A stretch of DNA of 64,000 nt from Hymenobacter sp. YIM 151500-1 (GTDB taxonomy: Bacteria; Bacteroidota; Bacteroidia; Cytophagales; Hymenobacteraceae), in contig NZ_CP110139.1 of NCBI RefSeq assembly GCF_025979885.1, positions 2,356,001-2,420,000 on the forward strand. The letters run 5' to 3'. This document shows, piece after piece, positions 1 to 64,000 of the stretch. A program made the translations under genes and the position numbers. The notes under the pieces are model-generated. The model saw only the letters and a list, made by a program, of their open reading frames with translations, ran no database searches and had not been told where the DNA came from. Position 1 is the first letter of the stretch, and each line of letters starts with the position of its first letter.

Positions 1-105
1 CGCCTAAGCATGATAATGACCAATTCCCACTCGATTCAGGACGTGCTATTCTTCCCGCAGATGAAGCCGGAATACACCAAGTCGGAAAACGCGCCTAAAC
101 ACTAA
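1..105 (+). CDS. lysS: Lysyl-tRNA synthetase, C-terminal fragment
   Basis: The window opens inside an open frame that ends at the TAA at 103-105. The last 34 residues include the stretch SIQDVLFFPQMKPE, which matches the C-terminal motif 3 region of class II lysyl-tRNA synthetases (usually S-I-R-D-V-I-x-F-P-x-M-K/R-P). The enzyme charges tRNA-Lys in the cytoplasm. Only the tail is present, so nothing can be said about the catalytic core. A long perfect hairpin follows six bases after the stop. Confidence 0.85.
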   Translation, partial: RLSMIMTNSHSIQDVLFFPQMKPEYTKSENAPKH

Positions 106-110
106 TCAAC

Positions 111-187
111 CACAGATGAAACGGATTTTTACTGATTACACAGATGCAATTAATCTGTGTAATCAGTAAAAATCCGTTTCATCTGTG
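111..187. repeat. Perfect 35-bp inverted repeat after lysS
   Basis: Bases 111-145 are exactly complementary to 153-187, leaving a 7-base loop. The arms read CACAGATGAAACGG... and contain no coding frame. The hairpin could act in transcript ending or stability after lysS. It has no T-run directly after it, so it is not a classical intrinsic terminator. Confidence 0.9.
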
Positions 188-198
188 ATTATAAATCA

Positions 199-232
199 GA
201 AAGCCTCCCGCTGTGTGTAGCGGGAGGCTTTC
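199..232. terminator. Intrinsic terminator-like hairpin A
   Basis: A 14-bp perfect stem (199-212 with 219-232, starting GAAAGCCTCCCGC) has a 6-base loop and is followed on the plus strand by TTTTGT. It probably ends the lysS transcript. It is also the leading edge of the first of two diverged tandem blocks. Confidence 0.75.
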
Positions 233-478
233 TTTTGTAACAGACTAAGCGGTTGTTGAAGTGCCTTTGCCTGAAGAAGCTTGCGATGGGCGAATCTGAT
301 TTTGCTACCAGGTTATCTTAACCTTCCCCCGGTAGAAGCTCTTACTGCCGGCAATTTTGCAACAGGTGCATATCCAACTTCCTGTAAGTCGGTTATGATA
401 GCTTTAACGGGTCAGTAATTTGGAAGGTTACAGTAAGAATTATTTTTTTGGTTACGCACACGCTACTCGTAAAAAGTA

Positions 479-514
479 GAAAGCCTCCCGCAGCACGTGG
501 CGCGGGAGGCTTTC
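479..514. terminator. Intrinsic terminator-like hairpin B
   Basis: A 13-bp stem (479-491 with 502-514) shares the stem sequence of the hairpin at 199-232 but has a different loop. It is followed by CTTTTGTA on the plus strand and by CTACTTTTTACG on the minus strand, so it could work in both directions. Confidence 0.7.
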
Positions 515-729
515 CTTTTGTACAAACGGCTTACCCTTCCAATTGGGACTACTGAAAGAAGCTTGCGATGGACAGCGTATGATTTTACTGACGGGTTGTT
601 TTACCAGATCCTATCAGAAGCTCTACGGTCGGCAATTTTACTTTCGCAGTTTCTCCAATCTTCTTTCAAGCCGGATGTATGTTCTTTAACGCCATTGTTT
701 CGGCAAGGTTACGGCCGCAGTAATTTTTT

Positions 730-1113
730 TTAAGAACGGTAGCCGGGGTAATGCCGGGAGTCGCCGCCCGAGCCGTCGTAGTCGGAGTCGGAATCGTCGG
801 GCAGGCTCTCTTCGGCGGGAGTGCTGCCGCCGGCCCGCGCTGTAGAGAGGGACTGAAGCAGCTCATCGGCGGCGGCTTTATCGGTAATGGAGCGGTGCTG
901 GGGGGCCGCGGTGGGACCGGGGGCTTCGGTGGCGCCAGAATCGGGGGTGCTGCTGAGCAGCTTGGCCAAACTGTCGCCGAGGCGGGTAGCCGACTTCTTT
1001 AAGCTGGCTCGGGTGTCTTCGCCGGTTTCGGGGGCTAGCAGCAGGCCAGCTACTGCGCCGGCCGTGGCTCCTACCAGCAGCGAGAGAATCACTTTGCCTT
1101 TCGTGTCTTCCAT
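730..1113 (-). CDS. YtxH domain protein
   Basis: This 127-residue protein starts MEDTKGKVILS. I chose the ATG at 1111-1113 over an upstream GTG because the family normally starts a few residues before the hydrophobic stretch. Residues 5-25 form a glycine/alanine-rich membrane-type helix (VGATAGAVAGLLLAPETG), the hallmark of YtxH/GvpP-like proteins. The rest is a low-complexity, acidic, Ser/Gly/Asp-rich tail. YtxH proteins are associated with general stress in Gram-positive bacteria, but their biochemical role is not known. The next gene upstream on the same strand is another YtxH protein, separated by a terminator, so the two are probably transcribed separately. Confidence 0.75.
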   Translation of the reverse strand: MEDTKGKVILSLLVGATAGAVAGLLLAPETGEDTRASLKKSATRLGDSLAKLLSSTPDSGATEAPGPTAAPQHRSITDKAAADELLQSLSTARAGGSTPAEESLPDDSDSDYDGSGGDSRHYPGYRS

Positions 1114-1195
1114 AAACCTACGTGCGTTGAGAACCACCCCTGCCCACCGTGAGCCGGGACTCAGGTAACGAGCTACTCCCTGGAATTGTTAGCCA

Positions 1196-1231
1196 AAAAG
1201 CCCCCGCTTCTGGTCAGAAGCGGGGGCTTTT
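1196..1231 (-). terminator. Intrinsic terminator after the YtxH-CsbD gene
   Basis: A 17-bp perfect stem (1196-1212 with 1215-1231, core AGCCCCCGCTTCTG) is followed on the minus strand by TTTTTGGC. It lies 27 bases after the stop of the gene ending at 1258 and separates it from the second YtxH gene. Confidence 0.85.
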
Positions 1232-1257
1232 GCTGAATGCTGACGGTAAGCTTAGGC

Positions 1258-1692
1258 CTACAGGTCGTTTAGCATCTTCGTGATTTCGTTTTTCGATTTG
1301 CCGAGCTTGTTTTGCAGACGGCCTACCAGCTCATCACCTTTGCCTTCGGCATAATCGAGGTCTTCATCGGTAAGCTGAGCGAATTGCTGCTTCAGCTTGC
1401 CTTTGTTGGCATTCCAGTCGCCTTTCATCTTCAGGCTGCTGCCAACGCCGGTTACTCCCATGTCTTCGAGCTTCTCGATATAGCCTTTGAACTTGGCATC
1501 CAGGTCTTCGCCGTATTTCGAGAGCTGCTCACCCAGCTGGCCGCTGTACTTGGTAGCCAGGCCTTTCCAGTTTTCGCGGGTTGCCGAGCCTTTATCGGGA
1601 GCCAGCAGCATACCGGCAATGATACCGGCGCCAGCACCGGCCAGCGCAGCGAGGAGGATTTTACCTGAGTTGTCTTCTTCGTGGTACGACAT
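1258..1692 (-). CDS. YtxH-CsbD two-domain stress protein
   Basis: This 144-residue protein starts at MSYHEEDNSG; the frame is open further upstream, but that part looks untranslated. Residues 10-30 are a Gly/Ala-rich hydrophobic YtxH segment (AGAGAGIIAGMLLAPDKG), followed by an amphipathic helical stretch. Residues 87-140 match the CsbD-like domain: KGDWN...GKLKQQFAQLTDEDL...GKGDELVGRLQ. CsbD proteins are small, abundant general-stress proteins. Joining a membrane-type YtxH segment to CsbD would anchor the CsbD part at the membrane. The molecular function is unknown. It has its own terminator at 1196-1231. Confidence 0.8.
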   Translation of the reverse strand: MSYHEEDNSGKILLAALAGAGAGIIAGMLLAPDKGSATRENWKGLATKYSGQLGEQLSKYGEDLDAKFKGYIEKLEDMGVTGVGSSLKMKGDWNANKGKLKQQFAQLTDEDLDYAEGKGDELVGRLQNKLGKSKNEITKMLNDL

Positions 1693-1933
1693 GATCAGTA
1701 AGGGAGAGAGAAGTGAATGATTACGTTGGGTACTTGCGGGGCCCACCGTCAGGGAAGGTGAGCCGGCAATCTGGAGAACTATACGAAGCTCGGCGGCGGG
1801 GGTTTTAAGGCAAGGTAAAAATCGGCGCCGAAAAATCAGACCGTCAGACCATCAAACCGCCGGAGGCTACCGTACTTAGCGGCACTACGCGCGTTGTGGT
1901 ATACTCATGTTTCACGAAAGCCCTCTTGCCTGT

Positions 1934-2185
1934 ATGCAACAGCTTCTTTCGGCCAGTCTGCTGCTGGCGGTTTTGGCACTGGGCGGCTGCCAGCAGCCTG
2001 CCCCACCCACGGCCCAGCAACCAGCGCCGCCTTGCATTGATGAAAGTAAAATCCGTGGAGCTGCGGCGTGCACTATGCAGTACGACCCGGTGTGTGGCTG
2101 CAACACCAAAACCTACAGCAACGCCTGCGTAGCTACCAACGCCGGCGTGACAAGCTACACCAAAGGCGCCTGCCCCAGCCACTAA
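1934..2185 (+). CDS. Kazal-type serine protease inhibitor lipoprotein
   Basis: The start at 1934 gives a classic lipoprotein signal: MQQLLSASLLLAVLALGGC, with lipobox LGGC and Cys19 as the lipidated residue. An upstream ATG at 1907 would add nine residues before it. A Pro/Gln-rich linker leads to a Kazal-like fold with the spacing YDPVCGC-x4-TYSNAC-x14-GAC, the typical arrangement of Kazal domains, which inhibit serine proteases by a substrate-like loop. The mature protein should sit in the envelope. A paralogue with the same layout lies at 9206-9448. Protease targets cannot be told from sequence. Confidence 0.85.
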   Translation: MQQLLSASLLLAVLALGGCQQPAPPTAQQPAPPCIDESKIRGAAACTMQYDPVCGCNTKTYSNACVATNAGVTSYTKGACPSH

Positions 2186-2218
2186 GCTTTCCGGTTATTC
2201 TCTCTTCTATTAGTTCTG

Positions 2219-2587
2219 ATGTCAGAAAAACGCTACTTCCGCCAGCAAAAGCCATTCGTGGTACCCACTACCGACGGCAAGCTCATAGAGGAGCACATTG
2301 GGCTAGCCAGCACCCGCACCAGCCAGTACAGCGTGGCCCACATGGTCGCGCCGCCCCATTGGAGCGAGCCGCACCAGCGCCCGGAGTTTGACGAAGTCAC
2401 CATTGTGGTGCGGGGCCGCAAGCGGTTTGAGGTAGATGGCGACGTTATCGAGCTGGCAGCTGGCGAGTCGCTGCTGATTAAGGCCGGGGCCCGGGTACGC
2501 TATTCCAATCCTTTTGACGAGGAGTGCGAGTATTGGTCGGTGTGTGTGCCGGCGTTTTCGCTGGACACGGTGCATCGGGAGGAGTGA
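2219..2587 (+). CDS. Cupin domain protein
   Basis: This 122-residue protein is a single cupin_2-type barrel. Motif 1 looks degenerate (P-H-W-S-E-P-H-Q-R-P-E-F-D-E-V-x-x-V-V-R-G), with His and Glu residues that could bind a metal. The following strand run (FEVDGDVIELAAGESLLIKAG) is typical of cupins. There is no signal peptide, so it is cytoplasmic. It starts 33 bases after the Kazal gene on the same strand. Cupins of this size include sugar isomerases, dioxygenases and binding proteins; the substrate is not identifiable. Confidence 0.75.
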   Translation: MSEKRYFRQQKPFVVPTTDGKLIEEHIGLASTRTSQYSVAHMVAPPHWSEPHQRPEFDEVTIVVRGRKRFEVDGDVIELAAGESLLIKAGARVRYSNPFDEECEYWSVCVPAFSLDTVHREE

Positions 2588-2675
2588 TGCTAGACCGGAG
2601 ACGGTGAGACTACGTGCTGAATGACTGGTAAAGCGCTGCTTCGCTCGCCTCCCCCGAAAATGCGTAGCTTGAGCT

Positions 2676-3536
2676 ATGGACCAGCGCATTATTAACCTGT
2701 TCGACGAATACACGCACGCCCCGCTTTCGCGGCAGGAGTTTCTGGAGCGACTGGTGAAGCTGGCGGGCGGCACGGCCCTGGCGGCTGCGGCGCTGGCGGC
2801 GCTGGAGCCTGGCTACGCCCAGGCGGCTACCGTGGCGGAGGACGACAAAAACCTCGTGAGCGAGGACGTCACCTGGCCCGGCGAGGCCGGCGTGACCATG
2901 CGCGGCTACCTTGTGCGGTCCAAAGGCCGGAAGAAGCGCGGCGCCGTGGTAGTCATTCACGAAAACCGGGGCCTGACGCCCCACATCAAAGACGTAACGC
3001 GGCGCGTGGCCCAAGCCGGCTACCTGGCATTGGGGGTTGATGCGTTGTCGGGGTTTGGCGGCACGCCGGCCAACGAGGACGAGGGCCGCACGCTGATTGG
3101 CAAACTAGATGCCGAACAAAACCTTAATAACTACCTTCGGGCCCTGGCCTACCTGCGCGCCCGCCCCGATTCCAACGGCCGCACCGGCTGCGTGGGCTTC
3201 TGCTGGGGCGGGGCCCTGGCCAACCGCCTCGCCACCCACGACCCGCAGCTGAACGCCGCCGTGGCCTACTACGGCCGCCAGCCCGACGCTGCCGAAGCCC
3301 CTGCCATCAAGGCACGCCTCTTGTTGCACTACGCCGGCCAGGACGAGCGAGTAAATGCCGGCATAGCCGCCTGGGAGGCAGCCTTGAAGGCGGCCGGTGT
3401 GCGCTTTGAGCAGTACCTATACAAAGGTGCTCAGCATGCTTTCAACAACGACTCCTCCCCCGCCCGCTACAACGCCGAAGCTGCCAAACTAGCCTGGGAC
3501 CGTACGCTGAAGCTGTTCCGGGAGGCGCTGGGGTAG
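2676..3536 (+). CDS. Dienelactone hydrolase family protein, exported
   Basis: This 286-residue alpha/beta hydrolase has the dienelactone hydrolase signature: nucleophile Cys176 in G-F-C-W-G-G, Asp223 in GQDE and His254 in GAQHAFNND, with Glu96 in the HENRG loop, which in this family orients the active-site thiol. Residues 18-50 (SRQEFLERLVKLAGG..., then alanine-rich, ending AQA) resemble a Tat-like signal with Arg-Gln in place of Arg-Arg, so export is likely but not certain. The family opens lactone rings or cleaves other esters; the substrate here is unknown. TAGCTTG, 7 bases before the ATG, resembles a -7 promoter element with a very short leader. Confidence 0.85.
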   Translation: MDQRIINLFDEYTHAPLSRQEFLERLVKLAGGTALAAAALAALEPGYAQAATVAEDDKNLVSEDVTWPGEAGVTMRGYLVRSKGRKKRGAVVVIHENRGLTPHIKDVTRRVAQAGYLALGVDALSGFGGTPANEDEGRTLIGKLDAEQNLNNYLRALAYLRARPDSNGRTGCVGFCWGGALANRLATHDPQLNAAVAYYGRQPDAAEAPAIKARLLLHYAGQDERVNAGIAAWEAALKAAGVRFEQYLYKGAQHAFNNDSSPARYNAEAAKLAWDRTLKLFREALG

Positions 3537-3713
3537 AGGTGATAGGTGAGGGAGTGAATGGTAACAGGTGACAGGAGAACGGTCATGCTGAGCTTGCCGA
3601 AGCATCTCTACTGGGGGTAACCTCAATCGTGCGGACGAAGCGGCAGAGATGCTTCGACAAGCTCAGCATGACGGTCCTCCTGTCACCTGTTACCCCCTCA
3701 CCTATCACCTCTC
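3535..3713. repeat. Long inverted repeat built from two REP-like hairpins
   Basis: Bases 3535-3608 pair with 3645-3713, with a 7-base insertion in the left arm and a few mismatches. Each arm carries one copy of the GTCAT-type REP-like hairpin: 3582-3610 on the plus strand and 3645-3672 on the minus strand, with stem ATGCT/AGCAT and loops GAGC-TTGC-CGA and GAGC-TTGT-CGA. The outer part of each arm is a different word (AGGTGATAGGTGAGGG). It fills the gap between two convergent genes and may work as a two-way terminator. Confidence 0.9.
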
Positions 3714-3729
3714 ACCTCATCACTTCCCA

Positions 3730-5307
3730 TTACATCCGCTGCTCGGGTTTGGCGGCGGGCAGGGGCTTGCGGGGTAGTTTTTGGTCGCGCATGGCGGCCT
3801 GGTACACGAAAGAGGCCACGATGACGGACGCCTGCTTGAGGTCGTCGGCGGGCAGCCGCTCGTAGGTGTCCATGTTGGTGTGGTGGGTGCGGGTACCGTA
3901 GTCGAGTGGGTCCTGGATGAATTGAAAGCCGGGCAAGCCTACGGCGTCAAACGACAGGTGGTCGGTGCCGCCGGTGTTGCGCAGCGTGACGGTGGTGGCG
4001 CCCAGGTCGGCAAACGGCTTCAGCCAGTCCTGGAAGATGGGTACCACGGCCTCGTTGCCCTGGGCGTAGATGCCCCGGATTTTGCCGGCGCCGTTGTCGA
4101 GGTTGAAGTAGGCGGCCAGCTTTTCGTGTTCCGGCAGCAGCTTCATGGTGGCAGGGTCGGCGAAATGGTTTTTGACGTAGCCGCGGGAGCCGTGCAGACC
4201 CTGCTCCTCGGCGCCCCACAAGGCAATGCGGATGGTGCGGCGGGGCTGCACGCCGGCCGCCTTCAGAATGCGCACGGCCTCCATCATCACGGCGCAGCCG
4301 GCGGCATTGTCGGTGGCGCCGGTGGCGGCGTGCCAGGAGTCGAGGTGGCCGCCCAGCATTACTACTTCGCTTTTCAACTTCCGGTCGGTGCCCGGAATTT
4401 CGGCCACCACATTGTAACCCTGTAAGTCCTGGGTTTGGAAGCGGGTCCGGGTTTCCAGCTCCACCTCTACCGGAATGCCCGCTTCGGCCAGCCGAATCAG
4501 GCGCAATTGGTCTTCGGGAGCCATTTCCAGCTCGGGCAGCACGGGCTTGGCGTCGGCGGCGTAAGAGGCGCCGTTGGAAGTAAAGAACGTGCCGTCGGAG
4601 CCGCCGCGGGAGCTAAGCACCGCTGCCGCGCCTTCGGTCAGCAGCATGTCGCTGAGCTTGGTGCGCAGGGCGGCGCGGGCGCGCAACGCGGCAACGCGCT
4701 CCGCATCGGCGGCGGCCGGGGAGGTAGCGGGAGTACCGGGGGCGTAGTCGGCCAGCTTCTTCAGCTCCTCGTCGGTGTAGCGCCGGGCGTCGGCCTCGAA
4801 GGTGAGCTTGGGCGGGTTGACGACCTCCAGCACCACAATTTTGTCGCGCAGCTGGCCTTTGTATTTGTCTAGGTCCGCTTCCGCAGCGGCTTTCACCACG
4901 GCCACCTGCTTTTTCACGACTCCGCTGGTGCTGGGCGTCCAGGCTTTGGGGGCGCCGACGAGGGTGTGGTAGTAAGGCGCCGTCATAGCCACGTACGACT
5001 TCTCGATGTCCCAGCCGCGGCCGAAGGTGCCCCACGGCTCGATGGCGGCGTTGGCGAGGCCCCAACTGGTGAGCTGCTTTTGCGTCCATTGGTTGGCGCG
5101 GGCCAGGCCGTCGGAGCCGGCCAGGCGGGGGCCGCACACGTCGGTCAGGTAAAAGGCTGTTTCCATCACCTTGGAACGGTTCAGGCCTTCGTCTTTGATT
5201 TTAGCCAGCATGGCCGGGTCGGCCTTGGTGCCGGTCGTCTGCTGGGCCGCGGTGGGCGCGGCCAGGGCCAGGCCGCCGGCCAGCGTGAGGAGTCGGAGAG
5301 TATGCAT
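3730..5307 (-). CDS. M28 family zinc peptidase with PA-type insert, secreted
   Basis: This 525-residue protein starts MHTLRLLTLAGGLALAAPTAAQQ, a clear signal peptide; the open frame continues upstream without a better start. The C-terminal M28 domain shows the metal ligands in order: His321 in G-G-H-L-D-S-W, Asp333 in GATDNAAG, Glu367-Glu368 in WGAEEQGLHGS, Asp404 in NLDNG, and His475/476 in THHTNMD. Residues of about 140-290 form the inserted PA-like region common in this group. It should act as an exported aminopeptidase or carboxypeptidase of the periplasm or outer surface. The substrate is not predictable. Confidence 0.9.
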   Translation of the reverse strand: MHTLRLLTLAGGLALAAPTAAQQTTGTKADPAMLAKIKDEGLNRSKVMETAFYLTDVCGPRLAGSDGLARANQWTQKQLTSWGLANAAIEPWGTFGRGWDIEKSYVAMTAPYYHTLVGAPKAWTPSTSGVVKKQVAVVKAAAEADLDKYKGQLRDKIVVLEVVNPPKLTFEADARRYTDEELKKLADYAPGTPATSPAAADAERVAALRARAALRTKLSDMLLTEGAAAVLSSRGGSDGTFFTSNGASYAADAKPVLPELEMAPEDQLRLIRLAEAGIPVEVELETRTRFQTQDLQGYNVVAEIPGTDRKLKSEVVMLGGHLDSWHAATGATDNAAGCAVMMEAVRILKAAGVQPRRTIRIALWGAEEQGLHGSRGYVKNHFADPATMKLLPEHEKLAAYFNLDNGAGKIRGIYAQGNEAVVPIFQDWLKPFADLGATTVTLRNTGGTDHLSFDAVGLPGFQFIQDPLDYGTRTHHTNMDTYERLPADDLKQASVIVASFVYQAAMRDQKLPRKPLPAAKPEQRM

Positions 5308-5404
5308 ACGGAGCGGAAAAGAGCGTGAAAAATGGAAGTGCAAATCAAGAGAAACCTCTGGCAACCAAAGAAACGAAAGCAGCGGCAGCGTTGCGCAAAG
5401 TCTG

Positions 5405-5411
5405 TACCTTG
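5405..5411 (+). promoter_or_regulatory. Possible -7 promoter element (TACCTTG)
   Basis: TACCTTG differs from the TAnnTTTG consensus by lacking one T. It lies 77 bases upstream of the hydrolase at 5489, in the divergent gap with the M28 peptidase. A TTG occurs upstream at a shorter than usual distance. It is a weak prediction. Confidence 0.35.
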
Positions 5412-5488
5412 CCTAGCTTCACAACGCACCGGCGGCCACGCACGCTTCCCGCTTATTTATTTCGCGTATTCACCCTATCCTCTTCCTG

Positions 5489-6460
5489 ATGCCATTTCGC
5501 TCTATTCTACTTCTGCTTTTCTTGCTGGTAATTCCTCTGTTAGCCGGAGCACAGGCCAAAGACAGTAGCTACGCTGCTAAAATGAAGGCGCCCGGTGTGC
5601 GCATGATTACCGTGGATGGGCGCTACAAAGTATGGACCCAAAAGGTGGGGCAGGGCAAGATCAAGCTACTGCTCTTACACGGCGGCCCAGCCAACAGCCA
5701 CGAGTATTTCGAGAACTTTCCGGCGTATCTGACCAAGGAAGGCGTGGAAATATATTTCTACGACCAGCTGGGCTCCTACCATTCAGACCAGCCCAAAGAC
5801 ACTACCATTTGGAACATCAGCCGCTTCGTGGACGAAGTAGAGCAGGTGCGCCAGGGCTTGGGCCTGGAGCAGTTTTACCTGCTAGGCCACTCCTGGGGTG
5901 GACTACTAGCCTTGGAGTACGCCGCCAAGTATCCAGCCCAGCTGAAAGGCCTTATCATATCGAATATGGGCTATAGTGCCCCCATCTACAACAAGTACCG
6001 GTTTGGACTGTACGCCGACATCGTCCGCAGCCAGGCCGCTGCCGCCGGCCGCCGGGTGCCCGCCGCCGACAGCTTAGTGGGCCAGAGGCTGTATCCACTA
6101 ATCACTAAAGAGGTAAGGGACGAATTTTTTCGGCAGCACATGCTACGCCTGGATAAGGAGCCCGAGCCGTCCGTCCGCAATTTTGCCCATATCAACCAGA
6201 AAGACCGGATACCTATGTTCCGGTCGCTGGCAGTGTGGGATTTTACTGCGCGGCTGCCGCTCATTCAAGTTTCTACCCTGCTGCTGGGTGCTCAGCATGA
6301 CTTTGTACCTCCCTCGTCCTATTCATTTATGCAAAAGCAGATGCCGCGTAGCCAGGTATACATTTGCCCTGCTGGTTCTCACTTTGCCATGTGGGACGAT
6401 CCGCAGCACTATTTTCCGACGCTGCTGAAGTTTCTGAAAAAGACAAACCGCAGAAGCTAG
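5489..6460 (+). CDS. Proline iminopeptidase-like alpha/beta hydrolase (S33), secreted
   Basis: This 323-residue protein begins with a strong signal peptide (LLLLFLLVIPLLAGAQA). The hydrolase core has the oxyanion motif HGGP at 64-67, nucleophile Ser135 in G-H-S-W-G-G, the acid Asp271 in GAQHDFVPP and His298 in GSHFAMWDD. HGGP plus GHSWGG is characteristic of proline iminopeptidases, which release an N-terminal proline from peptides. Export suggests a role in peptide use outside the cytoplasm, alongside the M28 peptidase encoded divergently next to it. Related hydrolases act on other amides or esters. Confidence 0.85.
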   Translation: MPFRSILLLLFLLVIPLLAGAQAKDSSYAAKMKAPGVRMITVDGRYKVWTQKVGQGKIKLLLLHGGPANSHEYFENFPAYLTKEGVEIYFYDQLGSYHSDQPKDTTIWNISRFVDEVEQVRQGLGLEQFYLLGHSWGGLLALEYAAKYPAQLKGLIISNMGYSAPIYNKYRFGLYADIVRSQAAAAGRRVPAADSLVGQRLYPLITKEVRDEFFRQHMLRLDKEPEPSVRNFAHINQKDRIPMFRSLAVWDFTARLPLIQVSTLLLGAQHDFVPPSSYSFMQKQMPRSQVYICPAGSHFAMWDDPQHYFPTLLKFLKKTNRRS

Positions 6461-6530
6461 CCGCGGCAGCTGTCTAGCGTTTTCACCCGTACTCCGTTGA
6501 TAGCACGAGACTCCAGCCTCACGCCATCGT

Positions 6531-7163
6531 TTACTTTTCCCGCCGAAACAAAAACGATACGATGCGCGGCGTGCCAGCGCGGTGCTCGTCATCAAACCAC
6601 TCTTGCAGGCGCTGGCAGCTGAACCCATGGCGCCGGGCGCTTTCCGTGAAGTCGGAAATGTGGTGGACGTAGCATTCTAGCTCGAACACGCCGCCCTCAG
6701 CCGTGTCGAAACGGGCCTTGGAGCCCTGGTACTGCTTAAACGGGTGCAGTTCGCCGATGTAGAACAGTCCGCCGGGACGCAGGGCCATTTGGGCCAGGGC
6801 AAACACCACGTCGAGGCGCTGGATATGCTCCAGGATGAGGCTGCACGTGAGCAGATCGGCCGGGGCGGTTAGCCAGAACCAGGGCTGGGTAATGTCGGCT
6901 TGCTGAAAGCGCACATGCGGAGGCTGAGGTGCGGCCTGAGCCCGCGCCAGCATCTCGGAGGAGAAGTCGACGGCCGTGAGCCGATGAGCCCGTTGGGCCA
7001 GCCAAGCGGTGTTCTTGCCGGTGCCGCAGCCCAGCTCCACCACCTCCGCATACGAACCTGGGGGCAGCACGGCGCGCAGCACCTGTGCCTCCAGGTCGCG
7101 GGTAAGGTTGCGGACCATATCGTAGCTGCTGGCCCAGGTGTTGTAGGCTTGCTGAACGTTCAT
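6531..7163 (-). CDS. Class I SAM-dependent methyltransferase
   Basis: This 210-residue cytoplasmic protein has the Methyltransf_11/25 fold. Motif I is V-E-L-G-C-G-T-G-K-N-T, the acidic residue at the end of beta 2 is in LTAVDFSSEML, motif II is the region QQADITQPWF, and motif III is LRPGGLFYIGELHP. The N-terminus (AYNTWASSYD) is the usual start of the UbiE/BioC-like group. It could methylate a small molecule or a quinone-like substrate; sequence alone does not decide. It precedes the TerB-like gene with a 40-base gap on the same strand order. Confidence 0.8.
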   Translation of the reverse strand: MNVQQAYNTWASSYDMVRNLTRDLEAQVLRAVLPPGSYAEVVELGCGTGKNTAWLAQRAHRLTAVDFSSEMLARAQAAPQPPHVRFQQADITQPWFWLTAPADLLTCSLILEHIQRLDVVFALAQMALRPGGLFYIGELHPFKQYQGSKARFDTAEGGVFELECYVHHISDFTESARRHGFSCQRLQEWFDDEHRAGTPRIVSFLFRREK

Positions 7164-7203
7164 GGCAGAAGGTACGTGTTTTACCAGCAGCAGCCCGGTT
7201 CTG

Positions 7204-7620
7204 CTAACTCACCGTCGGCGGATTGCGGTTGGGTACGGGCGGGCCGCCGGCCAGCTGGCTTACCATGTCGTCGAGGATGGCTTTGCCGTAGCCGATGCGG
7301 TGGGCATACTCCAGGCACAGGCCGTACTCGCGGGGGTCAATCTGCCCGTCTTGCAGCATCATCTGCACCAGGGTTTGCAGCTCCAGGGTGCGCTGCAAGC
7401 CGTCGGCGGGCACGATAAAGCTCAGCACATCCAGGTTTTCGGCTATGGGCTGCACGTCCTCGGCGCTCAGGCCCAGCCGCTGCCCCAGCTCCAGCAGAAA
7501 CTGACTTTCGCTGGTATCAATGGCCCCATCGGCAGCGGCCACAAGTATCAGGTTCTGAAAGAAAGCCAGCTTCTTATGCTGGGTGTCAAGGAGTTGGTCG
7601 AGAGTGTGGGTGGTTTGCAT
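7204..7620 (-). CDS. TerB-like protein
   Basis: This 138-residue helical protein resembles the TerB/DjlA fold: LILVAAADGAIDTSESQFLLELGQRLGL in the first half and MMLQDGQIDPREYGLCLEYAHRIGYG in the second. Each half has an acidic D-G-x-I-D pattern, which in TerB domains can bind metal ions. There is no signal or membrane segment. TerB-domain proteins often work with membrane stress systems, but no other ter gene is nearby, so no tellurite role is claimed. Confidence 0.65.
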   Translation of the reverse strand: MQTTHTLDQLLDTQHKKLAFFQNLILVAAADGAIDTSESQFLLELGQRLGLSAEDVQPIAENLDVLSFIVPADGLQRTLELQTLVQMMLQDGQIDPREYGLCLEYAHRIGYGKAILDDMVSQLAGGPPVPNRNPPTVS

Positions 7621-7662
7621 GGTTGAGTCGGTGAAAGCAAAAACGCTTTAGCTAAACAGCTA

Positions 7663-8982
7663 CTAATGAAACGGGCAGCCGCTGGCCTCTTCTACGGGAA
7701 CGGCCGGCAGTGGGTGGGCGGGCTCCCCTACCAGCTGCACGTTCCGCATTACGAAGCCACTACGGGGTAAGGTGGGCATGCGGCTCAGGTCGTAGCCCAG
7801 GTCCTGCGGCGGCAGCTCGTAGCGCAGACGGCTGCTCAGAAAGGTAACGGCGTGCTTCAGGACTTCGATGGTTATCCACTCGCCGGCGCAGCGGTGGCCG
7901 GTGGCGTAGCCTCCCCCACCCTGCGGGATAAAGTCAAACGGATTCTCCTGCCAGTTGCGGAACCGGTCGGGCCAGAACGTATCGGGGTCGGGCCAGAGGT
8001 GGGGGTCATGGTTGGTGCCGTACACATCGAGCAGTACCAGCCGGCCTTTCGGGAAGCGGTAGCCGTGCCAGGTGAAATCTTCACATACCCGCGCGCCCAA
8101 AAACGGCGCAAGCGGCGAGTGGCGGCGCACCTCCTGCACAAACAGCTCGGTGTAGTCTTCTTCAGGATTTTGCAGCAGTTGCCGGTAAGATGGGTGCCCG
8201 TGCAAGGCCACGGCCGCAAACGTCACGTAAGTAGCAATGGCCACAATAGGCCGCAGCAGGTTGATCAACTCCACGGCCGCCATCTGGTCGCTGAGCAGTT
8301 TCCCATCCGGCTCCCGGTGCCTGGCAATGGCGGCCAAGGGCGAGTTGTGGGCCGGCCGTAGCGAGCCGCGGCGCACGTGCCGGATAACGTCCCGAATCCA
8401 GCTTTCGGCCCGCTGCCGGGCCTGCTTGCCCCGCGAGTGCCGGGCCCCCACTGCCCCAAAGGCATCTACCATAGCCCCAAAGTCGGCGGCCCGCCGGCGT
8501 ACTTCCGCCTCCCGCAACGGCACCTGGCACCAGGCGCAGGCGGCCCGGCACAGAATGTCCTGCACCTCCGGGAACAGCACTACCTCCGGCTATTGCTCCC
8601 AGCGGCGGGCGGCGGTTTCCCACTCGCGGGCCAGCAGCGTCAGCAGGCGGTGGCGGCTGCCGGGCGTCATCACGGCCATAAACATGTCTTTGCGGCAGCG
8701 GTGGTTGGTGCCGTCCAGGGTTTGCACGGCATCCTGGCCCATGAGGGTGGTTTGCACCCGGCGCGGCACGGCGCCCAACCGCACGAAGCGGCTAGAGTTG
8801 TAGAACAGTTCGGCGCCTTCGGGACCGTGCAGGCAAATCACCGGCATGCCCAGCAGCCGGATCTGGAAGATGTCGGAATCGAGCCGCTCACTGCGGTTCA
8901 GCAGAAACGGAAACCCCTCGCGCAGCAGGTCCAAGGTAGAATCAAAGCTAGAGTCGCGCGGAATGGCGGGCATAGCAGGCAA
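7663..8982 (-). pseudogene. CYP152-type cytochrome P450 (fatty acid peroxygenase) with an in-frame TAG
   Basis: Two open stretches in the same frame, 8982-8590 and 8589-7663, are parted by a single TAG at 8590-8592. Joined, they give about 439 residues, close to a full CYP152. The N-terminal part has FPFLLNRSERLDSDIFQIRL and VQTLDGTNHRCRKDMF. The C-terminal part has NLLRP, the Arg-Pro pair that binds the fatty-acid carboxylate in peroxygenases, and the heme loop GGGGYATGHRCAGE with the cysteine ligand. This group uses hydrogen peroxide to hydroxylate fatty acids. The stop falls after RRWEQ in a solvent-type helix; CAG to TAG is the simplest origin. All other catalytic parts are intact, so the break is recent, a sequencing error, or read through. 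A GTG at 8578-8580 could restart only the C-terminal part, which lacks the substrate-channel region. Confidence 0.85.
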
Positions 8983-9144
8983 GTATTTGCCTGCTTCCTA
9001 CGGCTGGCCGGCAGCCGGGATGCGGAGGAGCTTGGCAGGTATTGCGTAGCGGATGCCACGGCATACTTGCCCGGCCAAACTGAAACGGCGGAATCTTAAT
9101 GTCTTCTTGACTCTGGCATAACCTGTTATATAGGGTATCGAAAA

Positions 9145-9152
9145 TAGTTTTG
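9145..9152 (+). promoter_or_regulatory. -7 promoter element TAGTTTTG before the second Kazal gene
   Basis: TAGTTTTG matches the Bacteroidota -7 consensus TAnnTTTG and lies 53 bases before the ATG at 9206. No TTG was found at the usual spacing upstream, so the match rests on the -7 element alone. Confidence 0.5.
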
Positions 9153-9205
9153 TGACGTGCAACACCGCACACTGTCACCCCCATTCCACCCTTCTTCATC
9201 ACCCT

Positions 9206-9448
9206 ATGAAAACCCTTGTGCTATCCTCCATCGGCGCCCTACTGCTTGCCGCTTGCACCACCCCCACCACGCCGGCACCCTCCACCGCCTGCGTTGATGC
9301 CAGCCTGAAAAATCCCGCCGTGCTGTGCACCGCCGACTACGACCCCGTGTGCGGCTGTGACGGGAAAACCTATAGCAACGCCTGCAACGCTACCAACGGC
9401 GCGGGCGTCAAGTCCTTCACCAAAGGCGCCTGCCCGGACAAGAAGTAA
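9206..9448 (+). CDS. Kazal-type serine protease inhibitor lipoprotein
   Basis: This 80-residue protein starts MKTLVLSSIGALLLAACTT, a lipoprotein signal with lipobox LLAAC and Cys17 as the lipidated residue. After a Thr/Pro linker it carries a Kazal-like domain: CVDASL, then YDPVCGCDGKTYSNAC, then GAGVKSFTKGAC. It is a paralogue of the protein at 1934-2185, with the same signal-linker-single-domain layout, and is more like a canonical Kazal domain because it keeps C-G-C-D-G-K-T-Y. It should be anchored in the envelope. Bacterial Kazal proteins may guard against foreign or self proteases; no direct evidence here. Confidence 0.87.
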   Translation: MKTLVLSSIGALLLAACTTPTTPAPSTACVDASLKNPAVLCTADYDPVCGCDGKTYSNACNATNGAGVKSFTKGACPDKK

Positions 9449-9477
9449 GGGGTACCGCGTCTCTGTATCTAATAAGA

Positions 9478-9508
9478 AAAAAGCCTGACCGGTGTGGTCA
9501 GGCTTTTT
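9478..9508. terminator. Bidirectional intrinsic terminator (Kazal gene / fabI)
   Basis: A 13-bp perfect stem (9478-9490 with 9496-9508, AAAAAGCCTGACC) has a 5-base loop. It carries an A-run on one side and a T-run on the other, so it can stop transcripts from both convergent genes. Confidence 0.88.
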
Positions 9509-9534
9509 CATGCGGCAGTTAATTATCTGCTCGC

Positions 9535-10356
9535 CTAGCTATTCATCTGCTCAATCACGCCCACAATGTCTTCCGAGATGCCGGTGCTGCTGAAGCCGCC
9601 GTCGTGCAGCAGGTTTTGCATGGTTACGTAGCGGGTCAGGTCCGAGAACAGGCTGATGCAGTAGTCGGCGCAGGCTTCGGCCGGGGCGTTGCCTAGGGGC
9701 GACATCTTGTCGGCGTAGTCGAAGAAGGCGTCGAAGCCGCCCACGCCGGTGCCGGCCGTGGTTTTGGTGGGCGACTGGCTGATGGTGTTTACGCGCACTT
9801 TCTTGAGCTTGCCCAGGCGGTAGCCGTAGTTGCGGGCGATGCTTTCGAGCACGGCCTTGGCCTGCGACATGTCGGTGTAGTCGGGGAATACGCGCTGGGC
9901 GGCAATGTAGCTCAGGGCCACCACCGAGCCCCACTCGTTGAGGGCGTCCTGCTTCTCAGCCACGGCCATCATCTTATGAAACGACAGCGCCGACACGTCC
10001 AGGGTTTTCAGAAACCACTCGTAGTTCAGCTCGCCGTAGTGCTTGCCCTTGCGGATGTTGGTGCTCATGCCGATGCTGTGCAACACGAAGTCGAGCTTGC
10101 CGCCGAGCTGCTCCTGAGCCCCGCTGAACAGCTTCTCCAAATCCTCCACCGACGTAGCATCGGCCGGGATGATGGGGGCCTGGCACTCCTCAGCCAGCCG
10201 GTTGATTTCGCCCATGCGCATGGCCAGCGGGGCATTGGTCAGCACGAACCGGGCGCCCTCGGCGTAGGCGCGCTGGGCCACTTTCCAGGCAATAGACCGT
10301 TCGTCAAGGGCACCCGAAATGATGCCGACTTTACCGGCGAGTAGGTTGTTAGGCAT
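9535..10356 (-). CDS. fabI: Enoyl-[acyl-carrier-protein] reductase (NADH)
   Basis: This 273-residue enzyme performs the last reduction of each fatty-acid elongation round, turning enoyl-ACP into acyl-ACP with NADH. The dinucleotide-binding N-terminus reads ISGALDERSIAWKVA. The active-site residues are Tyr150 and Tyr160 with Lys167, the Y-x6-K pattern specific to FabI, offset by four from the E. coli numbering I recall. The C-terminus has the usual HDGGFSSTG. It is cytoplasmic and appears monocistronic between a two-way terminator and an inverted repeat. Confidence 0.95.
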   Translation of the reverse strand: MPNNLLAGKVGIISGALDERSIAWKVAQRAYAEGARFVLTNAPLAMRMGEINRLAEECQAPIIPADATSVEDLEKLFSGAQEQLGGKLDFVLHSIGMSTNIRKGKHYGELNYEWFLKTLDVSALSFHKMMAVAEKQDALNEWGSVVALSYIAAQRVFPDYTDMSQAKAVLESIARNYGYRLGKLKKVRVNTISQSPTKTTAGTGVGGFDAFFDYADKMSPLGNAPAEACADYCISLFSDLTRYVTMQNLLHDGGFSSTGISEDIVGVIEQMNS

Positions 10357-10368
10357 ATGGTGAAATGA

Positions 10369-10486
10369 GTGAATGAGCGAATGAGTGATTAATTGAATGA
10401 TGCCGGTCAGCTTTTATGTCTGACCAAAGGCCTCATTGACGGCTGGCAAGTTAGCCATTCACTCAGTTACTCATTCGCTCATTCAC
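10369..10486. repeat. Inverted repeat between recN and fabI
   Basis: Bases 10369-10399 pair imperfectly with 10456-10486. The arms consist of TGAATGAG/CGAATGAG-type words. The repeat fills the fabI-recN gap and could end the recN transcript. Confidence 0.75.
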
Positions 10487-10493
10487 CTATTTC

Positions 10494-12167
10494 TCACCCC
10501 GCCATCTCGGCCCCGCGCAGGGCTAGCAGCTCCCGGGCGCTCTGGAAGGCGTGGGGGCTGGGATTGGCGCCGGATATCATCTGGGCAATTTCCTGGATAC
10601 GCTCGTCGAGGTTGAGCGGGCGGATGCGGCTCACGGTGCGGTCGGCGCGGTCTTCCTTGTACACGAAATAGTGCGCGTCGCCGGCGGCGGCCATCTGGGG
10701 CAGGTGGCTGATGGCAATGAGCTGGTGCTTCTTGGCCATCTGCTGCATCATGCGGCCCACTTTCACCGCAATTTCCCCGCTGATGCCGGTGTCAATTTCG
10801 TCGAACACTATCGTGGGCAGGGCGGTTTTGTCGGCCAGCATGTACTTGATGCACAGCATCAGCCGGGAGAATTCCCCACCCGAAGCGGCTTTGCTCAGGG
10901 TCTGGGGCTGGGCGCCCTTGTTGGCCGTAAACAGAATACTAATCACGTCGAGGCCGCTGGCGGCCAGGGGGCCCTCCTGGTGCTGCACCACAATGCGGGA
11001 GTGCGGCATGCCCAGGTCCGCGAGCAGGGCGGCCAGTTCCTTCTCAAACTTCGGAAACGATTTGCGCCGGGCCTCCGAGAGGCGGGCGGCCTGCTTGGTG
11101 GCCGTGGCCAGGGCGGCATCGGCGTCGCGGCGGAGGCGGCCGATTTGCTTGTCCAGGTTCAGCACCGAGCCCACTTTGTCGCGCAAGTCGTCGCGCACGG
11201 CCAGCAGGGCCACCACGTCGCGCACCTGGTGCTTGCGCTGGAGGCTGTAGAGCACGTTCAGGCGCCCTTGCAGCTCATCGATGCGGGCTGGGTCGCCCTC
11301 GGTGCGACGCTCGGCAGCTTCTATTTCGTCGGCAATGTCGTGTAGCTCAATCAGGCAGGAGTCGAGGCGCTGCTTCAGCTCCTTGGCCTGCTCTGAGTAG
11401 CTGGCAATCTGCCCTAGCAATGTGGAGGCCTCTTTCATGCTGGAGGCGGCGCAGTATTCACTTTCCGAGAGGCTTTGCAGGGCGTGGGTCAGCTTGAATT
11501 TGATTTCCTCGGCGTGCTCCAGCTCCTTTACCTCCTGCTCCACTTCCTCCTGGTTTTCGTTGTCGAGGCGGGCGTCTTCCAGCTCACTGAGCAGAAAACT
11601 GTGGTAGTCCAGCTCCTTGTTGGCCTGGGCCACCCGGCTTTCCAGCTCGCGCAGTTCGGCGTCGAGCTTGCGGTACTGGCGGTAGGCGCTGCTGTACTGG
11701 CTGCGCGTGGGCACGAGGCCAGCATAGAGGTCGAGCAGGTTGAGCTGAAACACGGCATCCCCGAGCAGCAGCGTGTCGTGCTGGGAGTGGATGTCCATGA
11801 GGTTGGCCCCGATGTGGCGCAGGGTTTCCAGCGTCACCGGCGTGTCGTTCACGAAGGCCCGGGACTTGCCGCCGGGGCTGATTTCGCGGCGCAGAATGCA
11901 CTGGGTGTCGTAGTCCAGGTCTTCGGCCTCAAAAATGTCCTGAAGCTGGTAGCTGCTGATGTCAAACTGGCCTTCAATCACGCATTTCTTCTCCGTGTCG
12001 AAGAGCATGCGCGAGTCGGCGCGGTTGCCGAGCAGCAGGCCAATGGCGCCCAGCATGATGGACTTACCGGCGCCCGTTTCGCCGGTGATGATATTGAGCA
12101 AGGCCGAGGGCTGCAGCTGGAGCTGCTCAATCAGGGCGTAATTGCGGATGCGAAGGTCAATCAGCAT
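10494..12167 (-). CDS. recN: DNA repair protein RecN
   Basis: This 557-residue SMC-like ATPase acts in recombinational repair of double-strand breaks. The start MLIDLRIRNYALIEQ is the standard RecN N-terminus; the frame is open 15 codons upstream but without family match. Walker A is G-E-T-G-A-G-K-S at 29-36. A long coiled-coil middle (about 160-370) separates it from the signature and Walker B region (ASGGEFSRLMLCIKYMLADK and TIVFDEIDTGISGE). It has its own promoter at 12226-12257, directly after the terminator of the gene before it. Confidence 0.95.
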   Translation of the reverse strand: MLIDLRIRNYALIEQLQLQPSALLNIITGETGAGKSIMLGAIGLLLGNRADSRMLFDTEKKCVIEGQFDISSYQLQDIFEAEDLDYDTQCILRREISPGGKSRAFVNDTPVTLETLRHIGANLMDIHSQHDTLLLGDAVFQLNLLDLYAGLVPTRSQYSSAYRQYRKLDAELRELESRVAQANKELDYHSFLLSELEDARLDNENQEEVEQEVKELEHAEEIKFKLTHALQSLSESEYCAASSMKEASTLLGQIASYSEQAKELKQRLDSCLIELHDIADEIEAAERRTEGDPARIDELQGRLNVLYSLQRKHQVRDVVALLAVRDDLRDKVGSVLNLDKQIGRLRRDADAALATATKQAARLSEARRKSFPKFEKELAALLADLGMPHSRIVVQHQEGPLAASGLDVISILFTANKGAQPQTLSKAASGGEFSRLMLCIKYMLADKTALPTIVFDEIDTGISGEIAVKVGRMMQQMAKKHQLIAISHLPQMAAAGDAHYFVYKEDRADRTVSRIRPLNLDERIQEIAQMISGANPSPHAFQSARELLALRGAEMAG

Positions 12168-12198
12168 AACAAACCACGTGAGGGAGCTGACAAAAAGA

Positions 12199-12223
12199 AA
12201 AGCCACCATCACTAGGTGGCTTT
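12199..12223 (-). terminator. Intrinsic terminator after DUF4835 gene
   Basis: A 9-bp stem (12199-12207 with 12215-12223, AAAGCCACC) is followed on the minus strand by TCTTTTTGTC. The recN start site predicted from the adjoining -7 element falls inside this hairpin, so recN RNA would not carry it whole. Confidence 0.75.
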
Positions 12224-12225
12224 AG

Positions 12226-12257
12226 CAAAGCTACTAACTCCTTTAGTGTTATGCCAA
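12226..12257 (-). promoter_or_regulatory. recN promoter (TTG / TAGCTTTG)
   Basis: On the minus strand a TTG (12257-12255) is followed after 21 bases by TAGCTTTG (12233-12226). This matches the two-part consensus TTG-N17-23-TAnnTTTG described in Flavobacterium. It is the only site in the window where I see both parts at proper spacing. The predicted leader to the recN ATG is about 55 bases. Confidence 0.65.
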
Positions 12258-12339
12258 TAGTTTTTGCAAAACAAAATTTTGGGTGCTAAAAAATTTCTCG
12301 CTGAGGTCCGCTGAGGTTTACATAGAGGTTCGCTGAGGG

Positions 12340-13266
12340 CTACTGGCGCAGGATGGACTGGTATTTGGCGGAGTTGGTGGGGTCTACTTCGCTGAGCAGG
12401 GTTACGACCTGGGTTTTCTGCTGCTGGTCGGGGCTGGTGCGGAACACGTTGGCAATTTCGTCGGCCTTGGTGGTGAAAAAGGCGCGGGCCAGTAAGGTGC
12501 CGGGGCGGCGCTGCACCGCCTGCTGCACGCCTTGCAGCGCCGTGGCAATGCTGGCGCGGGCTTCCTCGGGCTTGGTAATGAACACGTCCATGCCCTGGCG
12601 GTAGTAGGCGTACATGCCGGTGCGGAAAGCTTCCAGCTGCGGATCCTGGAGGTTGTTGAGCAGCCAATACCGGTTGCTGGCTTCACTGTCGCTCCACCCT
12701 GCGTCGTTTTCATTGGTGACGTTCTGCGACAAGGCATTCGTCTGAATCGTGCGGGCCCGGTCGTAGTAGGGCGAGCCGCTCAGGCGGGCGAAGCTGTCCT
12801 GGTCCATGCCAATGATGATGTAGGCATAAAAAGACAGCAGTGACGACAAATTGCCTACGAACGTATTCTCCGAGTAGTCGAGCGGGTTTTGGGGTGAGTA
12901 GTTGAACACCCAGCTGGGGTCGGCGTAGCTCAGCAGATTAGTTTCGTAGCCGGTGCCGTACACGGGGCGGGTGCTCAGAATGCGCACGGTGGCCCGGTAC
13001 GTGCCGGTTTGCGGAATATCCCGGATGCCGATAAACAAGCGACACCGAATCCGCTCCTCGGGCCGGTAGGTTTGGTTGGTGAAGGTGCGCGTGTTAAGAA
13101 ACGTCTGGATGTCGTTCTGCATCTGCTGAATCAGCTGGCGGTCCGCCACGGTGACGTTTTCGGTGGTGACGCGCACTTCGCTGAGCAGTTCCTGGGCGCA
13201 GACGGCGCCGGGTGCCAGCAACAAGGCCAGCAGGAGCAGCAAAGAAGGCAAAAAGAGGTTACGCAT
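12340..13266 (-). CDS. DUF4835 family exported protein
   Basis: This 308-residue protein starts MRNLFLPSLLLLLALLLAPGAVCAQE, a clear signal peptide. Its body (ELLSEVRVTTENVTVADRQ, TFTNQTYRPEERIRC, DPSWVFNYSPQNPLDYSENTF, GMDQDSFARLSG) matches my recollection of the DUF4835 family found across Bacteroidota. The family's function is unknown, but its steady position next to coaBC and recN suggests a housekeeping envelope role. Its ATG overlaps the end of coaB by eight bases, so the two are probably translationally coupled. Confidence 0.85.
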   Translation of the reverse strand: MRNLFLPSLLLLLALLLAPGAVCAQELLSEVRVTTENVTVADRQLIQQMQNDIQTFLNTRTFTNQTYRPEERIRCRLFIGIRDIPQTGTYRATVRILSTRPVYGTGYETNLLSYADPSWVFNYSPQNPLDYSENTFVGNLSSLLSFYAYIIIGMDQDSFARLSGSPYYDRARTIQTNALSQNVTNENDAGWSDSEASNRYWLLNNLQDPQLEAFRTGMYAYYRQGMDVFITKPEEARASIATALQGVQQAVQRRPGTLLARAFFTTKADEIANVFRTSPDQQQKTQVVTLLSEVDPTNSAKYQSILRQ

Positions 13267-13909
13267 GATGGGGCAAACGGGCAAGAACGGTACGCACGAT
13301 GTCGCGGGCCACCTCGGCCTTGAGCTTCAGCTCAAAGGTAGTCACGCGCCCGTCGGCTTCCAGCAGCGTCACTTGGTTGGTATCGTGCCGAAACCCGGCT
13401 CCCGCGTCGCGCAGGGAGTTCAACACTACCAGGTCAAAGTTTTTGCGCCGGAGCTTGTCGAGGGCGTAAGCCCGCTCATCGTTCGTCTCCAACGCAAAAC
13501 CTACCGAATATTGTTCAGGCCGCTTCGTTCGGCCCAGCGTAGCGGCAATATCCACGTTCTTGACCAGCTCCAGCGTGAGCGTGTCGCCGTCTTTTTTGAT
13601 TTTCTGGGTGGCCGCCTGCGCCGGCTTATAGTCGGCCACGGCGGCGGCAAACACCCACACGTCGGCCACCGGAGCCACGGCAGCGGCGGCGGCATACATC
13701 TGGTCGGCTGTTTCCACGCGCTGAGTACGGATGCGCGCGGCCGCAGGGTCCGGCAGGTTGGTAGGGCCGCTGATAAGGGTCACGTTCGCGCCGGCCTCGG
13801 CAAAGGCTTCGGCCAAGGCGTAGCCCATTTTGCCGGTGCTGTGGTTGCCGATGAAGCGCACCGGGTCCAGTGGTTCATACGTGGGGCCAGCCGTGACGAG
13901 GACGTGCAT
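13259..13909 (-). CDS. coaB: Phosphopantothenoylcysteine synthetase, stand-alone CoaB
   Basis: This 216-residue protein begins directly with the CoaB domain: MHVLVTAGPTYEPLDPVRFIGN, followed by HSTGKMGYALAEA and, near the C-terminal half, FALETNDERAYALDKLRRKNFDLVVLN. The enzyme ligates cysteine to 4'-phosphopantothenate with CTP, giving the substrate of CoaC in coenzyme A synthesis. In most bacteria CoaB is the C-terminal half of a fused CoaBC. Here it has its own ATG and is 301 bases away from the coaC stop. The end overlaps the DUF4835 start. Confidence 0.92.
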   Translation of the reverse strand: MHVLVTAGPTYEPLDPVRFIGNHSTGKMGYALAEAFAEAGANVTLISGPTNLPDPAAARIRTQRVETADQMYAAAAAVAPVADVWVFAAAVADYKPAQAATQKIKKDGDTLTLELVKNVDIAATLGRTKRPEQYSVGFALETNDERAYALDKLRRKNFDLVVLNSLRDAGAGFRHDTNQVTLLEADGRVTTFELKLKAEVARDIVRTVLARLPHHA

Positions 13910-14002
13910 TTTTTTGAATTAAAAATTAAGAATTAGGAATTAAAAATTGGAACGTATAGCACAACGAGGTGAAGCTATTTGGAAGATTGTTTGAAACATA
14001 CA

Positions 14003-14118
14003 AGACCGTCATGCTGAGCCCCGCGAAGCATCTCTACCGCTTCGCTGAGCAAGCGTTAAAAATTAGCCAGAGGTAGAGATACTTCAACAAGCGGACGTCA
14101 GATGAAGCATGACGGTCT
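14003..14118. repeat. REP-like inverted repeat between coaC and coaB
   Basis: The left arm (14003-14038) holds a REP-like hairpin: GTC, stem ATGCT/AGCAT, loop GAGC-CCCG-CGA. The right arm (14072-14118) is a degenerate partner with an extra stretch GGACGTCAGATGA. That stretch is shared with the perfect repeat at 14802-14933. Both arms end in GGTAGAGAT-type sequence. Confidence 0.8.
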
Positions 14119-14210
14119 ATCAACTTCCTAAACAGCTTCTCTGCGCAAGACTCTCAACCCTCACACAAGGCGAAGACGCCTCACTATTTTTACTTGTTAC
14201 TTCTCAGTTT

Positions 14211-14753
14211 CTACTTGAAAAACCTTTCCAGCTCCGCCACAATGTCTTCCGGCTCCAGCATGCGGCCGGGGCCGCTAAGGCCGCTGGCCAGCTCGCCGGC
14301 GGGCGAGTCCCAGATGGTATTGCCGTAGCTGCGCAGGCGCTGGAGGTTGGCCTGAGTGGCGGGGTGCTGGTACATATCGAGGTCCATGGCCGGGGCCAGA
14401 AACACGGGGCAGCGGGCCGAGAGGTAGACGGCATCGAGCAGGGTTTCGCAGAGGCCGTTGGCGAGGTGGGCCAGGGTATTAGCCGAGGCCGGCGCCACCA
14501 CCAGCGCATCGGCCCACAACCCCAGGTGAACGTGGTTGTGCCACTCGCCGGCTTGCTCGTCCTTCAAAAAACCCTGCAATACTGGCTTCTTAGAAAGCGT
14601 GCCCAGCGTAAGCGGCGTCACGAAGGCCGTAGCCGCCGGCGTCAGGAGTACCTGCACCTCGGCGCCGGCTTTCACCAGCAGCCGCACCAGCACCACCGAC
14701 TTATACGCCGCAATGCTGCCGCTCACGCCCAGCAGTATCTTACGCCCTTGCAT
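14211..14753 (-). CDS. coaC: Phosphopantothenoylcysteine decarboxylase, stand-alone CoaC
   Basis: This 180-residue flavoprotein has the family motifs in order: GVSGSIAAYKSVVLVRLL, LTPAATAFVTPLTL, HNHVHLGLWADALVVAPASANT with the catalytic histidine, LAPAMDLDMYQHPATQ and GELASGLSGPGRMLEPEDIV. It decarboxylates phosphopantothenoylcysteine to phosphopantetheine. The motif PAMD replaces PAMN of E. coli; from memory this is usual in Bacteroidota. It ends exactly where the linker to CoaB would start in a fused CoaBC. It is flanked on both sides by REP-like inverted repeats. Confidence 0.92.
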   Translation of the reverse strand: MQGRKILLGVSGSIAAYKSVVLVRLLVKAGAEVQVLLTPAATAFVTPLTLGTLSKKPVLQGFLKDEQAGEWHNHVHLGLWADALVVAPASANTLAHLANGLCETLLDAVYLSARCPVFLAPAMDLDMYQHPATQANLQRLRSYGNTIWDSPAGELASGLSGPGRMLEPEDIVAELERFFK

Positions 14754-14801
14754 GATTTAGAAGTGAGAAGTCAGAGGTAAGAAGTGAGAAAACTGAAAGC
14801 C

Positions 14802-14933
14802 AGAACGTCATGCCTTATCTGACGTCCGCTTGCCGAAGCATCTCTACCGCTTACCGCTTTGTTGCTAACAACAGAAGTTAGCCCGCGGTAGAGATGCTTC
14901 GGCAAGCGGACGTCAGATAAGGCATGACGTTCT
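14802..14933. repeat. Perfect 49-bp inverted repeat between coaC and rpoZ
   Basis: Bases 14802-14850 are exactly complementary to 14885-14933, with a 34-base spacer. The arms are a variant of the REP-like unit: GTCATGC, then TTATCTGACGTCCGCTTG, then CCGAAGCATCTCTACC. The middle part replaces the usual GAGC loop and is shared with 14072-14118. The absence of mismatches points to recent origin or sequence correction between the arms. Confidence 0.9.
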
Positions 14934-14954
14934 TTTATCCTGGTCGTATTCTGC

Positions 14955-15299
14955 CTACTCCGCCTTGCGGGTTTCGGTTTGCTCTTCTTCCTCGGGAGTA
15001 TGGAAGTACACTTTGCCTTCCAGGAACTCCTCTACGGCCAAGTTAGTGGGCTTGGGCAGCCGCTCGTAGTGCTTGCTGATTTCGATTTGCTCCCGGTTCT
15101 CAAACACCTCCTCCAGGTTATCGACGGTGGTGGCAAACTCGGCCAGCTTGCTATTCAGCTCTTCCTTCAGCTTCACGGCAATCTGGTTGGCACGCTTCGA
15201 AATGATGGCAATGCTCTCATACACGTTGCCGGTGTCCTCGGTGAAGTCCGACATGTTGCGGGTCACGATGGAGGCGGGGACGTTATTAGGAGTCTTCAT
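14955..15299 (-). CDS. rpoZ: RNA polymerase omega subunit
   Basis: This 114-residue protein matches the Bacteroidota form of omega: IVTRNMSDFTEDTGNVYESIAIISKRANQIAVKLKEELN is the conserved core that contacts beta-prime, and the C-terminal half is an acidic extension. Omega helps assemble RNA polymerase and take up ppGpp signals in other bacteria. It lies between bamD and coaC, an order I recognise from other Bacteroidota genomes. Confidence 0.85.
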   Translation of the reverse strand: MKTPNNVPASIVTRNMSDFTEDTGNVYESIAIISKRANQIAVKLKEELNSKLAEFATTVDNLEEVFENREQIEISKHYERLPKPTNLAVEEFLEGKVYFHTPEEEEQTETRKAE

Positions 15300-15323
15300 A
15301 TCAGGAATGTGAAAATGTGTTGG

Positions 15324-15428
15324 TAATGTGCGGAATGTGGCTGAAGGCAGTAGATGTGAAAAGTAAGAACATGCGTGGCCGCACAGCCAGCTTTATCATT
15401 TTCATATTCTACCACATTCCGCACATTA
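15324..15428. repeat. Inverted repeat between bamD and rpoZ
   Basis: Bases 15324-15340 are exactly complementary to 15412-15428 (TAATGTGCGGAATGTGG). A second word (GAATGTGAAAATG, from 15305) also recurs in reverse at about 15397-15409, but outside-in order is changed, so the arms look rearranged. The right arm includes the bamD stop codon. Confidence 0.75.
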
Positions 15429-16253
15429 ATTTGCGGCAGTTGAGTCGGCGGGTTTGAGCTTGGCTACCTGCTCACGGGCGTCTTCGTACATGCGCTCGGC
15501 GTCCTTGAGGTTTTTGCTTTTCGGATAGGTATCCACGAAATTTTGGTAGAAGGCAATGGCTTCCAGGTACCGTTCGCGCTGCTTTTCTTCCACGCTTTCG
15601 CGGGCCAGGTCGTACTGAGCGCTGAGCTTCAGGAAGGCGGCTTCCTCGTTGAAGGCCGAGGCCGGAAACTGCTGCTGGAAGCCCGCCAGCGCCGTCACGG
15701 CCGACTGGTAGTAGCGGAGGTCGTAGTAGAGGCGGGCGCTGCGGAAGGCCTTGTTCTCCAGCTTGGTTTGCAGCTCCCTGGACATATTCTCGGCCTCGGG
15801 CCGGAACTTGCTTTCGGGGTAGCGGTTCAGGAAATCCTGGATGCCTTCCAGGGCCGAGAACGTGCTGGTTTGGTCGAGCTGGAACTCCGGCGAGTCGCGG
15901 AACTGCGACTTGGCGTACATGAAGTTCGCCTCTTCGGCGTAGGGCGAGTTCGGGTAAGTGTCGGCAAACTGCCGGAAGTAGTAGGCGCTGAGCGTGTAGT
16001 TGCGCTGGCGGAAGTTGGTATTGGCAAAGTAGAACTGGGCTTTCTCAGCCTCAGGCCGGCCCTTTAGCAGCGGAATCAGCTCTTCCAGCAGGGTGCCAGC
16101 CTTGAAAAAGTCGCCTTTCTCGTAGTATTGAATGGCAGCTTCGTACTTCTTGTTTACGTCGGTGCTCTTGAGCAGCTTCTGGTAGCCGCTGCACGAGCCC
16201 AGCAGCAACGCGCTCAGCAACAAGACAAACAAGGTAGGGCGGAAAGACAGCAT
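15426..16253 (-). CDS. bamD: Outer membrane assembly lipoprotein BamD
   Basis: This 275-residue lipoprotein starts MLSFRPTLFVLLLSALLLGSC, with lipobox LLGSC. I chose the ATG at 16251-16253 because it gives this signal and lies just after a -7 element. The body is a run of TPR helices: NKKYEAAIQYYEKGDFFKAGTLLEELIPL, NTNFRQRNYTLSAYYFRQFADTYP, and similar to the end. BamD works with BamA to insert beta-barrel proteins in the outer membrane. It sits between the OstA-like gene and rpoZ. Confidence 0.9.
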   Translation of the reverse strand: MLSFRPTLFVLLLSALLLGSCSGYQKLLKSTDVNKKYEAAIQYYEKGDFFKAGTLLEELIPLLKGRPEAEKAQFYFANTNFRQRNYTLSAYYFRQFADTYPNSPYAEEANFMYAKSQFRDSPEFQLDQTSTFSALEGIQDFLNRYPESKFRPEAENMSRELQTKLENKAFRSARLYYDLRYYQSAVTALAGFQQQFPASAFNEEAAFLKLSAQYDLARESVEEKQRERYLEAIAFYQNFVDTYPKSKNLKDAERMYEDAREQVAKLKPADSTAAN

Positions 16254-16261
16254 AAGGGGCG

Positions 16262-16269
16262 CAAAGGTA
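16262..16269 (-). promoter_or_regulatory. -7 promoter element TACCTTTG, next to the bamD start
   Basis: A perfect TAnnTTTG match ends eight bases before the bamD ATG. If the start site lies about four bases after the element, as the -7 name implies, the transcript would be nearly leaderless. Confidence 0.6.
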
Positions 16270-16313
16270 AGGATAAATTGTAGCCGCGGCAGCACTTCTC
16301 CACCAGGAGCTTC

Positions 16314-17999
16314 CTACTTGCGGCCGGCCACCGGCGGGGGTGCCGGGCGGCGGGGCTTGGGTTTGGCCGGGGCCGGCTTGCGGACCGGGGCTTTCTTCTT
16401 GACGGGAGCGGCCTTTTTCTTGGGCTTGGCCGGCGCCGCAAAGTGCTTGCCTAACGTCAGGCGGCGCGTAGGGCGTTCCTTTTCCCGCCACTGGAAACCC
16501 TTGAGCTTCTGGTCGGCGGGCGTCAGCTCGTGGGGTGGAATAAAGCTGGCATCGGGGTTGGTGCGGAAGGTGATGGTCTGGAGCTTGCGCTGGTCGAAGC
16601 GCAGGGCCATGGTGGCGGCCACGGCTTTGTTCAGGCCGCTCACGGCCGTGTCGCCCTCAAGAGCATAGTAGAGGCTCTCGGCGTTGCCAAGCACATCCAC
16701 TTTTTTTATGGCACTCTCCCGGAAGTAGGCCACCATGGTGCGGCCCTTCACCTGATTGAAGTTCAGCAGCGTATCCTGGCCCGCAATGAAGGCGTTGCCG
16801 TACAGGCGCATCTGGTCGATTTTGCCGCGGCGCTGCTGAATCTCCATGCTGTCGGCCGTGAGCTGGTTGCGCTCATTCCAGAGTACCGGGTCGTGGCTGA
16901 GGTAGATGACGGAGTCCTGGCGGTTGTAGGTCAGCGAGTCGCAGCGGCCCTGCAAGTCGCGGCGGAAGATGCGCACCTTGCGGTAGGCGTAGATGATGCC
17001 GGCCTCGTTGCGGGGCGGGCGCCCTTCCACGCTCACCAGCGTGTCGGCCGATAGGTAGAGCGTGTCCCGGTCCGAGATATTGCGCATCACCGGGCGGCTG
17101 CCGTACACCTTGGCCCGGCCCTCCGTGCGCCAGTACCGCCCCACGTCGCCCCGAATCACGAGGTTGTCTTTCTTCGAGGTCATCGACACGCGGCCGGTGG
17201 CCACACCGTACTGCCGGGCTTCGTCGTACATCAGCCGGTCGCCGCCCAGCAGGTAGTTCGGCGTCTCGATTTTGGCATTCTGGGCGAAGTTGGATACGCG
17301 CGTGATGGTATTGTAGGTACCATTTTCGGCATAAAGCGTGCCCTGGCGGCCCTTGATGCGCGTGGGCCCCAGAAACGTAGCCACCTTGGAAACCGTGTTG
17401 TACTGGAGCGTGTCGGTGTCGATGGTGTTGTCTTTGGTTACCAGCTTCACGTCGCGCTTAAAGCTGAACACCTTGCTCTGGGTGTTGTAGTAGCCGAAGC
17501 GGCTGTCGAGGGTGTTTTCGGGGTCCTGGAGGTGGCCGCCGGTGCTGTAGTAGGCCAGGTTGCGGTTCAGGTCGTAGTCGAGGGCTTGGGTGGTGAGCGT
17601 CATGCGCGGGTCGCGCATGGTCACGTTACCGGTGAGGCGGGCCTGGCGGGTGTCGCCGTCGTAGGTGCCCCGGTCGCCGGTGATGGTGATGGTGTCGTTC
17701 TGGATGATACGCACATTGCTAAATGCCTCCAGCGCATTGCGCTCCGTGTACTGATAGGCTGAGTCGCAATAGAGTAGCGTAGTACCCTGCCGAAAGCTCA
17801 CGTTGCCTATGATCTTCCGTATCTCGACGCCGTTAAAATCACCTCCCACCAATTTGCCAGCACCAGGCAGTAGCTCAATCTGCTGGCCTTTGGGCGGTGC
17901 GGGTTGGGTGCCGGGGCGCGGTGCTGGAAGCTGCTGCCCCCACACCAGGACCGGCAGCAGCAAGAGAAGGAAAAGGAAAACAGACTTAGGAAAGGACAT
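16314..17999 (-). CDS. OstA-like / LptA-type organic solvent tolerance protein
   Basis: This 561-residue exported protein starts MSFPKSVFLFLLLLLPVLVWGQQ (signal peptide). Residues of about 40-330 show repeated beta-jellyroll strands of the OstA/LptA type: GVEIRKIIGNVSFRQGTTLLYCDSAYQ, NDTITITGDRGTYDGDTRQARLTGNV and repeats of this pattern. LptA-type domains bind lipopolysaccharide and carry it across the periplasm. The last 60 residues are Lys/Pro/Ala-rich (KPKKKAAPVKKKAPVRKPAPAK), a basic tail unlike the core. It lies upstream of bamD, which fits an outer-membrane biogenesis cluster. Confidence 0.82.
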   Translation of the reverse strand: MSFPKSVFLFLLLLLPVLVWGQQLPAPRPGTQPAPPKGQQIELLPGAGKLVGGDFNGVEIRKIIGNVSFRQGTTLLYCDSAYQYTERNALEAFSNVRIIQNDTITITGDRGTYDGDTRQARLTGNVTMRDPRMTLTTQALDYDLNRNLAYYSTGGHLQDPENTLDSRFGYYNTQSKVFSFKRDVKLVTKDNTIDTDTLQYNTVSKVATFLGPTRIKGRQGTLYAENGTYNTITRVSNFAQNAKIETPNYLLGGDRLMYDEARQYGVATGRVSMTSKKDNLVIRGDVGRYWRTEGRAKVYGSRPVMRNISDRDTLYLSADTLVSVEGRPPRNEAGIIYAYRKVRIFRRDLQGRCDSLTYNRQDSVIYLSHDPVLWNERNQLTADSMEIQQRRGKIDQMRLYGNAFIAGQDTLLNFNQVKGRTMVAYFRESAIKKVDVLGNAESLYYALEGDTAVSGLNKAVAATMALRFDQRKLQTITFRTNPDASFIPPHELTPADQKLKGFQWREKERPTRRLTLGKHFAAPAKPKKKAAPVKKKAPVRKPAPAKPKPRRPAPPPVAGRK

Positions 18000-18006
18000 T
18001 TCAGCG

Positions 18007-18014
18007 CAAAGGTA
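18007..18014 (-). promoter_or_regulatory. -7 promoter element TACCTTTG, next to the OstA-like start
   Basis: A perfect TAnnTTTG match ends seven bases before the ATG at 17997-17999, the same arrangement as bamD. A near-leaderless transcript is predicted. Confidence 0.6.
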
Positions 18015-18076
18015 CGGAAGGCCCGCTGCTAACGGCTTTCTTTGCGGGATAGTGTAGTACCATCTCTTCTCCGAAA

Positions 18077-18327
18077 CCTCACCCCCTAGCCCCCTCTCCA
18101 AAAGAGAGGAGGGACTAGTTGCTAGGTTAGCAAAGCTAGATTCTAGTTCCCCTCCTTGGAAAGGAGGGGTTAGGGGTGGTTGATTGACGGTAGAACGATG
18201 TTAGAACTAGTGCTAAAAATCGTTCTGTCGATTGTCAACTACCCCCAGCCCCTCCTTTCTAAGGAGGGGAACTAGAGCTAGAAAACTAGTCCCCCCTCTC
18301 TTTTGGAGAGGGGGCTAGGGGGTGAGG
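18077..18327. repeat. Nested inverted repeat with arms over 100 bp
   Basis: Bases 18077-18199 pair with 18219-18327, with several mismatches and small gaps. Each arm contains smaller hairpins of its own: the word CTCACCCCCTAGCCCCCTC with a mirrored GAGAG, and CCCCTCCTTGGAAAGGAGGGG. It fills the gap between two divergent genes, the OstA-like gene and tilS. Its right end is 12 bases before the tilS ATG, so it may form structure in the tilS leader. Confidence 0.9.
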
Positions 18328-18339
18328 TCCACGTCTGCC

Positions 18340-19668
18340 ATGCTCGACCGTATTCAAGCTTACATTCAAGAACACCAGCTCTTCTCCCCTACCGATAAGC
18401 TGCTCGTCGCCGTCAGCGGCGGGCTCGACTCGGTGGTGCTGGCCCACGTGCTGCGCAAGCTGGGGGTGGCGTTTGCCGTGGCCCACTGCCACTTCGGGCT
18501 GCGCGGCGAGGAGGCCGACGCCGACGAGCAGTTTGTGCGCAAGCTGGCGGCCCAGTACGACGTGCCCTACTTCGTGGAGTTCTTTCAGACCAAGCAGTTT
18601 GCCCAGCAGGAAAGCATTTCAGTCCAGATGGCGGCCCGCGCCCTGCGCTACGAGTGGTTTGAGCGGACGCGCCAGGCCCAGGGCCTCGACTACATTGCCA
18701 CGGCCCACCACCAGCGCGACACGGCCGAAACCATGCTGCTCAACCTCACCCACGGCACCGGCCTGGCCGGCCTGCACGGCATCCGGCCCAAAGCCGGCCG
18801 CCTGGTGCGGCCCCTGCTGGCCGTGGGCAAGGAAGACCTGTATGACTACGTGGTGGAAAACCGCCTGATTTGGCGCGAAGATGCCTCCAACGACTCGCCC
18901 GTGTACCAGCGCAACCGCCTGCGCCTGGAGGTGCTGCCCGTGCTGCGCGACATCAACCCCAACCTCGACCAGACCCTGAGCATTACGGCCGAGCGGGTGG
19001 GCGGGGCCGAGGAAATCGTGCGGCGCTACGTGGAGGAAACCGCCGCCCAGGCCCAGCGCCAGGAGCCCGAAGCTACCTACCTCGACATCCGCACTTTGCA
19101 GCGCACGGCCGCCACCACGCTCGTGCTGCACGAGCTGCTGCGGCCCTTCGGCTTCTCTTACCTGGTGGTAAAAGACATTGTGCACAGCTTTGGAGCCGAG
19201 CCAGGCCGGCGCTTCGAGTCGCCGACGCACCGGCTGGTCAAGGACCGGGAGCAGCTGGTCATCACCCCGCGCAGCCTCACCAAATTCGGCACCCACCAGC
19301 TCCAGGCCGGGCAGGAGGCCCTGAAAATCGACGGCCTGCACTTGCGCACCGAGCTGCTGGAACGCACCGAGGGCTTCGACATTCCGCGCGGCAAAGCCGT
19401 AGCCGCCCTCGATGCCGACCAGCTCAAATTTCCGCTCACGGTGCGCCCCTGGCAGGAGGGCGACTGGTTTATGCCCATCGGCCTCAAAGGCAAAAAGAAG
19501 CTTTCCGACTTCCTCATCGACCAGAAAGTGCCCCTCAACCTCAAAGACCAGGTGCAGGTGCTCGTCTCCGCCGACGGCAAAATAGCCTGGGTTATCGGCT
19601 TCCGGCCAGATGAGCGGTTCAAGGTGACGGACGAAACAGAACGGGTGCTGGTGGTGAAGCGGATGTGA
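18340..19668 (+). CDS. tilS: tRNA(Ile)-lysidine synthase
   Basis: This 442-residue enzyme adds lysine to C34 of tRNA-Ile(CAU), changing its codon choice from AUG to AUA. The PP-loop ATPase motif S-G-G-L-D-S is at 26-31, followed by HCHFGLRGEEADADEQFV and ATAHHQRDTAETMLLNL, both typical of TilS. RRNRLR-like substrate contact is seen in VYQRNRLRLEVLP. The C-terminal part (LTVRPWQEGDWFMPIGLKGKKKLSDFLIDQKVP) is the TilS C-terminal tRNA-binding domain. The start MLDRIQAYIQ was preferred over an ATG six codons upstream inside the repeat. Confidence 0.95.
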   Translation: MLDRIQAYIQEHQLFSPTDKLLVAVSGGLDSVVLAHVLRKLGVAFAVAHCHFGLRGEEADADEQFVRKLAAQYDVPYFVEFFQTKQFAQQESISVQMAARALRYEWFERTRQAQGLDYIATAHHQRDTAETMLLNLTHGTGLAGLHGIRPKAGRLVRPLLAVGKEDLYDYVVENRLIWREDASNDSPVYQRNRLRLEVLPVLRDINPNLDQTLSITAERVGGAEEIVRRYVEETAAQAQRQEPEATYLDIRTLQRTAATTLVLHELLRPFGFSYLVVKDIVHSFGAEPGRRFESPTHRLVKDREQLVITPRSLTKFGTHQLQAGQEALKIDGLHLRTELLERTEGFDIPRGKAVAALDADQLKFPLTVRPWQEGDWFMPIGLKGKKKLSDFLIDQKVPLNLKDQVQVLVSADGKIAWVIGFRPDERFKVTDETERVLVVKRM

Positions 19669-19672
19669 AGTG

Positions 19673-19773
19673 TAGAAATGAGAAGGTGAGACATGAGAAG
19701 TGAGACTTTATGCACTGGAAGCTATGCTGCCTGAACAAAGTCTCACTTCTCATGTCTCACCTTCTCATTTCTA
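19673..19773. repeat. Perfect 37-bp inverted repeat between tilS and mdh
   Basis: Bases 19673-19709 are exactly complementary to 19737-19773. The arms carry the word AGAAGTGAGACTTT, also present in the repeat at 47883-47977. It lies between two genes of the same direction, so a terminator role for tilS is possible. Confidence 0.9.
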
Positions 19774-19825
19774 TAAAGTAGCTTTAGGCTCCGAATTCAA
19801 ACGTACCACCCAATTCCATTCTCTG

Positions 19826-20767
19826 ATGAAAGTTACTGTAGTTGGAGCCGGCAACGTGGGCGCAACCTGCGCCGACGTATTGGCCACCCGCGAAATTGCC
19901 AACGAGATTGTACTAGTTGACATCAAAGAAGGCTTCGCCGAAGGCAAGGCCCTCGATATCTGGCAGAAAGCCCCCATCATCGGCTACGACTCCCGCACGG
20001 TGGGCGTCACCGGCGACTACAGCCGCACGGCGGGCTCCGATGTGGTAGTCATTACCTCGGGCCTGCCCCGCAAGCCGGGCATGAGCCGCGACGACCTGAT
20101 TTCGACCAACGCCGGCATCGTGAAGTCGGTAACGGAGCAGGTGGTGCAGCACTCACCCAACGCCATCATCATTGTGGTGTCGAACCCGCTGGACGTAATG
20201 ACCTACCAGGCCCACCTAACTTCGGGTTTGCCCCGCGAGAAGGTGTTTGGCATGGCCGGCATCCTGGATACGGCCCGCTACCGCGCCTTCCTGGCCGAGG
20301 CCCTCAACGTGAGTCCCAAAGATATTCAGGCGGTGCTCATGGGCGGCCACGGCGACACCATGGTGCCCCTGCCCCGCTACACCACCGTGGGCGGCATCCC
20401 TGTGACGGAGCTGATTGAGAAAGACAAGCTCGACGCCATTGTGCAGCGCACGGCCGTGGGCGGCGGTGAGTTGGTGAAGCTCATGGGCACCTCGGCCTGG
20501 TACGCCCCCGGCGCCGCTGCCGCCCAGATGGTCGAGGCCATCGTGCGCGACCAGCGCCGCGTGTTCCCCGTGTGCATCGAGTTGCAAGGCGAGTATGGTA
20601 TTAACGGCGTGTACCTGGGCGCCCCGGTTATTCTGGGCAAAAACGGCATTGAGCGGGTTATCGAGCTGCAACTCAACGACGAGGAAAAAGCTCTGCTCGA
20701 AACCTCCCGCGGCCACGTGAAAGAAGTAATGGACGCTCTCGACAACATGAGCCAGGCTTCGGCCTAG
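19826..20767 (+). CDS. mdh: Malate dehydrogenase
   Basis: This 313-residue enzyme oxidises malate to oxaloacetate with NAD in the citric acid cycle. The Rossmann motif G-A-G-N-V-G is at 7-12. The LDH-like MDH group is shown by SGLPRKPGMSRDDL with the substrate-binding arginines, NPLDVMTYQA, and the catalytic histidine in MGGHGDTMVP. The start MKVTVVGAGN is the normal N-terminus; the frame stays open upstream into the repeat. TAGCTTTA at about 19781, close to a -7 element, could be its promoter. Confidence 0.95.
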   Translation: MKVTVVGAGNVGATCADVLATREIANEIVLVDIKEGFAEGKALDIWQKAPIIGYDSRTVGVTGDYSRTAGSDVVVITSGLPRKPGMSRDDLISTNAGIVKSVTEQVVQHSPNAIIIVVSNPLDVMTYQAHLTSGLPREKVFGMAGILDTARYRAFLAEALNVSPKDIQAVLMGGHGDTMVPLPRYTTVGGIPVTELIEKDKLDAIVQRTAVGGGELVKLMGTSAWYAPGAAAAQMVEAIVRDQRRVFPVCIELQGEYGINGVYLGAPVILGKNGIERVIELQLNDEEKALLETSRGHVKEVMDALDNMSQASA

Positions 20768-20817
20768 GTGTAGAAGTGAGAGGTTAGAGCCTAGAACTTA
20801 GATTCTGGGCTTGATAC

Positions 20818-20856
20818 TAGAAGGGCCACTTGGCAGCTGTCCAGGTGGCCCTTCTA
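20818..20856. terminator. Bidirectional terminator (mdh / rhomboid)
   Basis: A 12-bp perfect stem (20818-20829 with 20845-20856, TAGAAGGGCCAC) is followed on the plus strand by ATATTTAAAATTT. It separates convergent mdh and rhomboid genes. Confidence 0.75.
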
Positions 20857-20902
20857 ATATTTAAAATTTGCGCAATCCAATTAATCTGCACAATCTGCGC
20901 TC

Positions 20903-21802
20903 CTACTTCTGGCTGGCGCGGAAGAGCTTCTGCTTTTCGTCTTTTGACAGGCTTTCGTAGCCGGAGCGGGAAATCTTATCCAGAATCAGGTCGATTTCGT
21001 CTTGCTCGGGCCTGGGAAAGGCACTTTTCTTGGGGGCCGGCGCGCTGGGGGCTGGGGCCGGCGTGCTACGGTGCGATACGCGCAGGCGGGGCCGGCCGCT
21101 GAGCAGCGCCCCTACCCAGTCGCCGACGGCCTGCACGGGGCGGCCCAGGTCACGGCCGCGCTGGAGCTGCTTCACAAACAGAAAGCCGATAAGCGCCCCG
21201 CCAATGTGGGCAATGCCGCCGCCGGGGTTGCCCTGGTTAATAGCCAGCACCGACAGCAGAATTACCACGGCCGCAATGTATTTGATGCGCACGGCCCCAA
21301 ACAGAAACAGCATAAACGTGTACTCCGGGAGCAGCGTGGCCGCGGCCATAATCACGGCCGTCACGGATGCTGAGGCGCCCAACAAGGGCATCCCCACCAT
21401 GCCACGCAGGGCCGGCAGCAAGTTGAAGGCCAGCAGAAACAACACGCCACCCGCCAACGCCCCCAAGACGTACAGACTCACCAGCCGGCGGTTGCCCAGG
21501 TATTCACGAATGAGCGCCCCAAACCAGTACAGGTTCAGCAGGTTGAACAGAATATGGAACGGTCCTTCGTGGGTGAAGGCGTACGTAAGCAGCGTCCAGG
21601 GGTGGCGTAGCAGGGAAGGCAAGTCGGAAGGCAGCACAAACTGCCGCAGCACGCTGGGATAATACTCGAACGTACCCGACAGCCGCATCACCGCGTTGGT
21701 GAGCACCAAGAACACGAATACCAGCACGTTAATCAGCAACAGCTGATTCAGGGCATTGTCGCGGCGGCTAAAAGCGGTCCGGATGTCATTGAAAATACTC
21801 AT
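20903..21802 (-). CDS. Rhomboid family intramembrane serine protease
   Basis: This 299-residue protein has six or so membrane segments and rhomboid motifs: the oxyanion Asn/His region HILFNLLNLYWFG at 83-95, nucleophile Ser144, and His199 in I-A-H-I-G-G-A-L-I-G. The serine motif reads G-A-S-A-S instead of the usual G-x-S-G, so Ala replaces the last Gly. A charged cytoplasmic tail of about 90 residues follows (ending DEIDLILDKISRSGYESLSKDEKQKLF). It would cut membrane proteins inside the bilayer. It follows a second rhomboid on the same strand, 108 bases away. Confidence 0.85.
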   Translation of the reverse strand: MSIFNDIRTAFSRRDNALNQLLLINVLVFVFLVLTNAVMRLSGTFEYYPSVLRQFVLPSDLPSLLRHPWTLLTYAFTHEGPFHILFNLLNLYWFGALIREYLGNRRLVSLYVLGALAGGVLFLLAFNLLPALRGMVGMPLLGASASVTAVIMAAATLLPEYTFMLFLFGAVRIKYIAAVVILLSVLAINQGNPGGGIAHIGGALIGFLFVKQLQRGRDLGRPVQAVGDWVGALLSGRPRLRVSHRSTPAPAPSAPAPKKSAFPRPEQDEIDLILDKISRSGYESLSKDEKQKLFRASQK

Positions 21803-21910
21803 GAGTGAGGCAAGTTTGAAAGTCGGGCCACGCAGGGCAGCGGCCGCAACGAAGCGGTAATTTCCGCAATTTTCGGGCTAGCGGCCCGCCGGGTGACTGC
21901 TTCTGACAAC

Positions 21911-22696
21911 TTAGTACAGGCGGGTCCGGTCGCGCTGCCAGAGTAGCAACAAGATCAGCCCTACCAGCATTCCGCCTAAGTGGGCGAAGTGCGCCACATT
22001 GTCACCAGGCACGCGATGCACGCCCGTGTAGAACTCGTAGAGACCATAGAAGCCAATCAGGTACTTGGCCTTCACGGGGATTGGTATGGGGAAGAGCACC
22101 AATACGGTATTCGGGAAGAAGAAAGCAAAGGCCAGCATCACCCCAAACAGGGCCCCCGACGCCCCTACCATGGGCGCGCTTATGCTGTCCTCATACATTC
22201 TCTGCATTGAGGCCAGCGCCCCGCTGATCAGTTGCGGGTCGTTGGGGGTGCGGTGCAGCTGGGTGGCTACGGTTTCGTACGCCTCACGGTGCTGCTTCAA
22301 ATGGTTGTCGACGAAGTCCATCAGGTGCACACCGGTGGGCTCCCGCTGGAAGGTTGTAATGTCCCGCTGCATACCGTTCAGCTCGTAGGAGCGCACCCCG
22401 TTGTAGAGCAGCCCCGCCCCCAGGCCGCAAATCAGCCAGTAAGTGAGAAAGCGACGGGCGCCCCAGCGCTGCTCCAGCATCGGCCCGAAGACCATAAGCC
22501 CCAGCATGTTGGAGAACAGATGCCCCAGGCCGCCGTGCATAAACATGTGCGTCAGCGGCTGCCACACCCGGAAATACGATGACTCAAACGGATACATGCC
22601 CAACAATCCCACCCGGCTGCCCAGCTGCAAGGTGATAAAAAACACCACCACATTGGCGATGAGCAGGTTGCGAACCGTAGGCGTGAGCTGGAACAT
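21911..22696 (-). CDS. Rhomboid family intramembrane serine protease
   Basis: This 261-residue protein has canonical rhomboid residues: HLFSNMLGL with the conserved Asn at 63, nucleophile Ser180 in V-G-A-S-G-A-L-F-G, and His239 in H-F-A-H-L-G-G-M-L-V-G. The loop between the first and later membrane helices (about 105-175) is longer than usual and partly charged. The C-terminus is short. It is encoded just upstream of the other rhomboid, so the two are probably co-transcribed paralogues with different active-site details. Confidence 0.88.
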   Translation of the reverse strand: MFQLTPTVRNLLIANVVVFFITLQLGSRVGLLGMYPFESSYFRVWQPLTHMFMHGGLGHLFSNMLGLMVFGPMLEQRWGARRFLTYWLICGLGAGLLYNGVRSYELNGMQRDITTFQREPTGVHLMDFVDNHLKQHREAYETVATQLHRTPNDPQLISGALASMQRMYEDSISAPMVGASGALFGVMLAFAFFFPNTVLVLFPIPIPVKAKYLIGFYGLYEFYTGVHRVPGDNVAHFAHLGGMLVGLILLLLWQRDRTRLY

Positions 22697-22765
22697 GAAG
22701 CGCAGATTGGGCAGATTAAGGTGATTTCACAGATTTTTTGTGCTTACGGGAATTCGGTTGAATTC

Positions 22766-22891
22766 GCTGGCTGCCGGCAGCGCGAAGCGGAAGCTTCGCG
22801 CATCGTTGGATGATTGTGGCCTTCGACGCCCGTACGAATGGCGTTCAACGATGCGTGAAGCGGAAGCTTCGCGCTGCCGGCATCAGCTGGC
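22766..22891. repeat. Inverted repeat with nested palindrome (mutL / rhomboid gap)
   Basis: Bases 22766-22808 pair with about 22846-22891. Each arm contains GCTGCCGGC and the smaller palindrome CGCGAAGC-GGA-AGCTTCGCG. It occupies most of the gap between mutL and the rhomboid gene. Confidence 0.8.
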
Positions 22892-22928
22892 ACTCTGCGA
22901 AATCAGGCCAATCTGCATAATCTGTGAT

Positions 22929-24980
22929 TTAGCGAGTAAAGAAAGCTTGCAGCTGGCCCAGCTCCAGCAGTACCAGGGTGCGGCGGCCGTCGGGGGTGTA
23001 GTTGGGTACCTGGCAGGCGAAGAGCTTATCCACGAGGGCCGTCATTTCCAGCTCGGAGAGGCGGGAGCCGGCGGCGCTGGCCGCCACGCGCCGGGCCAGG
23101 GCGCGGGCCAACTGCTCACGGCGGTCCAGCTTAACGGTGCCGCTGCCGGTGCGAAACTGCTCGATGAGGCCTTCCAGCAGCTCCTTTTCGTCGCGGGCCG
23201 GCACGTCGGCCGGAATGCCCTCCACGGCAATGGTGTTTTTGCCGAAGTCGGTGAAGCGGAAGCCCAGGGCACGCAGGGCTTCTTCTACTTCGCGCAGCAC
23301 GGCGAAATCCTGGGGCGTAAACGTGACCGTGCGCGGAAACAGCAGGGTCTGGGAGGCGCTGGTGTCGCGCTCCAGGGCCTGAGCGTACTGCTCAAACAGG
23401 ATTCGCTCCCGCGCCGCCACCTGGTCAATCAGCATGACGCCCGATTTCACGGGCACCAGCAGATACTGCTGGTGCAGCTGGAGCACCTTATTGCCCGGCC
23501 CCGTGGACGACTCGCGCAGGGGCAACTCCGGCGCCGGGGCGGCGGATTGAGCTGGAATAGTTTCCAAGGGCGGCAGGCCAGCAAAAGCTGCCGCTGCTAC
23601 AGAGGCTCCGGACTCATCTTCAGCTTCAGGAACAGGCGGCGCGGGACGGGCGGCAGTGAAGGCGGTGGCCGAGGGCACCGGCACGCCGGTGGCTGTGGCT
23701 TCGCGCTCCACATCGGGCACCTTTACCTGCTGAAGACTTTTATAAAACTCTTCCAGCTCCCGCTTGGCCTGCTCAGTAGGCCGGGGCGGCAATTGCCGCT
23801 CGTACGCATCGGTTCGGGCGGGGGGAAAACCGGCAGGTGTCGTGCGAGGCGTGGCCGCGCGAGCGGCGGCCGAGGCCAGGGCGTCCGGCTGGAAGTCCTG
23901 CGTAAACGGGTGCTGCTCGGTGCCCGCTAGGCGCAGGGGCTGAATGGGGGCGAAGTTCACGTCCCCGTCAAAATCCAGGGAGGGCGCCATGTTGTGCAGG
24001 CCCAGGCTTTGCTTCACGGCGGCCCGCACAATGGCGTACACGGTCTTCTCGTCCTCGAACTTGATTTCCGTCTTGGTGGGGTGCACATTGATGTCGATGG
24101 CCTTGGGGTCCAGCTCCAGAAACAGCACGTAGAACGGGTGCGTGTCTTTAGGCAACAGGCCTTCGTAGGCGGCCAGCACGGCGTGGTTGAGGTAGGCCGA
24201 GCGGATAAACCGGTTGTTGACGAAGAAAAACTGGTCGCCCCGGCTTTTCTTGGCCGACTCCGGCTTACCGATAAAGCCCTTTACGGTAATAAAGGGCGTC
24301 ACCTCCTCCACCTGGGCCAGCTGCTCCTTGTAGCCGTTGCCGAGCAGGCTTACGATGCGCTGGCTTAGCTTGCCGGCCGGCAGGTTGAACACCTCCAGGT
24401 CGTTCTGAAACAGCGAGAAGCCAATCTGCGGATTTGCCAGGGCCACGTGCTGAAACTCGTCCAGGATGTGGCGCATTTCCACCGCGTTGCTCTTGAGGAA
24501 GTTGCGGCGGGCCGGCACGTTGAAGAACAGGTTCTTGACGCTGATGCTGGTGCCGTCGGGGCAGGCTACGGGCTGCTGGGAGCTGATCTGGGAGCCTTCC
24601 ACCAGCAGCAGGGTGCCGGTATCCTGGTCGCGCTGCTTGGTGCGCAGCTCCAGCTGGGATACGGCGGCAATGGAGGCCAGGGCCTCGCCCCGGAACCCCA
24701 GGGTACGGATGCGGAACAGGTCGTCGGTGGTGCGGATTTTGGAGGTGGCGTGGCGCTCCAGGCTCATGCGCGCGTCGGTGGGGCTCATGCCCGAGCCGTT
24801 GTCGACCACCTGCACCAGCTGCTTGCCGGCTTCTTTCACGATGAGCTGCACCTGGGTGGCGCCGGCGTCCACGGCGTTTTCCAGGAGTTCTTTCACCACC
24901 GAAGCCGGGCGCTGCACCACCTCGCCAGCCGCAATCTGGTTGGCTAAGTACTCGGGGAGCAGCTGAATAATATCTGCCAT
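22929..24980 (-). CDS. mutL: DNA mismatch repair protein MutL
   Basis: This 683-residue protein links mismatch recognition by MutS to strand removal. The GHKL ATPase N-terminus is complete: MADIIQLLPEYLANQIAAGEVVQRPASVVKELLENAVDAGA, then DNGSGM and TLGFRGEALASIA. I set the start at MADII. The middle linker (about 390-490) is Pro/Ala-rich. In the C-terminal domain the endonuclease motif DQHA-x2-E reads D-Q-V-A-A-R-E, and the end reads TPDGRRT where nicking MutLs have CPHGRPT. The metal-binding parts therefore look altered, and nicking activity is uncertain. Confidence 0.93.
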   Translation of the reverse strand: MADIIQLLPEYLANQIAAGEVVQRPASVVKELLENAVDAGATQVQLIVKEAGKQLVQVVDNGSGMSPTDARMSLERHATSKIRTTDDLFRIRTLGFRGEALASIAAVSQLELRTKQRDQDTGTLLLVEGSQISSQQPVACPDGTSISVKNLFFNVPARRNFLKSNAVEMRHILDEFQHVALANPQIGFSLFQNDLEVFNLPAGKLSQRIVSLLGNGYKEQLAQVEEVTPFITVKGFIGKPESAKKSRGDQFFFVNNRFIRSAYLNHAVLAAYEGLLPKDTHPFYVLFLELDPKAIDINVHPTKTEIKFEDEKTVYAIVRAAVKQSLGLHNMAPSLDFDGDVNFAPIQPLRLAGTEQHPFTQDFQPDALASAAARAATPRTTPAGFPPARTDAYERQLPPRPTEQAKRELEEFYKSLQQVKVPDVEREATATGVPVPSATAFTAARPAPPVPEAEDESGASVAAAAFAGLPPLETIPAQSAAPAPELPLRESSTGPGNKVLQLHQQYLLVPVKSGVMLIDQVAARERILFEQYAQALERDTSASQTLLFPRTVTFTPQDFAVLREVEEALRALGFRFTDFGKNTIAVEGIPADVPARDEKELLEGLIEQFRTGSGTVKLDRREQLARALARRVAASAAGSRLSELEMTALVDKLFACQVPNYTPDGRRTLVLLELGQLQAFFTR

Positions 24981-25075
24981 ACACAAAAGGAATTTCGACG
25001 AGAAAGGCGGGCGGTTCACCCCGCCAGCGGCCGGCCCTAGGTGCCTGACTACAACCGGCGTCGGGAAATAATCCG

Positions 25076-25083
25076 TAAGTTTG
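25076..25083 (+). promoter_or_regulatory. -7 promoter element TAAGTTTG before the GH3 fusion gene
   Basis: A perfect TAnnTTTG lies 214 bases before the ATG at 25298, within the 317-base divergent gap with mutL. If it is used, the leader is long. I see no other feature in this gap. Confidence 0.5.
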
Positions 25084-25297
25084 CGGCCAGCTTTTGTGCG
25101 CGCCGCACTGGACGGATTTTTGCGCTGGTGCGTTAGGAAGGGGAAAGTTGGCAGGGACGCCGCGGCCACAAACACCAGCGGCGGCCCCGGCCGGCGCTCC
25201 GCTGGAGCCCGCACGAGAGTGGGCAAAAGTAGGGCTATTTCCGCTTGCTTTCAATCTTGCCCGAACCCTCTTATCAGACCCGAACTCCCGAGAGCCG

Positions 25298-28255
25298 ATG
25301 CTCAAAGACTTGCGGATTAGACTCCTTCTGCTGCTGTTGGCCGTTACGGGTCTAGTCATTTCCTCGTCGGCGCCGCGCCTGCCCGACGACGGCACCCGGC
25401 CCATGTCGGTGGCGGAGCAAACCTGGGTGGACAGCGTATTCAACTCCCTGACGCCCGACCAGCGCCTGGGTCAGCTGTTTATGGTGGCGGCCTACTCCAA
25501 CAAGGACCGTAAGCACGCGCAGTACATCGAGTTCCTGGTCAAGAACTACAACATCGGGGGGCTGATGTTTTTGCAGGGTGGCCCGCGCCGGCAGGCCTTG
25601 CTCACCAACCGCTACCAAGCGGCTGCCAAGGTGCCCCTGCTCGTGGCCATGGACGCCGAGTGGGGCCTCGATATGCGCCTCGACTCGTCCATGCACTTTG
25701 CCAAGCAGATGACGCTGGGCGCCATGGACGACGACCAGTACGTGTACCAGATGGGCCGCGAAATAGCCCTGAAGATGAAGGCCTTGGGCGTGCACGTGAG
25801 CTTTTCGCCGGTCGTGGATGTCAACTCCAACCCCAGCAATCCGGTTATCGGCAACCGCTCCTTCGGTGAAAACAAGGAGCAGGTGGCCCGGCGCGGTATT
25901 CAGTACATCCGCGGCTTGCAGGACCACGGCGTGCTGGCCGTAGCCAAGCACTTCCCCGGTCACGGCGACACTGATGTGGACTCCCACGTAGCCCTGCCAG
26001 TTATCAACTCCGACCTGGCCCGCCTGACCAACGTGGACCTGTACCCGTTCCAGAAATCGTTTGAGCAGGGCGTGATGGGCGTGATGGTGGGCCACTTGTA
26101 TATGCCCTTGTTCGACACGGTGCGTACCTTATCGGCTACCATTTCCCGGAACCTGGTAACGGGCCTGCTCAAGGAGAAGATGGGCTACCGGGGCCTGGTG
26201 TTCACCGACGCGCTGAATATGAAAAGCGTGTCGAACCTGTACAAGGCCGGGGAGCTGGACGCCTTGGCCCTGGCCGCTGGCAACGACGTGCTCCTGTTTT
26301 CGGAAGACGTGCCCGTGGCCCTGGTGAAGATCAAGGAAGCCATTGCCGCCGGGCAGATTACCCAGGAAGACGTGGACCAACGGGTGCGTAAGATGCTGCG
26401 GGCCAAGTACTGGGCCGGCCTCAACCGCTACCGCCCCATCGACGTGCCCAACCTGATGACCAACCTGAACCGGCCCCTGAGCCGGCTGGTGCAGCAGCAG
26501 ATTTACGAGCACGCCACCACCGTCGTCAAAAATGACGACGACCTGTTGCCCTTCCACCGCCTCGACACGCTGCGCATTGCGGCCGTCACCATCGGGTCGG
26601 AGGCCTCGACCTACCGCGAGATTATGGGCAAGTACCAGAGCGGCCCGGTGTACGCCGTGCCCAACCGCTACGCCCTCGACTCGACCTTTGCCCGCATTGC
26701 CGGCCGCCTGGCGCCCTACAATGTGGTGGTGGTGAGTTTGCACAACATGAACAACACGCCCACCCACAACTACGGCATCGGGGAAGGGGCGCTGAAGTTT
26801 CTGCAAGAGCTGCAAGCCAACCCGCGCGTCAAAACCGTGGTGGTGGCTTTCGGTAATGCCTACTCGCTCAAGCACCTGGAAGCCAGCCGCACGCTGGTGT
26901 GCGGCTACGAAGACAACTACCCCGCCCAGCTGGTGGTGCCCCAGGTGCTATTTGGGGCCCTGCCCGCCAAGGGCCGCCTGCCGGTCACGGTGTCCGAAAC
27001 CCTCAAAGCCGGCCAGGGCCTGCCCACCCCCGACTTCCGCCGCCTACGCTACGGCACGCCAGAGGCCGTAAACCTCGACTCCCGCATCTTGGCCCAGATT
27101 GACAACGTGGCCCTGGAGTCGGTGGCTTACGCGGCGGCGCCGGGCTGCCAGGTGCTGGTAGCCAAGGACGGCATGGTGGTGTTCGACAAAAGCTACGGCT
27201 ACTGCACCTACGACAAGTCGCAGCCCGTCAACAGCAGCACGCTCTACGACCTGGCGTCGGTGACGAAGGTGGCCGGCACCTTGCAGGCCATCATGTATCT
27301 GAAAGACCAGGGCCGCATCAACCTCGACGATAAAGTAGCGGCCTACCTCACGGAGCTGAAGCAAACCAACAAGCGCGACATGACCGTGCGCGACGTGCTG
27401 CTGCACCAGGCTGGCCTCAAGCCGGGCATTCCCACCTGGGAGCGAACCATCACCAAGGCCAGTCCCAAGCCCACGTTCTACGCCAGCACGGCTTCGCCCG
27501 AGTTTCCGCGCCCCGTGACGCCCGAGCTGTACAGCATCCGCACCGCCGACGACTCGGTGTGGACCTGGGTGCAGCGCTCGGGCCTGCTGCCCAAGGTGAA
27601 GGGCAAGTATCCGGTAGAGTATTCTGACCTGAGCTTTATTATTCTGAAGCGCTTGGCTGAAAAGGTGCTCAAGGAGCCGCTGGATGCGTTTTTGCAGAAG
27701 AATTTCTATCAGCCCCTGGGCCTGGGCACCATGACTTACAACCCGCTCACGCGGTTCCCGAAGTCGTGCATTGCCCCTACCGAGAACGACACCTACTTCC
27801 GGCGCACCCAGCTGCAAGGCACCGTGCACGACCAGTCAGCGGCCATGGTGGGCGGCGTGGGCGGGCACGCGGGCCTGTTCTCGAATGCCAACGACCTGGC
27901 CGTGCTGATGCAGATGAACCTGCAAAATGGCCGCTACGGCGGGCACCGCTTCTACCAGACGCCCGTAGTGACGGAGTTTGCCCGCAGCACCGAGGCCGGC
28001 AACCGCCGCGGCCTGGGCTGGGACCGGGGCGACCCATCCAAGCCCGAGGGCCCCACCAGCAACCTGTCGCCGGCCAGCACCTTTGGGCACACCGGCTTCA
28101 CAGGCACCTGCGTGTGGATGGACCCCGAAAACAAAATCCTCTACATCTTTCTTTCTAACCGCGTGTACCCGGACGCCGGCAACAACAAGCTGCGCCAGTA
28201 CAACATCCGCACCCGCATCCACGACGTGATTTATAAGTCCTTGCAGAAGACATGA
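25298..28255 (+). CDS. GH3 beta-N-acetylhexosaminidase fused to a serine hydrolase (beta-lactamase fold)
   Basis: This 985-residue exported protein joins two enzymes. Residues 1-24 are a signal sequence. Residues 45-400 are a GH3 domain of the NagZ type, with KHFPGHGDT at 217-225, the DSH histidine at 230 and the nucleophile Asp304 in FTDALNMK. A GH3 C-terminal-like part follows to about 570. Residues 600-985 form a class C-like serine hydrolase with S654-V-T-K657, a Tyr motif Y-S-D in EYSDLSF and H-T-G in place of K-T-G. NagZ-type enzymes cut GlcNAc from cell-wall fragments; the second domain could act on peptidoglycan peptides or esters. Fusions of this type occur in Bacteroidota, as far as I recall. 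Confidence 0.9.
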   Translation: MLKDLRIRLLLLLLAVTGLVISSSAPRLPDDGTRPMSVAEQTWVDSVFNSLTPDQRLGQLFMVAAYSNKDRKHAQYIEFLVKNYNIGGLMFLQGGPRRQALLTNRYQAAAKVPLLVAMDAEWGLDMRLDSSMHFAKQMTLGAMDDDQYVYQMGREIALKMKALGVHVSFSPVVDVNSNPSNPVIGNRSFGENKEQVARRGIQYIRGLQDHGVLAVAKHFPGHGDTDVDSHVALPVINSDLARLTNVDLYPFQKSFEQGVMGVMVGHLYMPLFDTVRTLSATISRNLVTGLLKEKMGYRGLVFTDALNMKSVSNLYKAGELDALALAAGNDVLLFSEDVPVALVKIKEAIAAGQITQEDVDQRVRKMLRAKYWAGLNRYRPIDVPNLMTNLNRPLSRLVQQQIYEHATTVVKNDDDLLPFHRLDTLRIAAVTIGSEASTYREIMGKYQSGPVYAVPNRYALDSTFARIAGRLAPYNVVVVSLHNMNNTPTHNYGIGEGALKFLQELQANPRVKTVVVAFGNAYSLKHLEASRTLVCGYEDNYPAQLVVPQVLFGALPAKGRLPVTVSETLKAGQGLPTPDFRRLRYGTPEAVNLDSRILAQIDNVALESVAYAAAPGCQVLVAKDGMVVFDKSYGYCTYDKSQPVNSSTLYDLASVTKVAGTLQAIMYLKDQGRINLDDKVAAYLTELKQTNKRDMTVRDVLLHQAGLKPGIPTWERTITKASPKPTFYASTASPEFPRPVTPELYSIRTADDSVWTWVQRSGLLPKVKGKYPVEYSDLSFIILKRLAEKVLKEPLDAFLQKNFYQPLGLGTMTYNPLTRFPKSCIAPTENDTYFRRTQLQGTVHDQSAAMVGGVGGHAGLFSNANDLAVLMQMNLQNGRYGGHRFYQTPVVTEFARSTEAGNRRGLGWDRGDPSKPEGPTSNLSPASTFGHTGFTGTCVWMDPENKILYIFLSNRVYPDAGNNKLRQYNIRTRIHDVIYKSLQKT

Positions 28256-28337
28256 CCTGTTGTCCGGCTTTTCTGTTTCTTTGACTCCGCAATCGGCGGT
28301 AGGGCGTTCTTTAGAGCGACTTGCCGCCGATTTTTGT

Positions 28338-28506
28338 TGTCATTCCGAGCGGAGCGAGGAATCTGAATCGCGGATTGAGCAGATTTTAGGATTGCACGGA
28401 TTTTGGTCACATTATATACAGTCATCTGTCTCGTCACCGAAATCCGCGAAATCTGAGCAATCCGCTCAATCCGCGATTCAGATTTCTCGCTCCGCTCGGA
28501 ATGACA
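28338..28506. repeat. Long inverted repeat with REP-like hairpins (GH3 fusion / bshA gap)
   Basis: Bases 28338-28410 pair with about 28434-28506 with a few mismatches. The outer ends are REP-like hairpins: stem ATTCC/GGAAT and loop GAGC-GGAG-CGA, at 28339-28364 on the plus strand and about 28480-28505 on the minus strand. The inner part uses words such as CGCGGATTGAGC. It fills most of the 318-base gap; nothing else was seen there. Confidence 0.9.
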
Positions 28507-28573
28507 GTTCTCTTCCCCTACCCTTGCTTGCCCGTCTCGCCCCCTTGACGGCGCAAGCTGAAGCTACCGCCAC

Positions 28574-29710
28574 ATGAACATCGGCATTGTCTGTTATCCT
28601 ACGTACGGCGGTTCCGGCGTGGTGGCTACGGAGTTGGGCAAGGCCCTGGCCCAGCGCGGCCACCGCGTCCACTTTATTACTTACAGCCAGCCCGTCCGCC
28701 TCGACTTCTTCAACGAGAACCTGTTCTACCACGAGGTCTACATTCCGCCCTACCCGCTGTTCCAGTTTCCGCCCTACGAGCTGGCCCTGGCCTCGAAGAT
28801 GGTGGACATCGTGCAGAACGAGAAGCTCGACGTGCTGCACGTGCACTACGCCATTCCGCACGCCTCGGCGGCCTTTATGGCCAAGCAGATTCTGCTGACC
28901 CGCGGCATCCGCATCCCGGTGGTAACTACGCTGCACGGCACCGATATTACGCTGGTGGGCAAGGACGTGAGCTACGAGCCGGTAGTGACGTTCAGCATCA
29001 ACCAGTCGGACGGCGTGACGGCCGTGTCGGCGGACCTGCGGCGGGAGACGTACGAGTATTTTGCCGTGGAGAAGGATATTGAGGTGATTCCCAACTTCAT
29101 CAACCTGGAGCGCTTCAAGAAGCAGAACAAAGGCCACTTCAAGGCCGCCATTGCCCCGGAGGGCGAACAGCTGCTCGTGCACACCAGCAACTTCCGCTCG
29201 GTGAAGCGCGTGGACGACGTGCTGCACATTTTTGCCGGGGTGCGGAAGCAGATTCCGGCCAAGCTCCTGCTCGTCGGCGACGGGCCCGACCGGCCCCGCA
29301 TCGAAAAGCTCTGCCGCGACATTGGCTTCTGCAACGACATCCGCTTCCTGGGCAAGCTCGAAGCCGTGGAAGAAGTGCTGAGCATTGCCGACCTGTTCCT
29401 GATGCCTTCCGAAAAAGAAAGCTTCGGCCTGGCTGCCCTGGAAGCCATGGCCTGCGAGGTGCCCGTCATCAGCACCGACGCGGGCGGCATCCCGGAGCTG
29501 AACGTGCACGGCCAAACCGGCATGGTCAGCCACGTCGGCGACGTAGACGACATGGTAAAGAACGCCCTGTTTGTGTTGGATGAAGAAAACCTGCCCCGCT
29601 TCAAAGCCGCCGCCCGCGCCCGCGCCGAGACGTTTGCCGTGGACAACATCGTACCCCGCTACGAAGCCTGTTACCAGCGGGCCATTGATGCGGTACTGGC
29701 AACAGTATAA
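28574..29710 (+). CDS. bshA: N-acetyl-alpha-D-glucosaminyl L-malate synthase BshA
   Basis: This 378-residue GT4 enzyme makes GlcNAc-malate, the first step of bacillithiol, a thiol redox buffer used by Bacteroidota and Firmicutes. BshA features are the N-terminal MNIGIVCYPTYGGSGVVATELG, the loop ITYSQPVRLDFFNENLFYHEV, THLHGTDIT-like TLHGTDITLVG, and HTSNFRSVKRVDDV before the UDP-binding EKESFGLAALEAMACEVPVI. It is cytoplasmic and monocistronic here, ending before a strong terminator. No other bsh gene is in the window. Confidence 0.93.
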   Translation: MNIGIVCYPTYGGSGVVATELGKALAQRGHRVHFITYSQPVRLDFFNENLFYHEVYIPPYPLFQFPPYELALASKMVDIVQNEKLDVLHVHYAIPHASAAFMAKQILLTRGIRIPVVTTLHGTDITLVGKDVSYEPVVTFSINQSDGVTAVSADLRRETYEYFAVEKDIEVIPNFINLERFKKQNKGHFKAAIAPEGEQLLVHTSNFRSVKRVDDVLHIFAGVRKQIPAKLLLVGDGPDRPRIEKLCRDIGFCNDIRFLGKLEAVEEVLSIADLFLMPSEKESFGLAALEAMACEVPVISTDAGGIPELNVHGQTGMVSHVGDVDDMVKNALFVLDEENLPRFKAAARARAETFAVDNIVPRYEACYQRAIDAVLATV

Positions 29711-29770
29711 TTGCTCTTCCAAGAGGAAGAATCCGTCTTTTTTATAAAGAACACAATCTTTGGAATGCCG

Positions 29771-29806
29771 AAAGCCCCTTACATCAACATGGATGTAAGG
29801 GGCTTT
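29771..29806. terminator. Bidirectional intrinsic terminator after bshA
   Basis: A 15-bp perfect stem (29771-29785 with 29792-29806, AAAGCCCCTTACATC) has a 6-base loop and T-run (TTTTTGA). It lies between convergent bshA and the gene ending at 29864. Confidence 0.88.
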
Positions 29807-29863
29807 TTGATGGGCTATAGTACTAATACTTGGTCGGTTATCAGAGCTGAGAAGCTGTGTCGT

Positions 29864-30241
29864 TTAAATACCTTCATCTGGAGCAGATGAATCGACACTT
29901 CCCAAACCTAAAGCAACGGTCAGTACCAATACGCTCAGCACGATGAGCCACAGGGTGTCCGAGCCTGATGCATCACTATATTGCCAGATCAGGTATAGCC
30001 CACCCCACCAGCCACCAAAGGCGGGTAGTGTTATAGCTAGCAGGCTAGGCCGTTTATTCTTAAGTAAGGCCACCAACCAGAACGCAATCAATCCTATAAT
30101 GAAGGGAATGCCGGCTACGAAGAATATAATCGTCCAGAGTATTTCACCAACGGACCTATTTTTCATCATTTCGGCCAGCGCAGGAGTAGTGGCAAGTATC
30201 CAAGCCATACCTACTGCCGCCAAACGTTTAATTCTGCTCAT
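29864..30241 (-). CDS. Uncharacterised small membrane protein
   Basis: This 125-residue protein was not recognised. The N-terminus is a signal peptide or first membrane helix (AAVGMAWILATTPALA). Two more hydrophobic segments follow at about 35-60 (ILWTIIFFVAGIPFIIGLIAFWLVALL) and 65-110 (LAITLPAFGGWWGGLYLIW, then DTLWLIVLSVLVLTVALGLG). The end is acidic. It is co-oriented with the gene at 30252 with a 10-base gap, so the pair may form one transcript. Confidence 0.6.
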   Translation of the reverse strand: MSRIKRLAAVGMAWILATTPALAEMMKNRSVGEILWTIIFFVAGIPFIIGLIAFWLVALLKNKRPSLLAITLPAFGGWWGGLYLIWQYSDASGSDTLWLIVLSVLVLTVALGLGSVDSSAPDEGI

Positions 30242-30251
30242 GCACTAATGG

Positions 30252-30788
30252 CTAGAACATAGCCACCGCCTCTCGTTTCACAGCCAACAAGGCGCCTGCG
30301 GTGGGGTCGGTTTCGTCGGTGATGAGGCTTTCGAGGATGCGCTTGGCCAGCTCGGGGCCGCGGGCGTGCTGGGGGTCGGGCAGGGTGCGAAAGGTGGTGT
30401 TGATGCGGTTTACCACGTTTTCCTGGGCCTGGCGCACCTGGGCCCAGGTTTCGGGCTGCATGTAAAGTTGCTGGCTGAGGTTGTGCTCCACCTCGGCCCG
30501 GATTTCCTGGAGCAGCAGGCGGTGGTAGTCGGCGGCGGAAAGGCCGGCCGAGCTGACGCGCACCAGCAGGTTGCTGGGCGTGATGCGCTCCAGCAGCATC
30601 GTGACGCGCTCCAGGGCTTGCAGGCGCAGGGGCAGCGTGGTTTTGCTGGCTTCCAGGCGCAGCTCCATCAGCCGGCGCTGCTGCTCCTTCTCCAGAAACT
30701 GCTGAAACAGAAAGTAGATGGCCCCGGCCACAATGAGTGCCGGCAGGATAATCTTTAGCAAATCGAACAGATACTCAGTGGTGTTCAT
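30252..30788 (-). CDS. Membrane-anchored protein, DUF7935-like
   Basis: This 178-residue protein has one N-terminal membrane segment (LLKIILPALIVAGAIYFLFQQFL) and then a long helical cytoplasmic part: RRLMELRLEASKTTLPLRLQALERVTMLLERITPSNLLVRV and LLLQEIRAEVEHNLSQQLYM. I associate this layout with a conserved Bacteroidota family (DUF7935, from memory). No enzyme motif is present. It lies divergent to the iscA-type gene. Confidence 0.6.
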   Translation of the reverse strand: MNTTEYLFDLLKIILPALIVAGAIYFLFQQFLEKEQQRRLMELRLEASKTTLPLRLQALERVTMLLERITPSNLLVRVSSAGLSAADYHRLLLQEIRAEVEHNLSQQLYMQPETWAQVRQAQENVVNRINTTFRTLPDPQHARGPELAKRILESLITDETDPTAGALLAVKREAVAMF

Positions 30789-30841
30789 TAGCGAAAGGTG
30801 GTGAGAGAACGATGATGGACGCGTAGGCCGGAAAACGTCAT

Positions 30842-30868
30842 GTCATTCCGAGCAGCGCGAGGAATGAC
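30842..30868. repeat. Single REP-like hairpin
   Basis: This lone copy reads GTC, stem ATTCC/GGAAT, loop GAGC-AGCG-CGA, and ends in GAC, so it is a full palindrome from GTC to GAC. It lies between the divergent genes at 30788 and 31052, away from any partner. Confidence 0.75.
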
Positions 30869-31013
30869 AATAGCCTTGGCACACATGAATTGGGCAAAGA
30901 TAGGCCGTGAACCGCGGGCCCCAAGCCGTTGTTATACGACCAAACGCAGCTACGGCTCGACGCAGTGTCCGTTCTTCTATTCCGAAGGCACACTGCTACT
31001 CTTGCGGGCTTCG

Positions 31014-31021
31014 TATCTTTG
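31014..31021 (+). promoter_or_regulatory. -7 promoter element TATCTTTG before the iscA-type gene
   Basis: A perfect TAnnTTTG match lies 30 bases upstream of the ATG at 31052. A TTG is present upstream at 31002, but too close for the usual spacing. Confidence 0.6.
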
Positions 31022-31051
31022 CGACCTACCTTCCCTAACGACGAACAACTT

Positions 31052-31405
31052 ATGGCAACGGCCGTTTCCACGAAACTTGCTCCCATCAGCCTCACTCCCC
31101 GCGCCCTGGAGGAGGTGAAGAATATTCTGCGCGAGAAGAACGTGCCCACTGAGTACGGCTTGCGCGTAGGCGTGCAGGGTGGCGGCTGCTCGGGCCTGAG
31201 CTACCTGCTCGGCTTCGACAAACCGAAAGACCAGGACGAAACCTTCGACCTGGAAGGCGTGACGCTCATCATGGACAAAAAGCACGCTATGTACGTGCTG
31301 GGCATGGAGGTTGACTTCCAGGATGGCCTCAACGCCCGCGGCTTCGTCTTCAACAACCCCCAGGCCAAGAGCACCTGCGGCTGCGGCTCCTCGTTCTCGG
31401 CATAA
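31052..31405 (+). CDS. Iron-sulfur cluster assembly carrier (IscA/ErpA type)
   Basis: This 117-residue A-type carrier passes iron-sulfur clusters to target enzymes. It has the three conserved cysteines: Cys46 in GGGCSG and Cys109/Cys111 in the STCGCG end. The fold is shown by ISLTPRALEEVKNILREKN and LRVGVQGGGCSGLSYLLGF. The open frame continues upstream, but the promoter at 31014 and family alignment place the start at MATAVSTK. The suf/isc genes are not in this window, so which system it serves is unknown. Confidence 0.9.
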   Translation: MATAVSTKLAPISLTPRALEEVKNILREKNVPTEYGLRVGVQGGGCSGLSYLLGFDKPKDQDETFDLEGVTLIMDKKHAMYVLGMEVDFQDGLNARGFVFNNPQAKSTCGCGSSFSA

Positions 31406-31448
31406 TCACCGATTGGCGCTGATTTCTTTGCTTGCGCTGATTAGCTAA

Positions 31449-31482
31449 AAAACAGCCCCGGCTTTGCGGCCGGGGCTGTTTT
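31449..31482. terminator. Bidirectional terminator after the iscA-type gene
   Basis: A 14-bp perfect stem (31449-31462 with 31469-31482, AAAACAGCCCCGGC) with a 6-base loop has A- and T-runs in the arms. It lies between convergent genes. Confidence 0.88.
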
Positions 31483-31504
31483 AGTACTATGCTGTAGCTG
31501 GCAA

Positions 31505-31861
31505 CTAGGCTGTTACCGGCGTGCCAAGCAATTCCATTACTGCCGCAGGATTCTTGACTTCAATGACGAGCTGATCGTAGCTGTCATCCTTTAGGTCGAT
31601 AACGAGGGCGTTCTTGGCGTTGCGCACATCCCAGAAGACGCATTTACCCTCACGCAGATAGGTGCCCGCCACTAGTACGCCGGGAATATGGGTGCCCGGC
31701 ACCCGCCAGCCTTTCCACCAGCCGCGGTGCGCGTTTGGGTCTTGGCGTACGGCTCGGATGTGAGCCCGCGGAATCTGCAACTGGCTTTTGAATGCCCATA
31801 GCTTATGCAGCCCTTTGACGTCGAATAGCACGTCACTGCCCTGGATTGTTACGTCTACCAT
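31505..31861 (-). CDS. Uncharacterised protein, PH-like fold suspected
   Basis: This 118-residue soluble protein has no signal or membrane segment. The pattern of beta strands and a final helix (VTIQGSDVLFDVKGLHKLWAFKSQLQIPRAHIRAVRQ ... ALVIDLKDDSYDQLVIEVKNPAAVMELL) resembles small bacterial PH-domain proteins, which often end in a similar helix. The match is by eye. The function is unknown. It is downstream of the GH97 gene with a 65-base gap. Confidence 0.55.
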   Translation of the reverse strand: MVDVTIQGSDVLFDVKGLHKLWAFKSQLQIPRAHIRAVRQDPNAHRGWWKGWRVPGTHIPGVLVAGTYLREGKCVFWDVRNAKNALVIDLKDDSYDQLVIEVKNPAAVMELLGTPVTA

Positions 31862-31926
31862 ATCGATGTGAGAAGTAAAGAATTGTTACGTGAATATACT
31901 TTGCTTCTCAGGAAAAGCAACTGCTT

Positions 31927-34047
31927 CTACTGCCCTACTGGCTTGATACTCACGGCCGTGCCGCCGCCGGGGGCCAGCTGAAGCTTCAGCACGGTTTTGC
32001 TGTCTACTTTCTGCTTGCGAATCTGATACGTCATAGGGTTTTGTTCCCAGTGGGCGCCCTTGCCGTCGGCGTAGATGGTGGCTTCGTAGCGCTGGCCGGG
32101 CCGCAGGAAATCCAGCTTTACCTGCTGTTGGCGGGCGTTTTCGTCGGTGATGCTGCCTAGGTACCATTCGTCCTTGCTTTTGGCCTGGCGGGCAATGGTG
32201 ATATAGTCGCCGGGCTCGGCCAGTAGCACGCGGGTGTCGTCCCAGTCCACGGGCACATCCTTGATAAATTGGAAAGCGTCGAGGTGCTGCTCGTAGGCTT
32301 CGGGCAGGTCGGCGGCCATTTGCAGGGGCGAGTACATCGTCACGTACAGGGCCAGCTGCTTGGCCAGGGTGGTATGCACCTGGCGGCCTTTGTTGGCGGT
32401 GGGGTTCCAGCGTTCGAGCTTGATCTGGAAGATGCCGGGCGTGTAGTCCATGGGGCCGCCCATGAGGCGGGTGAAGGGCAGAATGGTTTCGTGCTCGGGC
32501 GGGTTGCCGCTGCTCCATGCGTTGAACTCGTTGCCACGGGCGGCTTCCGAGGCCAGCCAGTTGGGGTAGGTGCGGTGCAGGCCCGTGGGCCGCACCGACT
32601 CGTGCATGTCCACCATAATCTGCTGCTGGGCCATTTTCTGGGCCGTGCGCACAAAGTGGTTGACCATCCATTGCCCATCGTGGTGCTCCCCGCGCGGGAT
32701 GATGCGGCCCACGTAGCCGGTTTTTACGGCCTGGTAGCCGTGCTGCTTCATGAAGCGCAGTGCCTCATCCTGGCGCCGCTCGTAGTTGGTGACGGAGGAG
32801 CTGGTTTCGTGGTGCATCATAAGCTGCACGCCTTTACTGGCGGCGTAGCGGTGCAGCTCGTCCACGTTGAAGTCGGGGTAGGGCGTCACGAAGTCGAATA
32901 CTTCTTCTTTCCAGTTGCCGGCCCAATCTTCCCAGCCTACGTTCCAGCCCTCCACCAGCACGCTTTGCAAGCCGTGTTTGGCCGCGAAGTCGATGTAGCG
33001 CTTCACGTTTTGGGTGTTGGCGGCGTGGCGGCCGTTGGGCGTGAGCTGGCTCCAGTCGGTGGTGGCCAGCTTGATATTGCTCACGTCGGCGTAGTTCCAG
33101 CTGCCTTTGTTGACGTGCATCTCCCACCACACGCCCACAAACTTCTGGGGCTTGATCCAGCTGGGGTTCTGGATGGTGCTGGGCTCGTTGAGGTTGAGGA
33201 TGAGCTTGGAAGCCAGCACCTCGGGGGCCCGGTCACTGACCACGATGGTGCGCCAGGGCGTGTGCTCGGGGGCTTGCAAGTAGGCCTTGGCCCCGGTGCC
33301 CGTGGCGTCGGGCACGAGCTGGCTGGTGAGGCCAAAGCTCCGGGTGTCCACGTTCAGCATCAGAGCCGGGTAGTTTACCAGCGCGGCCTCGTGCAGGTTC
33401 ACGTACAACCCATCATCCGACTTCAGCATCAGGGGGGTCTGAATTCGGTTCGGGGCGGCTTTCTGCTGAATGGCCTCAATCGGCGTGGTGTTCACCTCGC
33501 TTAGGCGGGTGGTGCTGTAAGTGTACTCGTTGGAGTCGTAGTCGCCGGGTATCCAGAAGGCGTGGTGGTTGGCGGGCAGGTTGAACTCGGTTTGCTCGTC
33601 CTGCACCGTGAAATAGGTAAGACCTGGCTGCTCCGGCACCTCGTAGCGGAAGCCCAGGCCGTCGTCGTACAACCGAAACCGCACCACCAAGCGGCGACCC
33701 TGCGGCGCGGGCTGCTGCAAGGTCACGGCCAGCTCCCGGTAGTGGTTGCGGATGCTCTTCACCTCGCCCCACACCGGCTGCCAGGTGTCGTCGTGCTGGC
33801 TGCTGTCGATGTGGGCCACGGAGAAACCCTGGGCAAGGCCCGGCTGGTTTTGCAGTACCAGCCCGAGGCGGCTGGGCCGCACCACCGTTTTCGGGCCGAA
33901 GCTGAGGGCGTAGGTCGGCTCCCCGCTCGGACTCAGCTGAAAGCGGAGCGTAAGCTTACGGGACGGTGAGCGGAGAGTTTGGGCCAGGGCGGGCACAACG
34001 AAGCCAGCCAGCAAGGCGGCAGCCAGGACGAGAGCAGCACGGTTCAT
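31927..34047 (-). CDS. GH97 alpha-glucosidase (SusB-type, inverting)
   Basis: This 706-residue enzyme starts MNRAALVLAAALLAGFVVPALAQ, a signal peptide for export. It matches GH97, which cuts alpha-glucosidic links of starch-like sugars. The catalytic barrel holds Glu414 (MMHHE), Glu483 (VDMHES) and Glu507 (GNEFNAW). Their spacing of 69 and 24 residues equals that of Glu439, Glu508 and Glu532 in Bacteroides SusB as I recall it, so it belongs to the inverting subgroup. Glu174 in DSNEYTYS is a likely calcium ligand. The N-terminal beta-sandwich covers about 25-280. No SusC/SusD pair is next to it. Confidence 0.92.
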   Translation of the reverse strand: MNRAALVLAAALLAGFVVPALAQTLRSPSRKLTLRFQLSPSGEPTYALSFGPKTVVRPSRLGLVLQNQPGLAQGFSVAHIDSSQHDDTWQPVWGEVKSIRNHYRELAVTLQQPAPQGRRLVVRFRLYDDGLGFRYEVPEQPGLTYFTVQDEQTEFNLPANHHAFWIPGDYDSNEYTYSTTRLSEVNTTPIEAIQQKAAPNRIQTPLMLKSDDGLYVNLHEAALVNYPALMLNVDTRSFGLTSQLVPDATGTGAKAYLQAPEHTPWRTIVVSDRAPEVLASKLILNLNEPSTIQNPSWIKPQKFVGVWWEMHVNKGSWNYADVSNIKLATTDWSQLTPNGRHAANTQNVKRYIDFAAKHGLQSVLVEGWNVGWEDWAGNWKEEVFDFVTPYPDFNVDELHRYAASKGVQLMMHHETSSSVTNYERRQDEALRFMKQHGYQAVKTGYVGRIIPRGEHHDGQWMVNHFVRTAQKMAQQQIMVDMHESVRPTGLHRTYPNWLASEAARGNEFNAWSSGNPPEHETILPFTRLMGGPMDYTPGIFQIKLERWNPTANKGRQVHTTLAKQLALYVTMYSPLQMAADLPEAYEQHLDAFQFIKDVPVDWDDTRVLLAEPGDYITIARQAKSKDEWYLGSITDENARQQQVKLDFLRPGQRYEATIYADGKGAHWEQNPMTYQIRKQKVDSKTVLKLQLAPGGGTAVSIKPVGQ

Positions 34048-34105
34048 ACCTTGAAGGTACACCGCCTCCCCGACCCAACCAATTCAGTTACCTGAGCTAC
34101 GTCAC

Positions 34106-34639
34106 TTACAGCAACACGTCGAGCGTGAGCGTGGGCATTGCCAGCAGGCGGCGGCCCACGATGGACATGGTGCCCTCCCGATACTCGGCGCGGAAGCCAT
34201 TGGCCAGGAATACGTTGACACCCGCCCGGAACCGGCGGCTGAAGCAGAAGTTGGTACCGAAAGCGCCGCCCACGTTCAGGTCGTGGAGGGTGCCGCTGCC
34301 GCCGAGCAGGTTCCAATGATACCACGAGTACACCCCACCCACGCCCACCAGGGGCTCCAGAAACGGGTGGCGGCTGGGCAGGTAGTAGGTCAGCAGCCCA
34401 ATGCCCGCACCGCCATGCTCTTCCCGGCGCACGTAATCCAGGGAGCGGGCCCCCACGGCTTTCAGGGCAAACCGGGAGCTAAAGCGCAGTTCGGCCTGCA
34501 CGCCCACGGCCTGGTAGGTGGCGAGGATGCCAGCAGCCAATCGGTAGCCGGAATTGCGCGCGGTGCTGTCCGGCTTCTGCTGGGCTAAGACAGAAAGCGG
34601 CAGGGCAAAACTGATGCTGAGGAGTAACGGTTTTATCAT
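34106..34639 (-). CDS. Exported beta-barrel-like protein, uncharacterised
   Basis: This 177-residue protein has a signal peptide (MIKPLLLSISFALPLSVLAQQ). The rest alternates in beta strands rich in aromatic and glycine residues (AELRFSSRFALKAVGA, GIGLLTYYLPSRHPFLEPLVGVGGVYSWYHW, FGTNFCFSRRFRAGVNVFLANGFRAEYREG), as in small outer-membrane barrels. No specific family was recognised. It lies between the GH97 gene and the minisatellite. Confidence 0.6.
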   Translation of the reverse strand: MIKPLLLSISFALPLSVLAQQKPDSTARNSGYRLAAGILATYQAVGVQAELRFSSRFALKAVGARSLDYVRREEHGGAGIGLLTYYLPSRHPFLEPLVGVGGVYSWYHWNLLGGSGTLHDLNVGGAFGTNFCFSRRFRAGVNVFLANGFRAEYREGTMSIVGRRLLAMPTLTLDVLL

Positions 34640-34685
34640 GCAGGAGAAGAATAGTAGCCCAGAAATATAGTGGAAGGCCGCGCAG

Positions 34686-34916
34686 AATCTGCTACTTGGC
34701 TTAGCGGCATCGGTGCCGGGCTTAGCAGCAGTGGTGCTGGGCGTAGAAGGATTGGGGCTAAGGTTAGCAGCGTTGGTGCCGGGCTTAGCAGCATCGGCGC
34801 CAGGCTTAGGAGCATCGGTGCCAGGGTTGGAAGCCTTGGCGCCGGGGTTAGGAGCATCGGTGCCGGGCTTAGCAGGATTGGGGCGAGGGTTAGAAGGATC
34901 TGCGCGGGAGTTAGAG
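34686..34916. repeat. 21-bp minisatellite, 11 units
   Basis: Eleven units of 21 bases run in phase from 34686 to 34916, with consensus GCATCGGTGCCGGGCTTAGCA and one to eight changes per unit. The third and ninth to eleventh units are the most changed. No unit contains a stop in any frame, so all six frames are open. The resulting frames (for example I-G-A-G-L-S-S heptads) are artefacts of the period rather than convincing proteins. It lies between an exported barrel-like gene and an uncharacterised gene. Confidence 0.9.
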
Positions 34917-34935
34917 GGGTTTTACCTGTGCATGA

Positions 34936-35577
34936 TTAGCTGAAATCGTACGGGTAGCCGATGGCTTGCAGGTCGGCTTCGAGCTGGTACCAGTCGGGGG
35001 TGGTGTTGACCAGGGCGTGCACCATGGGCCGGGTGAGCGGGGTGCCGTGGTAAATCTGCTGCACCACGGCGAAGGGCAGGCCGCCGACGTGGAAGATGTC
35101 CTCTTCGCCGTAGTATTCCTCGGCCCAGTCGATGTAGGTTTGGGGGTTATTGTCGAAGATGCCGAGCAGGTCTTCGGAGCCGTCTTCCGGCTGGTTGGAG
35201 TCGCCGAGCTGCCACTGGCCGGGCTGGGTTTGCCAGAAGCAAAACGTGGTGCCAATGGAGCTGACTGGCTCTCCAAACATGAACTCCCGAAACACTTCGG
35301 GCAGGCGCCGGGTTAGCTGCTCCTTGTCGGGCTCCGGGAGGCCGTCGGCGTAGCCGTTGAGCACGCACCCCTCCGCCCGAAACAGCGCCAGCAATTGGTC
35401 CCCTTCCCCATCGTTCATCTCAAAAAACTCCTCCCCCGGAGCCCAATGCGCATCGTAGGAGTAATACCGGTACTCCAAGTCCGGGTAGATAACCGCATCC
35501 AACGTAGCCAGCGCCTTGCAGAGCTGTTGCAGAGCGGCTTTATCGGGCAGGGCGGTGTAGGCAGCGGTGGAAAGCAT
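34936..35577 (-). CDS. Uncharacterised soluble protein
   Basis: This 213-residue acidic protein was not recognised. It has no signal peptide. It is rich in aromatic and acidic residues: YPDLEYRYYSYDAHWAPGEEFFEMNDGEGD, PEVFREFMFGEPVSSIGTTFCFWQ and YIDWAEEYYGEEDIFHVGGLPFAVVQQIYHGTPLTRPMVHALVNTTPDWYQL. The pattern recalls SMI1/KNR4-like immunity or stress proteins, but no clear match is seen. It overlaps no other gene and uses high-GC codons like its neighbours. Confidence 0.6.
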   Translation of the reverse strand: MLSTAAYTALPDKAALQQLCKALATLDAVIYPDLEYRYYSYDAHWAPGEEFFEMNDGEGDQLLALFRAEGCVLNGYADGLPEPDKEQLTRRLPEVFREFMFGEPVSSIGTTFCFWQTQPGQWQLGDSNQPEDGSEDLLGIFDNNPQTYIDWAEEYYGEEDIFHVGGLPFAVVQQIYHGTPLTRPMVHALVNTTPDWYQLEADLQAIGYPYDFS

Positions 35578-35688
35578 GGGATGGTGAGGTGGTGAAGAGT
35601 GGGTGGTGAGTTGTCATTGTGAGGAGGCAGGACGACGCAATCCGTCTTGGTCACGGCGCTAAGCTCTACCGTGGCGCCTCACCCCCCG

Positions 35689-35716
35689 GCCCCCTCTCCG
35701 AAAATGGAGAGGGGGC
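35689..35716. terminator. GC-rich hairpin between two minus-strand genes
   Basis: An 11-bp perfect stem (35689-35699 with 35706-35716, GCCCCCTCTCC) has a short loop (GAAAAT). It shares the CTCACCCCC...GCCCCCTCTCC word with the large repeat at 18077. It lies 82 bases after the stop of the gene starting at 36689, but lacks a T-run. Confidence 0.55.
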
Positions 35717-35798
35717 GCCTGGCGTCAGGAAGTTACCGGCAGAAGAAGTGCCAACCTGATCAGTGAAATTAGTTCAACATCTGCCCAATCTGTGATGA

Positions 35799-36689
35799 TT
35801 AATACGTCTTGGTCATGTCGGTGGGCACAACGAGCACGAAATCGGCTTTTTGCTCGTGCTCTTTTTCCAGCTCATCGAGCTGCTCCTGGCTCACGGTGCT
35901 GATGGTAAGCACGCGCAGGCGGGGGTTGAGCTGGCGTAGGTAGGCCAAGATGCCGTCGTGGTGGTCAGAGTGGTAGGCGCCGTTGAGATGGAGCAGCAGG
36001 TGGCCTTCAGTTCGGGCCTGGTTCAGGAAGTAGGCCATGGTGGCGTCTTTCAGGGCCTGGGCCTGAATGATGCGCTGGGCTCCGGCGCCGTGGGTCGCGT
36101 CGGCGCCGCCGAACATCTTGGCCATGTTCTTATAGCCCGGCAGCTCGTAGTCGACCGTCAGTGGCAACGGGGCCAGCCAGGCTTTTTCGGCGGTGGGCAG
36201 GGCATCGAGCACGCCCAGGCCGCCCTTGGCTACCTGGGAGGCGTAACGGCGCGGTACGTTGGTGCCCACCACGCGAAACTTCTGCTGGCGGGCCAGTTGG
36301 AGCAGGGGCTTGTAGTCGGTGGCGTAGTTGGGCCAGGGGCGGCTTTGTTCCTCGAAGGCCTTATCGTCCAGCTCGCCGGTGGTGTACTGGTCCACGAGGG
36401 GCTGCACGTCGCGCTCAAACATTTCCAGGCCCAGCACCAGCTGGCCCTGGCGCAGGCGCAATAGGTCTTTGACAACTTGCAGCTCCAGCCAGTGGGCCAG
36501 CGGGTCGTTGTGCTGCTCCCCGAAGAACACCACGTCGGCGCGGGCCAGCTCGCGCACCATCTGGTTGTAGCTGGCGGGCCGGCCGGCGGCCGTGAACAGG
36601 CGGTAGGCGGGCTTGTCGTCGGCGGGGGGGTGGGGGCCGAAGCTGGAGAGTACCAGGCAGGCCAGCACAAGTGAAAGAAACAGGCGCAT
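35799..36689 (-). CDS. ChaN-like putative heme-binding protein
   Basis: This 296-residue protein has an N-terminal signal (LFLSLVLACLVLSSFG). A lipobox is possible but imperfect, with Cys11 early. The ChaN/DUF399 pattern is present: VVFFGEQHNDPLAHWLELQ with Glu/His at the predicted ligand site, QLVLGLEMFERDVQPLVDQY, and HLLLHLNGAYHSDHHDGI. ChaN of Campylobacter binds heme between two monomers and helps iron uptake; from that a role in iron use is inferred. No heme transport genes are near. Confidence 0.75.
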   Translation of the reverse strand: MRLFLSLVLACLVLSSFGPHPPADDKPAYRLFTAAGRPASYNQMVRELARADVVFFGEQHNDPLAHWLELQVVKDLLRLRQGQLVLGLEMFERDVQPLVDQYTTGELDDKAFEEQSRPWPNYATDYKPLLQLARQQKFRVVGTNVPRRYASQVAKGGLGVLDALPTAEKAWLAPLPLTVDYELPGYKNMAKMFGGADATHGAGAQRIIQAQALKDATMAYFLNQARTEGHLLLHLNGAYHSDHHDGILAYLRQLNPRLRVLTISTVSQEQLDELEKEHEQKADFVLVVPTDMTKTY

Positions 36690-36762
36690 TCCCGAAGATA
36701 CCGCACAGCTCCCGATTACCCCTACGCGCCCGGCCTTCTACGCCATGCGCTCCGGCCAGAAA

Positions 36763-36797
36763 CCGAAAACCCCGCCGTTGCAGGGCGGGGTTTTCGG
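36763..36797. terminator. Bidirectional intrinsic terminator (ABC permease / ChaN-like gap)
   Basis: A 14-bp perfect stem (36763-36776 with 36784-36797, CCGAAAACCCCGCC) has A- and T-runs in the arms. It lies 28 bases after the end of the permease gene and probably ends that operon. Confidence 0.85.
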
Positions 36798-36824
36798 TAA
36801 AAACCTGCGGAAGCGGGTGCCAGG

Positions 36825-38162
36825 CTAGGCTTTATAGAACATCCATTTCGCCAGCTCCCGGTAGTTTACCTTTTTGCCGTACATGAGAATGCCTACGCGG
36901 TAGATGCGCCCGGCCAGCCAGGTAGTAAACACAAAGCCTGCCACCAGCAGAGCCATAGACAAGGCCAGCTGCCAGGCCGGCACGCCCCCGAAGGGCAGGC
37001 GCATCATCATAGCAATGGGCGAGGTAAACGGAATCATCGACATCCAGAAAGCCACCGTGCCGTTGGGGTTGGTGGTGAGAATGGCCTGCGACACCACAAA
37101 CGCCAGGATCAGCGGCATAGTCACGGGCATCATAAACTGCTGGGTATCAGTGTCGTTGTCGACGGCTGAACCAATAGCCCCGAACAGGGCACCGTAGAAC
37201 AGATAGCCACCCAGGAAATAGAACAGAAAGCAGCCGATAAGCAGCGGCACGTTCAGGTCGGCATTGCGCAGAGCATTGCTAAACTTGGCAGCTATGTTGG
37301 TTTCTTTCTTGGCGGCTTGTTGGGCGGGCGTATCCTGGCGCACTACCGCGGTAGCCTGGGCTGCCCGAGCCTCCACTACTTTGTCGGGGCTGATAGAGCC
37401 GGCCATTACCGTGCTGATGCCCATGGACAGCAGCACCCAGATGCCCAGCTGGGTGAGGCCTACAGCGGCAATACCAAGCACCTTGCCCATCATTAATTGG
37501 AAGGGCTTTACGGTCGAAATGACCACCTCCACGATGCGGCTGGTTTTCTCTTCCATCACCCCACGCATAATCTGCACGCCGTAAATGAAGATGAACATGT
37601 AAATCAGGAAGCCGCAGAAGTAGGCCACACCGGTGCTGATGCCCGTGCTGGAGCTTTTCTCGCCCTCGTCGCTCAGGCTCACCGTTTGCAGGTCTACGTC
37701 CACTTTGAGCTTGTCGAGGGTGGCGCGGTCAATGCCGGACTGGGCCAGACGCTGGTTCTCAATCTGCCGATTCACGGCACGCTTGACATCCGTTTCCAGG
37801 CTCAGGCTCAGTCCCTTGCGCGAAAACACCTGGAAGCCGCCTGGGTTGGCCAGGTCGAGCTTGGGCACGTAGAGCAGGGCATCATACTTGCCTTTCTTGA
37901 ACTCCTCCTTGGCCTGGGCCAAATCCGGTGCGGCGGCCACAAAGCGGATGTCGTCCTTGGGCTCGGGCAGCTGGCCGGCAAATAGGTTGCCGGCGTCGGC
38001 TACGGCCACCACTTTGCCGTTGTCGGCCATGCGCGCAATGAGCACGGGCACGGCAAACAAGGCCACCGTGAGCAGCGGCCCAATCAGCGACATAATCAAA
38101 AAACTCTTCTTGCGCACCCGCGTGAGGTATTCGCGCTGCACAATAAGCCAGATTTTATCCAT
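36825..38162 (-). CDS. ABC-2 type exporter permease (NatB-like)
   Basis: This 445-residue membrane protein has one N-terminal helix (SFLIMSLIGPLLTVALFAVPVLIARM), a large outside loop (about 55-175), and five or six C-terminal helices, the ABC-2 layout. MEEKTSRIVEVVISTVKPFQLMMGKVLG is the typical ABC-2 signature region. NatB of Bacillus exports sodium with NatA. The substrate here is unknown. The ATPase gene lies directly upstream (38324-39271), and both run in the same direction, so they form one transporter. Confidence 0.85.
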   Translation of the reverse strand: MDKIWLIVQREYLTRVRKKSFLIMSLIGPLLTVALFAVPVLIARMADNGKVVAVADAGNLFAGQLPEPKDDIRFVAAAPDLAQAKEEFKKGKYDALLYVPKLDLANPGGFQVFSRKGLSLSLETDVKRAVNRQIENQRLAQSGIDRATLDKLKVDVDLQTVSLSDEGEKSSSTGISTGVAYFCGFLIYMFIFIYGVQIMRGVMEEKTSRIVEVVISTVKPFQLMMGKVLGIAAVGLTQLGIWVLLSMGISTVMAGSISPDKVVEARAAQATAVVRQDTPAQQAAKKETNIAAKFSNALRNADLNVPLLIGCFLFYFLGGYLFYGALFGAIGSAVDNDTDTQQFMMPVTMPLILAFVVSQAILTTNPNGTVAFWMSMIPFTSPIAMMMRLPFGGVPAWQLALSMALLVAGFVFTTWLAGRIYRVGILMYGKKVNYRELAKWMFYKA

Positions 38163-38236
38163 GGGTTGTTGGGTCTTGGGGGCTTGGGGTCTTGGGGTCT
38201 TAGCCGGTGGGTAGTGAGGTGGTGAGCTGATGTTCT

Positions 38237-38268
38237 GTCATCCTGAGCTTGAGAACTACGGGATGATA
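38237..38268. repeat. Degenerate REP-like hairpin
   Basis: The unit has GTCATCC, then TGAGCTTGAGAACTAC, then GGGATG. The stem CATCC/GGGATG is kept, but the loop is longer and lacks CGA. It is a decayed single member of the family. Confidence 0.45.
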
Positions 38269-38323
38269 GAGGTTCATTTCTCACATTCTCCACATTCCAC
38301 CACATTTTTCACATTTAAAAACG

Positions 38324-39271
38324 TCATGCTACTTCTTCCTCCACCAGGGTTTCGGGCATGGTTTCGCGCACGCGGCGGATAAAGATGTCGTTGATGCTCG
38401 GAATCAGCTCCCGGAAGGCGTGTACCTCCACCTGGCCGGGCCCGATGAGGTAGCGCAGCAGGTCGTTGGGGGTAGTGCCGCCGTGCAGCTTGATGACATC
38501 GTAGAAGTAGCCGTTTTCGCGCTCCTGGTGCTTAAGTACCTCAAAGTCGGGATGCAGCAGCATCAGGCGGCCCTTGCCTTCCACTTCGTAGGTCTGGGTT
38601 TTGAACTCGTTTTTGATGGCGCTAACCGGCCCGTCGAGCACTTTGCGGGAGCGGTTGATGAGGGCAATATTGTCGCACATCTCCTCCACCGACTCCATGC
38701 GGTGCGTGCTGAAGATGATAGTGGCGCCTTCGTCGCGCAGGCGCAGAATTTCGTCCTTGATGAGGTTGGCGTTGATGGGGTCGAAGCCCGAAAAAGGCTC
38801 GTCCAGAATAATCAGGCTGGGCGCGTGCAGCACGGTGGCCACAAACTGCACCTTTTGCTGCATGCCCTTGCTCAGGTCTTCCACGTTTTTGTCGGCCCAG
38901 GCCTTGATGTCGAAGCGCGTCAGCCAGCCTTTGATGCGCTCCGTGGCGTCGGCCTGGCTCAGGCCGCGCAGGCGGGCCAGGTACAGCAGCTGCTCTCCCA
39001 CCTTCATCTTCTTGTAGAGCCCCCGCTCCTCGGGCAGGTAGCCCACGTGGGCAATGTGGCTGGGGTTGAGCCGTTCGCCCCGGAAGCGGACCTCGCCCTC
39101 ATCGGCCCCGGTTATCTGGGTGATGATGCGGATAAGGGACGTTTTGCCGGCGCCATTGGGGCCCAGCAGGCCGAAGATGCTGCCCTCCGGAATGTCGAGG
39201 CTCACGCCATCGAGGGCCACGTGGGCGGCGTAGGCCTTGCGCACGTTCAGGGCTTGGAGAATGGGTTGCAC
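38324..39271 (-). CDS. ABC transporter ATP-binding protein (NatA-like)
   Basis: This 315-residue ATPase has Walker A G-P-N-G-A-G-K-T, the signature L-S-K-G-M-Q-Q-K, Walker B LIILDEPFSG and the switch His in STHRMESVEEM. It powers the permease encoded just downstream. The start codon is a GTG (39269-39271); no ATG is available near it. The C-terminal part (residues 225-315) is a longer extension than in minimal NatA, with a ferredoxin-like beta-alpha pattern that is common in DrrA-type ATPases. Confidence 0.9.
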   Translation of the reverse strand: MQPILQALNVRKAYAAHVALDGVSLDIPEGSIFGLLGPNGAGKTSLIRIITQITGADEGEVRFRGERLNPSHIAHVGYLPEERGLYKKMKVGEQLLYLARLRGLSQADATERIKGWLTRFDIKAWADKNVEDLSKGMQQKVQFVATVLHAPSLIILDEPFSGFDPINANLIKDEILRLRDEGATIIFSTHRMESVEEMCDNIALINRSRKVLDGPVSAIKNEFKTQTYEVEGKGRLMLLHPDFEVLKHQERENGYFYDVIKLHGGTTPNDLLRYLIGPGQVEVHAFRELIPSINDIFIRRVRETMPETLVEEEVA

Positions 39272-39361
39272 AGGCTGTTGAGAATGAGGTGAAAGTGTGG
39301 TGAAACGAATGTAGGCGTTTTGCCGGCTAGTGTACCGGAAAAATTCAACTAACGGGCTGCT

Positions 39362-39979
39362 TTACTCCTCCAACTCCTTTAGCAGCGCCTCCAGTCGGTC
39401 GAGGTGCTGGCCGTAGAGCTTTTGCAAGTACCAGCGCGTAAACCAGCGCATAAAGAAGTAGCCGAGTAGCCCCACGAAGGCATAAAAAGCAACGAGTATC
39501 CCAAGCCCCAGCAGCAGCTTTTGCCCCGACAGCTCCTGCGCTAACTTACTGCCAATGAAGAATAAGCCGATGCCGAAGGTGATGGGCAATGACCACATAG
39601 TAGCCCGGTAGTACAGCTGCACCAGCCCCCGCAGGCTGCTTAGCTGCCGGGCCACATGCTCCCGCAACGCCCCGGCGGAATCGTTCAGGCTCCGCAGCAC
39701 GGCGAGTTTGCGGCGGAAATAGAAGCCGCTGAGTAGGCACATGATCAGCATCCATACCAACATAGCCTGAGTGTGTCCATCCTTCACTTCACGTAAAGCA
39801 CTAGCAGCCAGCAGAACGAAGGCGACAGCAATACCAATTTCCAGCCACACATTACGCCGCATCTTGGCCACTGGACTGCCAGAGCGGCGAGCCAGCAGCA
39901 GGCGCACGGTCTTATCGTCGAGGATAGGTTCGGATGGCGCCGACTGCTGCCAGCGGCGGCGCAAGTCATCGAGTTCCAT
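39362..39979 (-). CDS. Membrane protein, probable anti-sigma partner of the ECF factor
   Basis: This 205-residue protein has a short cytoplasmic N-terminus (MELDDLRRRWQQSAPSEPILDDKTVRLLL) and four hydrophobic segments (about 47-62, 70-88, 127-150 and 155-180). Its first codons overlap the last 14 bases of the sigma gene. This overlap and the cytoplasmic N-terminus suggest it holds the sigma factor at the membrane. It has no clear zinc-binding anti-sigma motif, so the role is inferred from position only. Confidence 0.65.
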   Translation of the reverse strand: MELDDLRRRWQQSAPSEPILDDKTVRLLLARRSGSPVAKMRRNVWLEIGIAVAFVLLAASALREVKDGHTQAMLVWMLIMCLLSGFYFRRKLAVLRSLNDSAGALREHVARQLSSLRGLVQLYYRATMWSLPITFGIGLFFIGSKLAQELSGQKLLLGLGILVAFYAFVGLLGYFFMRWFTRWYLQKLYGQHLDRLEALLKELEE

Positions 39980-40508
39980 GAGCGGCGGGGCGGGTAAGGA
40001 GTTGGCGGAGCTTGTCTTGGATGCGGTGCATTTTCACACGCACGTTGTTTTGGGTAATGCCAAGGATATCGGCCATTTCCTCGTAGGTGCGTTCTTCGAG
40101 GTAGAGCAGCACAAAGGCCTTGTCCACGTCGGACAGGCGGTTGATGGCGCGGTAGAGGGCAGCCATTTCTTCGGGTTCGTACGTAGCGGGTTCGTCGGGC
40201 TGGGCCAGATGATGAGCCGCGTTGCCCTCGTCGGCGCCGAGGCGACTGGACCGGGGGCGGCGGGTACGCTGGCGCAAGCCGCTGATGGCCACGTTCAGGG
40301 CAATGCGGTAAAGCCAGGTGCTGAGCTTAGCCCCGGCCTGAGGCTGGTAGCGCGGCCACGCCCGCCACAGCTGCAATACCACTTCCTGAAACAGGTCCTG
40401 CCGGTCGTCAGGGTCGGAGCAGTACAGGCGGCACACCCGCCGCAGCAAGGGCTGGTACTCCTTCACGACAGCTGTAAAATCAGGCGGCGCAGGGGCGGCG
40501 GGGCTCAT
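39966..40508 (-). CDS. ECF-type RNA polymerase sigma factor
   Basis: This 180-residue sigma factor has region 2 in LLRRVCRLYCSDPDDRQDLFQEVVLQLWRAWPRYQPQAGAKLSTWLYRIALNVAISGLR and region 4 in LSDVDKAFVLLYLEERTYEEMADILGITQNNVRVKMHRIQDKLRQLL. No regulatory region is present beyond those two, as in ECF sigma factors. It is translationally coupled to the membrane protein at 39362, its likely regulator. The signal it responds to is not known. Confidence 0.9.
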   Translation of the reverse strand: MSPAAPAPPDFTAVVKEYQPLLRRVCRLYCSDPDDRQDLFQEVVLQLWRAWPRYQPQAGAKLSTWLYRIALNVAISGLRQRTRRPRSSRLGADEGNAAHHLAQPDEPATYEPEEMAALYRAINRLSDVDKAFVLLYLEERTYEEMADILGITQNNVRVKMHRIQDKLRQLLTRPAAHGTR

Positions 40509-40614
40509 AGCAGGGCAGCAAAGTCAAGGCATATATCGGCGGGCTCGGCTCGGCATTACAGAAGCGCTGCAGATTTTTTTGAACAGATAAAAAGCTGAAC
40601 CTACTAGCCCCCTG

Positions 40615-40797
40615 CTGGCGCGAGTTTAGCGTAGCGTAACTCGTGCCTGAGCATGAGGTGGAGGCTGCGCCTCCACTGCCGCGCCAGCGGCAAGCCGGTA
40701 CCGGGCCACCAGGAGCAGACGTCGGTCGTTCTGGCGGGGGGAGGCGCAGCCTCCCGTCATAGTGGGCACGAGTTACGCTGCGCTAAACTCGCGCCAG
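40615..40797. repeat. Long inverted repeat between dnaJ and the sigma gene
   Basis: Bases 40615-40674 pair with 40740-40797 with few mismatches. The arms begin CTGGCGCGAGTTTAGCG and contain GGAGGCTGCGCCTCC, itself a palindrome. It fills half of a 372-base gap; the rest holds the dnaJ terminator and nothing else I can name. Confidence 0.88.
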
Positions 40798-40813
40798 TAC
40801 CATACAAACAAAA

Positions 40814-40842
40814 AGCCCGCCTTCCGAAAATGAAGACGGGCT
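40814..40842 (-). terminator. Intrinsic terminator after dnaJ
   Basis: An 11-bp stem with one mismatch (40814-40824 with 40832-40842, AGCCCGYCTTC) is followed on the minus strand by TTTTTGTTTG. It lies 38 bases past the dnaJ stop. Confidence 0.8.
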
Positions 40843-40880
40843 CTTGCAGAATCGACGGAATCAGCAGTAATCCGTGGTTC

Positions 40881-42020
40881 TTACTGGAAATACTCCTTCA
40901 CTTTCTCGAAGAAGCCTTTCTCGTTTTTGCCGGGATTGGGCGTGAAGTTGCGCGAGTCGCGCAGGCGCTCCAGCAACTCCCGCTCTTCGCCGGTCACGTT
41001 CTTGGGCGTCCACACGTTCAGGTGAATCAGCTGGTCGCCGCGGCCGTAGCCGTTGATGTCCTTGATGCCTTTGCCACGCAGACGCAGGATTTTGCCCGGC
41101 TGGGTGCCCGGCTCCACCTTAATCTTCACCTTGCCTTCGATGGTCGGCACCTCAATGCTGGCGCCCAGGGCGGCATCTACGAACGAAATGTACTGCTCGA
41201 ACATAATGTTGTTGCCGTCGCGCTTGAGCAGCTCGTGGGGCTCCTCCTCAATCTGAATAAGCAGGTCGCCAGGCACGCCGCCCCGCTCGGGGTAGTTGCC
41301 TTTGCCGTTCATGCTCAGCTGCATCCCCTCGGCCACCCCGGCCGGAATGTTGATTGGAATAACCTCTTCGTGCAGCTGGCGGCCTTCGCCGTGGCAGGTA
41401 TCGCACTTGCTGGTTACGACCTTGCCCTCGCCTTCGCAAGTGGGGCAGGTGCTGGCACTCACCATCTGGCCCAGCATGGTGTTTACCACGCGCTTCACCT
41501 GGCCCTGGCCGTTGCAGGTGCCGCAGGTTTGCAGGTCGGTGCCGTTTTTGGCGCCCGTGCCCGTGCAAGTGGTGCAGGCCACGTAGCGTTTCACCTTGAT
41601 TTTCTTCTCGACCCCGTTGGCGACTTCCTCCAGGTCGAGCTTAAGCTTGATGCGCAGGTTGGAGCCCTTACGCACCCGCCGGCCCTGGCTGCGGCCATTG
41701 CCGCCCCCGAAGAAGCTCTCGAAGCCGCCGCCCCCGAAGATGTCGCCGAACTGGCTGAAGATATCCTCCATGTTAGGGCCAGCGCCGTTGCCGCCCACGC
41801 CTTGGTGGCCGTACCGGTCGTAGCGGGCCCGCTTCTGCTCGTCGCTGAGCACCTCGTACGCTTCAGCGGCTTCCTTGAATTTGTCTTCGGCGGTGGGGTC
41901 GTCCGGGTTTTTATCGGGGTGATACTTGATGGCCACCTTGCGGTAGGCCTTCTTTATCTCCTCCCCCGACGCCGTTTTCGCGACGCCCAGCACCTCGTAA
42001 TAATCTCGCTTCGTTGCCAT
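40881..42020 (-). CDS. dnaJ: Chaperone protein DnaJ
   Basis: This 379-residue type I Hsp40 stimulates DnaK. It has the J-domain with HPD ([17 protein letters not shown]), a Gly/Phe-rich linker (about 75-120), and the zinc-finger region with four CxxCxGxG repeats: [24 protein letters not shown] and CDTCHGEG. The two beta-sandwich C-terminal domains follow. It is downstream of grpE on the same strand with a 125-base gap. dnaK is outside this window. Confidence 0.97.
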
Positions 42021-42040
42021 TGTTGTGGGGGTACTAATCC

Positions 42041-42128
42041 GTCATGCTGGGCGCAGCCCCTCGCGTGCCGACGTTGGAATACTAATTCAACGGTGCCACG
42101 CCAAGTGCTCGGGTAAGCTCAGCATGAC
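42041..42128. repeat. Decayed inverted repeat with REP-like ends (dnaJ / grpE gap)
   Basis: The outer ends GTCATGCTG (42041) and CAGCATGAC (42120-42128) pair, and an inner CGTTGGAAT/ATTCAACG pairs weakly. The middle is mismatched. It looks like a decayed pair of the REP-like elements seen nearby. Confidence 0.55.
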
Positions 42129-42144
42129 AACCATTCAATGATAC

Positions 42145-42729
42145 TTACTGGCCCAGCACCACCTTGGCGTGCCGGATTACCCGGTCGCCGAGGTAGTAGC
42201 CTTTTTCTACCTCATCAACAACCTTGCCCTTCAGCTCATCTGTCGGGGCCGGAATTTGGGTAATGGCTTCGTGCAGGTCGGGGTCGAAGGCGCCGCCCCT
42301 GGTTTCCATGGGGGCCAGGCCCTTTTGGCTAAGCGTTTTTTGCAGCTTGCTATAGATAATGTCGATGCTTTCGCGCACGGCATTAGCATCAGCAGTGTCT
42401 CTGGTGTGGTGGCGGGCCCGGTCGAAATCGTCGAGTACGGGTAGCAGGGCCACCATCAGCTCCTGGTTGGCGGTTTTGAACAGGTCGGCGCGCTCCTTGG
42501 TGGTGCGGCGCTTGTAGTTTTCAAACTCGGCGGCCAGGCGCAGGTATTTGTCTTTCAAATCAGCCAGCTCCGTTTCAGCTTTGCCACCCGCCGGTACGGC
42601 TTCCGAGCCCTCTGCCTCCCCTAGTTCAGGAGCATTCGGTTCCTCGGGCAGCTCACCGGCTGCAAAGTTGGTGGCAGAATCCTGGTTGAATTGAACGTCG
42701 TCGGGGTTGGGATAGGTGTTATTAGCCAT
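42145..42729 (-). CDS. grpE: Nucleotide exchange factor GrpE
   Basis: This 194-residue protein releases ADP from DnaK. The start MANNTYPNPDDVQF is preferred; two ATGs further upstream in the frame would add residues without family match. The N-terminus is acidic and disordered, followed by the long helix ELADLKDKYLRLAAEFENYKRRTTKERADLFKTA and the beta domain GAFDPDLHEAITQIPAPTDELKGKVVDEVEKGYYLGDRVIRHAKVVLGQ. It precedes dnaJ. Confidence 0.95.
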   Translation of the reverse strand: MANNTYPNPDDVQFNQDSATNFAAGELPEEPNAPELGEAEGSEAVPAGGKAETELADLKDKYLRLAAEFENYKRRTTKERADLFKTANQELMVALLPVLDDFDRARHHTRDTADANAVRESIDIIYSKLQKTLSQKGLAPMETRGGAFDPDLHEAITQIPAPTDELKGKVVDEVEKGYYLGDRVIRHAKVVLGQ

Positions 42730-42912
42730 GGTTGCGAAGAATCTTCGAAATGGGTTAAATCGGTTAGCCATAGGCAGCCAGAGCAGGCACAAGGAGCCTG
42801 CCAAAGCCCCTTGCCGTGTCAATTTGGCACAACAACCGTAGGTACTTGAGCTTTAGTTCAGACGCAGTGGCCGGTGCGGTGTTCCGGCGTTACAGCCGTG
42901 GTATCCTGCTCG

Positions 42913-43908
42913 CTACTCACTGTGTAAGGCCTGCCAAATCATATCTTTCAGCTGCTGGATATTCTTATTCGTGAGGCTGGAAATGAAGATGCTGGGCACA
43001 TCGGCGGGCAGGCTTTGACGGATTTCGGCTTCCAGTTCCTCATCCAGCATATCCGTTTTGGTGATGGCCAGCAGGCGCTTCTTGTCCAGCAGCTCCGGGT
43101 TGAACTGTTCCAGCTCGCCCAGCAGCACCTGGTACTCGGCCACGATATCAGGCGAGTCGCAGGCAATCATGAACAGCAGGATGGAGTTGCGCTCAATGTG
43201 GCGCAGGAAGCGGTGGCCCAGCCCCCGCCCTTCGGCCGCACCCTCGATGATGCCGGGAATGTCGGCCATCACGAAGGACTTGTAGTCGCGGTAGGGCACC
43301 ACGCCGAGGTTGGGCGTGAGCGTGGTGAAGGCGTAGTCGGCAATCTTAGGCTTGGCCGCCGACACCACCGAGAGCAGGGTGCTCTTGCCGGCGTTGGGAA
43401 AACCCACCAAGCCCACATCGGCCAGCAGCTTCAACTCCAGAATCACCCACTCGTCGATGCCCGGCTCGCCGGGCTGGGCATACTGGGGCGCCTGGTTGGT
43501 GGCCGACTTGAAATGGTCGTTGCCGAGGCCGCCACGGCCACCGGGCGTCAGAATCACGCGCTGGCCGTGCTCGGTGATTTCCACTTTCTTTTCGCCGGTT
43601 TCGGCGTCGCGGGCCACGGTGCCCAGGGGCACCTGAATAATAACGTCTTCGCCCTGGGCGCCGGTGCGCAGGTTTTCGCCCCCGTTTTCGCCGGGCTTGG
43701 CAATCAGGTGCTTCTGGTACTGCAGGTGCAGCAGGGTCCAGAGCTGGGAGTTGCCTTCCAGAATGATGTGGCCGCCGCGGCCGCCGTCGCCGCCGTCGGG
43801 GCCGCCGTTGGGCAGGCCCTTGGCCCGGAAGAAGTGGTGGGAGCCCGCCCCACCCCGGCCCGAACGACAGTTAATCTTTACGTAGTCGATGAAGTTATTG
43901 CTGGCCAT
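42913..43908 (-). CDS. obg: Obg family GTPase
   Basis: This 331-residue GTPase helps assemble the large ribosomal subunit and links growth to nucleotide levels. The glycine-rich Obg fold comes first ([33 protein letters not shown]). The G domain has the P-loop [31 protein letters not shown] and the base motif T-K-T-D. No C-terminal extension (OCT) is present. The start [11 protein letters not shown] was chosen over an ATG further upstream. A perfect REP-pair repeat lies in its upstream gap. Confidence 0.95.
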
Positions 43909-43930
43909 GTTGCGCTTGGATGAAAAAGAA

Positions 43931-44021
43931 CTGTCATCCTGAGCGCAGCGAAGGATCTGAAAAACAGCCACCAGAGCGGGGCTATTGTCCTCCAGATCCT
44001 TCGCTGCGCTCAGGATGACAG
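43931..44021. repeat. Perfect 29-bp inverted repeat of REP-like hairpins (obg / adk gap)
   Basis: Bases 43931-43959 are exactly complementary to 43993-44021. Each arm is one unit: GTC, stem ATCCT/AGGAT, loop GAGC-GCAG-CGA, then CTG. It shows the third stem version seen in the window. Confidence 0.93.
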
Positions 44022-44045
44022 ACGATACTGTTTACGGCTGCGAAG

Positions 44046-44669
44046 TTACGCTTTTACTTCGTCGGTGGCCTGGCGGCTGCTTTCCGAGGTGGCGGGCTGG
44101 TGCTGGTCGATGATGGCGCAAATCTGGCCGAAGATGTCCTCGATGGCGCCGATGCCGTTCAGGGCGTGAAACTTGCGCTGCTCGGCGTAGTAGCCGGCTA
44201 CCTGGGCGGTTTCGGTGTTGTACACCGTCACGCGCTTGCGGATTTTAGTTTCGTCCTGGTCGTCGGGGCGGCCCGAGGTTTTGCCGCGCTCCAGCAGGCG
44301 CTTAACCAGCTCCTCCTCGTCTACTTCCAGCGCCACCATGCACGATACCTTAGTATCGTGCTGGGCCAGCAGCTGGTCGAGGCTTTGAGCCTGGGGCACG
44401 GTGCGCGGGAAGCCGTCGAAGATGAACCCGGCGGCTTGTTTGTTGGCGTTCAGGGCCGAATCAATCATGCCGATTACCACTTCGTCGGGCACTAGCAGGC
44501 CTTCGTCCATGAGCTTTTTGGCCCGCAGGCCTAGTTCGGTGCCCTGGGCAATCTGGGCGCGCAGCAGGTCGCCGGTGGAGAGGTGCACCAGGTTGTAGCG
44601 GGCAATCAGCTTCTGGCTTTGCGTTCCTTTGCCGGCGCCGGGCGGGCCGAAGAGCACGAGATTCAGCAT
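44046..44669 (-). CDS. adk: Adenylate kinase
   Basis: This 207-residue enzyme balances ATP, ADP and AMP. It has the P-loop GPPGAGKGTQS, STGDLLRA, the AMP-binding DGFPRTVPQAQSL and a short LID (RGKTSGRPDDQDETKIRKR) typical of the short form. The C-terminal 20 residues (HQPATSESSRQATDEVKA) are an extra tail. The ATG at 44667-44669 was chosen because the family starts with MLNLVLFGPPG; the frame runs on upstream. TATCTTTC at 44716-44723 resembles a -7 element for it. Confidence 0.95.
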   Translation of the reverse strand: MLNLVLFGPPGAGKGTQSQKLIARYNLVHLSTGDLLRAQIAQGTELGLRAKKLMDEGLLVPDEVVIGMIDSALNANKQAAGFIFDGFPRTVPQAQSLDQLLAQHDTKVSCMVALEVDEEELVKRLLERGKTSGRPDDQDETKIRKRVTVYNTETAQVAGYYAEQRKFHALNGIGAIEDIFGQICAIIDQHQPATSESSRQATDEVKA

Positions 44670-44782
44670 GAGTAGCGGGGTGTTACGCGGAGGAAGGGGG
44701 AAAACGGGGAGGAAAGAAAGATACGGAATCAAGACCAACAAAGTGCGACCCGCCGGCACGCCGGCGAATTTTAGCTAGTGCC

Positions 44783-45322
44783 CTACACCGCTTTGTACAC
44801 GTCAGGATAGTTGCGCCCCAGGCCGTCGTAGTCGAGGCCGTAGCCCACGATGAAGTCGTTGGGGATACGCAGGCCCACGTAGCGGATGGACAGCTCGTGC
44901 TGCAAGCATTCAGGCTTCAAAAACAGCGTGGCTACCTCCAGCGAGGCCGGCTGGTGCTGGCTGAGCTGGCCCAGGAGCTGGTGCATGGTATGGCCCGTAT
45001 CCACAATATCTTCGACGATGACGACGTGGCGCCCGGCCAGCTCCTCGGTCAGGCCCAGCACCTCCTGCACTTGGCCGGTGCTGCTGGTGCCCTGGTAGGA
45101 AGCCACCCGAATAAAGCAGACCTCGCAGGGCAAACTGATGTGCTTCAGCAGGTCGGCCGCAAACATAAAGGAGCCGTTGAGCACCACTACAAACAGCAGC
45201 GTCTGGCCGGCGTAGTCGTGGTTGAGGCGGGTGCCAACCTCCCGCACGGCGGCGGCCAGCTGAGCCGCCGGGAGGTAAGAAGCAAACTGCTTGTTGTGCA
45301 GCGAAATATGATCCGGATTCAT
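44783..45322 (-). CDS. hpt: Hypoxanthine phosphoribosyltransferase
   Basis: This 179-residue enzyme salvages hypoxanthine and guanine to IMP and GMP using PRPP. The PRPP loop reads VVIVEDIVDTGHTMHQLL, the pyrophosphate loop has LNGSFMFAADLL, and the C-terminal purine-contact loop is NDFIVGYGLDYDGLGRNYPDVY. It is followed by adk and obg on the same strand, an order known in other Bacteroidota. Its promoter lies directly next to the hppA terminator. Confidence 0.95.
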   Translation of the reverse strand: MNPDHISLHNKQFASYLPAAQLAAAVREVGTRLNHDYAGQTLLFVVVLNGSFMFAADLLKHISLPCEVCFIRVASYQGTSSTGQVQEVLGLTEELAGRHVVIVEDIVDTGHTMHQLLGQLSQHQPASLEVATLFLKPECLQHELSIRYVGLRIPNDFIVGYGLDYDGLGRNYPDVYKAV

Positions 45323-45356
45323 CCGTGCTAGGGTTTGGCCGAGGAGGGAGGCCGGC

Positions 45357-45364
45357 CAAAGGTA
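45357..45364 (-). promoter_or_regulatory. -7 promoter element TACCTTTG before hpt
   Basis: A perfect TAnnTTTG match lies 34 bases from the hpt ATG. The terminator of the upstream hppA gene ends only seven bases before it. Confidence 0.6.
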
Positions 45365-45371
45365 GCAGAAA

Positions 45372-45402
45372 AAGCCGCCCCTCGGGTGCAGAAGGGCGGC
45401 TT
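45372..45402 (-). terminator. Intrinsic terminator after hppA
   Basis: A 9-bp perfect stem (45372-45380 with 45394-45402, AAGCCGCCC) is followed on the minus strand by TTTTCTGC. It lies 155 bases after the hppA stop and abuts the hpt promoter. Confidence 0.75.
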
Positions 45403-45557
45403 GATCTGGCGTTTTTCGGGGTTGCTTTTGGATTGTTTGCCCGTCGAAGCTAGCTATTCAGGGCTTTCTGCAAGACCGGTGAAGCGGGTTTATCAGCTGA
45501 GCTATGGCTTAGACTCAGCCTAACCAATGAACAACACAAACGATAAACGAGCGGCTT

Positions 45558-47798
45558 CTAGCGGCCCAGCAGCACCAGCACCGATTCGGCAGTGCGGTTG
45601 GTCAGGTCGGCGTACTTCACCTTGGGGCGAATCTGCTCCTGGGTTTTCCGCTCCCACTCGCCGGGCCGGGCTACGCCCTGCTCGGGGGCCGCAATGTGGG
45701 GCGCAATAACCAGGGACACAATGCTCATCAGCTTGATAAGGATGTTCATGCTGGGGCCGGAGGTGTCCTTGAACGGGTCGCCCACCGTGTCGCCGGTCAC
45801 GGAAGCCTTGTGGGCCTCGGAGCCTTTGTACTGCATGGTGCCGTCAATCATTACGCCCTTCTCAAACGACTTCTTGGCATTGTCCCAGGCGCCACCGGCG
45901 TTGCTCTGGAACATAGCCATGAGCACCCCGGCCACCGTAACGCCGGCCAGCGTGCCGCCCAGCACTTCGGGCCCCATGGTGAAGCCCACGATGACGGGCA
46001 CGATGAGGGCAATGGCGCCGGGCAACAGCATTTCGCGGATGGCGGCCTGGGTGCTGATGGCTACGCACTTCTCGTACTCGGGCCGGCCGGTGCCCTCCAT
46101 GATGCCGGGAATCTCGCGGAACTGCCGGCGCACTTCCTGCACCATGGCCATGGCCGCGCGCCCCACCGCCGAAATGGCCAGGGCCGAGAAGATAAACGGA
46201 ATCATGGCGCCCACGAACAGCCCTGCCAGCACGCGGGCATTGCTGATGTCGATCCGGTCGATGTTGGACGTGCCCATGAAGGCCGCAAACAAGGCCAGCG
46301 ACGTGAGAGCCGCCGAGGCAATGGCGAAGCCTTTGCCCGTGGCGGCGGTGGTGTTGCCCACGGCGTCCAGAATATCGGTCCGCTCGCGCACTTCCTTGGG
46401 CAGCTCGCTCATTTCGGCAATGCCGCCGGCATTGTCGGCAATGGGCCCGAAGGCGTCGATGGCCAGCTGCATAGCGGTGGTGGCCATCATCCCGGCTGCG
46501 GCAATGGCTACGCCGTAGAGCCCGGCCGCCTCAAAGCTTAGCACAATGCCCGCCGCCAGCACAAGGATGGGTAGCACGGTGCTTTCCATGCCCACGGCCA
46601 AGCCCCCAATAACGGTGGTGGCGTGCCCCGTGGAGCTTTGGCGCACGATGCTCAGCACGGGCCGCTTGCCCATGGCCGTGTAGTATTCGGTGATAATGCT
46701 CATCAGCGTGCCCACAACCAAGCCCACGAGCACGGCCCAGAACACGTCGGTGGCGGTAAACGGCGCGGCACCGGGCCGGTTGATTACCAGGTCGCCGGCC
46801 GGCAGCATCCATTGAATGAGGAAGTAGGAAGCCACTGCCGACACGCCCACCGATACGTAGTTGCCCAGGTTCAGGGCGCCCTGCACGTTGCCGCCTTCCT
46901 TGACGCGTACCATCAGAATGCCTATCAGCGAAGCCACAATGCCGGCCCCGGCAATAACCATGGGCAGCAGAATCGGCGAGAGGCCCTGAAACTGGTCGCC
47001 GACGGCCACTACTTCGCGGCCCAGCACCATGGTAGCCAGAATAGTAGCCACGTAGGACCCGAATAGGTCGGCGCCCATGCCGGCCACGTCGCCCACGTTG
47101 TCGCCCACGTTGTCGGCGATGGTGGCGGGGTTGCGGGGGTCGTCTTCGGGGATGCCGGCTTCCACCTTGCCCACGAGGTCGGCTCCCACGTCGGCGGCTT
47201 TGGTGTAGATGCCGCCACCCACGCGGGCAAACAGGGCAATGCTTTCAGCCCCGAGCGAGAAGCCAGTCAGTACCTCCAGGGCCGTTTCCATCTCAATGCC
47301 ATTGGCCCCGCCGCCCTTGCTCACGACAAATAGCTGGTAGAAGACAATAAACAACGAGCCCAAGCCCAGCACCGCCAGCCCGGCCACGCCCATGCCCATC
47401 ACCGAGCCCCCGGAAAACGACACGTTCAGGGCCCGGCTCAGGGAAGTGCGGGCCGCCTGGGCTGTACGCACGTTGGCCTTGGTGGCAATCTTCATCCCGA
47501 TGTAGCCGGCCAGCGCCGAAAACACCGCCCCGATGATGAAGGCAATAACGATAACGGGGCTCGACTTTTCGCCGGTGCTGCCCAAGTAGAACAGGAAGAC
47601 GCTGGCCACCAGCCCAAACAAGGCCAGCACGCGGTACTCCGCTTTCAAAAAGGCAATGGCGCCGTCGGCAATGTAGCCGGCAATGGTGCGCATCCGCTCA
47701 TCACCGGCGTCTTGGCGGCTTACCCAGCCCGAACGGAGCCACGTGTACAGCAACGCCAGCACACCCAGTGCCGGCACTACGTAAAGAAAATTCATCAT
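45558..47798 (-). CDS. hppA: Membrane-bound proton/sodium-translocating pyrophosphatase
   Basis: This 746-residue protein with about 16 membrane helices couples pyrophosphate breakdown to ion pumping. It has the catalytic loops [44 protein letters not shown] and [20 protein letters not shown]. The sequence [10 protein letters not shown] places Ala where potassium-independent pumps have Lys, so it is the potassium-dependent type. Whether it pumps H+ or Na+ was not decided. It is monocistronic. Confidence 0.95.
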
Positions 47799-47882
47799 AA
47801 ACGGTGGGAAAAGAGAGTGGTGTTAAGGTTGCGAAAAGAACGAATGGGCGGGTAAAATACAGGAAATATATAGACCTTGGTC

Positions 47883-47977
47883 TAGACTTGAGACAGAGAG
47901 AGGTGAGAAGTGAGACTTTCATTCTAGCATCATCAGAACGAAAGTCTTACTTCTCACCTCTCTCTGTCTCAAGTCTA
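47883..47977. repeat. 38-bp inverted repeat (hppA / M42 gap)
   Basis: Bases 47883-47920 pair with 47940-47977 with one mismatch. The arms contain AGAAGTGAGACTTT, as in the repeat at 19673-19773. It ends eight bases before the stop of the M42-like gene. Confidence 0.9.
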
Positions 47978-47984
47978 TCTGAAA

Positions 47985-48899
47985 CTACAGCTCCCGCATC
48001 AGCGCCTGGTAGAGCGCCAGCATACTCGCAATGTCCCGCTTGTCCACGATTTCGTGGGGCGTGTGCACGTTGTCCTCGGGGGCGCCCACGAAGCACCAGT
48101 CCCAGGGCTGGGCGCCGTGCTGCAGTTCTTTGGCGTCGGAGCCGCCGCCGCTTTCTACTTCCAGCTGGTGCGGAATGCCGGCCTGCCGGGCAATGTGCCG
48201 AATGCGCTCCACGTAGCTGCGGCGCGGGATAAGCGAGTCGCGTAGGGAAATTACGCAGCCTTGGCCAGCGTGCACGCCTTCCGTCACCCACGTAATGTCA
48301 GATATCAGCGCCTGGCGTACGTCGTAGGTTTCGTAGATGTGCTTGGCCAGGTAGGCCACCGAGCCGCCACCGTGTTCTTCCCAGCAGCTGAAGGCTACTA
48401 TTCCGTCTTGCAGTGTTTCGCAGAGCCGCAAGGCGTTCCAGACGCCAAGCCGGTTGTCGAGCGTGCAGCTCTGCACGGTGGTGGCGGTTTCGCGGAAGTC
48501 ACAGCGAAAAGTCAGCTCCGTGCCCCGCTCAATTTCGCGGTGGTACCTGTAGCGCAAAGCGCCGGTATTTTTGTCTACTTCCAGCGTGCACTCGATGGGC
48601 CCTTGGGTGTCGTGCCCTACCAGCGGGTAGCCGGTTGCTACATCGGGCCCGCCAATGCGCACCAGCTGGCGGCCGTAGCGCACCGTGAAGCCGATACTGT
48701 CGAGGTGGGCAAACACGGCCGTGCGTGGTGTGCCAAATACTAGAATAATACAATCCTGCAATTCTTCACCCGCCACTATTGTGGGCTGTACCTGCCAGGT
48801 AGCCTGGTGCTGCTGAACGTAGCGCAGAACAAAATCCGTCAAGGGAGCTTCATTACCAGAAGGCGCGGCAATCTGACACAAAGACCGTAAAAGCTGCAT
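47985..48899 (-). CDS. M42/M20-like metallopeptidase
   Basis: This 304-residue protein has a dinuclear-metal peptidase layout. HLDSIGFTVRYG holds the first metal ligands, CTLDNRLGVWNAL holds the bridging Asp, FSCWEEHGGGSVAYLA holds the catalytic/ligand Glu pair, SDITWVTEGVHAG a further Asp and the end VGAPEDNVHTPHEIVDKRD the final His. M42 enzymes are cytoplasmic aminopeptidases that trim peptides; this one is short for the family. No signal peptide is present. Confidence 0.82.
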   Translation of the reverse strand: MQLLRSLCQIAAPSGNEAPLTDFVLRYVQQHQATWQVQPTIVAGEELQDCIILVFGTPRTAVFAHLDSIGFTVRYGRQLVRIGGPDVATGYPLVGHDTQGPIECTLEVDKNTGALRYRYHREIERGTELTFRCDFRETATTVQSCTLDNRLGVWNALRLCETLQDGIVAFSCWEEHGGGSVAYLAKHIYETYDVRQALISDITWVTEGVHAGQGCVISLRDSLIPRRSYVERIRHIARQAGIPHQLEVESGGGSDAKELQHGAQPWDWCFVGAPEDNVHTPHEIVDKRDIASMLALYQALMREL

Positions 48900-48918
48900 G
48901 AGAGGTATGTTATTCGTC

Positions 48919-48926
48919 CAAATCTA
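48919..48926 (-). promoter_or_regulatory. -7 promoter element TAGATTTG before the M42-like gene
   Basis: A perfect TAnnTTTG match lies 19 bases from the ATG at 48897-48899. No TTG is seen at the usual spacing. Confidence 0.5.
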
Positions 48927-49011
48927 GGAGAAAAGCCCTACTTTAGCTTTTCCGTTGGGCTTGTCTGTTTTGCAGCTTTCTATCAGCCTCCGGTTACCAT
49001 CCAACGTGACT

Positions 49012-50271
49012 ATGCTTTCCCGACTCCGTTTTGTCCTGTTGCTGGCCCTCCTCCCCTCCCTGGCGCAGGCGCAACAATCCGGCTCGGCCCCTCCGTCAGT
49101 TCCTGCGCCCGACACGCTCCGGCAGGTGCAGCTGGAAAACGTAGACGTGGCCCCGGCCGCCGTAGATACCAAGGGCTGGCTGCTGCTCGACAAAGACATT
49201 CAAACGGAACTGGAAGGAGCAGTTTTCAACCTGTATAATTTCAAGTACGACAAGGCCGAGCGTCAGTTCCGGTCGTTGCGCCGCCGCTACCCCCACCACC
49301 CCATGCCCTACTTTCTGATGGGCCTGAGCACGTGGTGGAAAATCGTGCCCACCAACCAACAGACCAAGCAGTACGACAAGCTGTTTTTCGCCTATATGGA
49401 CACGGCCATTACCAAAGGCGAAAAGCTGTACGAGGCCGATAACCGCAACTACGAGGCCTGCTTCTTCCTGGCCGCCGCCTATGGCTTCGATGGCCGCCTG
49501 CACGCCGACCGCCGCGACTGGCGCAAAGCCACGGTCAGTGCCAAACGCTCCTTAGACTATCTGGAGAAAAGCAAGGAAGCCAACGGGCTGAGTCCGGAAT
49601 TCCTGTTTGGACAGGCCATTTTCAACTACTACGCCGTCTGGATTCCGGACAATTATCCGCTTCTGAAACCAGTGCTGCTGTTCTTCCCCAAGGGCAACAA
49701 GCAGCTGGGCCTACAACAGCTGCGCAACGTGGCCGACAACGGCTTTTATGTAGCGCCCGAAGCGCGGGTATTCCTCATGAGGATCCTCATGAACGAGGAA
49801 GACAAGCCCGACTTGGCCTTGCCCGTTGCCCGCTACATGGCCACTACCTACCCCGACAATGCGTATTGTCAGCGGTTTTACGCCTTGGCGTGCTTCAACC
49901 AGGGCGAGTACAAGGAGTGCGAGCGGGTCAGCCGAGACATCCTCGACAAATTAAATCAGGGGTTGCCGGGCTACGAGGCCATTAGTGGGCGTTATGCCAC
50001 TTACTTTATGGGCTGGCTGATGCAGAACAAGTATAAGAATATCTCTAAAGCCAGAGATTACTACCAGCGTTGCATCGTCTTTGCCGAAAGCACCGGGGAT
50101 GTGAGCGGAGGCTTTTACCTGTATGCCAACCTGGCTCTGGCCCGCCTCGCCGACAAAGACAAGGACGCCAAAACTGCGGTTCGGTACTACGGCGTCGTGC
50201 GCGACAAATCGGACCGCAAATCGGAACAATACCAGGAGGCGAAAGCGTATTTGAAGAAAAACCGCCAGTAG
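49012..50271 (+). CDS. TPR-repeat exported protein
   Basis: This 419-residue protein has a signal peptide (MLSRLRFVLLLALLPSLAQAQQ). A helical repeat domain follows: LYNFKYDKAERQFRSLRRRYPHHPMPYFLMGL, YEADNRNYEACFFLAAAYGFDGRL, ARYMATTYPDNAYCQRFYALACFNQGEYKECERVSRDIL and NISKARDYYQRCIVFAES, consistent with TPR helices. Such proteins scaffold envelope complexes. It stands at the start of the glycan locus, 15 bases before the membrane protein at 50287, so they are probably co-transcribed. Confidence 0.75.
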   Translation: MLSRLRFVLLLALLPSLAQAQQSGSAPPSVPAPDTLRQVQLENVDVAPAAVDTKGWLLLDKDIQTELEGAVFNLYNFKYDKAERQFRSLRRRYPHHPMPYFLMGLSTWWKIVPTNQQTKQYDKLFFAYMDTAITKGEKLYEADNRNYEACFFLAAAYGFDGRLHADRRDWRKATVSAKRSLDYLEKSKEANGLSPEFLFGQAIFNYYAVWIPDNYPLLKPVLLFFPKGNKQLGLQQLRNVADNGFYVAPEARVFLMRILMNEEDKPDLALPVARYMATTYPDNAYCQRFYALACFNQGEYKECERVSRDILDKLNQGLPGYEAISGRYATYFMGWLMQNKYKNISKARDYYQRCIVFAESTGDVSGGFYLYANLALARLADKDKDAKTAVRYYGVVRDKSDRKSEQYQEAKAYLKKNRQ

Positions 50272-50286
50272 CGAATTGCTTTCTTC

Positions 50287-51648
50287 ATGGACCTCAAGGA
50301 CCTCTTCCTCACCCCGTTATATCTGGCTTTGTTCTATGGGTTGGCTTTCGCCGTACGGCGCCGCTTTACCAATGCCTTAACCCGAAAATATTTTATTCCT
50401 GCGTTGTCGGTCAAGTTTCTGGGGGCCATTTCCTTAGGGCTGATTTATCAATTTTATTACGGAGGTGGCGACACGTTTAATTATTACAATCACATTAAGG
50501 TTATCTACGGTGCTTTCGGTGATTCTTTCGCAGCAGGCCTGAAGCTATTATTTCCGCAGCGGCCTCCTGATTCTACCATACTCCGCTACACGGCCCAGAT
50601 GTATTGGTACGACTCGCCTACCGAGTATTTTATTGCGCAAGTAGGAGCTGTGTTTGCCTTGCTTTCATTTAATACGTATTCTGTTATCGGTCTTGGTTTC
50701 GCCCTTATCAGCTTTTGGGGCGTTTGGGCTATGTATATTACATTTTTACGAATTTATCCGCTGGCTTATAAAAAATTAGCCTTCGCTATTTTCTTTTTGC
50801 CCTCCGTTTTTTTCTGGGGCTCTGGGCTTATGAAAGACTCTCTTTGCATGGGAGCACTGGGCTGGGCATTCTATGGTTTTTATCACCTTTTTATTGAAAA
50901 GAAAAACCTGCTTACGGCTGCTGCCCTACTGGGTGCCGGGGCTTTTGTGCTGGTTTCAGTTAAGGTTTATATTCTGCTTTCCTTTCTGCCCCCGGCCTTG
51001 CTCTGGGTTTTCAATGAAAATAACCAGCGAATAAAATCGGCTGCCATCCGCGCTGTTTCCAAACCTATCTTCCTGGTGCTTGGATTAGGCATCGGCTACC
51101 TGGGCGCCACCAACCTGACAGCCGGCGACGAGCGGTATGACGTGGAGAAAATCGGGGAGCGTAGCAAAATCACCAAGGATTATCTCAGCAAATACGTGAG
51201 CAGCGGCTCAGCCTACGACATTGGGCAGCTGGACGGCTCTATTGGTTCCATCGTGCGTGTAGCACCGCAAGCTGTTTTTATTTCTTTGTTCCGCCCGTTT
51301 TTATTTGAAGCGCGCAACCCGGTTATGTTACTATCAGCACTGGAAGCTACCTTGTTTATCTGGCTTACGGTTAGTCTTTTTTATAAAACCGGTTTAATTA
51401 AAAGTTTTAGATTAATAGCCGCCAAACCTATCCTTACGTTCAGCTTTGTTTTCTCCATTATTTTTGCAATTGGGGTTGGAACCAATAGCGGAAACTTTGG
51501 CACCCTAGTACGCTATAAAATTCCCTTGATGCCTTTCTATCTATCGGCTTTATATATCATGCAGTCGATGGCGGCTCCTAAGAAGAAAGCACAGCCACTT
51601 CAACTGAATAATTCCAAAAAGTTTCGCCGGTTAGCCGTAACCGAGTAG
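50287..51648 (+). CDS. Polytopic membrane protein of the glycan locus (Wzy/EpsG-like role inferred)
   Basis: This 453-residue protein has about 10 membrane segments and a large outside loop (about 245-330, GDERYDVEKIGERSKITKDYLSKYVSSGSAYDIGQLDG). It has no clear family motif for me. Its size, many helices and place next to glycosyltransferases suggest a polysaccharide polymerase or GT-C-type enzyme, but this is inference. Its base use is AT-richer than the preceding gene. The last 49 bases overlap the end of the convergent glycosyltransferase gene. Confidence 0.65.
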   Translation: MDLKDLFLTPLYLALFYGLAFAVRRRFTNALTRKYFIPALSVKFLGAISLGLIYQFYYGGGDTFNYYNHIKVIYGAFGDSFAAGLKLLFPQRPPDSTILRYTAQMYWYDSPTEYFIAQVGAVFALLSFNTYSVIGLGFALISFWGVWAMYITFLRIYPLAYKKLAFAIFFLPSVFFWGSGLMKDSLCMGALGWAFYGFYHLFIEKKNLLTAAALLGAGAFVLVSVKVYILLSFLPPALLWVFNENNQRIKSAAIRAVSKPIFLVLGLGIGYLGATNLTAGDERYDVEKIGERSKITKDYLSKYVSSGSAYDIGQLDGSIGSIVRVAPQAVFISLFRPFLFEARNPVMLLSALEATLFIWLTVSLFYKTGLIKSFRLIAAKPILTFSFVFSIIFAIGVGTNSGNFGTLVRYKIPLMPFYLSALYIMQSMAAPKKKAQPLQLNNSKKFRRLAVTE

Positions 51649-52667
51649 CGCTGCTCAATGGTTTGGCGGGCGTGGCGTCCCATCTCCTGGCGTAAACCAG
51701 GGTTTTGCAAAAGTCGGCGCAGGCTGTTCTCCCACTCGGCAGCAGTGGCGCACACGTTGCCGTTCACTCCTTCCTGCACCACTTCGGTGTTCATTCCCAC
51801 CGGCGACACCAAAGCCGGAATACCCAGGGCCATGTACTGCAAGGCTTTGAAAGCGCATTTGCCCTTGGCCCAAGGGTCGTCTTCCAGCGGCATCAGCCCC
51901 ACGTGAAAGGCCAGCAGATCGGCTATTTCGGTTTCCTTGCGCCAGGGCACGTACACCAAAGAGCGAAGCGGCAGCTCCGGCGGCTGGTTGGAAATTACCC
52001 GAAACTCGAAGTCGAATTCCTGCTCCAGTCTGGCCAGCACTGGCACTACCTGGTGCAGATATTTCAAGGTCGAGTGAGTCCCCGTCCACCCAATCACCAG
52101 CCGCCCAGGCTCACTTTGGTCTTTCACCTGATTGTGCAGGTGAACCGTGTCGATGGTGGTTGGGTTGATGATGGCGTTAGGGTTGAACTGCCGGGCGTAG
52201 TCGCGCAGGTAGGCGTTGCCGCAGCTCACCTTGTAGGCCCAGCGGCAAATGCTCTGCACTTTATGGTGCCACTTCACGCCCGCCACTAGCTTGTTGGCCT
52301 CCGAAGTGTTCGGAATCCAGATGGCGTCGTCGAAGTCGTAAATAACCCGCTTACTCAGCAGCCGGCTGATTACCCATTCAAATACCGGAGGGCCAATTGG
52401 TGATGCTTCCCGGTGAACAAAGACGTAGTCGTATTGCGGCACGCTGAATAGCAATACGACCCGTCGGGCAAATCCGGCCAGTATCCCGGCGGCCTTGGCT
52501 AGGGTATGACCGGGCTTGTACAAAATAGCCCAGGTTTGGTTGGATATGAAAGGAGCCATTCGCCAGGAATGGCCTTCTTGGGTGAGAAAATCCAGATACT
52601 GCTCGAATCGGAACCGTTGCGAAGGCGCCTTGCCGATGGGGTACGGTACAACAAAAAGAATACGCAT
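51600..52667 (-). CDS. Glycosyltransferase, GT-B fold
   Basis: This 355-residue protein starts MRILFVVPYPIGKAPSQRFRFEQYL; an upstream TTG three codons earlier is less likely. The N-terminal domain has RFRFEQYLDFL and VIYDFDDAIW; the C-terminal domain has VIGWTGTHSTLKYLHQVVPVL and the nucleotide-sugar part LMPLEDDPWAKGKCAFKALQYMALGIPALVSPVGMNTEVV. It is a GT4-like enzyme of surface glycan building. The sugar is unknown. It is convergent with the membrane protein gene and divergent from the aminotransferase gene. Confidence 0.85.
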   Translation of the reverse strand: MRILFVVPYPIGKAPSQRFRFEQYLDFLTQEGHSWRMAPFISNQTWAILYKPGHTLAKAAGILAGFARRVVLLFSVPQYDYVFVHREASPIGPPVFEWVISRLLSKRVIYDFDDAIWIPNTSEANKLVAGVKWHHKVQSICRWAYKVSCGNAYLRDYARQFNPNAIINPTTIDTVHLHNQVKDQSEPGRLVIGWTGTHSTLKYLHQVVPVLARLEQEFDFEFRVISNQPPELPLRSLVYVPWRKETEIADLLAFHVGLMPLEDDPWAKGKCAFKALQYMALGIPALVSPVGMNTEVVQEGVNGNVCATAAEWENSLRRLLQNPGLRQEMGRHARQTIEQRYSVTANRRNFLELFS

Positions 52668-52738
52668 ACTATACAAACTGCTTACGCTAGCCCACTGAGG
52701 AAGTAAGGTTATTTCAACCGCTGCCGGGCTTGCCGTGG

Positions 52739-52746
52739 CAAAGGTA
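52739..52746 (-). promoter_or_regulatory. -7 promoter element TACCTTTG before the glycosyltransferase
   Basis: A perfect TAnnTTTG match on the minus strand lies 71 bases from the ATG at 52667. Together with 52791-52798 it makes a pair of divergent promoters. Confidence 0.6.
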
Positions 52747-52790
52747 CGAGCCCGTCAGGCATTCGCTTCGGTGCGGCGGCCCGGCCCTGT

Positions 52791-52798
52791 TATCTTTG
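52791..52798 (+). promoter_or_regulatory. -7 promoter element TATCTTTG before the aminotransferase
   Basis: A perfect TAnnTTTG match on the plus strand lies 123 bases upstream of the ATG at 52922, leaving a leader of about 120 bases. Confidence 0.55.
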
Positions 52799-52921
52799 GT
52801 CATAGACTCCCGTTGTTCTGGGCCGGTTTTTTCCGGGCAATCCAGCCTGGGCAGTTCGTTGCCGCCGGCCCATGCGGTGCACAGCCACGGGCCGCCGCCA
52901 GGCACTCCTCTATCTGATCTG

Positions 52922-54085
52922 ATGCTTCCTTCTCCCCTACCGCCTGACTTCATTCCTTTCAATAAGCCCCACTTGGTAGGGCCTGAACTAGAGTACATCC
53001 GCCAAGCTGTGGCGGCGGGCAAGCTTTCCGGCAACGGCGAATTCACGCAGCGCTGCCAGCAGTTTTTTGAACAGCGCTACGGCATTCACAAAGCCTTGCT
53101 GACAACCAGCGGCACCGATGCCTTGGAAATGGCTGCTTTACTCTTGGATATCAAGCCCGGCGACGAGGTAATTGTCCCTAGCTACACCTTCACGTCTACG
53201 GCCAATGCCTTTGTGCTGCGAGGCGCCCGAATTGTATTCGTTGACAGCGGCCCGGAGCATCCCAACCTGGACGTAGCGCAGGTGGCAGCGCGCATCACCT
53301 CCCGTACTCGCGCCATTGTACCCGTGCACTACGGCGGGCAGGCTGCCGACAACTTTACGGAGTTGCTTGCTTTGGCGCGGCAGCACCACTTGTGGGTAGT
53401 TGAGGATGCCGCGCAGGCAATTGAAGCCCGCTACCGGGGGCAGGCCCTTGGCACGCTGGGCCACCTGGCTGCTTTCTCGTTTCACGAAACAAAAAACGTA
53501 AGCGCCGGCGAAGGCGGGTTATTAGCCATCAACGACCCTACTTTGGCTGCCCGGGCCGAAATCTTGTGGGAAAAAGGCACCAACCGGGCCGCCTTCTTTC
53601 GCGGGGAGGCAGCCCGGTACGAATGGGTAGATGTAGGCTCTTCTTTTCTACCGTCTGAGCTAAACGCGGCGTATCTCTGGGCACAATTGGAGGCTATCGA
53701 CCTGATCCAGCAGCGCCGGCAGCAACTGTGGCAAACGTACGCCACCGCGCTGGCACCACTTGTCACGGCTGGGCAGGTTCGTGTGCTACCTACCCAGACG
53801 GATTCGGCACCAAACTGGCACCTGTTTGGGATGCTATGTCGCCACGAAGCCGAACGGGACGAACTGCTTGCCTACCTGCGCCACCGGCATATTCTGGCCG
53901 TCTTTCACTATCTCCCGCTGCACCGTAGCCCATATTATGTATCCCGGCACGGCAATGCAGAGCCGCTTCCTCACGCGGAGCGGTTTGGCCAGACGCTGGT
54001 GCGCCTCCCGCTGTTTCAGGACCTCCAGCCTGATCAGCAGCAACGCGTAATCGATGCTATCAACGAGTTTTATACCACTCGCTAG
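52922..54085 (+). CDS. dTDP-4-amino-4,6-dideoxygalactose transaminase-like (WecE/RffA)
   Basis: This 387-residue PLP enzyme adds an amino group to a 4-keto-6-deoxy sugar nucleotide. The PLP lysine is Lys191 in S-F-H-E-T-K-N, and GEGG follows, the WecE/RffA form of the motif rather than the general H-x-x-K. N-terminal FNKPHLVGPELEYI and TSGTDALEMAALLL also fit that group. The product would be a 4-amino-dideoxy sugar for the surface glycan. The start MLPSPLPPDFIPF was chosen; the frame is open upstream. It is the only plus-strand gene inside the glycosyltransferase run. Confidence 0.88.
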   Translation: MLPSPLPPDFIPFNKPHLVGPELEYIRQAVAAGKLSGNGEFTQRCQQFFEQRYGIHKALLTTSGTDALEMAALLLDIKPGDEVIVPSYTFTSTANAFVLRGARIVFVDSGPEHPNLDVAQVAARITSRTRAIVPVHYGGQAADNFTELLALARQHHLWVVEDAAQAIEARYRGQALGTLGHLAAFSFHETKNVSAGEGGLLAINDPTLAARAEILWEKGTNRAAFFRGEAARYEWVDVGSSFLPSELNAAYLWAQLEAIDLIQQRRQQLWQTYATALAPLVTAGQVRVLPTQTDSAPNWHLFGMLCRHEAERDELLAYLRHRHILAVFHYLPLHRSPYYVSRHGNAEPLPHAERFGQTLVRLPLFQDLQPDQQQRVIDAINEFYTTR

Positions 54086-54094
54086 TCAGCTTCC

Positions 54095-55234
54095 CTAGCG
54101 CGCCAGCAGTTCGGCATATACTTGCCCGAGCTTTGCATACGTAGCCTCGGGCCGGAATTTATGGCGCACAAATTCTCGCCCTGCCGCAGCAAAGCGACGC
54201 CGAAGCTCAGCGTCGGTACCCAGCGTCACCATCGCGGCAGCCATGGCGGGCACGTCGCGGTTGGGCACCAACAGGCCCGACTTCCCGGATTCAAAGAGTT
54301 CTGCCGGCCCCCCGCAATCTGTAGCTATTAAAGGCGTACCAAAATACAGAGCGTCGAGGCAGGTCAATGAGAATGATTCCGACTCCGAAAAATTGAGCAC
54401 GATGTCGGCCTGTTTGATAGCCGCTTCCACATCCTGCACAAATCCGCCGAACGTCACTACTTCCTGCAGGCCGGCCGCTGCCACGTCGGCCTCCAGTTGC
54501 TGCCGAAATGCTCGGTTTTTCTCCAGGCCCATATCCCCACCCGCAAAATGCAGGCGCAGGCCGGGTAGCTGAGCATAAGCTCGTTGGAATGCTTGCACGG
54601 CAAAGTTTTGCCCTTTGCCGGGAATATAATTTCCAAGGTACAGCATCCTGACTGTACCATCTTCTCGTTGCACCAGCTCGGCGGGCGGATATTTTTCCTG
54701 CCCTGGTATCGGGTCGTAAATGACCTGCACTTTGGGCAGCGGCCGGAAATATGTATGCACTGCCCGTGATACGCACACCACCCGCTGCGCCAAGTGCTCC
54801 GCTACCCAGCGCCACGTCCGCGCCAGGGGCTGCAGCTGCGTGTGCGGCAGAAAGCGCACGTGTGTAATTAGAGGCAGCCCCGTCAGAAACCGCGCTATAA
54901 CCCCCGTAAGGTTATAGAAATCATTCATGTGCAGTGCGGCTGCTCTTTCGCGCCGCGCCAGCCGCGCCAGTCGCCAGCCGTTCAGCACCAGCCTAGGCAC
55001 GTAGAGTAGCAAGCTGCTGGGTCGCCGGCTAATTTCTACGAACGGCAGTTCATGTACTTTATAGCCGGCTTTTTCCAGTGTGGGTCGGCCTTGGCTGCCA
55101 TTGGGCAACACGTATACAAACTCGTAGTGGGGGCGCAGCCGATCTGTAGCATTGCGGATGGCTACCAAAGCTCCCGTTACTGCTGTGGAATTGTCGGTAA
55201 TAAGTATAACGGGTTTACGGGAGATACCTATCAT
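54095..55234 (-). CDS. Glycosyltransferase, GT4-like
   Basis: This 379-residue GT-B protein has NSTAVTGALVAIRNATDRLRPHYEFVYVLPNG at the N-terminus. Its C-terminal domain has MLYLGNYIPGKGQNFAVQAFQRAYAQLPG and the nucleotide-sugar binding SESESFSLTCLDALYFGTPLIATDCGGPAELF, with the E-x7-E pattern. Its ATG overlaps the stop of the upstream gene in ATGA, so translation is coupled. It ends nine bases from the convergent aminotransferase gene. Confidence 0.87.
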   Translation of the reverse strand: MIGISRKPVILITDNSTAVTGALVAIRNATDRLRPHYEFVYVLPNGSQGRPTLEKAGYKVHELPFVEISRRPSSLLLYVPRLVLNGWRLARLARRERAAALHMNDFYNLTGVIARFLTGLPLITHVRFLPHTQLQPLARTWRWVAEHLAQRVVCVSRAVHTYFRPLPKVQVIYDPIPGQEKYPPAELVQREDGTVRMLYLGNYIPGKGQNFAVQAFQRAYAQLPGLRLHFAGGDMGLEKNRAFRQQLEADVAAAGLQEVVTFGGFVQDVEAAIKQADIVLNFSESESFSLTCLDALYFGTPLIATDCGGPAELFESGKSGLLVPNRDVPAMAAAMVTLGTDAELRRRFAAAGREFVRHKFRPEATYAKLGQVYAELLAR

Positions 55235-56481
55235 GAACGGGCAAGTACGTCATCGAGCATCGTTACCCACTGGCGAAAAATTTTTTCGCGAGTAAAGTCT
55301 TGCATCCGCTGGCTAGCTAAACGCCCTAGCCGTTCTCGTTCTGTAACATCGTTTAGCAATTGGCACAAGGTATCTGTCCACACACGTAGGTCGGCGGCTA
55401 AGCTGGCTGGCTGGTTAAGCATAGGCATTAGCACTCCAAATTCAGCTTTTTCAGCAGCCCGAATGCTGACACGAGGTGTGTCTGTATTGGGCGCAAGTAT
55501 TTCCCGAGGTCCAGTAGGGCAATCGGTTGTTACAGCCGGCACCCCGCAGATCATAGCTTCCCCCAATGCCATTGGGAAACCCTCCCAGGCTGAGGGAAAC
55601 ACAAACAATGATGCTGGCCGGATGTACTTAAATGGGTTCTGCTTCAGTCCGAGGAAGTAGACGTCACATTCTGGCGTTAGCGCATCCTGGCTCCAAGCTT
55701 CATATACCCGCAAACCTAACTGACGCGCGTGGCGGGTCAGGTCATTCCGTAGCTCTCCGTCGCCTACAAACACCAGCTTTGCCGACCTGCGTTGAATAAG
55801 AGTAGCAAAAGCATCTAGCAGCGGGGCTTGGTTCTTTTGGATGGTAAGCCGGCCGGAGGTTACTAGCACCGGCGCTGCGTCGTATACGGCTTGCTCTTCC
55901 GTAGAGAGTGGCTCTTGCGACTTTTGCTCAATCTGAGTTACCTCAAAGAAATTATTAATAGTGACTAGTTTCTCCGGCTTTACTCCAAAGCCATTGATCA
56001 ACTCAGGATTAATGTCGCGACTTACAGTCACGATTTTATCGGCGCGGTTGTATAGGCCAGGCATGAGAATTTTTTTTCGCAGCCAGCCTACCAATCCCAT
56101 AATATTGCCATCGTGCAGCTTAGATCCGTGAATGCAGAGTACTACTTTCTCTGGGCCCTTGCTAAGCAGGTTCACATAGTCGGCACCTTCCAGATGGCTT
56201 ATGCACACATCAGTGTGCAAGCGTCGTTTCAGGGCCCGCAGCCGCCCAATGCGCCGGCCGAAATTGCGGATCTTCTCGGTTGCACTGCCCCCACCCCCTA
56301 CTTCTAGGCTCACCATCTTGTTGCCGCTGGGGTACATGTTGCCACCCTCTGTATTGAAGACGGCTTCCGTCACAGCATAGTGCTTGGCCAGCTCTACGCT
56401 ATGGTCGTGAAATACCCGCTGAGCCCCGCCAAAGCCAAGATTAGGAATGAGTAATAGCAAATTTGTTGATTGCAATTTCAT
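55231..56481 (-). CDS. Glycosyltransferase, GT4-like
   Basis: This 416-residue GT-B protein has LLLIPNLGFGGAQRVFHDHSVELAKHY at the N-terminus, a typical GT4 opening. The C-terminal domain has LVTSGRLTIQKNQAPLLDAFATL and the binding loop FPSAWEGFPMALGEAMICGVPAVTTDCPTGPREIL. It overlaps the next gene by four bases. Its base use is slightly AT-richer than the gene after it. The acceptor and donor sugars are unknown. Confidence 0.87.
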   Translation of the reverse strand: MKLQSTNLLLLIPNLGFGGAQRVFHDHSVELAKHYAVTEAVFNTEGGNMYPSGNKMVSLEVGGGGSATEKIRNFGRRIGRLRALKRRLHTDVCISHLEGADYVNLLSKGPEKVVLCIHGSKLHDGNIMGLVGWLRKKILMPGLYNRADKIVTVSRDINPELINGFGVKPEKLVTINNFFEVTQIEQKSQEPLSTEEQAVYDAAPVLVTSGRLTIQKNQAPLLDAFATLIQRRSAKLVFVGDGELRNDLTRHARQLGLRVYEAWSQDALTPECDVYFLGLKQNPFKYIRPASLFVFPSAWEGFPMALGEAMICGVPAVTTDCPTGPREILAPNTDTPRVSIRAAEKAEFGVLMPMLNQPASLAADLRVWTDTLCQLLNDVTERERLGRLASQRMQDFTREKIFRQWVTMLDDVLARS

Positions 56482-56513
56482 CTAATCTTTAGTTAAGAGC
56501 TAAATTACATATT

Positions 56514-57311
56514 TTATTTAATATGAAACGGTTTTTTTTCTATCATATTGATTGCATGTTTTTGATCTATCAAATTCTGACTCCTTTTCTCCAAGTATGA
56601 ATACAGAAAAGGAACTTTATAATTCCTGACGAATGAAGCTAGTCTGCTTTTTAAGCTAGAGGCTGACGCATAATCTAATGTACTACGAAACGCAGCTGGC
56701 TTTGCCTGAATTGGATATAAGCATTTAAACGATTTAAAAGCCCCTTTTTCATAATATACGCCCCAATAATCAGGCTGAACGCTAATAGGCATTAATATAT
56801 CAGCCATCTTTTCTGCTACACTTCGTGTTATGATATAGGCCATAGTTGAGGCAATGCATTCTATATCAACCGGGTAAAAAAGCTTGTTTCCAGATGCTAA
56901 ACTTATAGCACCTTTGTTACTCAGCTCCGTTACATCTCCGGAATGACTATAATAGGAAAGTGTTATCACTTCATCATCAGCAACTACACTCTCGATTTCA
57001 CGAAGTATGGTGTCAATATTTTTGGGCAAAGAAACATCGTCCTCCACAACTAAGGCTTTCTCTATATTATCATTAACTATCTTTTTAAAAATTTTAACAT
57101 GTGACAATGCACAAGCTACCATTCCCTTTGTCAGATAGGGATTTTTAGCCATTGCCTCGCTACTTGCTAATGTAGCAAATTCATGATCAGTTAACTGTTT
57201 ATAGTCAACTGCATCTATTATTTCATAATCAACATTCAACGCTGAAAAATGAGATTTAATATACTCTCTTCTTTCAGTAGCTCTTTCTAAGCTGATGACA
57301 AAAACTTTCAT
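56514..57311 (-). CDS. Glycosyltransferase family 25 (LPS-type galactosyltransferase-like)
   Basis: This 265-residue protein matches GT25: MKVFVISLERATERREYIKSHF at the N-terminus, KGMVACALSHVKIFKKIV, and the metal-binding acidic motif VVEDDVSLPKN. GT25 enzymes add sugars such as galactose to LPS cores. The gene is strikingly AT-rich (runs of A and T in most codons), unlike the GC-rich neighbours on both sides, which suggests recent gain. It is separated from the next gene upstream by 104 bases of AT-rich sequence. Confidence 0.85.
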   Translation of the reverse strand: MKVFVISLERATERREYIKSHFSALNVDYEIIDAVDYKQLTDHEFATLASSEAMAKNPYLTKGMVACALSHVKIFKKIVNDNIEKALVVEDDVSLPKNIDTILREIESVVADDEVITLSYYSHSGDVTELSNKGAISLASGNKLFYPVDIECIASTMAYIITRSVAEKMADILMPISVQPDYWGVYYEKGAFKSFKCLYPIQAKPAAFRSTLDYASASSLKSRLASFVRNYKVPFLYSYLEKRSQNLIDQKHAINMIEKKPFHIK

Positions 57312-57415
57312 TGAAAAAATTAGTAAAAGGAAAGTAATCCAGTTTGTTTGCCTCTTTTTAATTCAGAAGTTTGCTGAGTGCAAGTGTGAGCAGTCAATTG
57401 GGTAGAAGAAAATAT

Positions 57416-58663
57416 TTATGCAAATTCTCTGGCTAACCGTCCCTGACAACTTTGATACAGCGCTGTGTAAGCCTGCACACAATACTTCATATCAAATTTC
57501 TCAAACGCCTGCTGAGCCAGTTGCTGATGCAGGGATAAGAGTTCATTATCGGTAGCATAGCAGCGCATGGCCTGATACAGCTGCCGTGTATCGGTTAGTT
57601 CTTCGACAGGAAATTCAACTAATAATCCGGCCTCTTGTCCGTCGCTCGTACGAATCATCTGCCTGATTTCGCCTATATCCGTTGAAATAACCGCTTTGCC
57701 ACAGAATAGATATTCAGCAATGGAATTGGGCAGGCTCTCCCTCAAAGATGAAGCTAGAATACCGACGTCGAAGGACATCACACAATCCACTGGGTTGTTC
57801 ACAAAGCCTAAAAAGCGCAAGCTTTCGTCTGCTTTATATTTTTCCCGTAACTGATCCAGAAAAAAACTTGCTCCTACCAGCACCAAGTTCATTGGCCGAA
57901 GTATCTCCGCTCTTAGCTGTTGATACGCCTGAATTACGGGTTCCCAGCCTTTTTCCGGTACCCCACGGGCCACCATCCCGTATACCAAAGCATCATCGGA
58001 TATATTAAGAGCGGCGCGAGTAAACCGGAATGCTTCATTTGAAAAACGGCCATCAAGCCCGTTATAAATACGCCGTACATGTATATGATCAGTGGTAATG
58101 CCTACCACTTCCGGCCGCAACGATTCCAAGTTCTGATCCGATAGATAAGCGACGCCGTTAAGCCGGCTTACCGTCTCGGTAAGTTGAGTTATATACGCTG
58201 GAATAACGTGGTTTTTGCCCTCACGGTAAGATACCAGAAATTGTTCATAGTCACCGTGCATGGTTATTATCAGCGGGATATGAGGGAAATGCAGTAACAC
58301 CTGGGCGCATAAATGGTCAGCCTTAAAAGTGTTGCTGCTAACTACTTCGATTTGCTTTTCTTGAATTACGCGCCGCAAGTGCTTGCGCAAACTTCTGGCT
58401 CGTAACTCTGAGTGTTTTCCCCGACGCTGCAGCCAACTATCAGCACGCATTATGAAGTTGTCCAGCTTCCGGTTGCAAGGCTGATACTGTACTAACTCTA
58501 CATCCGGCGCCAGTCGCTTTACTAGATCGTGCTCCGTGTACTGCCAGTACATATTGTACAGGTACACCAGATGCCCGGCTTCATGTAATGCTTGAGCTAA
58601 ACGCAAGGCAAATGTTTGGGCTCCCCCGATTCGGAGCTCTTCAACGGCAACAAGAATAGTCAT
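57416..58663 (-). CDS. Glycosyltransferase, GT4-like
   Basis: This 415-residue GT-B protein has ILVAVEELRIGGAQTFALRLAQALHEAGHLVYLYN at the N-terminus and YGMVARGVPEKGWEPVIQAYQQL in the C-terminal domain, followed by the binding loop LASSLRESLPNSIAEYLFCGKAVISTDIGEIRQMI. It is a surface-glycan enzyme. The frame is full-length. Its base use lies between the AT-rich GT25 and the GC-rich chromosomal genes. Confidence 0.85.
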   Translation of the reverse strand: MTILVAVEELRIGGAQTFALRLAQALHEAGHLVYLYNMYWQYTEHDLVKRLAPDVELVQYQPCNRKLDNFIMRADSWLQRRGKHSELRARSLRKHLRRVIQEKQIEVVSSNTFKADHLCAQVLLHFPHIPLIITMHGDYEQFLVSYREGKNHVIPAYITQLTETVSRLNGVAYLSDQNLESLRPEVVGITTDHIHVRRIYNGLDGRFSNEAFRFTRAALNISDDALVYGMVARGVPEKGWEPVIQAYQQLRAEILRPMNLVLVGASFFLDQLREKYKADESLRFLGFVNNPVDCVMSFDVGILASSLRESLPNSIAEYLFCGKAVISTDIGEIRQMIRTSDGQEAGLLVEFPVEELTDTRQLYQAMRCYATDNELLSLHQQLAQQAFEKFDMKYCVQAYTALYQSCQGRLAREFA

Positions 58664-58695
58664 CAGGGACTAATAGAAAGTTTGGCAAGCAAAGC

Positions 58696-59883
58696 TTAAA
58701 GCGCGGGAATGATATTACGCATCACTAATACGTCTCGCAGTTGCTTTGCCCATTCATCCCAGTTCAGGGTAGTTTCGTACTGCTGGCGAGCGTTCCATCT
58801 CATTTGAGTATACGTTTCCTGATGTTGAAACAGGTGCCGGATTGTGTTAGCAAAATCCTGCCCGGTACTAGTGAGTGGGAGCATTACGCCATTAGTTCCC
58901 TGCTTAATAAAACTGCTGATGCCGCCCACATCCGTGGTGATGACGGGTACTCCAAATGAATTTGCATCCGCAAAAGCAATAGCAGCACACTCCGCCCGGG
59001 ATGGTAAAAGAAAAAAGTCAGCCTCACTAAAAAGCTGGTGGAGTTGGGCAGCCTCAGCAGGTACTGACATATTCAGAAAGGGCAGCAGTCGAAACCCCGG
59101 GTGCGTATATCGCGCCGCATCCGCCGGTTTACACCCCACTACTGTGAGACGAGCATCAACGCCCATCTCCGTTAATGCAACCAAAGTATCGTAAGCAATA
59201 TCTCCTCCTTTACGTCCCCATTCTCCTCCCACAAATAGCAAATGGCACGTGCCATTAGAGCGAGTAGGGTGATTAATTGCTTCTGCGCGGGTTGGCGGAT
59301 GCGGGTAGTTAGAGCCAAAGGGGATGACTACCACTTTATTAGGATCAACTCCGTAGTCACTGACCGCTGAGTGAGCGGCCCATTCCGACGAGTAGCATAT
59401 CAACGAGGCTTTAATTAAAGCTTTTTTCTCTATAAAATTCAACTCTTTCTTCGAAACATCGAGTAACCCCATTAAGCCTGGATAAAAATCAATTAACTGG
59501 TTTAAGGTTGAGTCCTCGATGTATACAACCGGAGTAGTAGTATCAAGATAGGCTATTTCTGTAAACGAGGCAGGTGCCAGCAAAAGGTCGAACGCCTTAT
59601 TTGCCAGTTTACGCTTGAATGTACGAGCGTATAACTTGGCTAATACTACACTCCAAGAATAATGATACCGTTTACCAGTAAGGGGTTTGATAAGCCGTCG
59701 ATTCAGATTGTCACCAATACGTAACGGCCACACCATCGGCACCGGGCCCAAAGCTTCTACCGACCCAAGCACCCGTTCTGCTGCTCGGAAGATTGAGTAA
59801 TGCACTCCCGACCAGGAACGTCTGTTTAAAGGATCCGTGCTGGTAAGAAAGCCTATACGCAAGGATTGGGAACGTTTGGTCAT
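58696..59883 (-). CDS. Glycosyltransferase, GT4-like
   Basis: This 395-residue GT-B protein begins SLRIGFLTSTDPLNRRSWSGVHYSIFRAAER. The C-terminal domain has LLFVGGEWGRKGGDIAYDTLVAL and the binding loop LLPSRAECAAIAFADANSFGVPVITTDVGGISSFI, with the glutamate in the expected place. It overlaps the upstream epimerase gene by one base in TAATG, so the two are coupled. Confidence 0.85.
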   Translation of the reverse strand: MTKRSQSLRIGFLTSTDPLNRRSWSGVHYSIFRAAERVLGSVEALGPVPMVWPLRIGDNLNRRLIKPLTGKRYHYSWSVVLAKLYARTFKRKLANKAFDLLLAPASFTEIAYLDTTTPVVYIEDSTLNQLIDFYPGLMGLLDVSKKELNFIEKKALIKASLICYSSEWAAHSAVSDYGVDPNKVVVIPFGSNYPHPPTRAEAINHPTRSNGTCHLLFVGGEWGRKGGDIAYDTLVALTEMGVDARLTVVGCKPADAARYTHPGFRLLPFLNMSVPAEAAQLHQLFSEADFFLLPSRAECAAIAFADANSFGVPVITTDVGGISSFIKQGTNGVMLPLTSTGQDFANTIRHLFQHQETYTQMRWNARQQYETTLNWDEWAKQLRDVLVMRNIIPAL

Positions 59884-60875
59884 TAGCTTTTCGCTTGAGC
59901 AGAAAAAGCGGAGTGTTGATGTTTAGATAAGTACCACGCCCAAGTACGCTGTAATGCTTCCGGGAACGACATGCTGGGATACCAGCCGGTATCGTTATGT
60001 AACTTGGTATAATCGAGCACGTTTCTGGGCACATCAAAAGGTCGGCTAGGTTGCACTACCACCCGCACTTCGTGCCCAGCAGCCGTCGCTAGTGGTGCCA
60101 AGGCGTCAAGTACTTGGCGGTTTGATAGTCCTTGCCCACTGCCAATATTATATATCTCTCCCGGTCGGCCGTGCACCAAAGCTGCAACAATGCCGCTTGC
60201 CACATCGCGCACATGCAAATAGTCCCGAACAGTGCCCTGCGCCCCAAACAGCGTCAGTTCCCTTTCATCTAGCACGGATGCAATAGCCGTGGCTATAAAG
60301 CCCTGGCCAATATAAGGTCTTTGGCTTTCCCCAAAAGCATTAGAAGGCCGTACGCACACAATGGGCAGACCACGGCTTTCAAAGTACATGTGGGCGTATT
60401 TTTCAATAGCCAGCTTTGTAATTCCGTACGGTGACAAGGGCTGCGTTGGATGGCTTTCATCAATGCTTGCAGCCGTGGTGCGACCATACACAGTACCTCC
60501 GGAGGATACCCATACGAACTTACGAATGGGCAGTGCCGAAGCCATTTCAAATAGGCGTACAGCTTCTGGTAAGTTTACCAGAATGTCATTAACTGGGTCT
60601 TGGTAGCTTGTTTGAGGTACAGTGGCATAGGCTAGATCAACCACTTCATCAACCCGGGTTAGTGCTGCCTGCAAGGCTGCTCCTCCATCGTTAGGCGGAT
60701 TTTCTAAGTAATCGACACCAGCCGGTAAAGTTGCAGGATCCGTGCCGCGTCCTACCACTAACACCCGGCGCCCTTGAGTTAACAACTCATCTACTACTGC
60801 CCGTCCAATAAAGCCCGCTCCACCAATGACACAAGTAGTAAGAACTAAGGGTGAGGATGAATGAAAGTCAGACAC
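59883..60875 (-). CDS. NAD-dependent sugar epimerase/dehydratase
   Basis: This 330-residue SDR enzyme has the NAD motif G-G-A-G-F-I-G and the catalytic SPYGITKLAIEKY (Tyr-x3-Lys). It resembles UDP-glucose 4-epimerases and related sugar dehydratases and makes a nucleotide sugar for the locus. No ATG is available before the NAD motif; I chose GTG (60873-60875), which gives MSDFHSSSPLVL. A TTG 21 bases upstream is also possible. The exact sugar is not known. Confidence 0.82.
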   Translation of the reverse strand: MSDFHSSSPLVLTTCVIGGAGFIGRAVVDELLTQGRRVLVVGRGTDPATLPAGVDYLENPPNDGGAALQAALTRVDEVVDLAYATVPQTSYQDPVNDILVNLPEAVRLFEMASALPIRKFVWVSSGGTVYGRTTAASIDESHPTQPLSPYGITKLAIEKYAHMYFESRGLPIVCVRPSNAFGESQRPYIGQGFIATAIASVLDERELTLFGAQGTVRDYLHVRDVASGIVAALVHGRPGEIYNIGSGQGLSNRQVLDALAPLATAAGHEVRVVVQPSRPFDVPRNVLDYTKLHNDTGWYPSMSFPEALQRTWAWYLSKHQHSAFSAQAKS

Positions 60876-60928
60876 GGTGCAAAAGATGAAAACCAAGCTA
60901 TTGGCCTGCCGAAGTAAAGTTGATTACG

Positions 60929-60936
60929 CAAAATTA
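60929..60936 (-). promoter_or_regulatory. -7 promoter element TAATTTTG before the epimerase
   Basis: A perfect TAnnTTTG match on the minus strand lies 53 bases from the GTG start at 60875. It probably drives the run epimerase to glycosyltransferases. Confidence 0.5.
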
Positions 60937-61585
60937 CAGGTTTTCTCACGTAGCTGACTCTTCAGCAGCTAATTCATGGAGCGACGCCCGAGCAACAATA
61001 AAGCCATCCTCGTCTTATTGTACTTGGCACGCCAGGACAAGAGTGACCTCTGCGTGCCAACCAGCAATTACCGTTTGCGGCTGTGCACGCGCTTGTGTGC
61101 GGCGAGTGCAGACCTCGAAAATGTGTGAAGCGAACTTGATGCTAGCTGTTTAGGTACCACCCCATGGTCACTGGGCTGGAGGGCCGCTGGCAAGCTACAT
61201 CTTAGCAACCGCTGTAACATCCACCCGTAGCGAGGCTGCGCGTCCGTAACTTGTTGCTGGCACAAGCGCCGGCAGTAATATTACATCTACAGCCACGTCT
61301 GCATACTTTGTCCAAGTGTTTCAAGCAGATTAGAAGCCCTTAGCCACATGGCGAGCGGAAGCCAGCCTTCTCGCAACCTCCCAACCTTGCCTTGAGCCCC
61401 TACCCGTTATTATACTTATACCATCGGCTTGGCAAGGTACAGCGCTGTTGCCGTAATGAGAAGCAAACACTTTGATCTACCCATTACACTATAAACGCCC
61501 TGATAATAGATTGCAAAATACAAAGTTCTCAGCACCCTGATCTATACAACCGATAAGATACGATAAGATTGCTTCACATCCTGTG
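60937..61585. other. Gene-free stretch between the epimerase and the ABC exporter
   Basis: About 650 bases carry no convincing reading frame; the two longest frames (77 and 65 residues) lack start context and any recognisable family. I see no inverted repeat, tRNA or mobile element end. The region is the border between a GC-rich and an AT-rich part of the glycan locus and may be a decayed gene or regulatory region. Confidence 0.5.
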
Positions 61586-61593
61586 TATCTTTG
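61586..61593 (+). promoter_or_regulatory. -7 promoter element TATCTTTG before the ABC exporter
   Basis: A perfect TAnnTTTG match lies 8 bases upstream of a short upstream frame (61602) and 58 bases before the exporter ATG. A TTG at 61569 is 14 bases upstream, a little close. Confidence 0.6.
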
Positions 61594-61601
61594 CGGCCCT
61601 C

Positions 61602-61655
61602 ATGCCTATGCCCTCTTGCTTAGGCATGAGCAACAAAAGCATTGTGTGCACATGA
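61602..61655 (+). CDS. Upstream short frame, 17 residues, overlapping the exporter start
   Basis: ATG at 61602 opens a 17-codon frame (M-P-M-P-S-C-L-G-M-S-N-K-S-I-V-C-T) whose TGA overlaps the exporter ATG in ATGA. It lies eight bases after the -7 element. The same sequence can form a hairpin with CATGCCTA (61601-61608) paired to TAGGCATG (61621-61628). It may be a leader peptide or simply chance; no conserved example is known to me. Confidence 0.4.
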   Translation: MPMPSCLGMSNKSIVCT

Positions 61656-63421
61656 AACAGGGAGTTGTTGGTGAGTCGCTAGCGAGTGTATATTATTATC
61701 TGACTCCTGGTGACAAGCGTCAGTTTATATTGATGTTAGTGCTTCTACTAATCTCCTCATTGTTGGAGGTGTTTGGCTTAGCGTCTTTGGTGCCAATTAT
61801 CATGGCAGCTTCACGTCCAGGAACTATCAATCAAAACAAGTATACCGCATGGATATACAATCTTGCAGGTTTTGAGAACGAAAAAACATTCCTTCTATTT
61901 GCTATATTATTAATATTACTGTTTTTTGTAGCGAAGAATATTTTTACAACTTGGGTAAATTACAAGCAAGTATCTTTTTCAACAAAGGTGGCTTTGCAAA
62001 TTATAGAAGATCAATTCAAGAAATTTACCAGTTTGCCTTACTGGGATTTTATTAACGTAGGCTCTTCTATTTTTACTCATCATATACTCAATATTCCCCA
62101 GCAGTTTGTCACTATTGTGATTCGTCAATTATTCGTGTTGTTATCAGAAATCTTTATTGTTGCTATTATTATAGTAGCAATATTATTTTATCAGCCATTT
62201 TTGTTTCTCCTATTGGTGTTGGTATTAGTGCCTAGCACTCTATTAACATACCGCCTTCTGCGCCAACGTTCACAATATGTTGGCGCAAGATTAGATAAGC
62301 TACGACCCGTTCCTTACGCTATTTTAAGTGATATGTTTGCTGGCTTTACTGAACTCACCTTAGCCAACAAAAAACACAAATTCAAGGAACGACTTAATAT
62401 AAATCAAGAAGAATTTCAAAAACTAGAGGGTCGGTCTTATTTATACTCATTAATACCCCTTAAGGTAATCGAGATGGTAGCTATATTTGCTATTTCTACT
62501 ATCTTTATTTATTCATTATTTTTTACCGAAAATCCAGCAAACGTAATTACAATCATTGGCGCATTTGCGGCGGCAGCTTATAGATTAATGCCTTCCGTAA
62601 ACAGGATCATTAGTTCTTTAGTCGCGCTAAAGCAAAGTGAGATTGTACGGAAAGAACTGGAGCGTTATCGCAAAGAAACATTTCCTCAGCTTTTATCCGC
62701 AAACAAGCAGCCCTTGCTGTTTACCCAAGATATCACCTTCAAAAACATCAGCTTTTCCTTTCCTTCATCGGACACACCAGTAATTAATAATATTTCATTT
62801 CAAGTAAAGAAAGGTGAAAAAATAGGTTTTATTGGAACTTCTGGTTCTGGAAAGACTACTCTGATGAATGTGTTGCTCCGATTCTATCCAGAAGAGTCTG
62901 GCAATATTCTTGTGGACGGCATACCGCTCAGTGGTGCAAATCTTTTGGCTTGGTATCAGCTTATTGGCTACGTCAAGCAAGATACTTTCCTGATGGAAGC
63001 TTCTATACAAGATAACATTACTTTGCACGATGACAATCCAGACGAGGAAAGGCTAAAATATGCAATCGAGCAAGCCTCATTGTCCCACTTTGTGAACTCG
63101 CTACCAGAAGGAGTGAACACTCGTATTGGTGAACGTGGCTCTAGACTATCAGGTGGCCAACGTCAACGCATTGGTATCGCGCGTGCACTTTATAAGAAGA
63201 CTGAGATAATGATTCTGGATGAAGCAACCTCTGCTCTTGATAATGAAACCGAGCATGAAGTGAATGAATCTATCAACAGACTATCCCATACAGCTATTAC
63301 TTTATTTATCATAGCACACCGATTGACCACTTTACGTTATTGCGACCGAATTTACGAGCTAAAAGAAGGAGAGATAATTGCAGAACACCAGTATGCTGAT
63401 ATTATAGCAGATCTTCATTAG
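61652..63421 (+). CDS. ABC exporter, permease-ATPase fusion (flippase type)
   Basis: This 589-residue half-transporter has six membrane helices (residues 25-330) and a C-terminal ATPase: Walker A G-T-S-G-S-G-K-T, signature L-S-G-G-Q-R-Q-R, Walker B IMILDEATSALD and switch His in IIAHRLTTL. It resembles exporters that flip lipid-linked sugars (MsbA/PglK type). The start MKQGVVGESL was chosen because the promoter is downstream of the longer frame's start. The gene is clearly AT-rich compared with the chromosome. A hairpin and a short frame precede it. Confidence 0.88.
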   Translation: MKQGVVGESLASVYYYLTPGDKRQFILMLVLLLISSLLEVFGLASLVPIIMAASRPGTINQNKYTAWIYNLAGFENEKTFLLFAILLILLFFVAKNIFTTWVNYKQVSFSTKVALQIIEDQFKKFTSLPYWDFINVGSSIFTHHILNIPQQFVTIVIRQLFVLLSEIFIVAIIIVAILFYQPFLFLLLVLVLVPSTLLTYRLLRQRSQYVGARLDKLRPVPYAILSDMFAGFTELTLANKKHKFKERLNINQEEFQKLEGRSYLYSLIPLKVIEMVAIFAISTIFIYSLFFTENPANVITIIGAFAAAAYRLMPSVNRIISSLVALKQSEIVRKELERYRKETFPQLLSANKQPLLFTQDITFKNISFSFPSSDTPVINNISFQVKKGEKIGFIGTSGSGKTTLMNVLLRFYPEESGNILVDGIPLSGANLLAWYQLIGYVKQDTFLMEASIQDNITLHDDNPDEERLKYAIEQASLSHFVNSLPEGVNTRIGERGSRLSGGQRQRIGIARALYKKTEIMILDEATSALDNETEHEVNESINRLSHTAITLFIIAHRLTTLRYCDRIYELKEGEIIAEHQYADIIADLH

Positions 63422-63560
63422 GCTCTGCATTTATTGTTCAAGTATTTTTATTAGTAGATATTATTTTCAAGTGTCATAAGTTGGTATAATACAAGTGCTA
63501 TATTATAATTTATTTGACAAATAGCAAACTTCTACACTCTCACTGCAAGCAAGTTTTCTC

Positions 63561-64000
63561 ATGAACATACTTATATTGAATGACACCTTTACTGTAGGAG
63601 GAGCTGAAATTTTTTCAGCTCGCCTAGCTGAGGCGTTGCTAGCAAATGGGAATAATGTTTGGCTATACTCTGTTCATAATTCGAAACATATAGACAGCAA
63701 AATGCTCCAGCATAATGCTCCCAATGTTCCAGTAATTAGCTTACATACGAGATTTGACTGGTGGGTTGAAAAAGCTGATTCTCTTTCACGGCGTTTGGAT
63801 GTAGACTTCAAGATGCGTGAATTTTTAGTCACTTCGCACCTTAAAAAATTCATACAAGAACACGATATTGAGGTAGTACATGCGCATATGTTCGTTAGTG
63901 ATTACCTTGCTGCAACTGTAAAACACACCGGAGCCAAATTCGCACGAGTTGCTTCAATGCACGGAACACATGAAGGTTTTCTATATAATTATATACACAA
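63561..64000 (+). CDS. Glycosyltransferase, GT4-like, 5' fragment
   Basis: The gene starts MNILILNDTFTVGGAEIFSARLAEALLANGNNVWLYS, a typical GT4 N-terminus, and runs off the window edge after about 146 residues, including VVHAHMFVSDYLAATVKHTGAKFARVASMHGTHEGF. It is AT-rich like the ABC exporter. The donor-binding domain is missing from the window, so the sugar cannot be guessed. Confidence 0.85.
   Translation, partial: MNILILNDTFTVGGAEIFSARLAEALLANGNNVWLYSVHNSKHIDSKMLQHNAPNVPVISLHTRFDWWVEKADSLSRRLDVDFKMREFLVTSHLKKFIQEHDIEVVHAHMFVSDYLAATVKHTGAKFARVASMHGTHEGFLYNYIH

Follow-up and report, generated by a model that had tools for sequence, protein, structure and literature searches.

The two halves of the bifunctional protein CoaBC are encoded in Hymenobacter sp. 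YIM 151500-1 by two genes, coaC and coaB, and a palindromic repeat lies between them. How did these genes come to be separate, and was it the repeat that parted them? A preliminary description of this locus, made from a window of 64,000 nucleotides (the whole stretch of DNA analysed here), considered two routes: a fused gene into which the element inserted itself, or genes that had been split long before the element arrived between them.

coaC and coaB are separate genes in the window

The gene coaC (phosphopantothenoylcysteine decarboxylase; 14211..14753, minus strand) encodes 180 amino acids and has its own ATG and stop codon, and coaB (phosphopantothenate--cysteine ligase; 13259..13909, minus strand) starts at its own ATG and encodes 216 amino acids. 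Their products matched the Pfam domains Flavoprotein (7.9e-33, 113.8 bits against a gathering cut-off of 22.7) and DFP (2.1e-69, 233.5 bits against a gathering cut-off of 22), respectively, which bears out the preliminary description of two distinct genes. The distance it gave from coaC to the coaB ATG was equally correct: both the sequence and a script yielded an intergenic gap of 301 nt (13910..14210, minus strand), within which an AT-rich stretch directly precedes coaB.

The NCBIfam model of the fused protein, TIGR00521 (392 positions), was matched from 2 to 178 by CoaC and from 188 to 391 by CoaB. Since coverage ends at position 178 and resumes at 188, the break is located at the domain linker, exactly where it had been placed before. 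For comparison, the loop joining the domains of Mycobacterium smegmatis CoaBC comprises residues 180-189 (excerpts of PMC7794376). Like the bifunctional CoaBC (TIGR00521; M. smegmatis 6tgv), the two window proteins cover nearly the whole model in the same order, with the K-X-K-K motif in CoaB. Unlike it, they are encoded by two genes with a stop codon and 301 nt between them, and the linker residues are missing. Taken separately, they scored 188.6 and 208.3 bits against TIGR00521, both below the cut-off of 219.7. The best solved relative of the window CoaC was CoaBC 6tgv (1.4e-33), and those of CoaB were 5int (1.7e-47) and CoaBC 1u7u (3.3e-46). An alignment of CoaB with the chains of 5int and 1u7u showed the K-X-K-K motif, named as an active-site loop of CoaB in PMC7794376, in the form KIKK.

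The upstream neighbour, an rpoZ-like gene read in the same direction (RNA polymerase Rpb6/omega; 14955..15299, minus strand; Pfam RNA_pol_Rpb6, 2.8e-11), and the downstream DUF4835 gene (12340..13266, minus strand; Pfam DUF4835, 6.2e-93) enclose the pair. If started at the ATG at 13266, the DUF4835 gene overlaps the 3' end of coaB by 8 nt; its frame in the list of open reading frames begins at a TTG at 13284. The rpoZ-like gene, coaC, coaB and the DUF4835 gene are probably carried on one mRNA. Scans of 13850-15000 returned one promoter-like site (0.4 expected) and two terminator-like sites (1.2 expected), all of them on the plus strand, so none would serve these minus-strand genes. A Bacteroidetes promoter pattern had no match in the coaC-coaB gap, and none of seven weak Rfam matches in 13000-15500 reached its gathering score.

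A degenerate palindromic repeat occupies part of the gap

The preliminary description had an inverted repeat of a dispersed family filling the gap. A repeat search, a census of its core and pattern, and its predicted fold identified the element as a degenerate head-to-head dimer of a CGTC-type repeat (14003..14118, unstranded). The inverted repeat is thus real but degenerate, with outer arms of 13 nt and one of its two monomers still fitting the pattern used, and it is only 116 nt long, leaving 92 nt of the gap free towards coaC and 93 nt towards coaB. Folded as RNA, it gave -55 kcal/mol (z -5.2). A second copy, found by repeat search and folding between the rpoZ-like gene and coaC (14802..14933, unstranded), has perfect arms of 49 nt with 34 nt between them (-111 kcal/mol, z -16). 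That the element belongs to a dispersed family was confirmed by its core GAAGCATCTCTACC: the genome of 4.9 Mb contains 162 copies, as opposed to none of a reversed control.

The closest described kind of repeat are the CGTC-tagged REPs. According to excerpts of PMC3733652, these are dispersed palindromes with CGTC or TGTC at one end, a stem of 8-9 bp, a loop of 4-5 and a CCA-like tail, mostly arranged as head-to-head dimers; they occur in Bacteroidetes among other phyla, and the authors found no dedicated transposase for them. The window monomer begins CGTCATGCTGAGC and so bears the CGTC (or TGTC) tag. Read from the sequence, it pairs ATGCT with AGCAT over about five contiguous pairs, followed by mismatches, and has a CTC end. 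The monomers in 30 other gaps mostly start with CGTC or TGTC, and several with GGTC, a tag that is partly built in because the search pattern began with C/T-GTCAT (at most two mismatches).

A RAYT-type transposase was considered as a neighbour of the repeat. The own genome had three Y1_Tnp matches, whose fetched flanks lacked the core and any half-site with fewer than two mismatches, so that none was convincing. Across the genus, 30 Y1_Tnp loci were surveyed in 15 of 21 genomes. In two of these (L242 and L257), related dimers lie at a distance of about 500-900 nt, as may happen by chance given how abundant the repeat is, and the others are accompanied by scattered half-sites only.

To see how often the gap is occupied, we turned to the coaC-coaB gaps of 120 Hymenobacter genomes. 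A full monomer was present in 31 of them, including the window, and at least two monomers in 27. Half-sites were found in 48 gaps and 72 lacked even a half-site, counts that hinge on the mismatches allowed in the search pattern and that miss repeats crossing the coaC stop. Full monomers were absent from 2400 gaps subjected to plain letter shuffles and from 120 coaC+coaB coding pairs. In the gap upstream of coaC, bounded by the longest open frame there (which three of the 120 loci did not yield), full monomers occurred in 26 of 117 cases. The coaC-coaB gap is therefore occupied about as often as the neighbouring gap. In five of 120 Hymenobacter species, coaC takes its tail or its stop codon from the repeat. 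As RNA structures, the two copies in the window might influence mRNA decay or the balance between the gene products.

The split is shared by the whole family

A domain search of the genus found the DFP domain in all 120 Hymenobacter genomes. Its open frame measured 216-315 amino acids in 119 of them, too short for a fused protein; in the remaining genome (G061, locus L172), coaB itself is broken into pieces. The coaC/coaB pair could be resolved in all 120, with gaps ranging from 3 to 838 nt (median 114.5), including three species with gaps of 3-4 nt. The start of coaB was ATG in 109 genomes, GTG in six and TTG in four, with no call in the broken G061; as the script preferred an ATG near the expected place, the ATG count is generous. 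The split extended to all 84 genomes of five other Hymenobacteraceae genera: 50 from Pontibacter, 16 from Rufibacter, eight from the sister genus of Hymenobacter, and two and eight from two further genera (g2 and g4, respectively). The state of coaBC among relatives, to which the preliminary description had pointed as a check, is therefore uniform: the genes are split in all 204 genomes examined. An assembly artefact was judged unlikely because the same split is found in all 204 family assemblies.

These data bear directly on the idea that coaBC was still fused in this lineage until insertion of the repeat divided it. A family element does sit between the window genes, and with monomers in 31 of 120 gaps it is not literally the case that all relatives carry the split without the element. 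Against this, the genes are also split in the 89 Hymenobacter genomes whose gaps have no full monomer (72 of them without even a half-site), in the three species with gaps of 3-4 nt and in 76 genomes of four other genera, where coaC and coaB overlap and leave no gap for an element. We consider it extremely improbable that the repeat split the gene. The other route proposed at the outset, an old split with later acquisition of the element, agrees both with the state of all 204 genomes and with the 89 gaps lacking a full monomer. The repeat is secondary and the split is old, which corrects the tempting reading of a repeat-caused split.

Beyond the family, a sample of the order gave DFP matches in 126 of 148 genomes and none in 22. 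The matches came from 11 Hymenobacteraceae, two members of a family labelled f16 and 113 genomes of other families. In the last group, a single frame of at least 398 amino acids was found in 110 of the 113 genomes, the other three being contig-edge fragments, and all 28 loci fetched from these families had both domains in one frame. The coaBC genes of the two f16 genomes are also split. Their junctions differ, with an ATG 6 nt after the stop in one and an ATGA overlap in the other, and, as far as two genomes can tell, the f16 split is probably independent of that in Hymenobacteraceae. Another 80 named loci, the top matches of a query biased towards Hymenobacteraceae and hence not a fair sample, comprised 67 fused genes, four genes cut by a contig end and nine short frames. 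Six of the nine were from Hymenobacteraceae (Rufibacter immobilis, two Pontibacter, two Hymenobacter and one MAG of the family), and three were MAGs of other groups (L303, L312 and L318), so that sporadic splits or broken frames do occur outside Hymenobacteraceae. The short frames outside the family, in f16 and in these three MAGs, count against the explanation that we favour below.

Overlapping genes in four sister genera

The 76 genomes in which coaC and coaB overlap belong to Pontibacter, Rufibacter, g2 and g4. In 75 of them, exactly 19 nt separate the end of the coaC stop from the TAGPT motif of coaB, and coaB lies in the +1 frame. The exception is one Pontibacter genome (L038), where a homopolymer change has lengthened an upstream T run so that coaC ends earlier; it was left out of the junction tests, which cover 75 genomes. 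The last coaC codon was GTT or GCT in all 75, followed by TAA, TAG or TGA. Across the junction, the +1 frame typically reads (F/L)(K/N/S)GK(K/T)VL. This resembles the linkers of several fused proteins from other families, such as LKGKKVMITAGPT (L082) and LKGKKILITAGPT (L062), while other fused linkers differ. With a linker-like +1 frame and a fixed geometry, the simplest reading of this junction would be a once fused gene whose linker underwent a change of frame.

Only seven of the 75 overlap-type genomes have an ATG in the coaB frame in the 51 nt that lead up to the end of the coaC stop, a scarcity that first suggested programmed frameshifting. Under this alternative, the overlap genera, though not Hymenobacter, would still make one CoaBC: some ribosomes would shift +1 at the GTT or GCT before the stop, so that one mRNA would yield free CoaC along with fused CoaBC at a fixed ratio. 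Hymenobacter would have abandoned the mechanism, after which the genes parted and the gap seen in the window opened. The invariable GTT or GCT before the stop, the exact frame in all but one genome, the few coaB ATG codons and the readability of a fused-type linker in the +1 frame would all fit. A junction of the prfB kind, however, has no start of the downstream frame nearby, whereas all 75 genomes have an in-frame ATG, GTG or TTG no more than 23 nt upstream of the end of the coaC stop codon, compared to an expected 30 or so. Within 53 nt, the count was 75 against about 43 expected. Expectations were derived by exchanging coaC codons for synonyms at the codon usage of the genus; these null tests ignore ancestry, and since the rows behind the 75/75 and 16/16 counts are relatives, they overstate independence. 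In Rufibacter, an invariant block begins at a TTG 8 nt before the stop end, and the base before it varies. Pontibacter has a coaB start as GTG at -20, as TTG, GTG or ATG at -17, or once as ATG at -8, and never loses it. The codon before the stop also alternates between GTT and GCT, which are read by different tRNAs. Initiation within the end of coaC is favoured because of the start codon in 75 of 75 genomes, the Rufibacter block and the Pontibacter start that is never lost, and we regard programmed frameshifting as unlikely.

Some features of the junction sit less easily. An ATG in only seven of 75 genomes is odd for a normally started essential gene. A possible start was also present 10-13 nt after the coaC stop in 20 of the 75 (ATG in three). 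In the near overlap, the third position of coaC was the most variable (0.49, the other two being at 0.43 and 0.43), which means that the coaB frame does not clearly impose the stronger constraint throughout. The rarity of coaB ATG codons, the starts after the stop and the variability of the coaC third position are each points against the explanation preferred here.

Phylogeny and origin of the split

A protein tree of CoaC and CoaB was built with a quick method from 111 of 233 rows, among them 31 of 119 Hymenobacter and 16 of 50 Pontibacter, and midpoint-rooted for drawing; the broken coaB locus L172 was left out. Hymenobacteraceae formed one group (SH-aLRT 99), as did Hymenobacter with its sister genus g5 (SH-aLRT 100) on a long stem. 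The overlap genera fell on one side of a branch with a support of 77, and the two f16 rows were placed weakly among fused rows on long branches.

The long stem of Hymenobacter and its sister genus, and the support of just 77 for the branch of the overlap genera, leave some room for at least two independent fissions in the family, one by a frame change in the overlap genera and another by a different route in Hymenobacter and its sister genus. The f16 genes suggest that a second split within the order is possible. Yet no fused gene was found in 204 family genomes, and one fission requires fewer changes. Several fissions are conceivable but rather improbable.

We are largely confident that coaBC underwent one fission in the ancestor of Hymenobacteraceae by a frame change in the linker, followed by a coupled start of coaB and later by separation of the genes and entry of the repeat. 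A +1-type change of frame between the CoaC and CoaB domains would have come first. coaC would then have ended at the first out-of-frame stop, after the GTT or GCT, and coaB would have been rescued by a TTG, GTG or, rarely, ATG start within the last part of coaC, used by the same ribosomes or by re-initiating ones through translational coupling. This overlap state would survive in Pontibacter, Rufibacter and the two further genera. It may have preceded the Hymenobacter arrangement, a point weakened by the position of the overlap genera on one side of the branch supported at 77. In the line leading to Hymenobacter and its sister genus, the genes would have drifted apart and coaB would mostly have gained an ATG. 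The new gap would have been entered repeatedly by dispersed CGTC-type palindromic repeats, including the one in the window.

Comparison with other separate coaC and coaB genes

Streptococci have separate coaC and coaB genes. The corresponding models, TIGR02113 (coaC_strep) and TIGR02114 (coaB_strep), likewise describe separate PPCDC and PPCS proteins, but the window proteins scored 149.2 against a cut-off of 261.4 and 69.8 against 217.2, respectively, and the fused family fits them better. The split in Hymenobacteraceae therefore probably has an origin separate from the streptococcal type. Excerpts of PMC8721197 describe a normally fused coaBC that is split in all strains of Mycoplasma iowae, while strains of M. 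fermentans differ. There the split concerns one or two species, whereas in Hymenobacteraceae it concerns a whole family.

The junction of the overlap genera resembles the 'translational coupling' transitions of GeneTack, in which a stop and a start in another frame are kept close together and of which gene fission is one source (excerpts of PMC3711429): the coaC stop lies near the coaB start, in a different frame. The main text of PMC3711429 does not mention coaBC or phosphopantothen-. Among the open-licence matches listed, as judged by titles and abstract openings, none described the window repeat or a coaBC split in Hymenobacteraceae, though such a description may still exist.

CoaC and CoaB of Hymenobacter sp. 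YIM 151500-1 are predicted to act as ordinary, separate enzymes in CoA synthesis and to catalyse the same two steps. This is plausible given that CoaB alone is functional in Escherichia coli, though it is inactive in M. smegmatis (excerpts of PMC7794376).

Split coaBC genes are known elsewhere, and Hymenobacteraceae add another lineage, one that shows an instructive intermediate. Of greatest interest is a feature that the window itself does not contain, the frame-broken overlap retained by 75 of the 76 genomes from the four sister genera. Together, the genomes would form a densely sampled fission series in the CoA pathway, from a fused gene, through a frame-broken overlap with a non-ATG start, to separate genes with a gap that accepts repeats. 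For annotators and for those working on drug targets, it matters that Hymenobacteraceae have a separate CoaB and CoaC.

Putative active-site motifs of CoaC

In alignments of the protein chains, the CoaC encoded in the window (14211-14753, minus strand) carries PAMDLDMY where the Mycobacterium smegmatis chain has PAMHTEMW and that of Arabidopsis PAMNTLMW. A second motif, ELASGL, aligns with RLTGAD in the M. smegmatis chain and with RLASGD in the Arabidopsis one. Both window motifs are likewise present in the fused CoaBC of locus L063. In the Escherichia coli protein, these places are occupied by an active-site Asn and Cys.

Split, short and broken coaB frames

Separate coaC and coaB genes were also found outside the Hymenobacteraceae, in both genomes (L064 and L239) of f16, a small family of the same order. 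Their junctions are unlike the others, with the coaB ATG lying 6 nt after the coaC stop in one genome and an ATGA overlap in the other, and the f16 split is probably an independent event. Short coaB frames occur in three further non-Hymenobacteraceae records, all metagenome-assembled genomes, of a Bacteroidetes bacterium (L303, 225 codons), a Flavobacteriales bacterium (L312, 311 codons) and Labilibaculum (L318, 219 codons); these represent either true splits or sequence errors. Within Hymenobacter, three separate pieces match coaB in a single assembly (locus L172, genome G061), a breakage that is perhaps due to sequencing errors.

Repeats around coaC and coaB

Between the rpoZ-like gene and coaC lies a perfect 49-nt inverted repeat (14802-14933), with a computed fold of -111 kcal/mol. 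Across the genus Hymenobacter, the gap preceding coaC holds related monomers in 26 of 117 cases. The window holds several further long inverted repeats (3560-3694, 18076-18328, 19673-19773, 28338-28506, 43931-44021 and 47883-47977), at least some of which are from other repeat families. Immediately 5' of coaB are AT-rich runs of the type AATTTTTAATTCTTAATT (13910-13950), and similar AT-rich repeats (AATTATGAATT, AATTAAGAATT) were observed in gaps of other species (L025, L135, L142 and L165).

In five of the 120 Hymenobacter species (loci L014, L117, L131, L148 and L159), the C-terminal tail of coaC or its stop codon comes from a dispersed repeat; in L117, for example, the sequence reads ...ACGTCATCC-TGA-GC.
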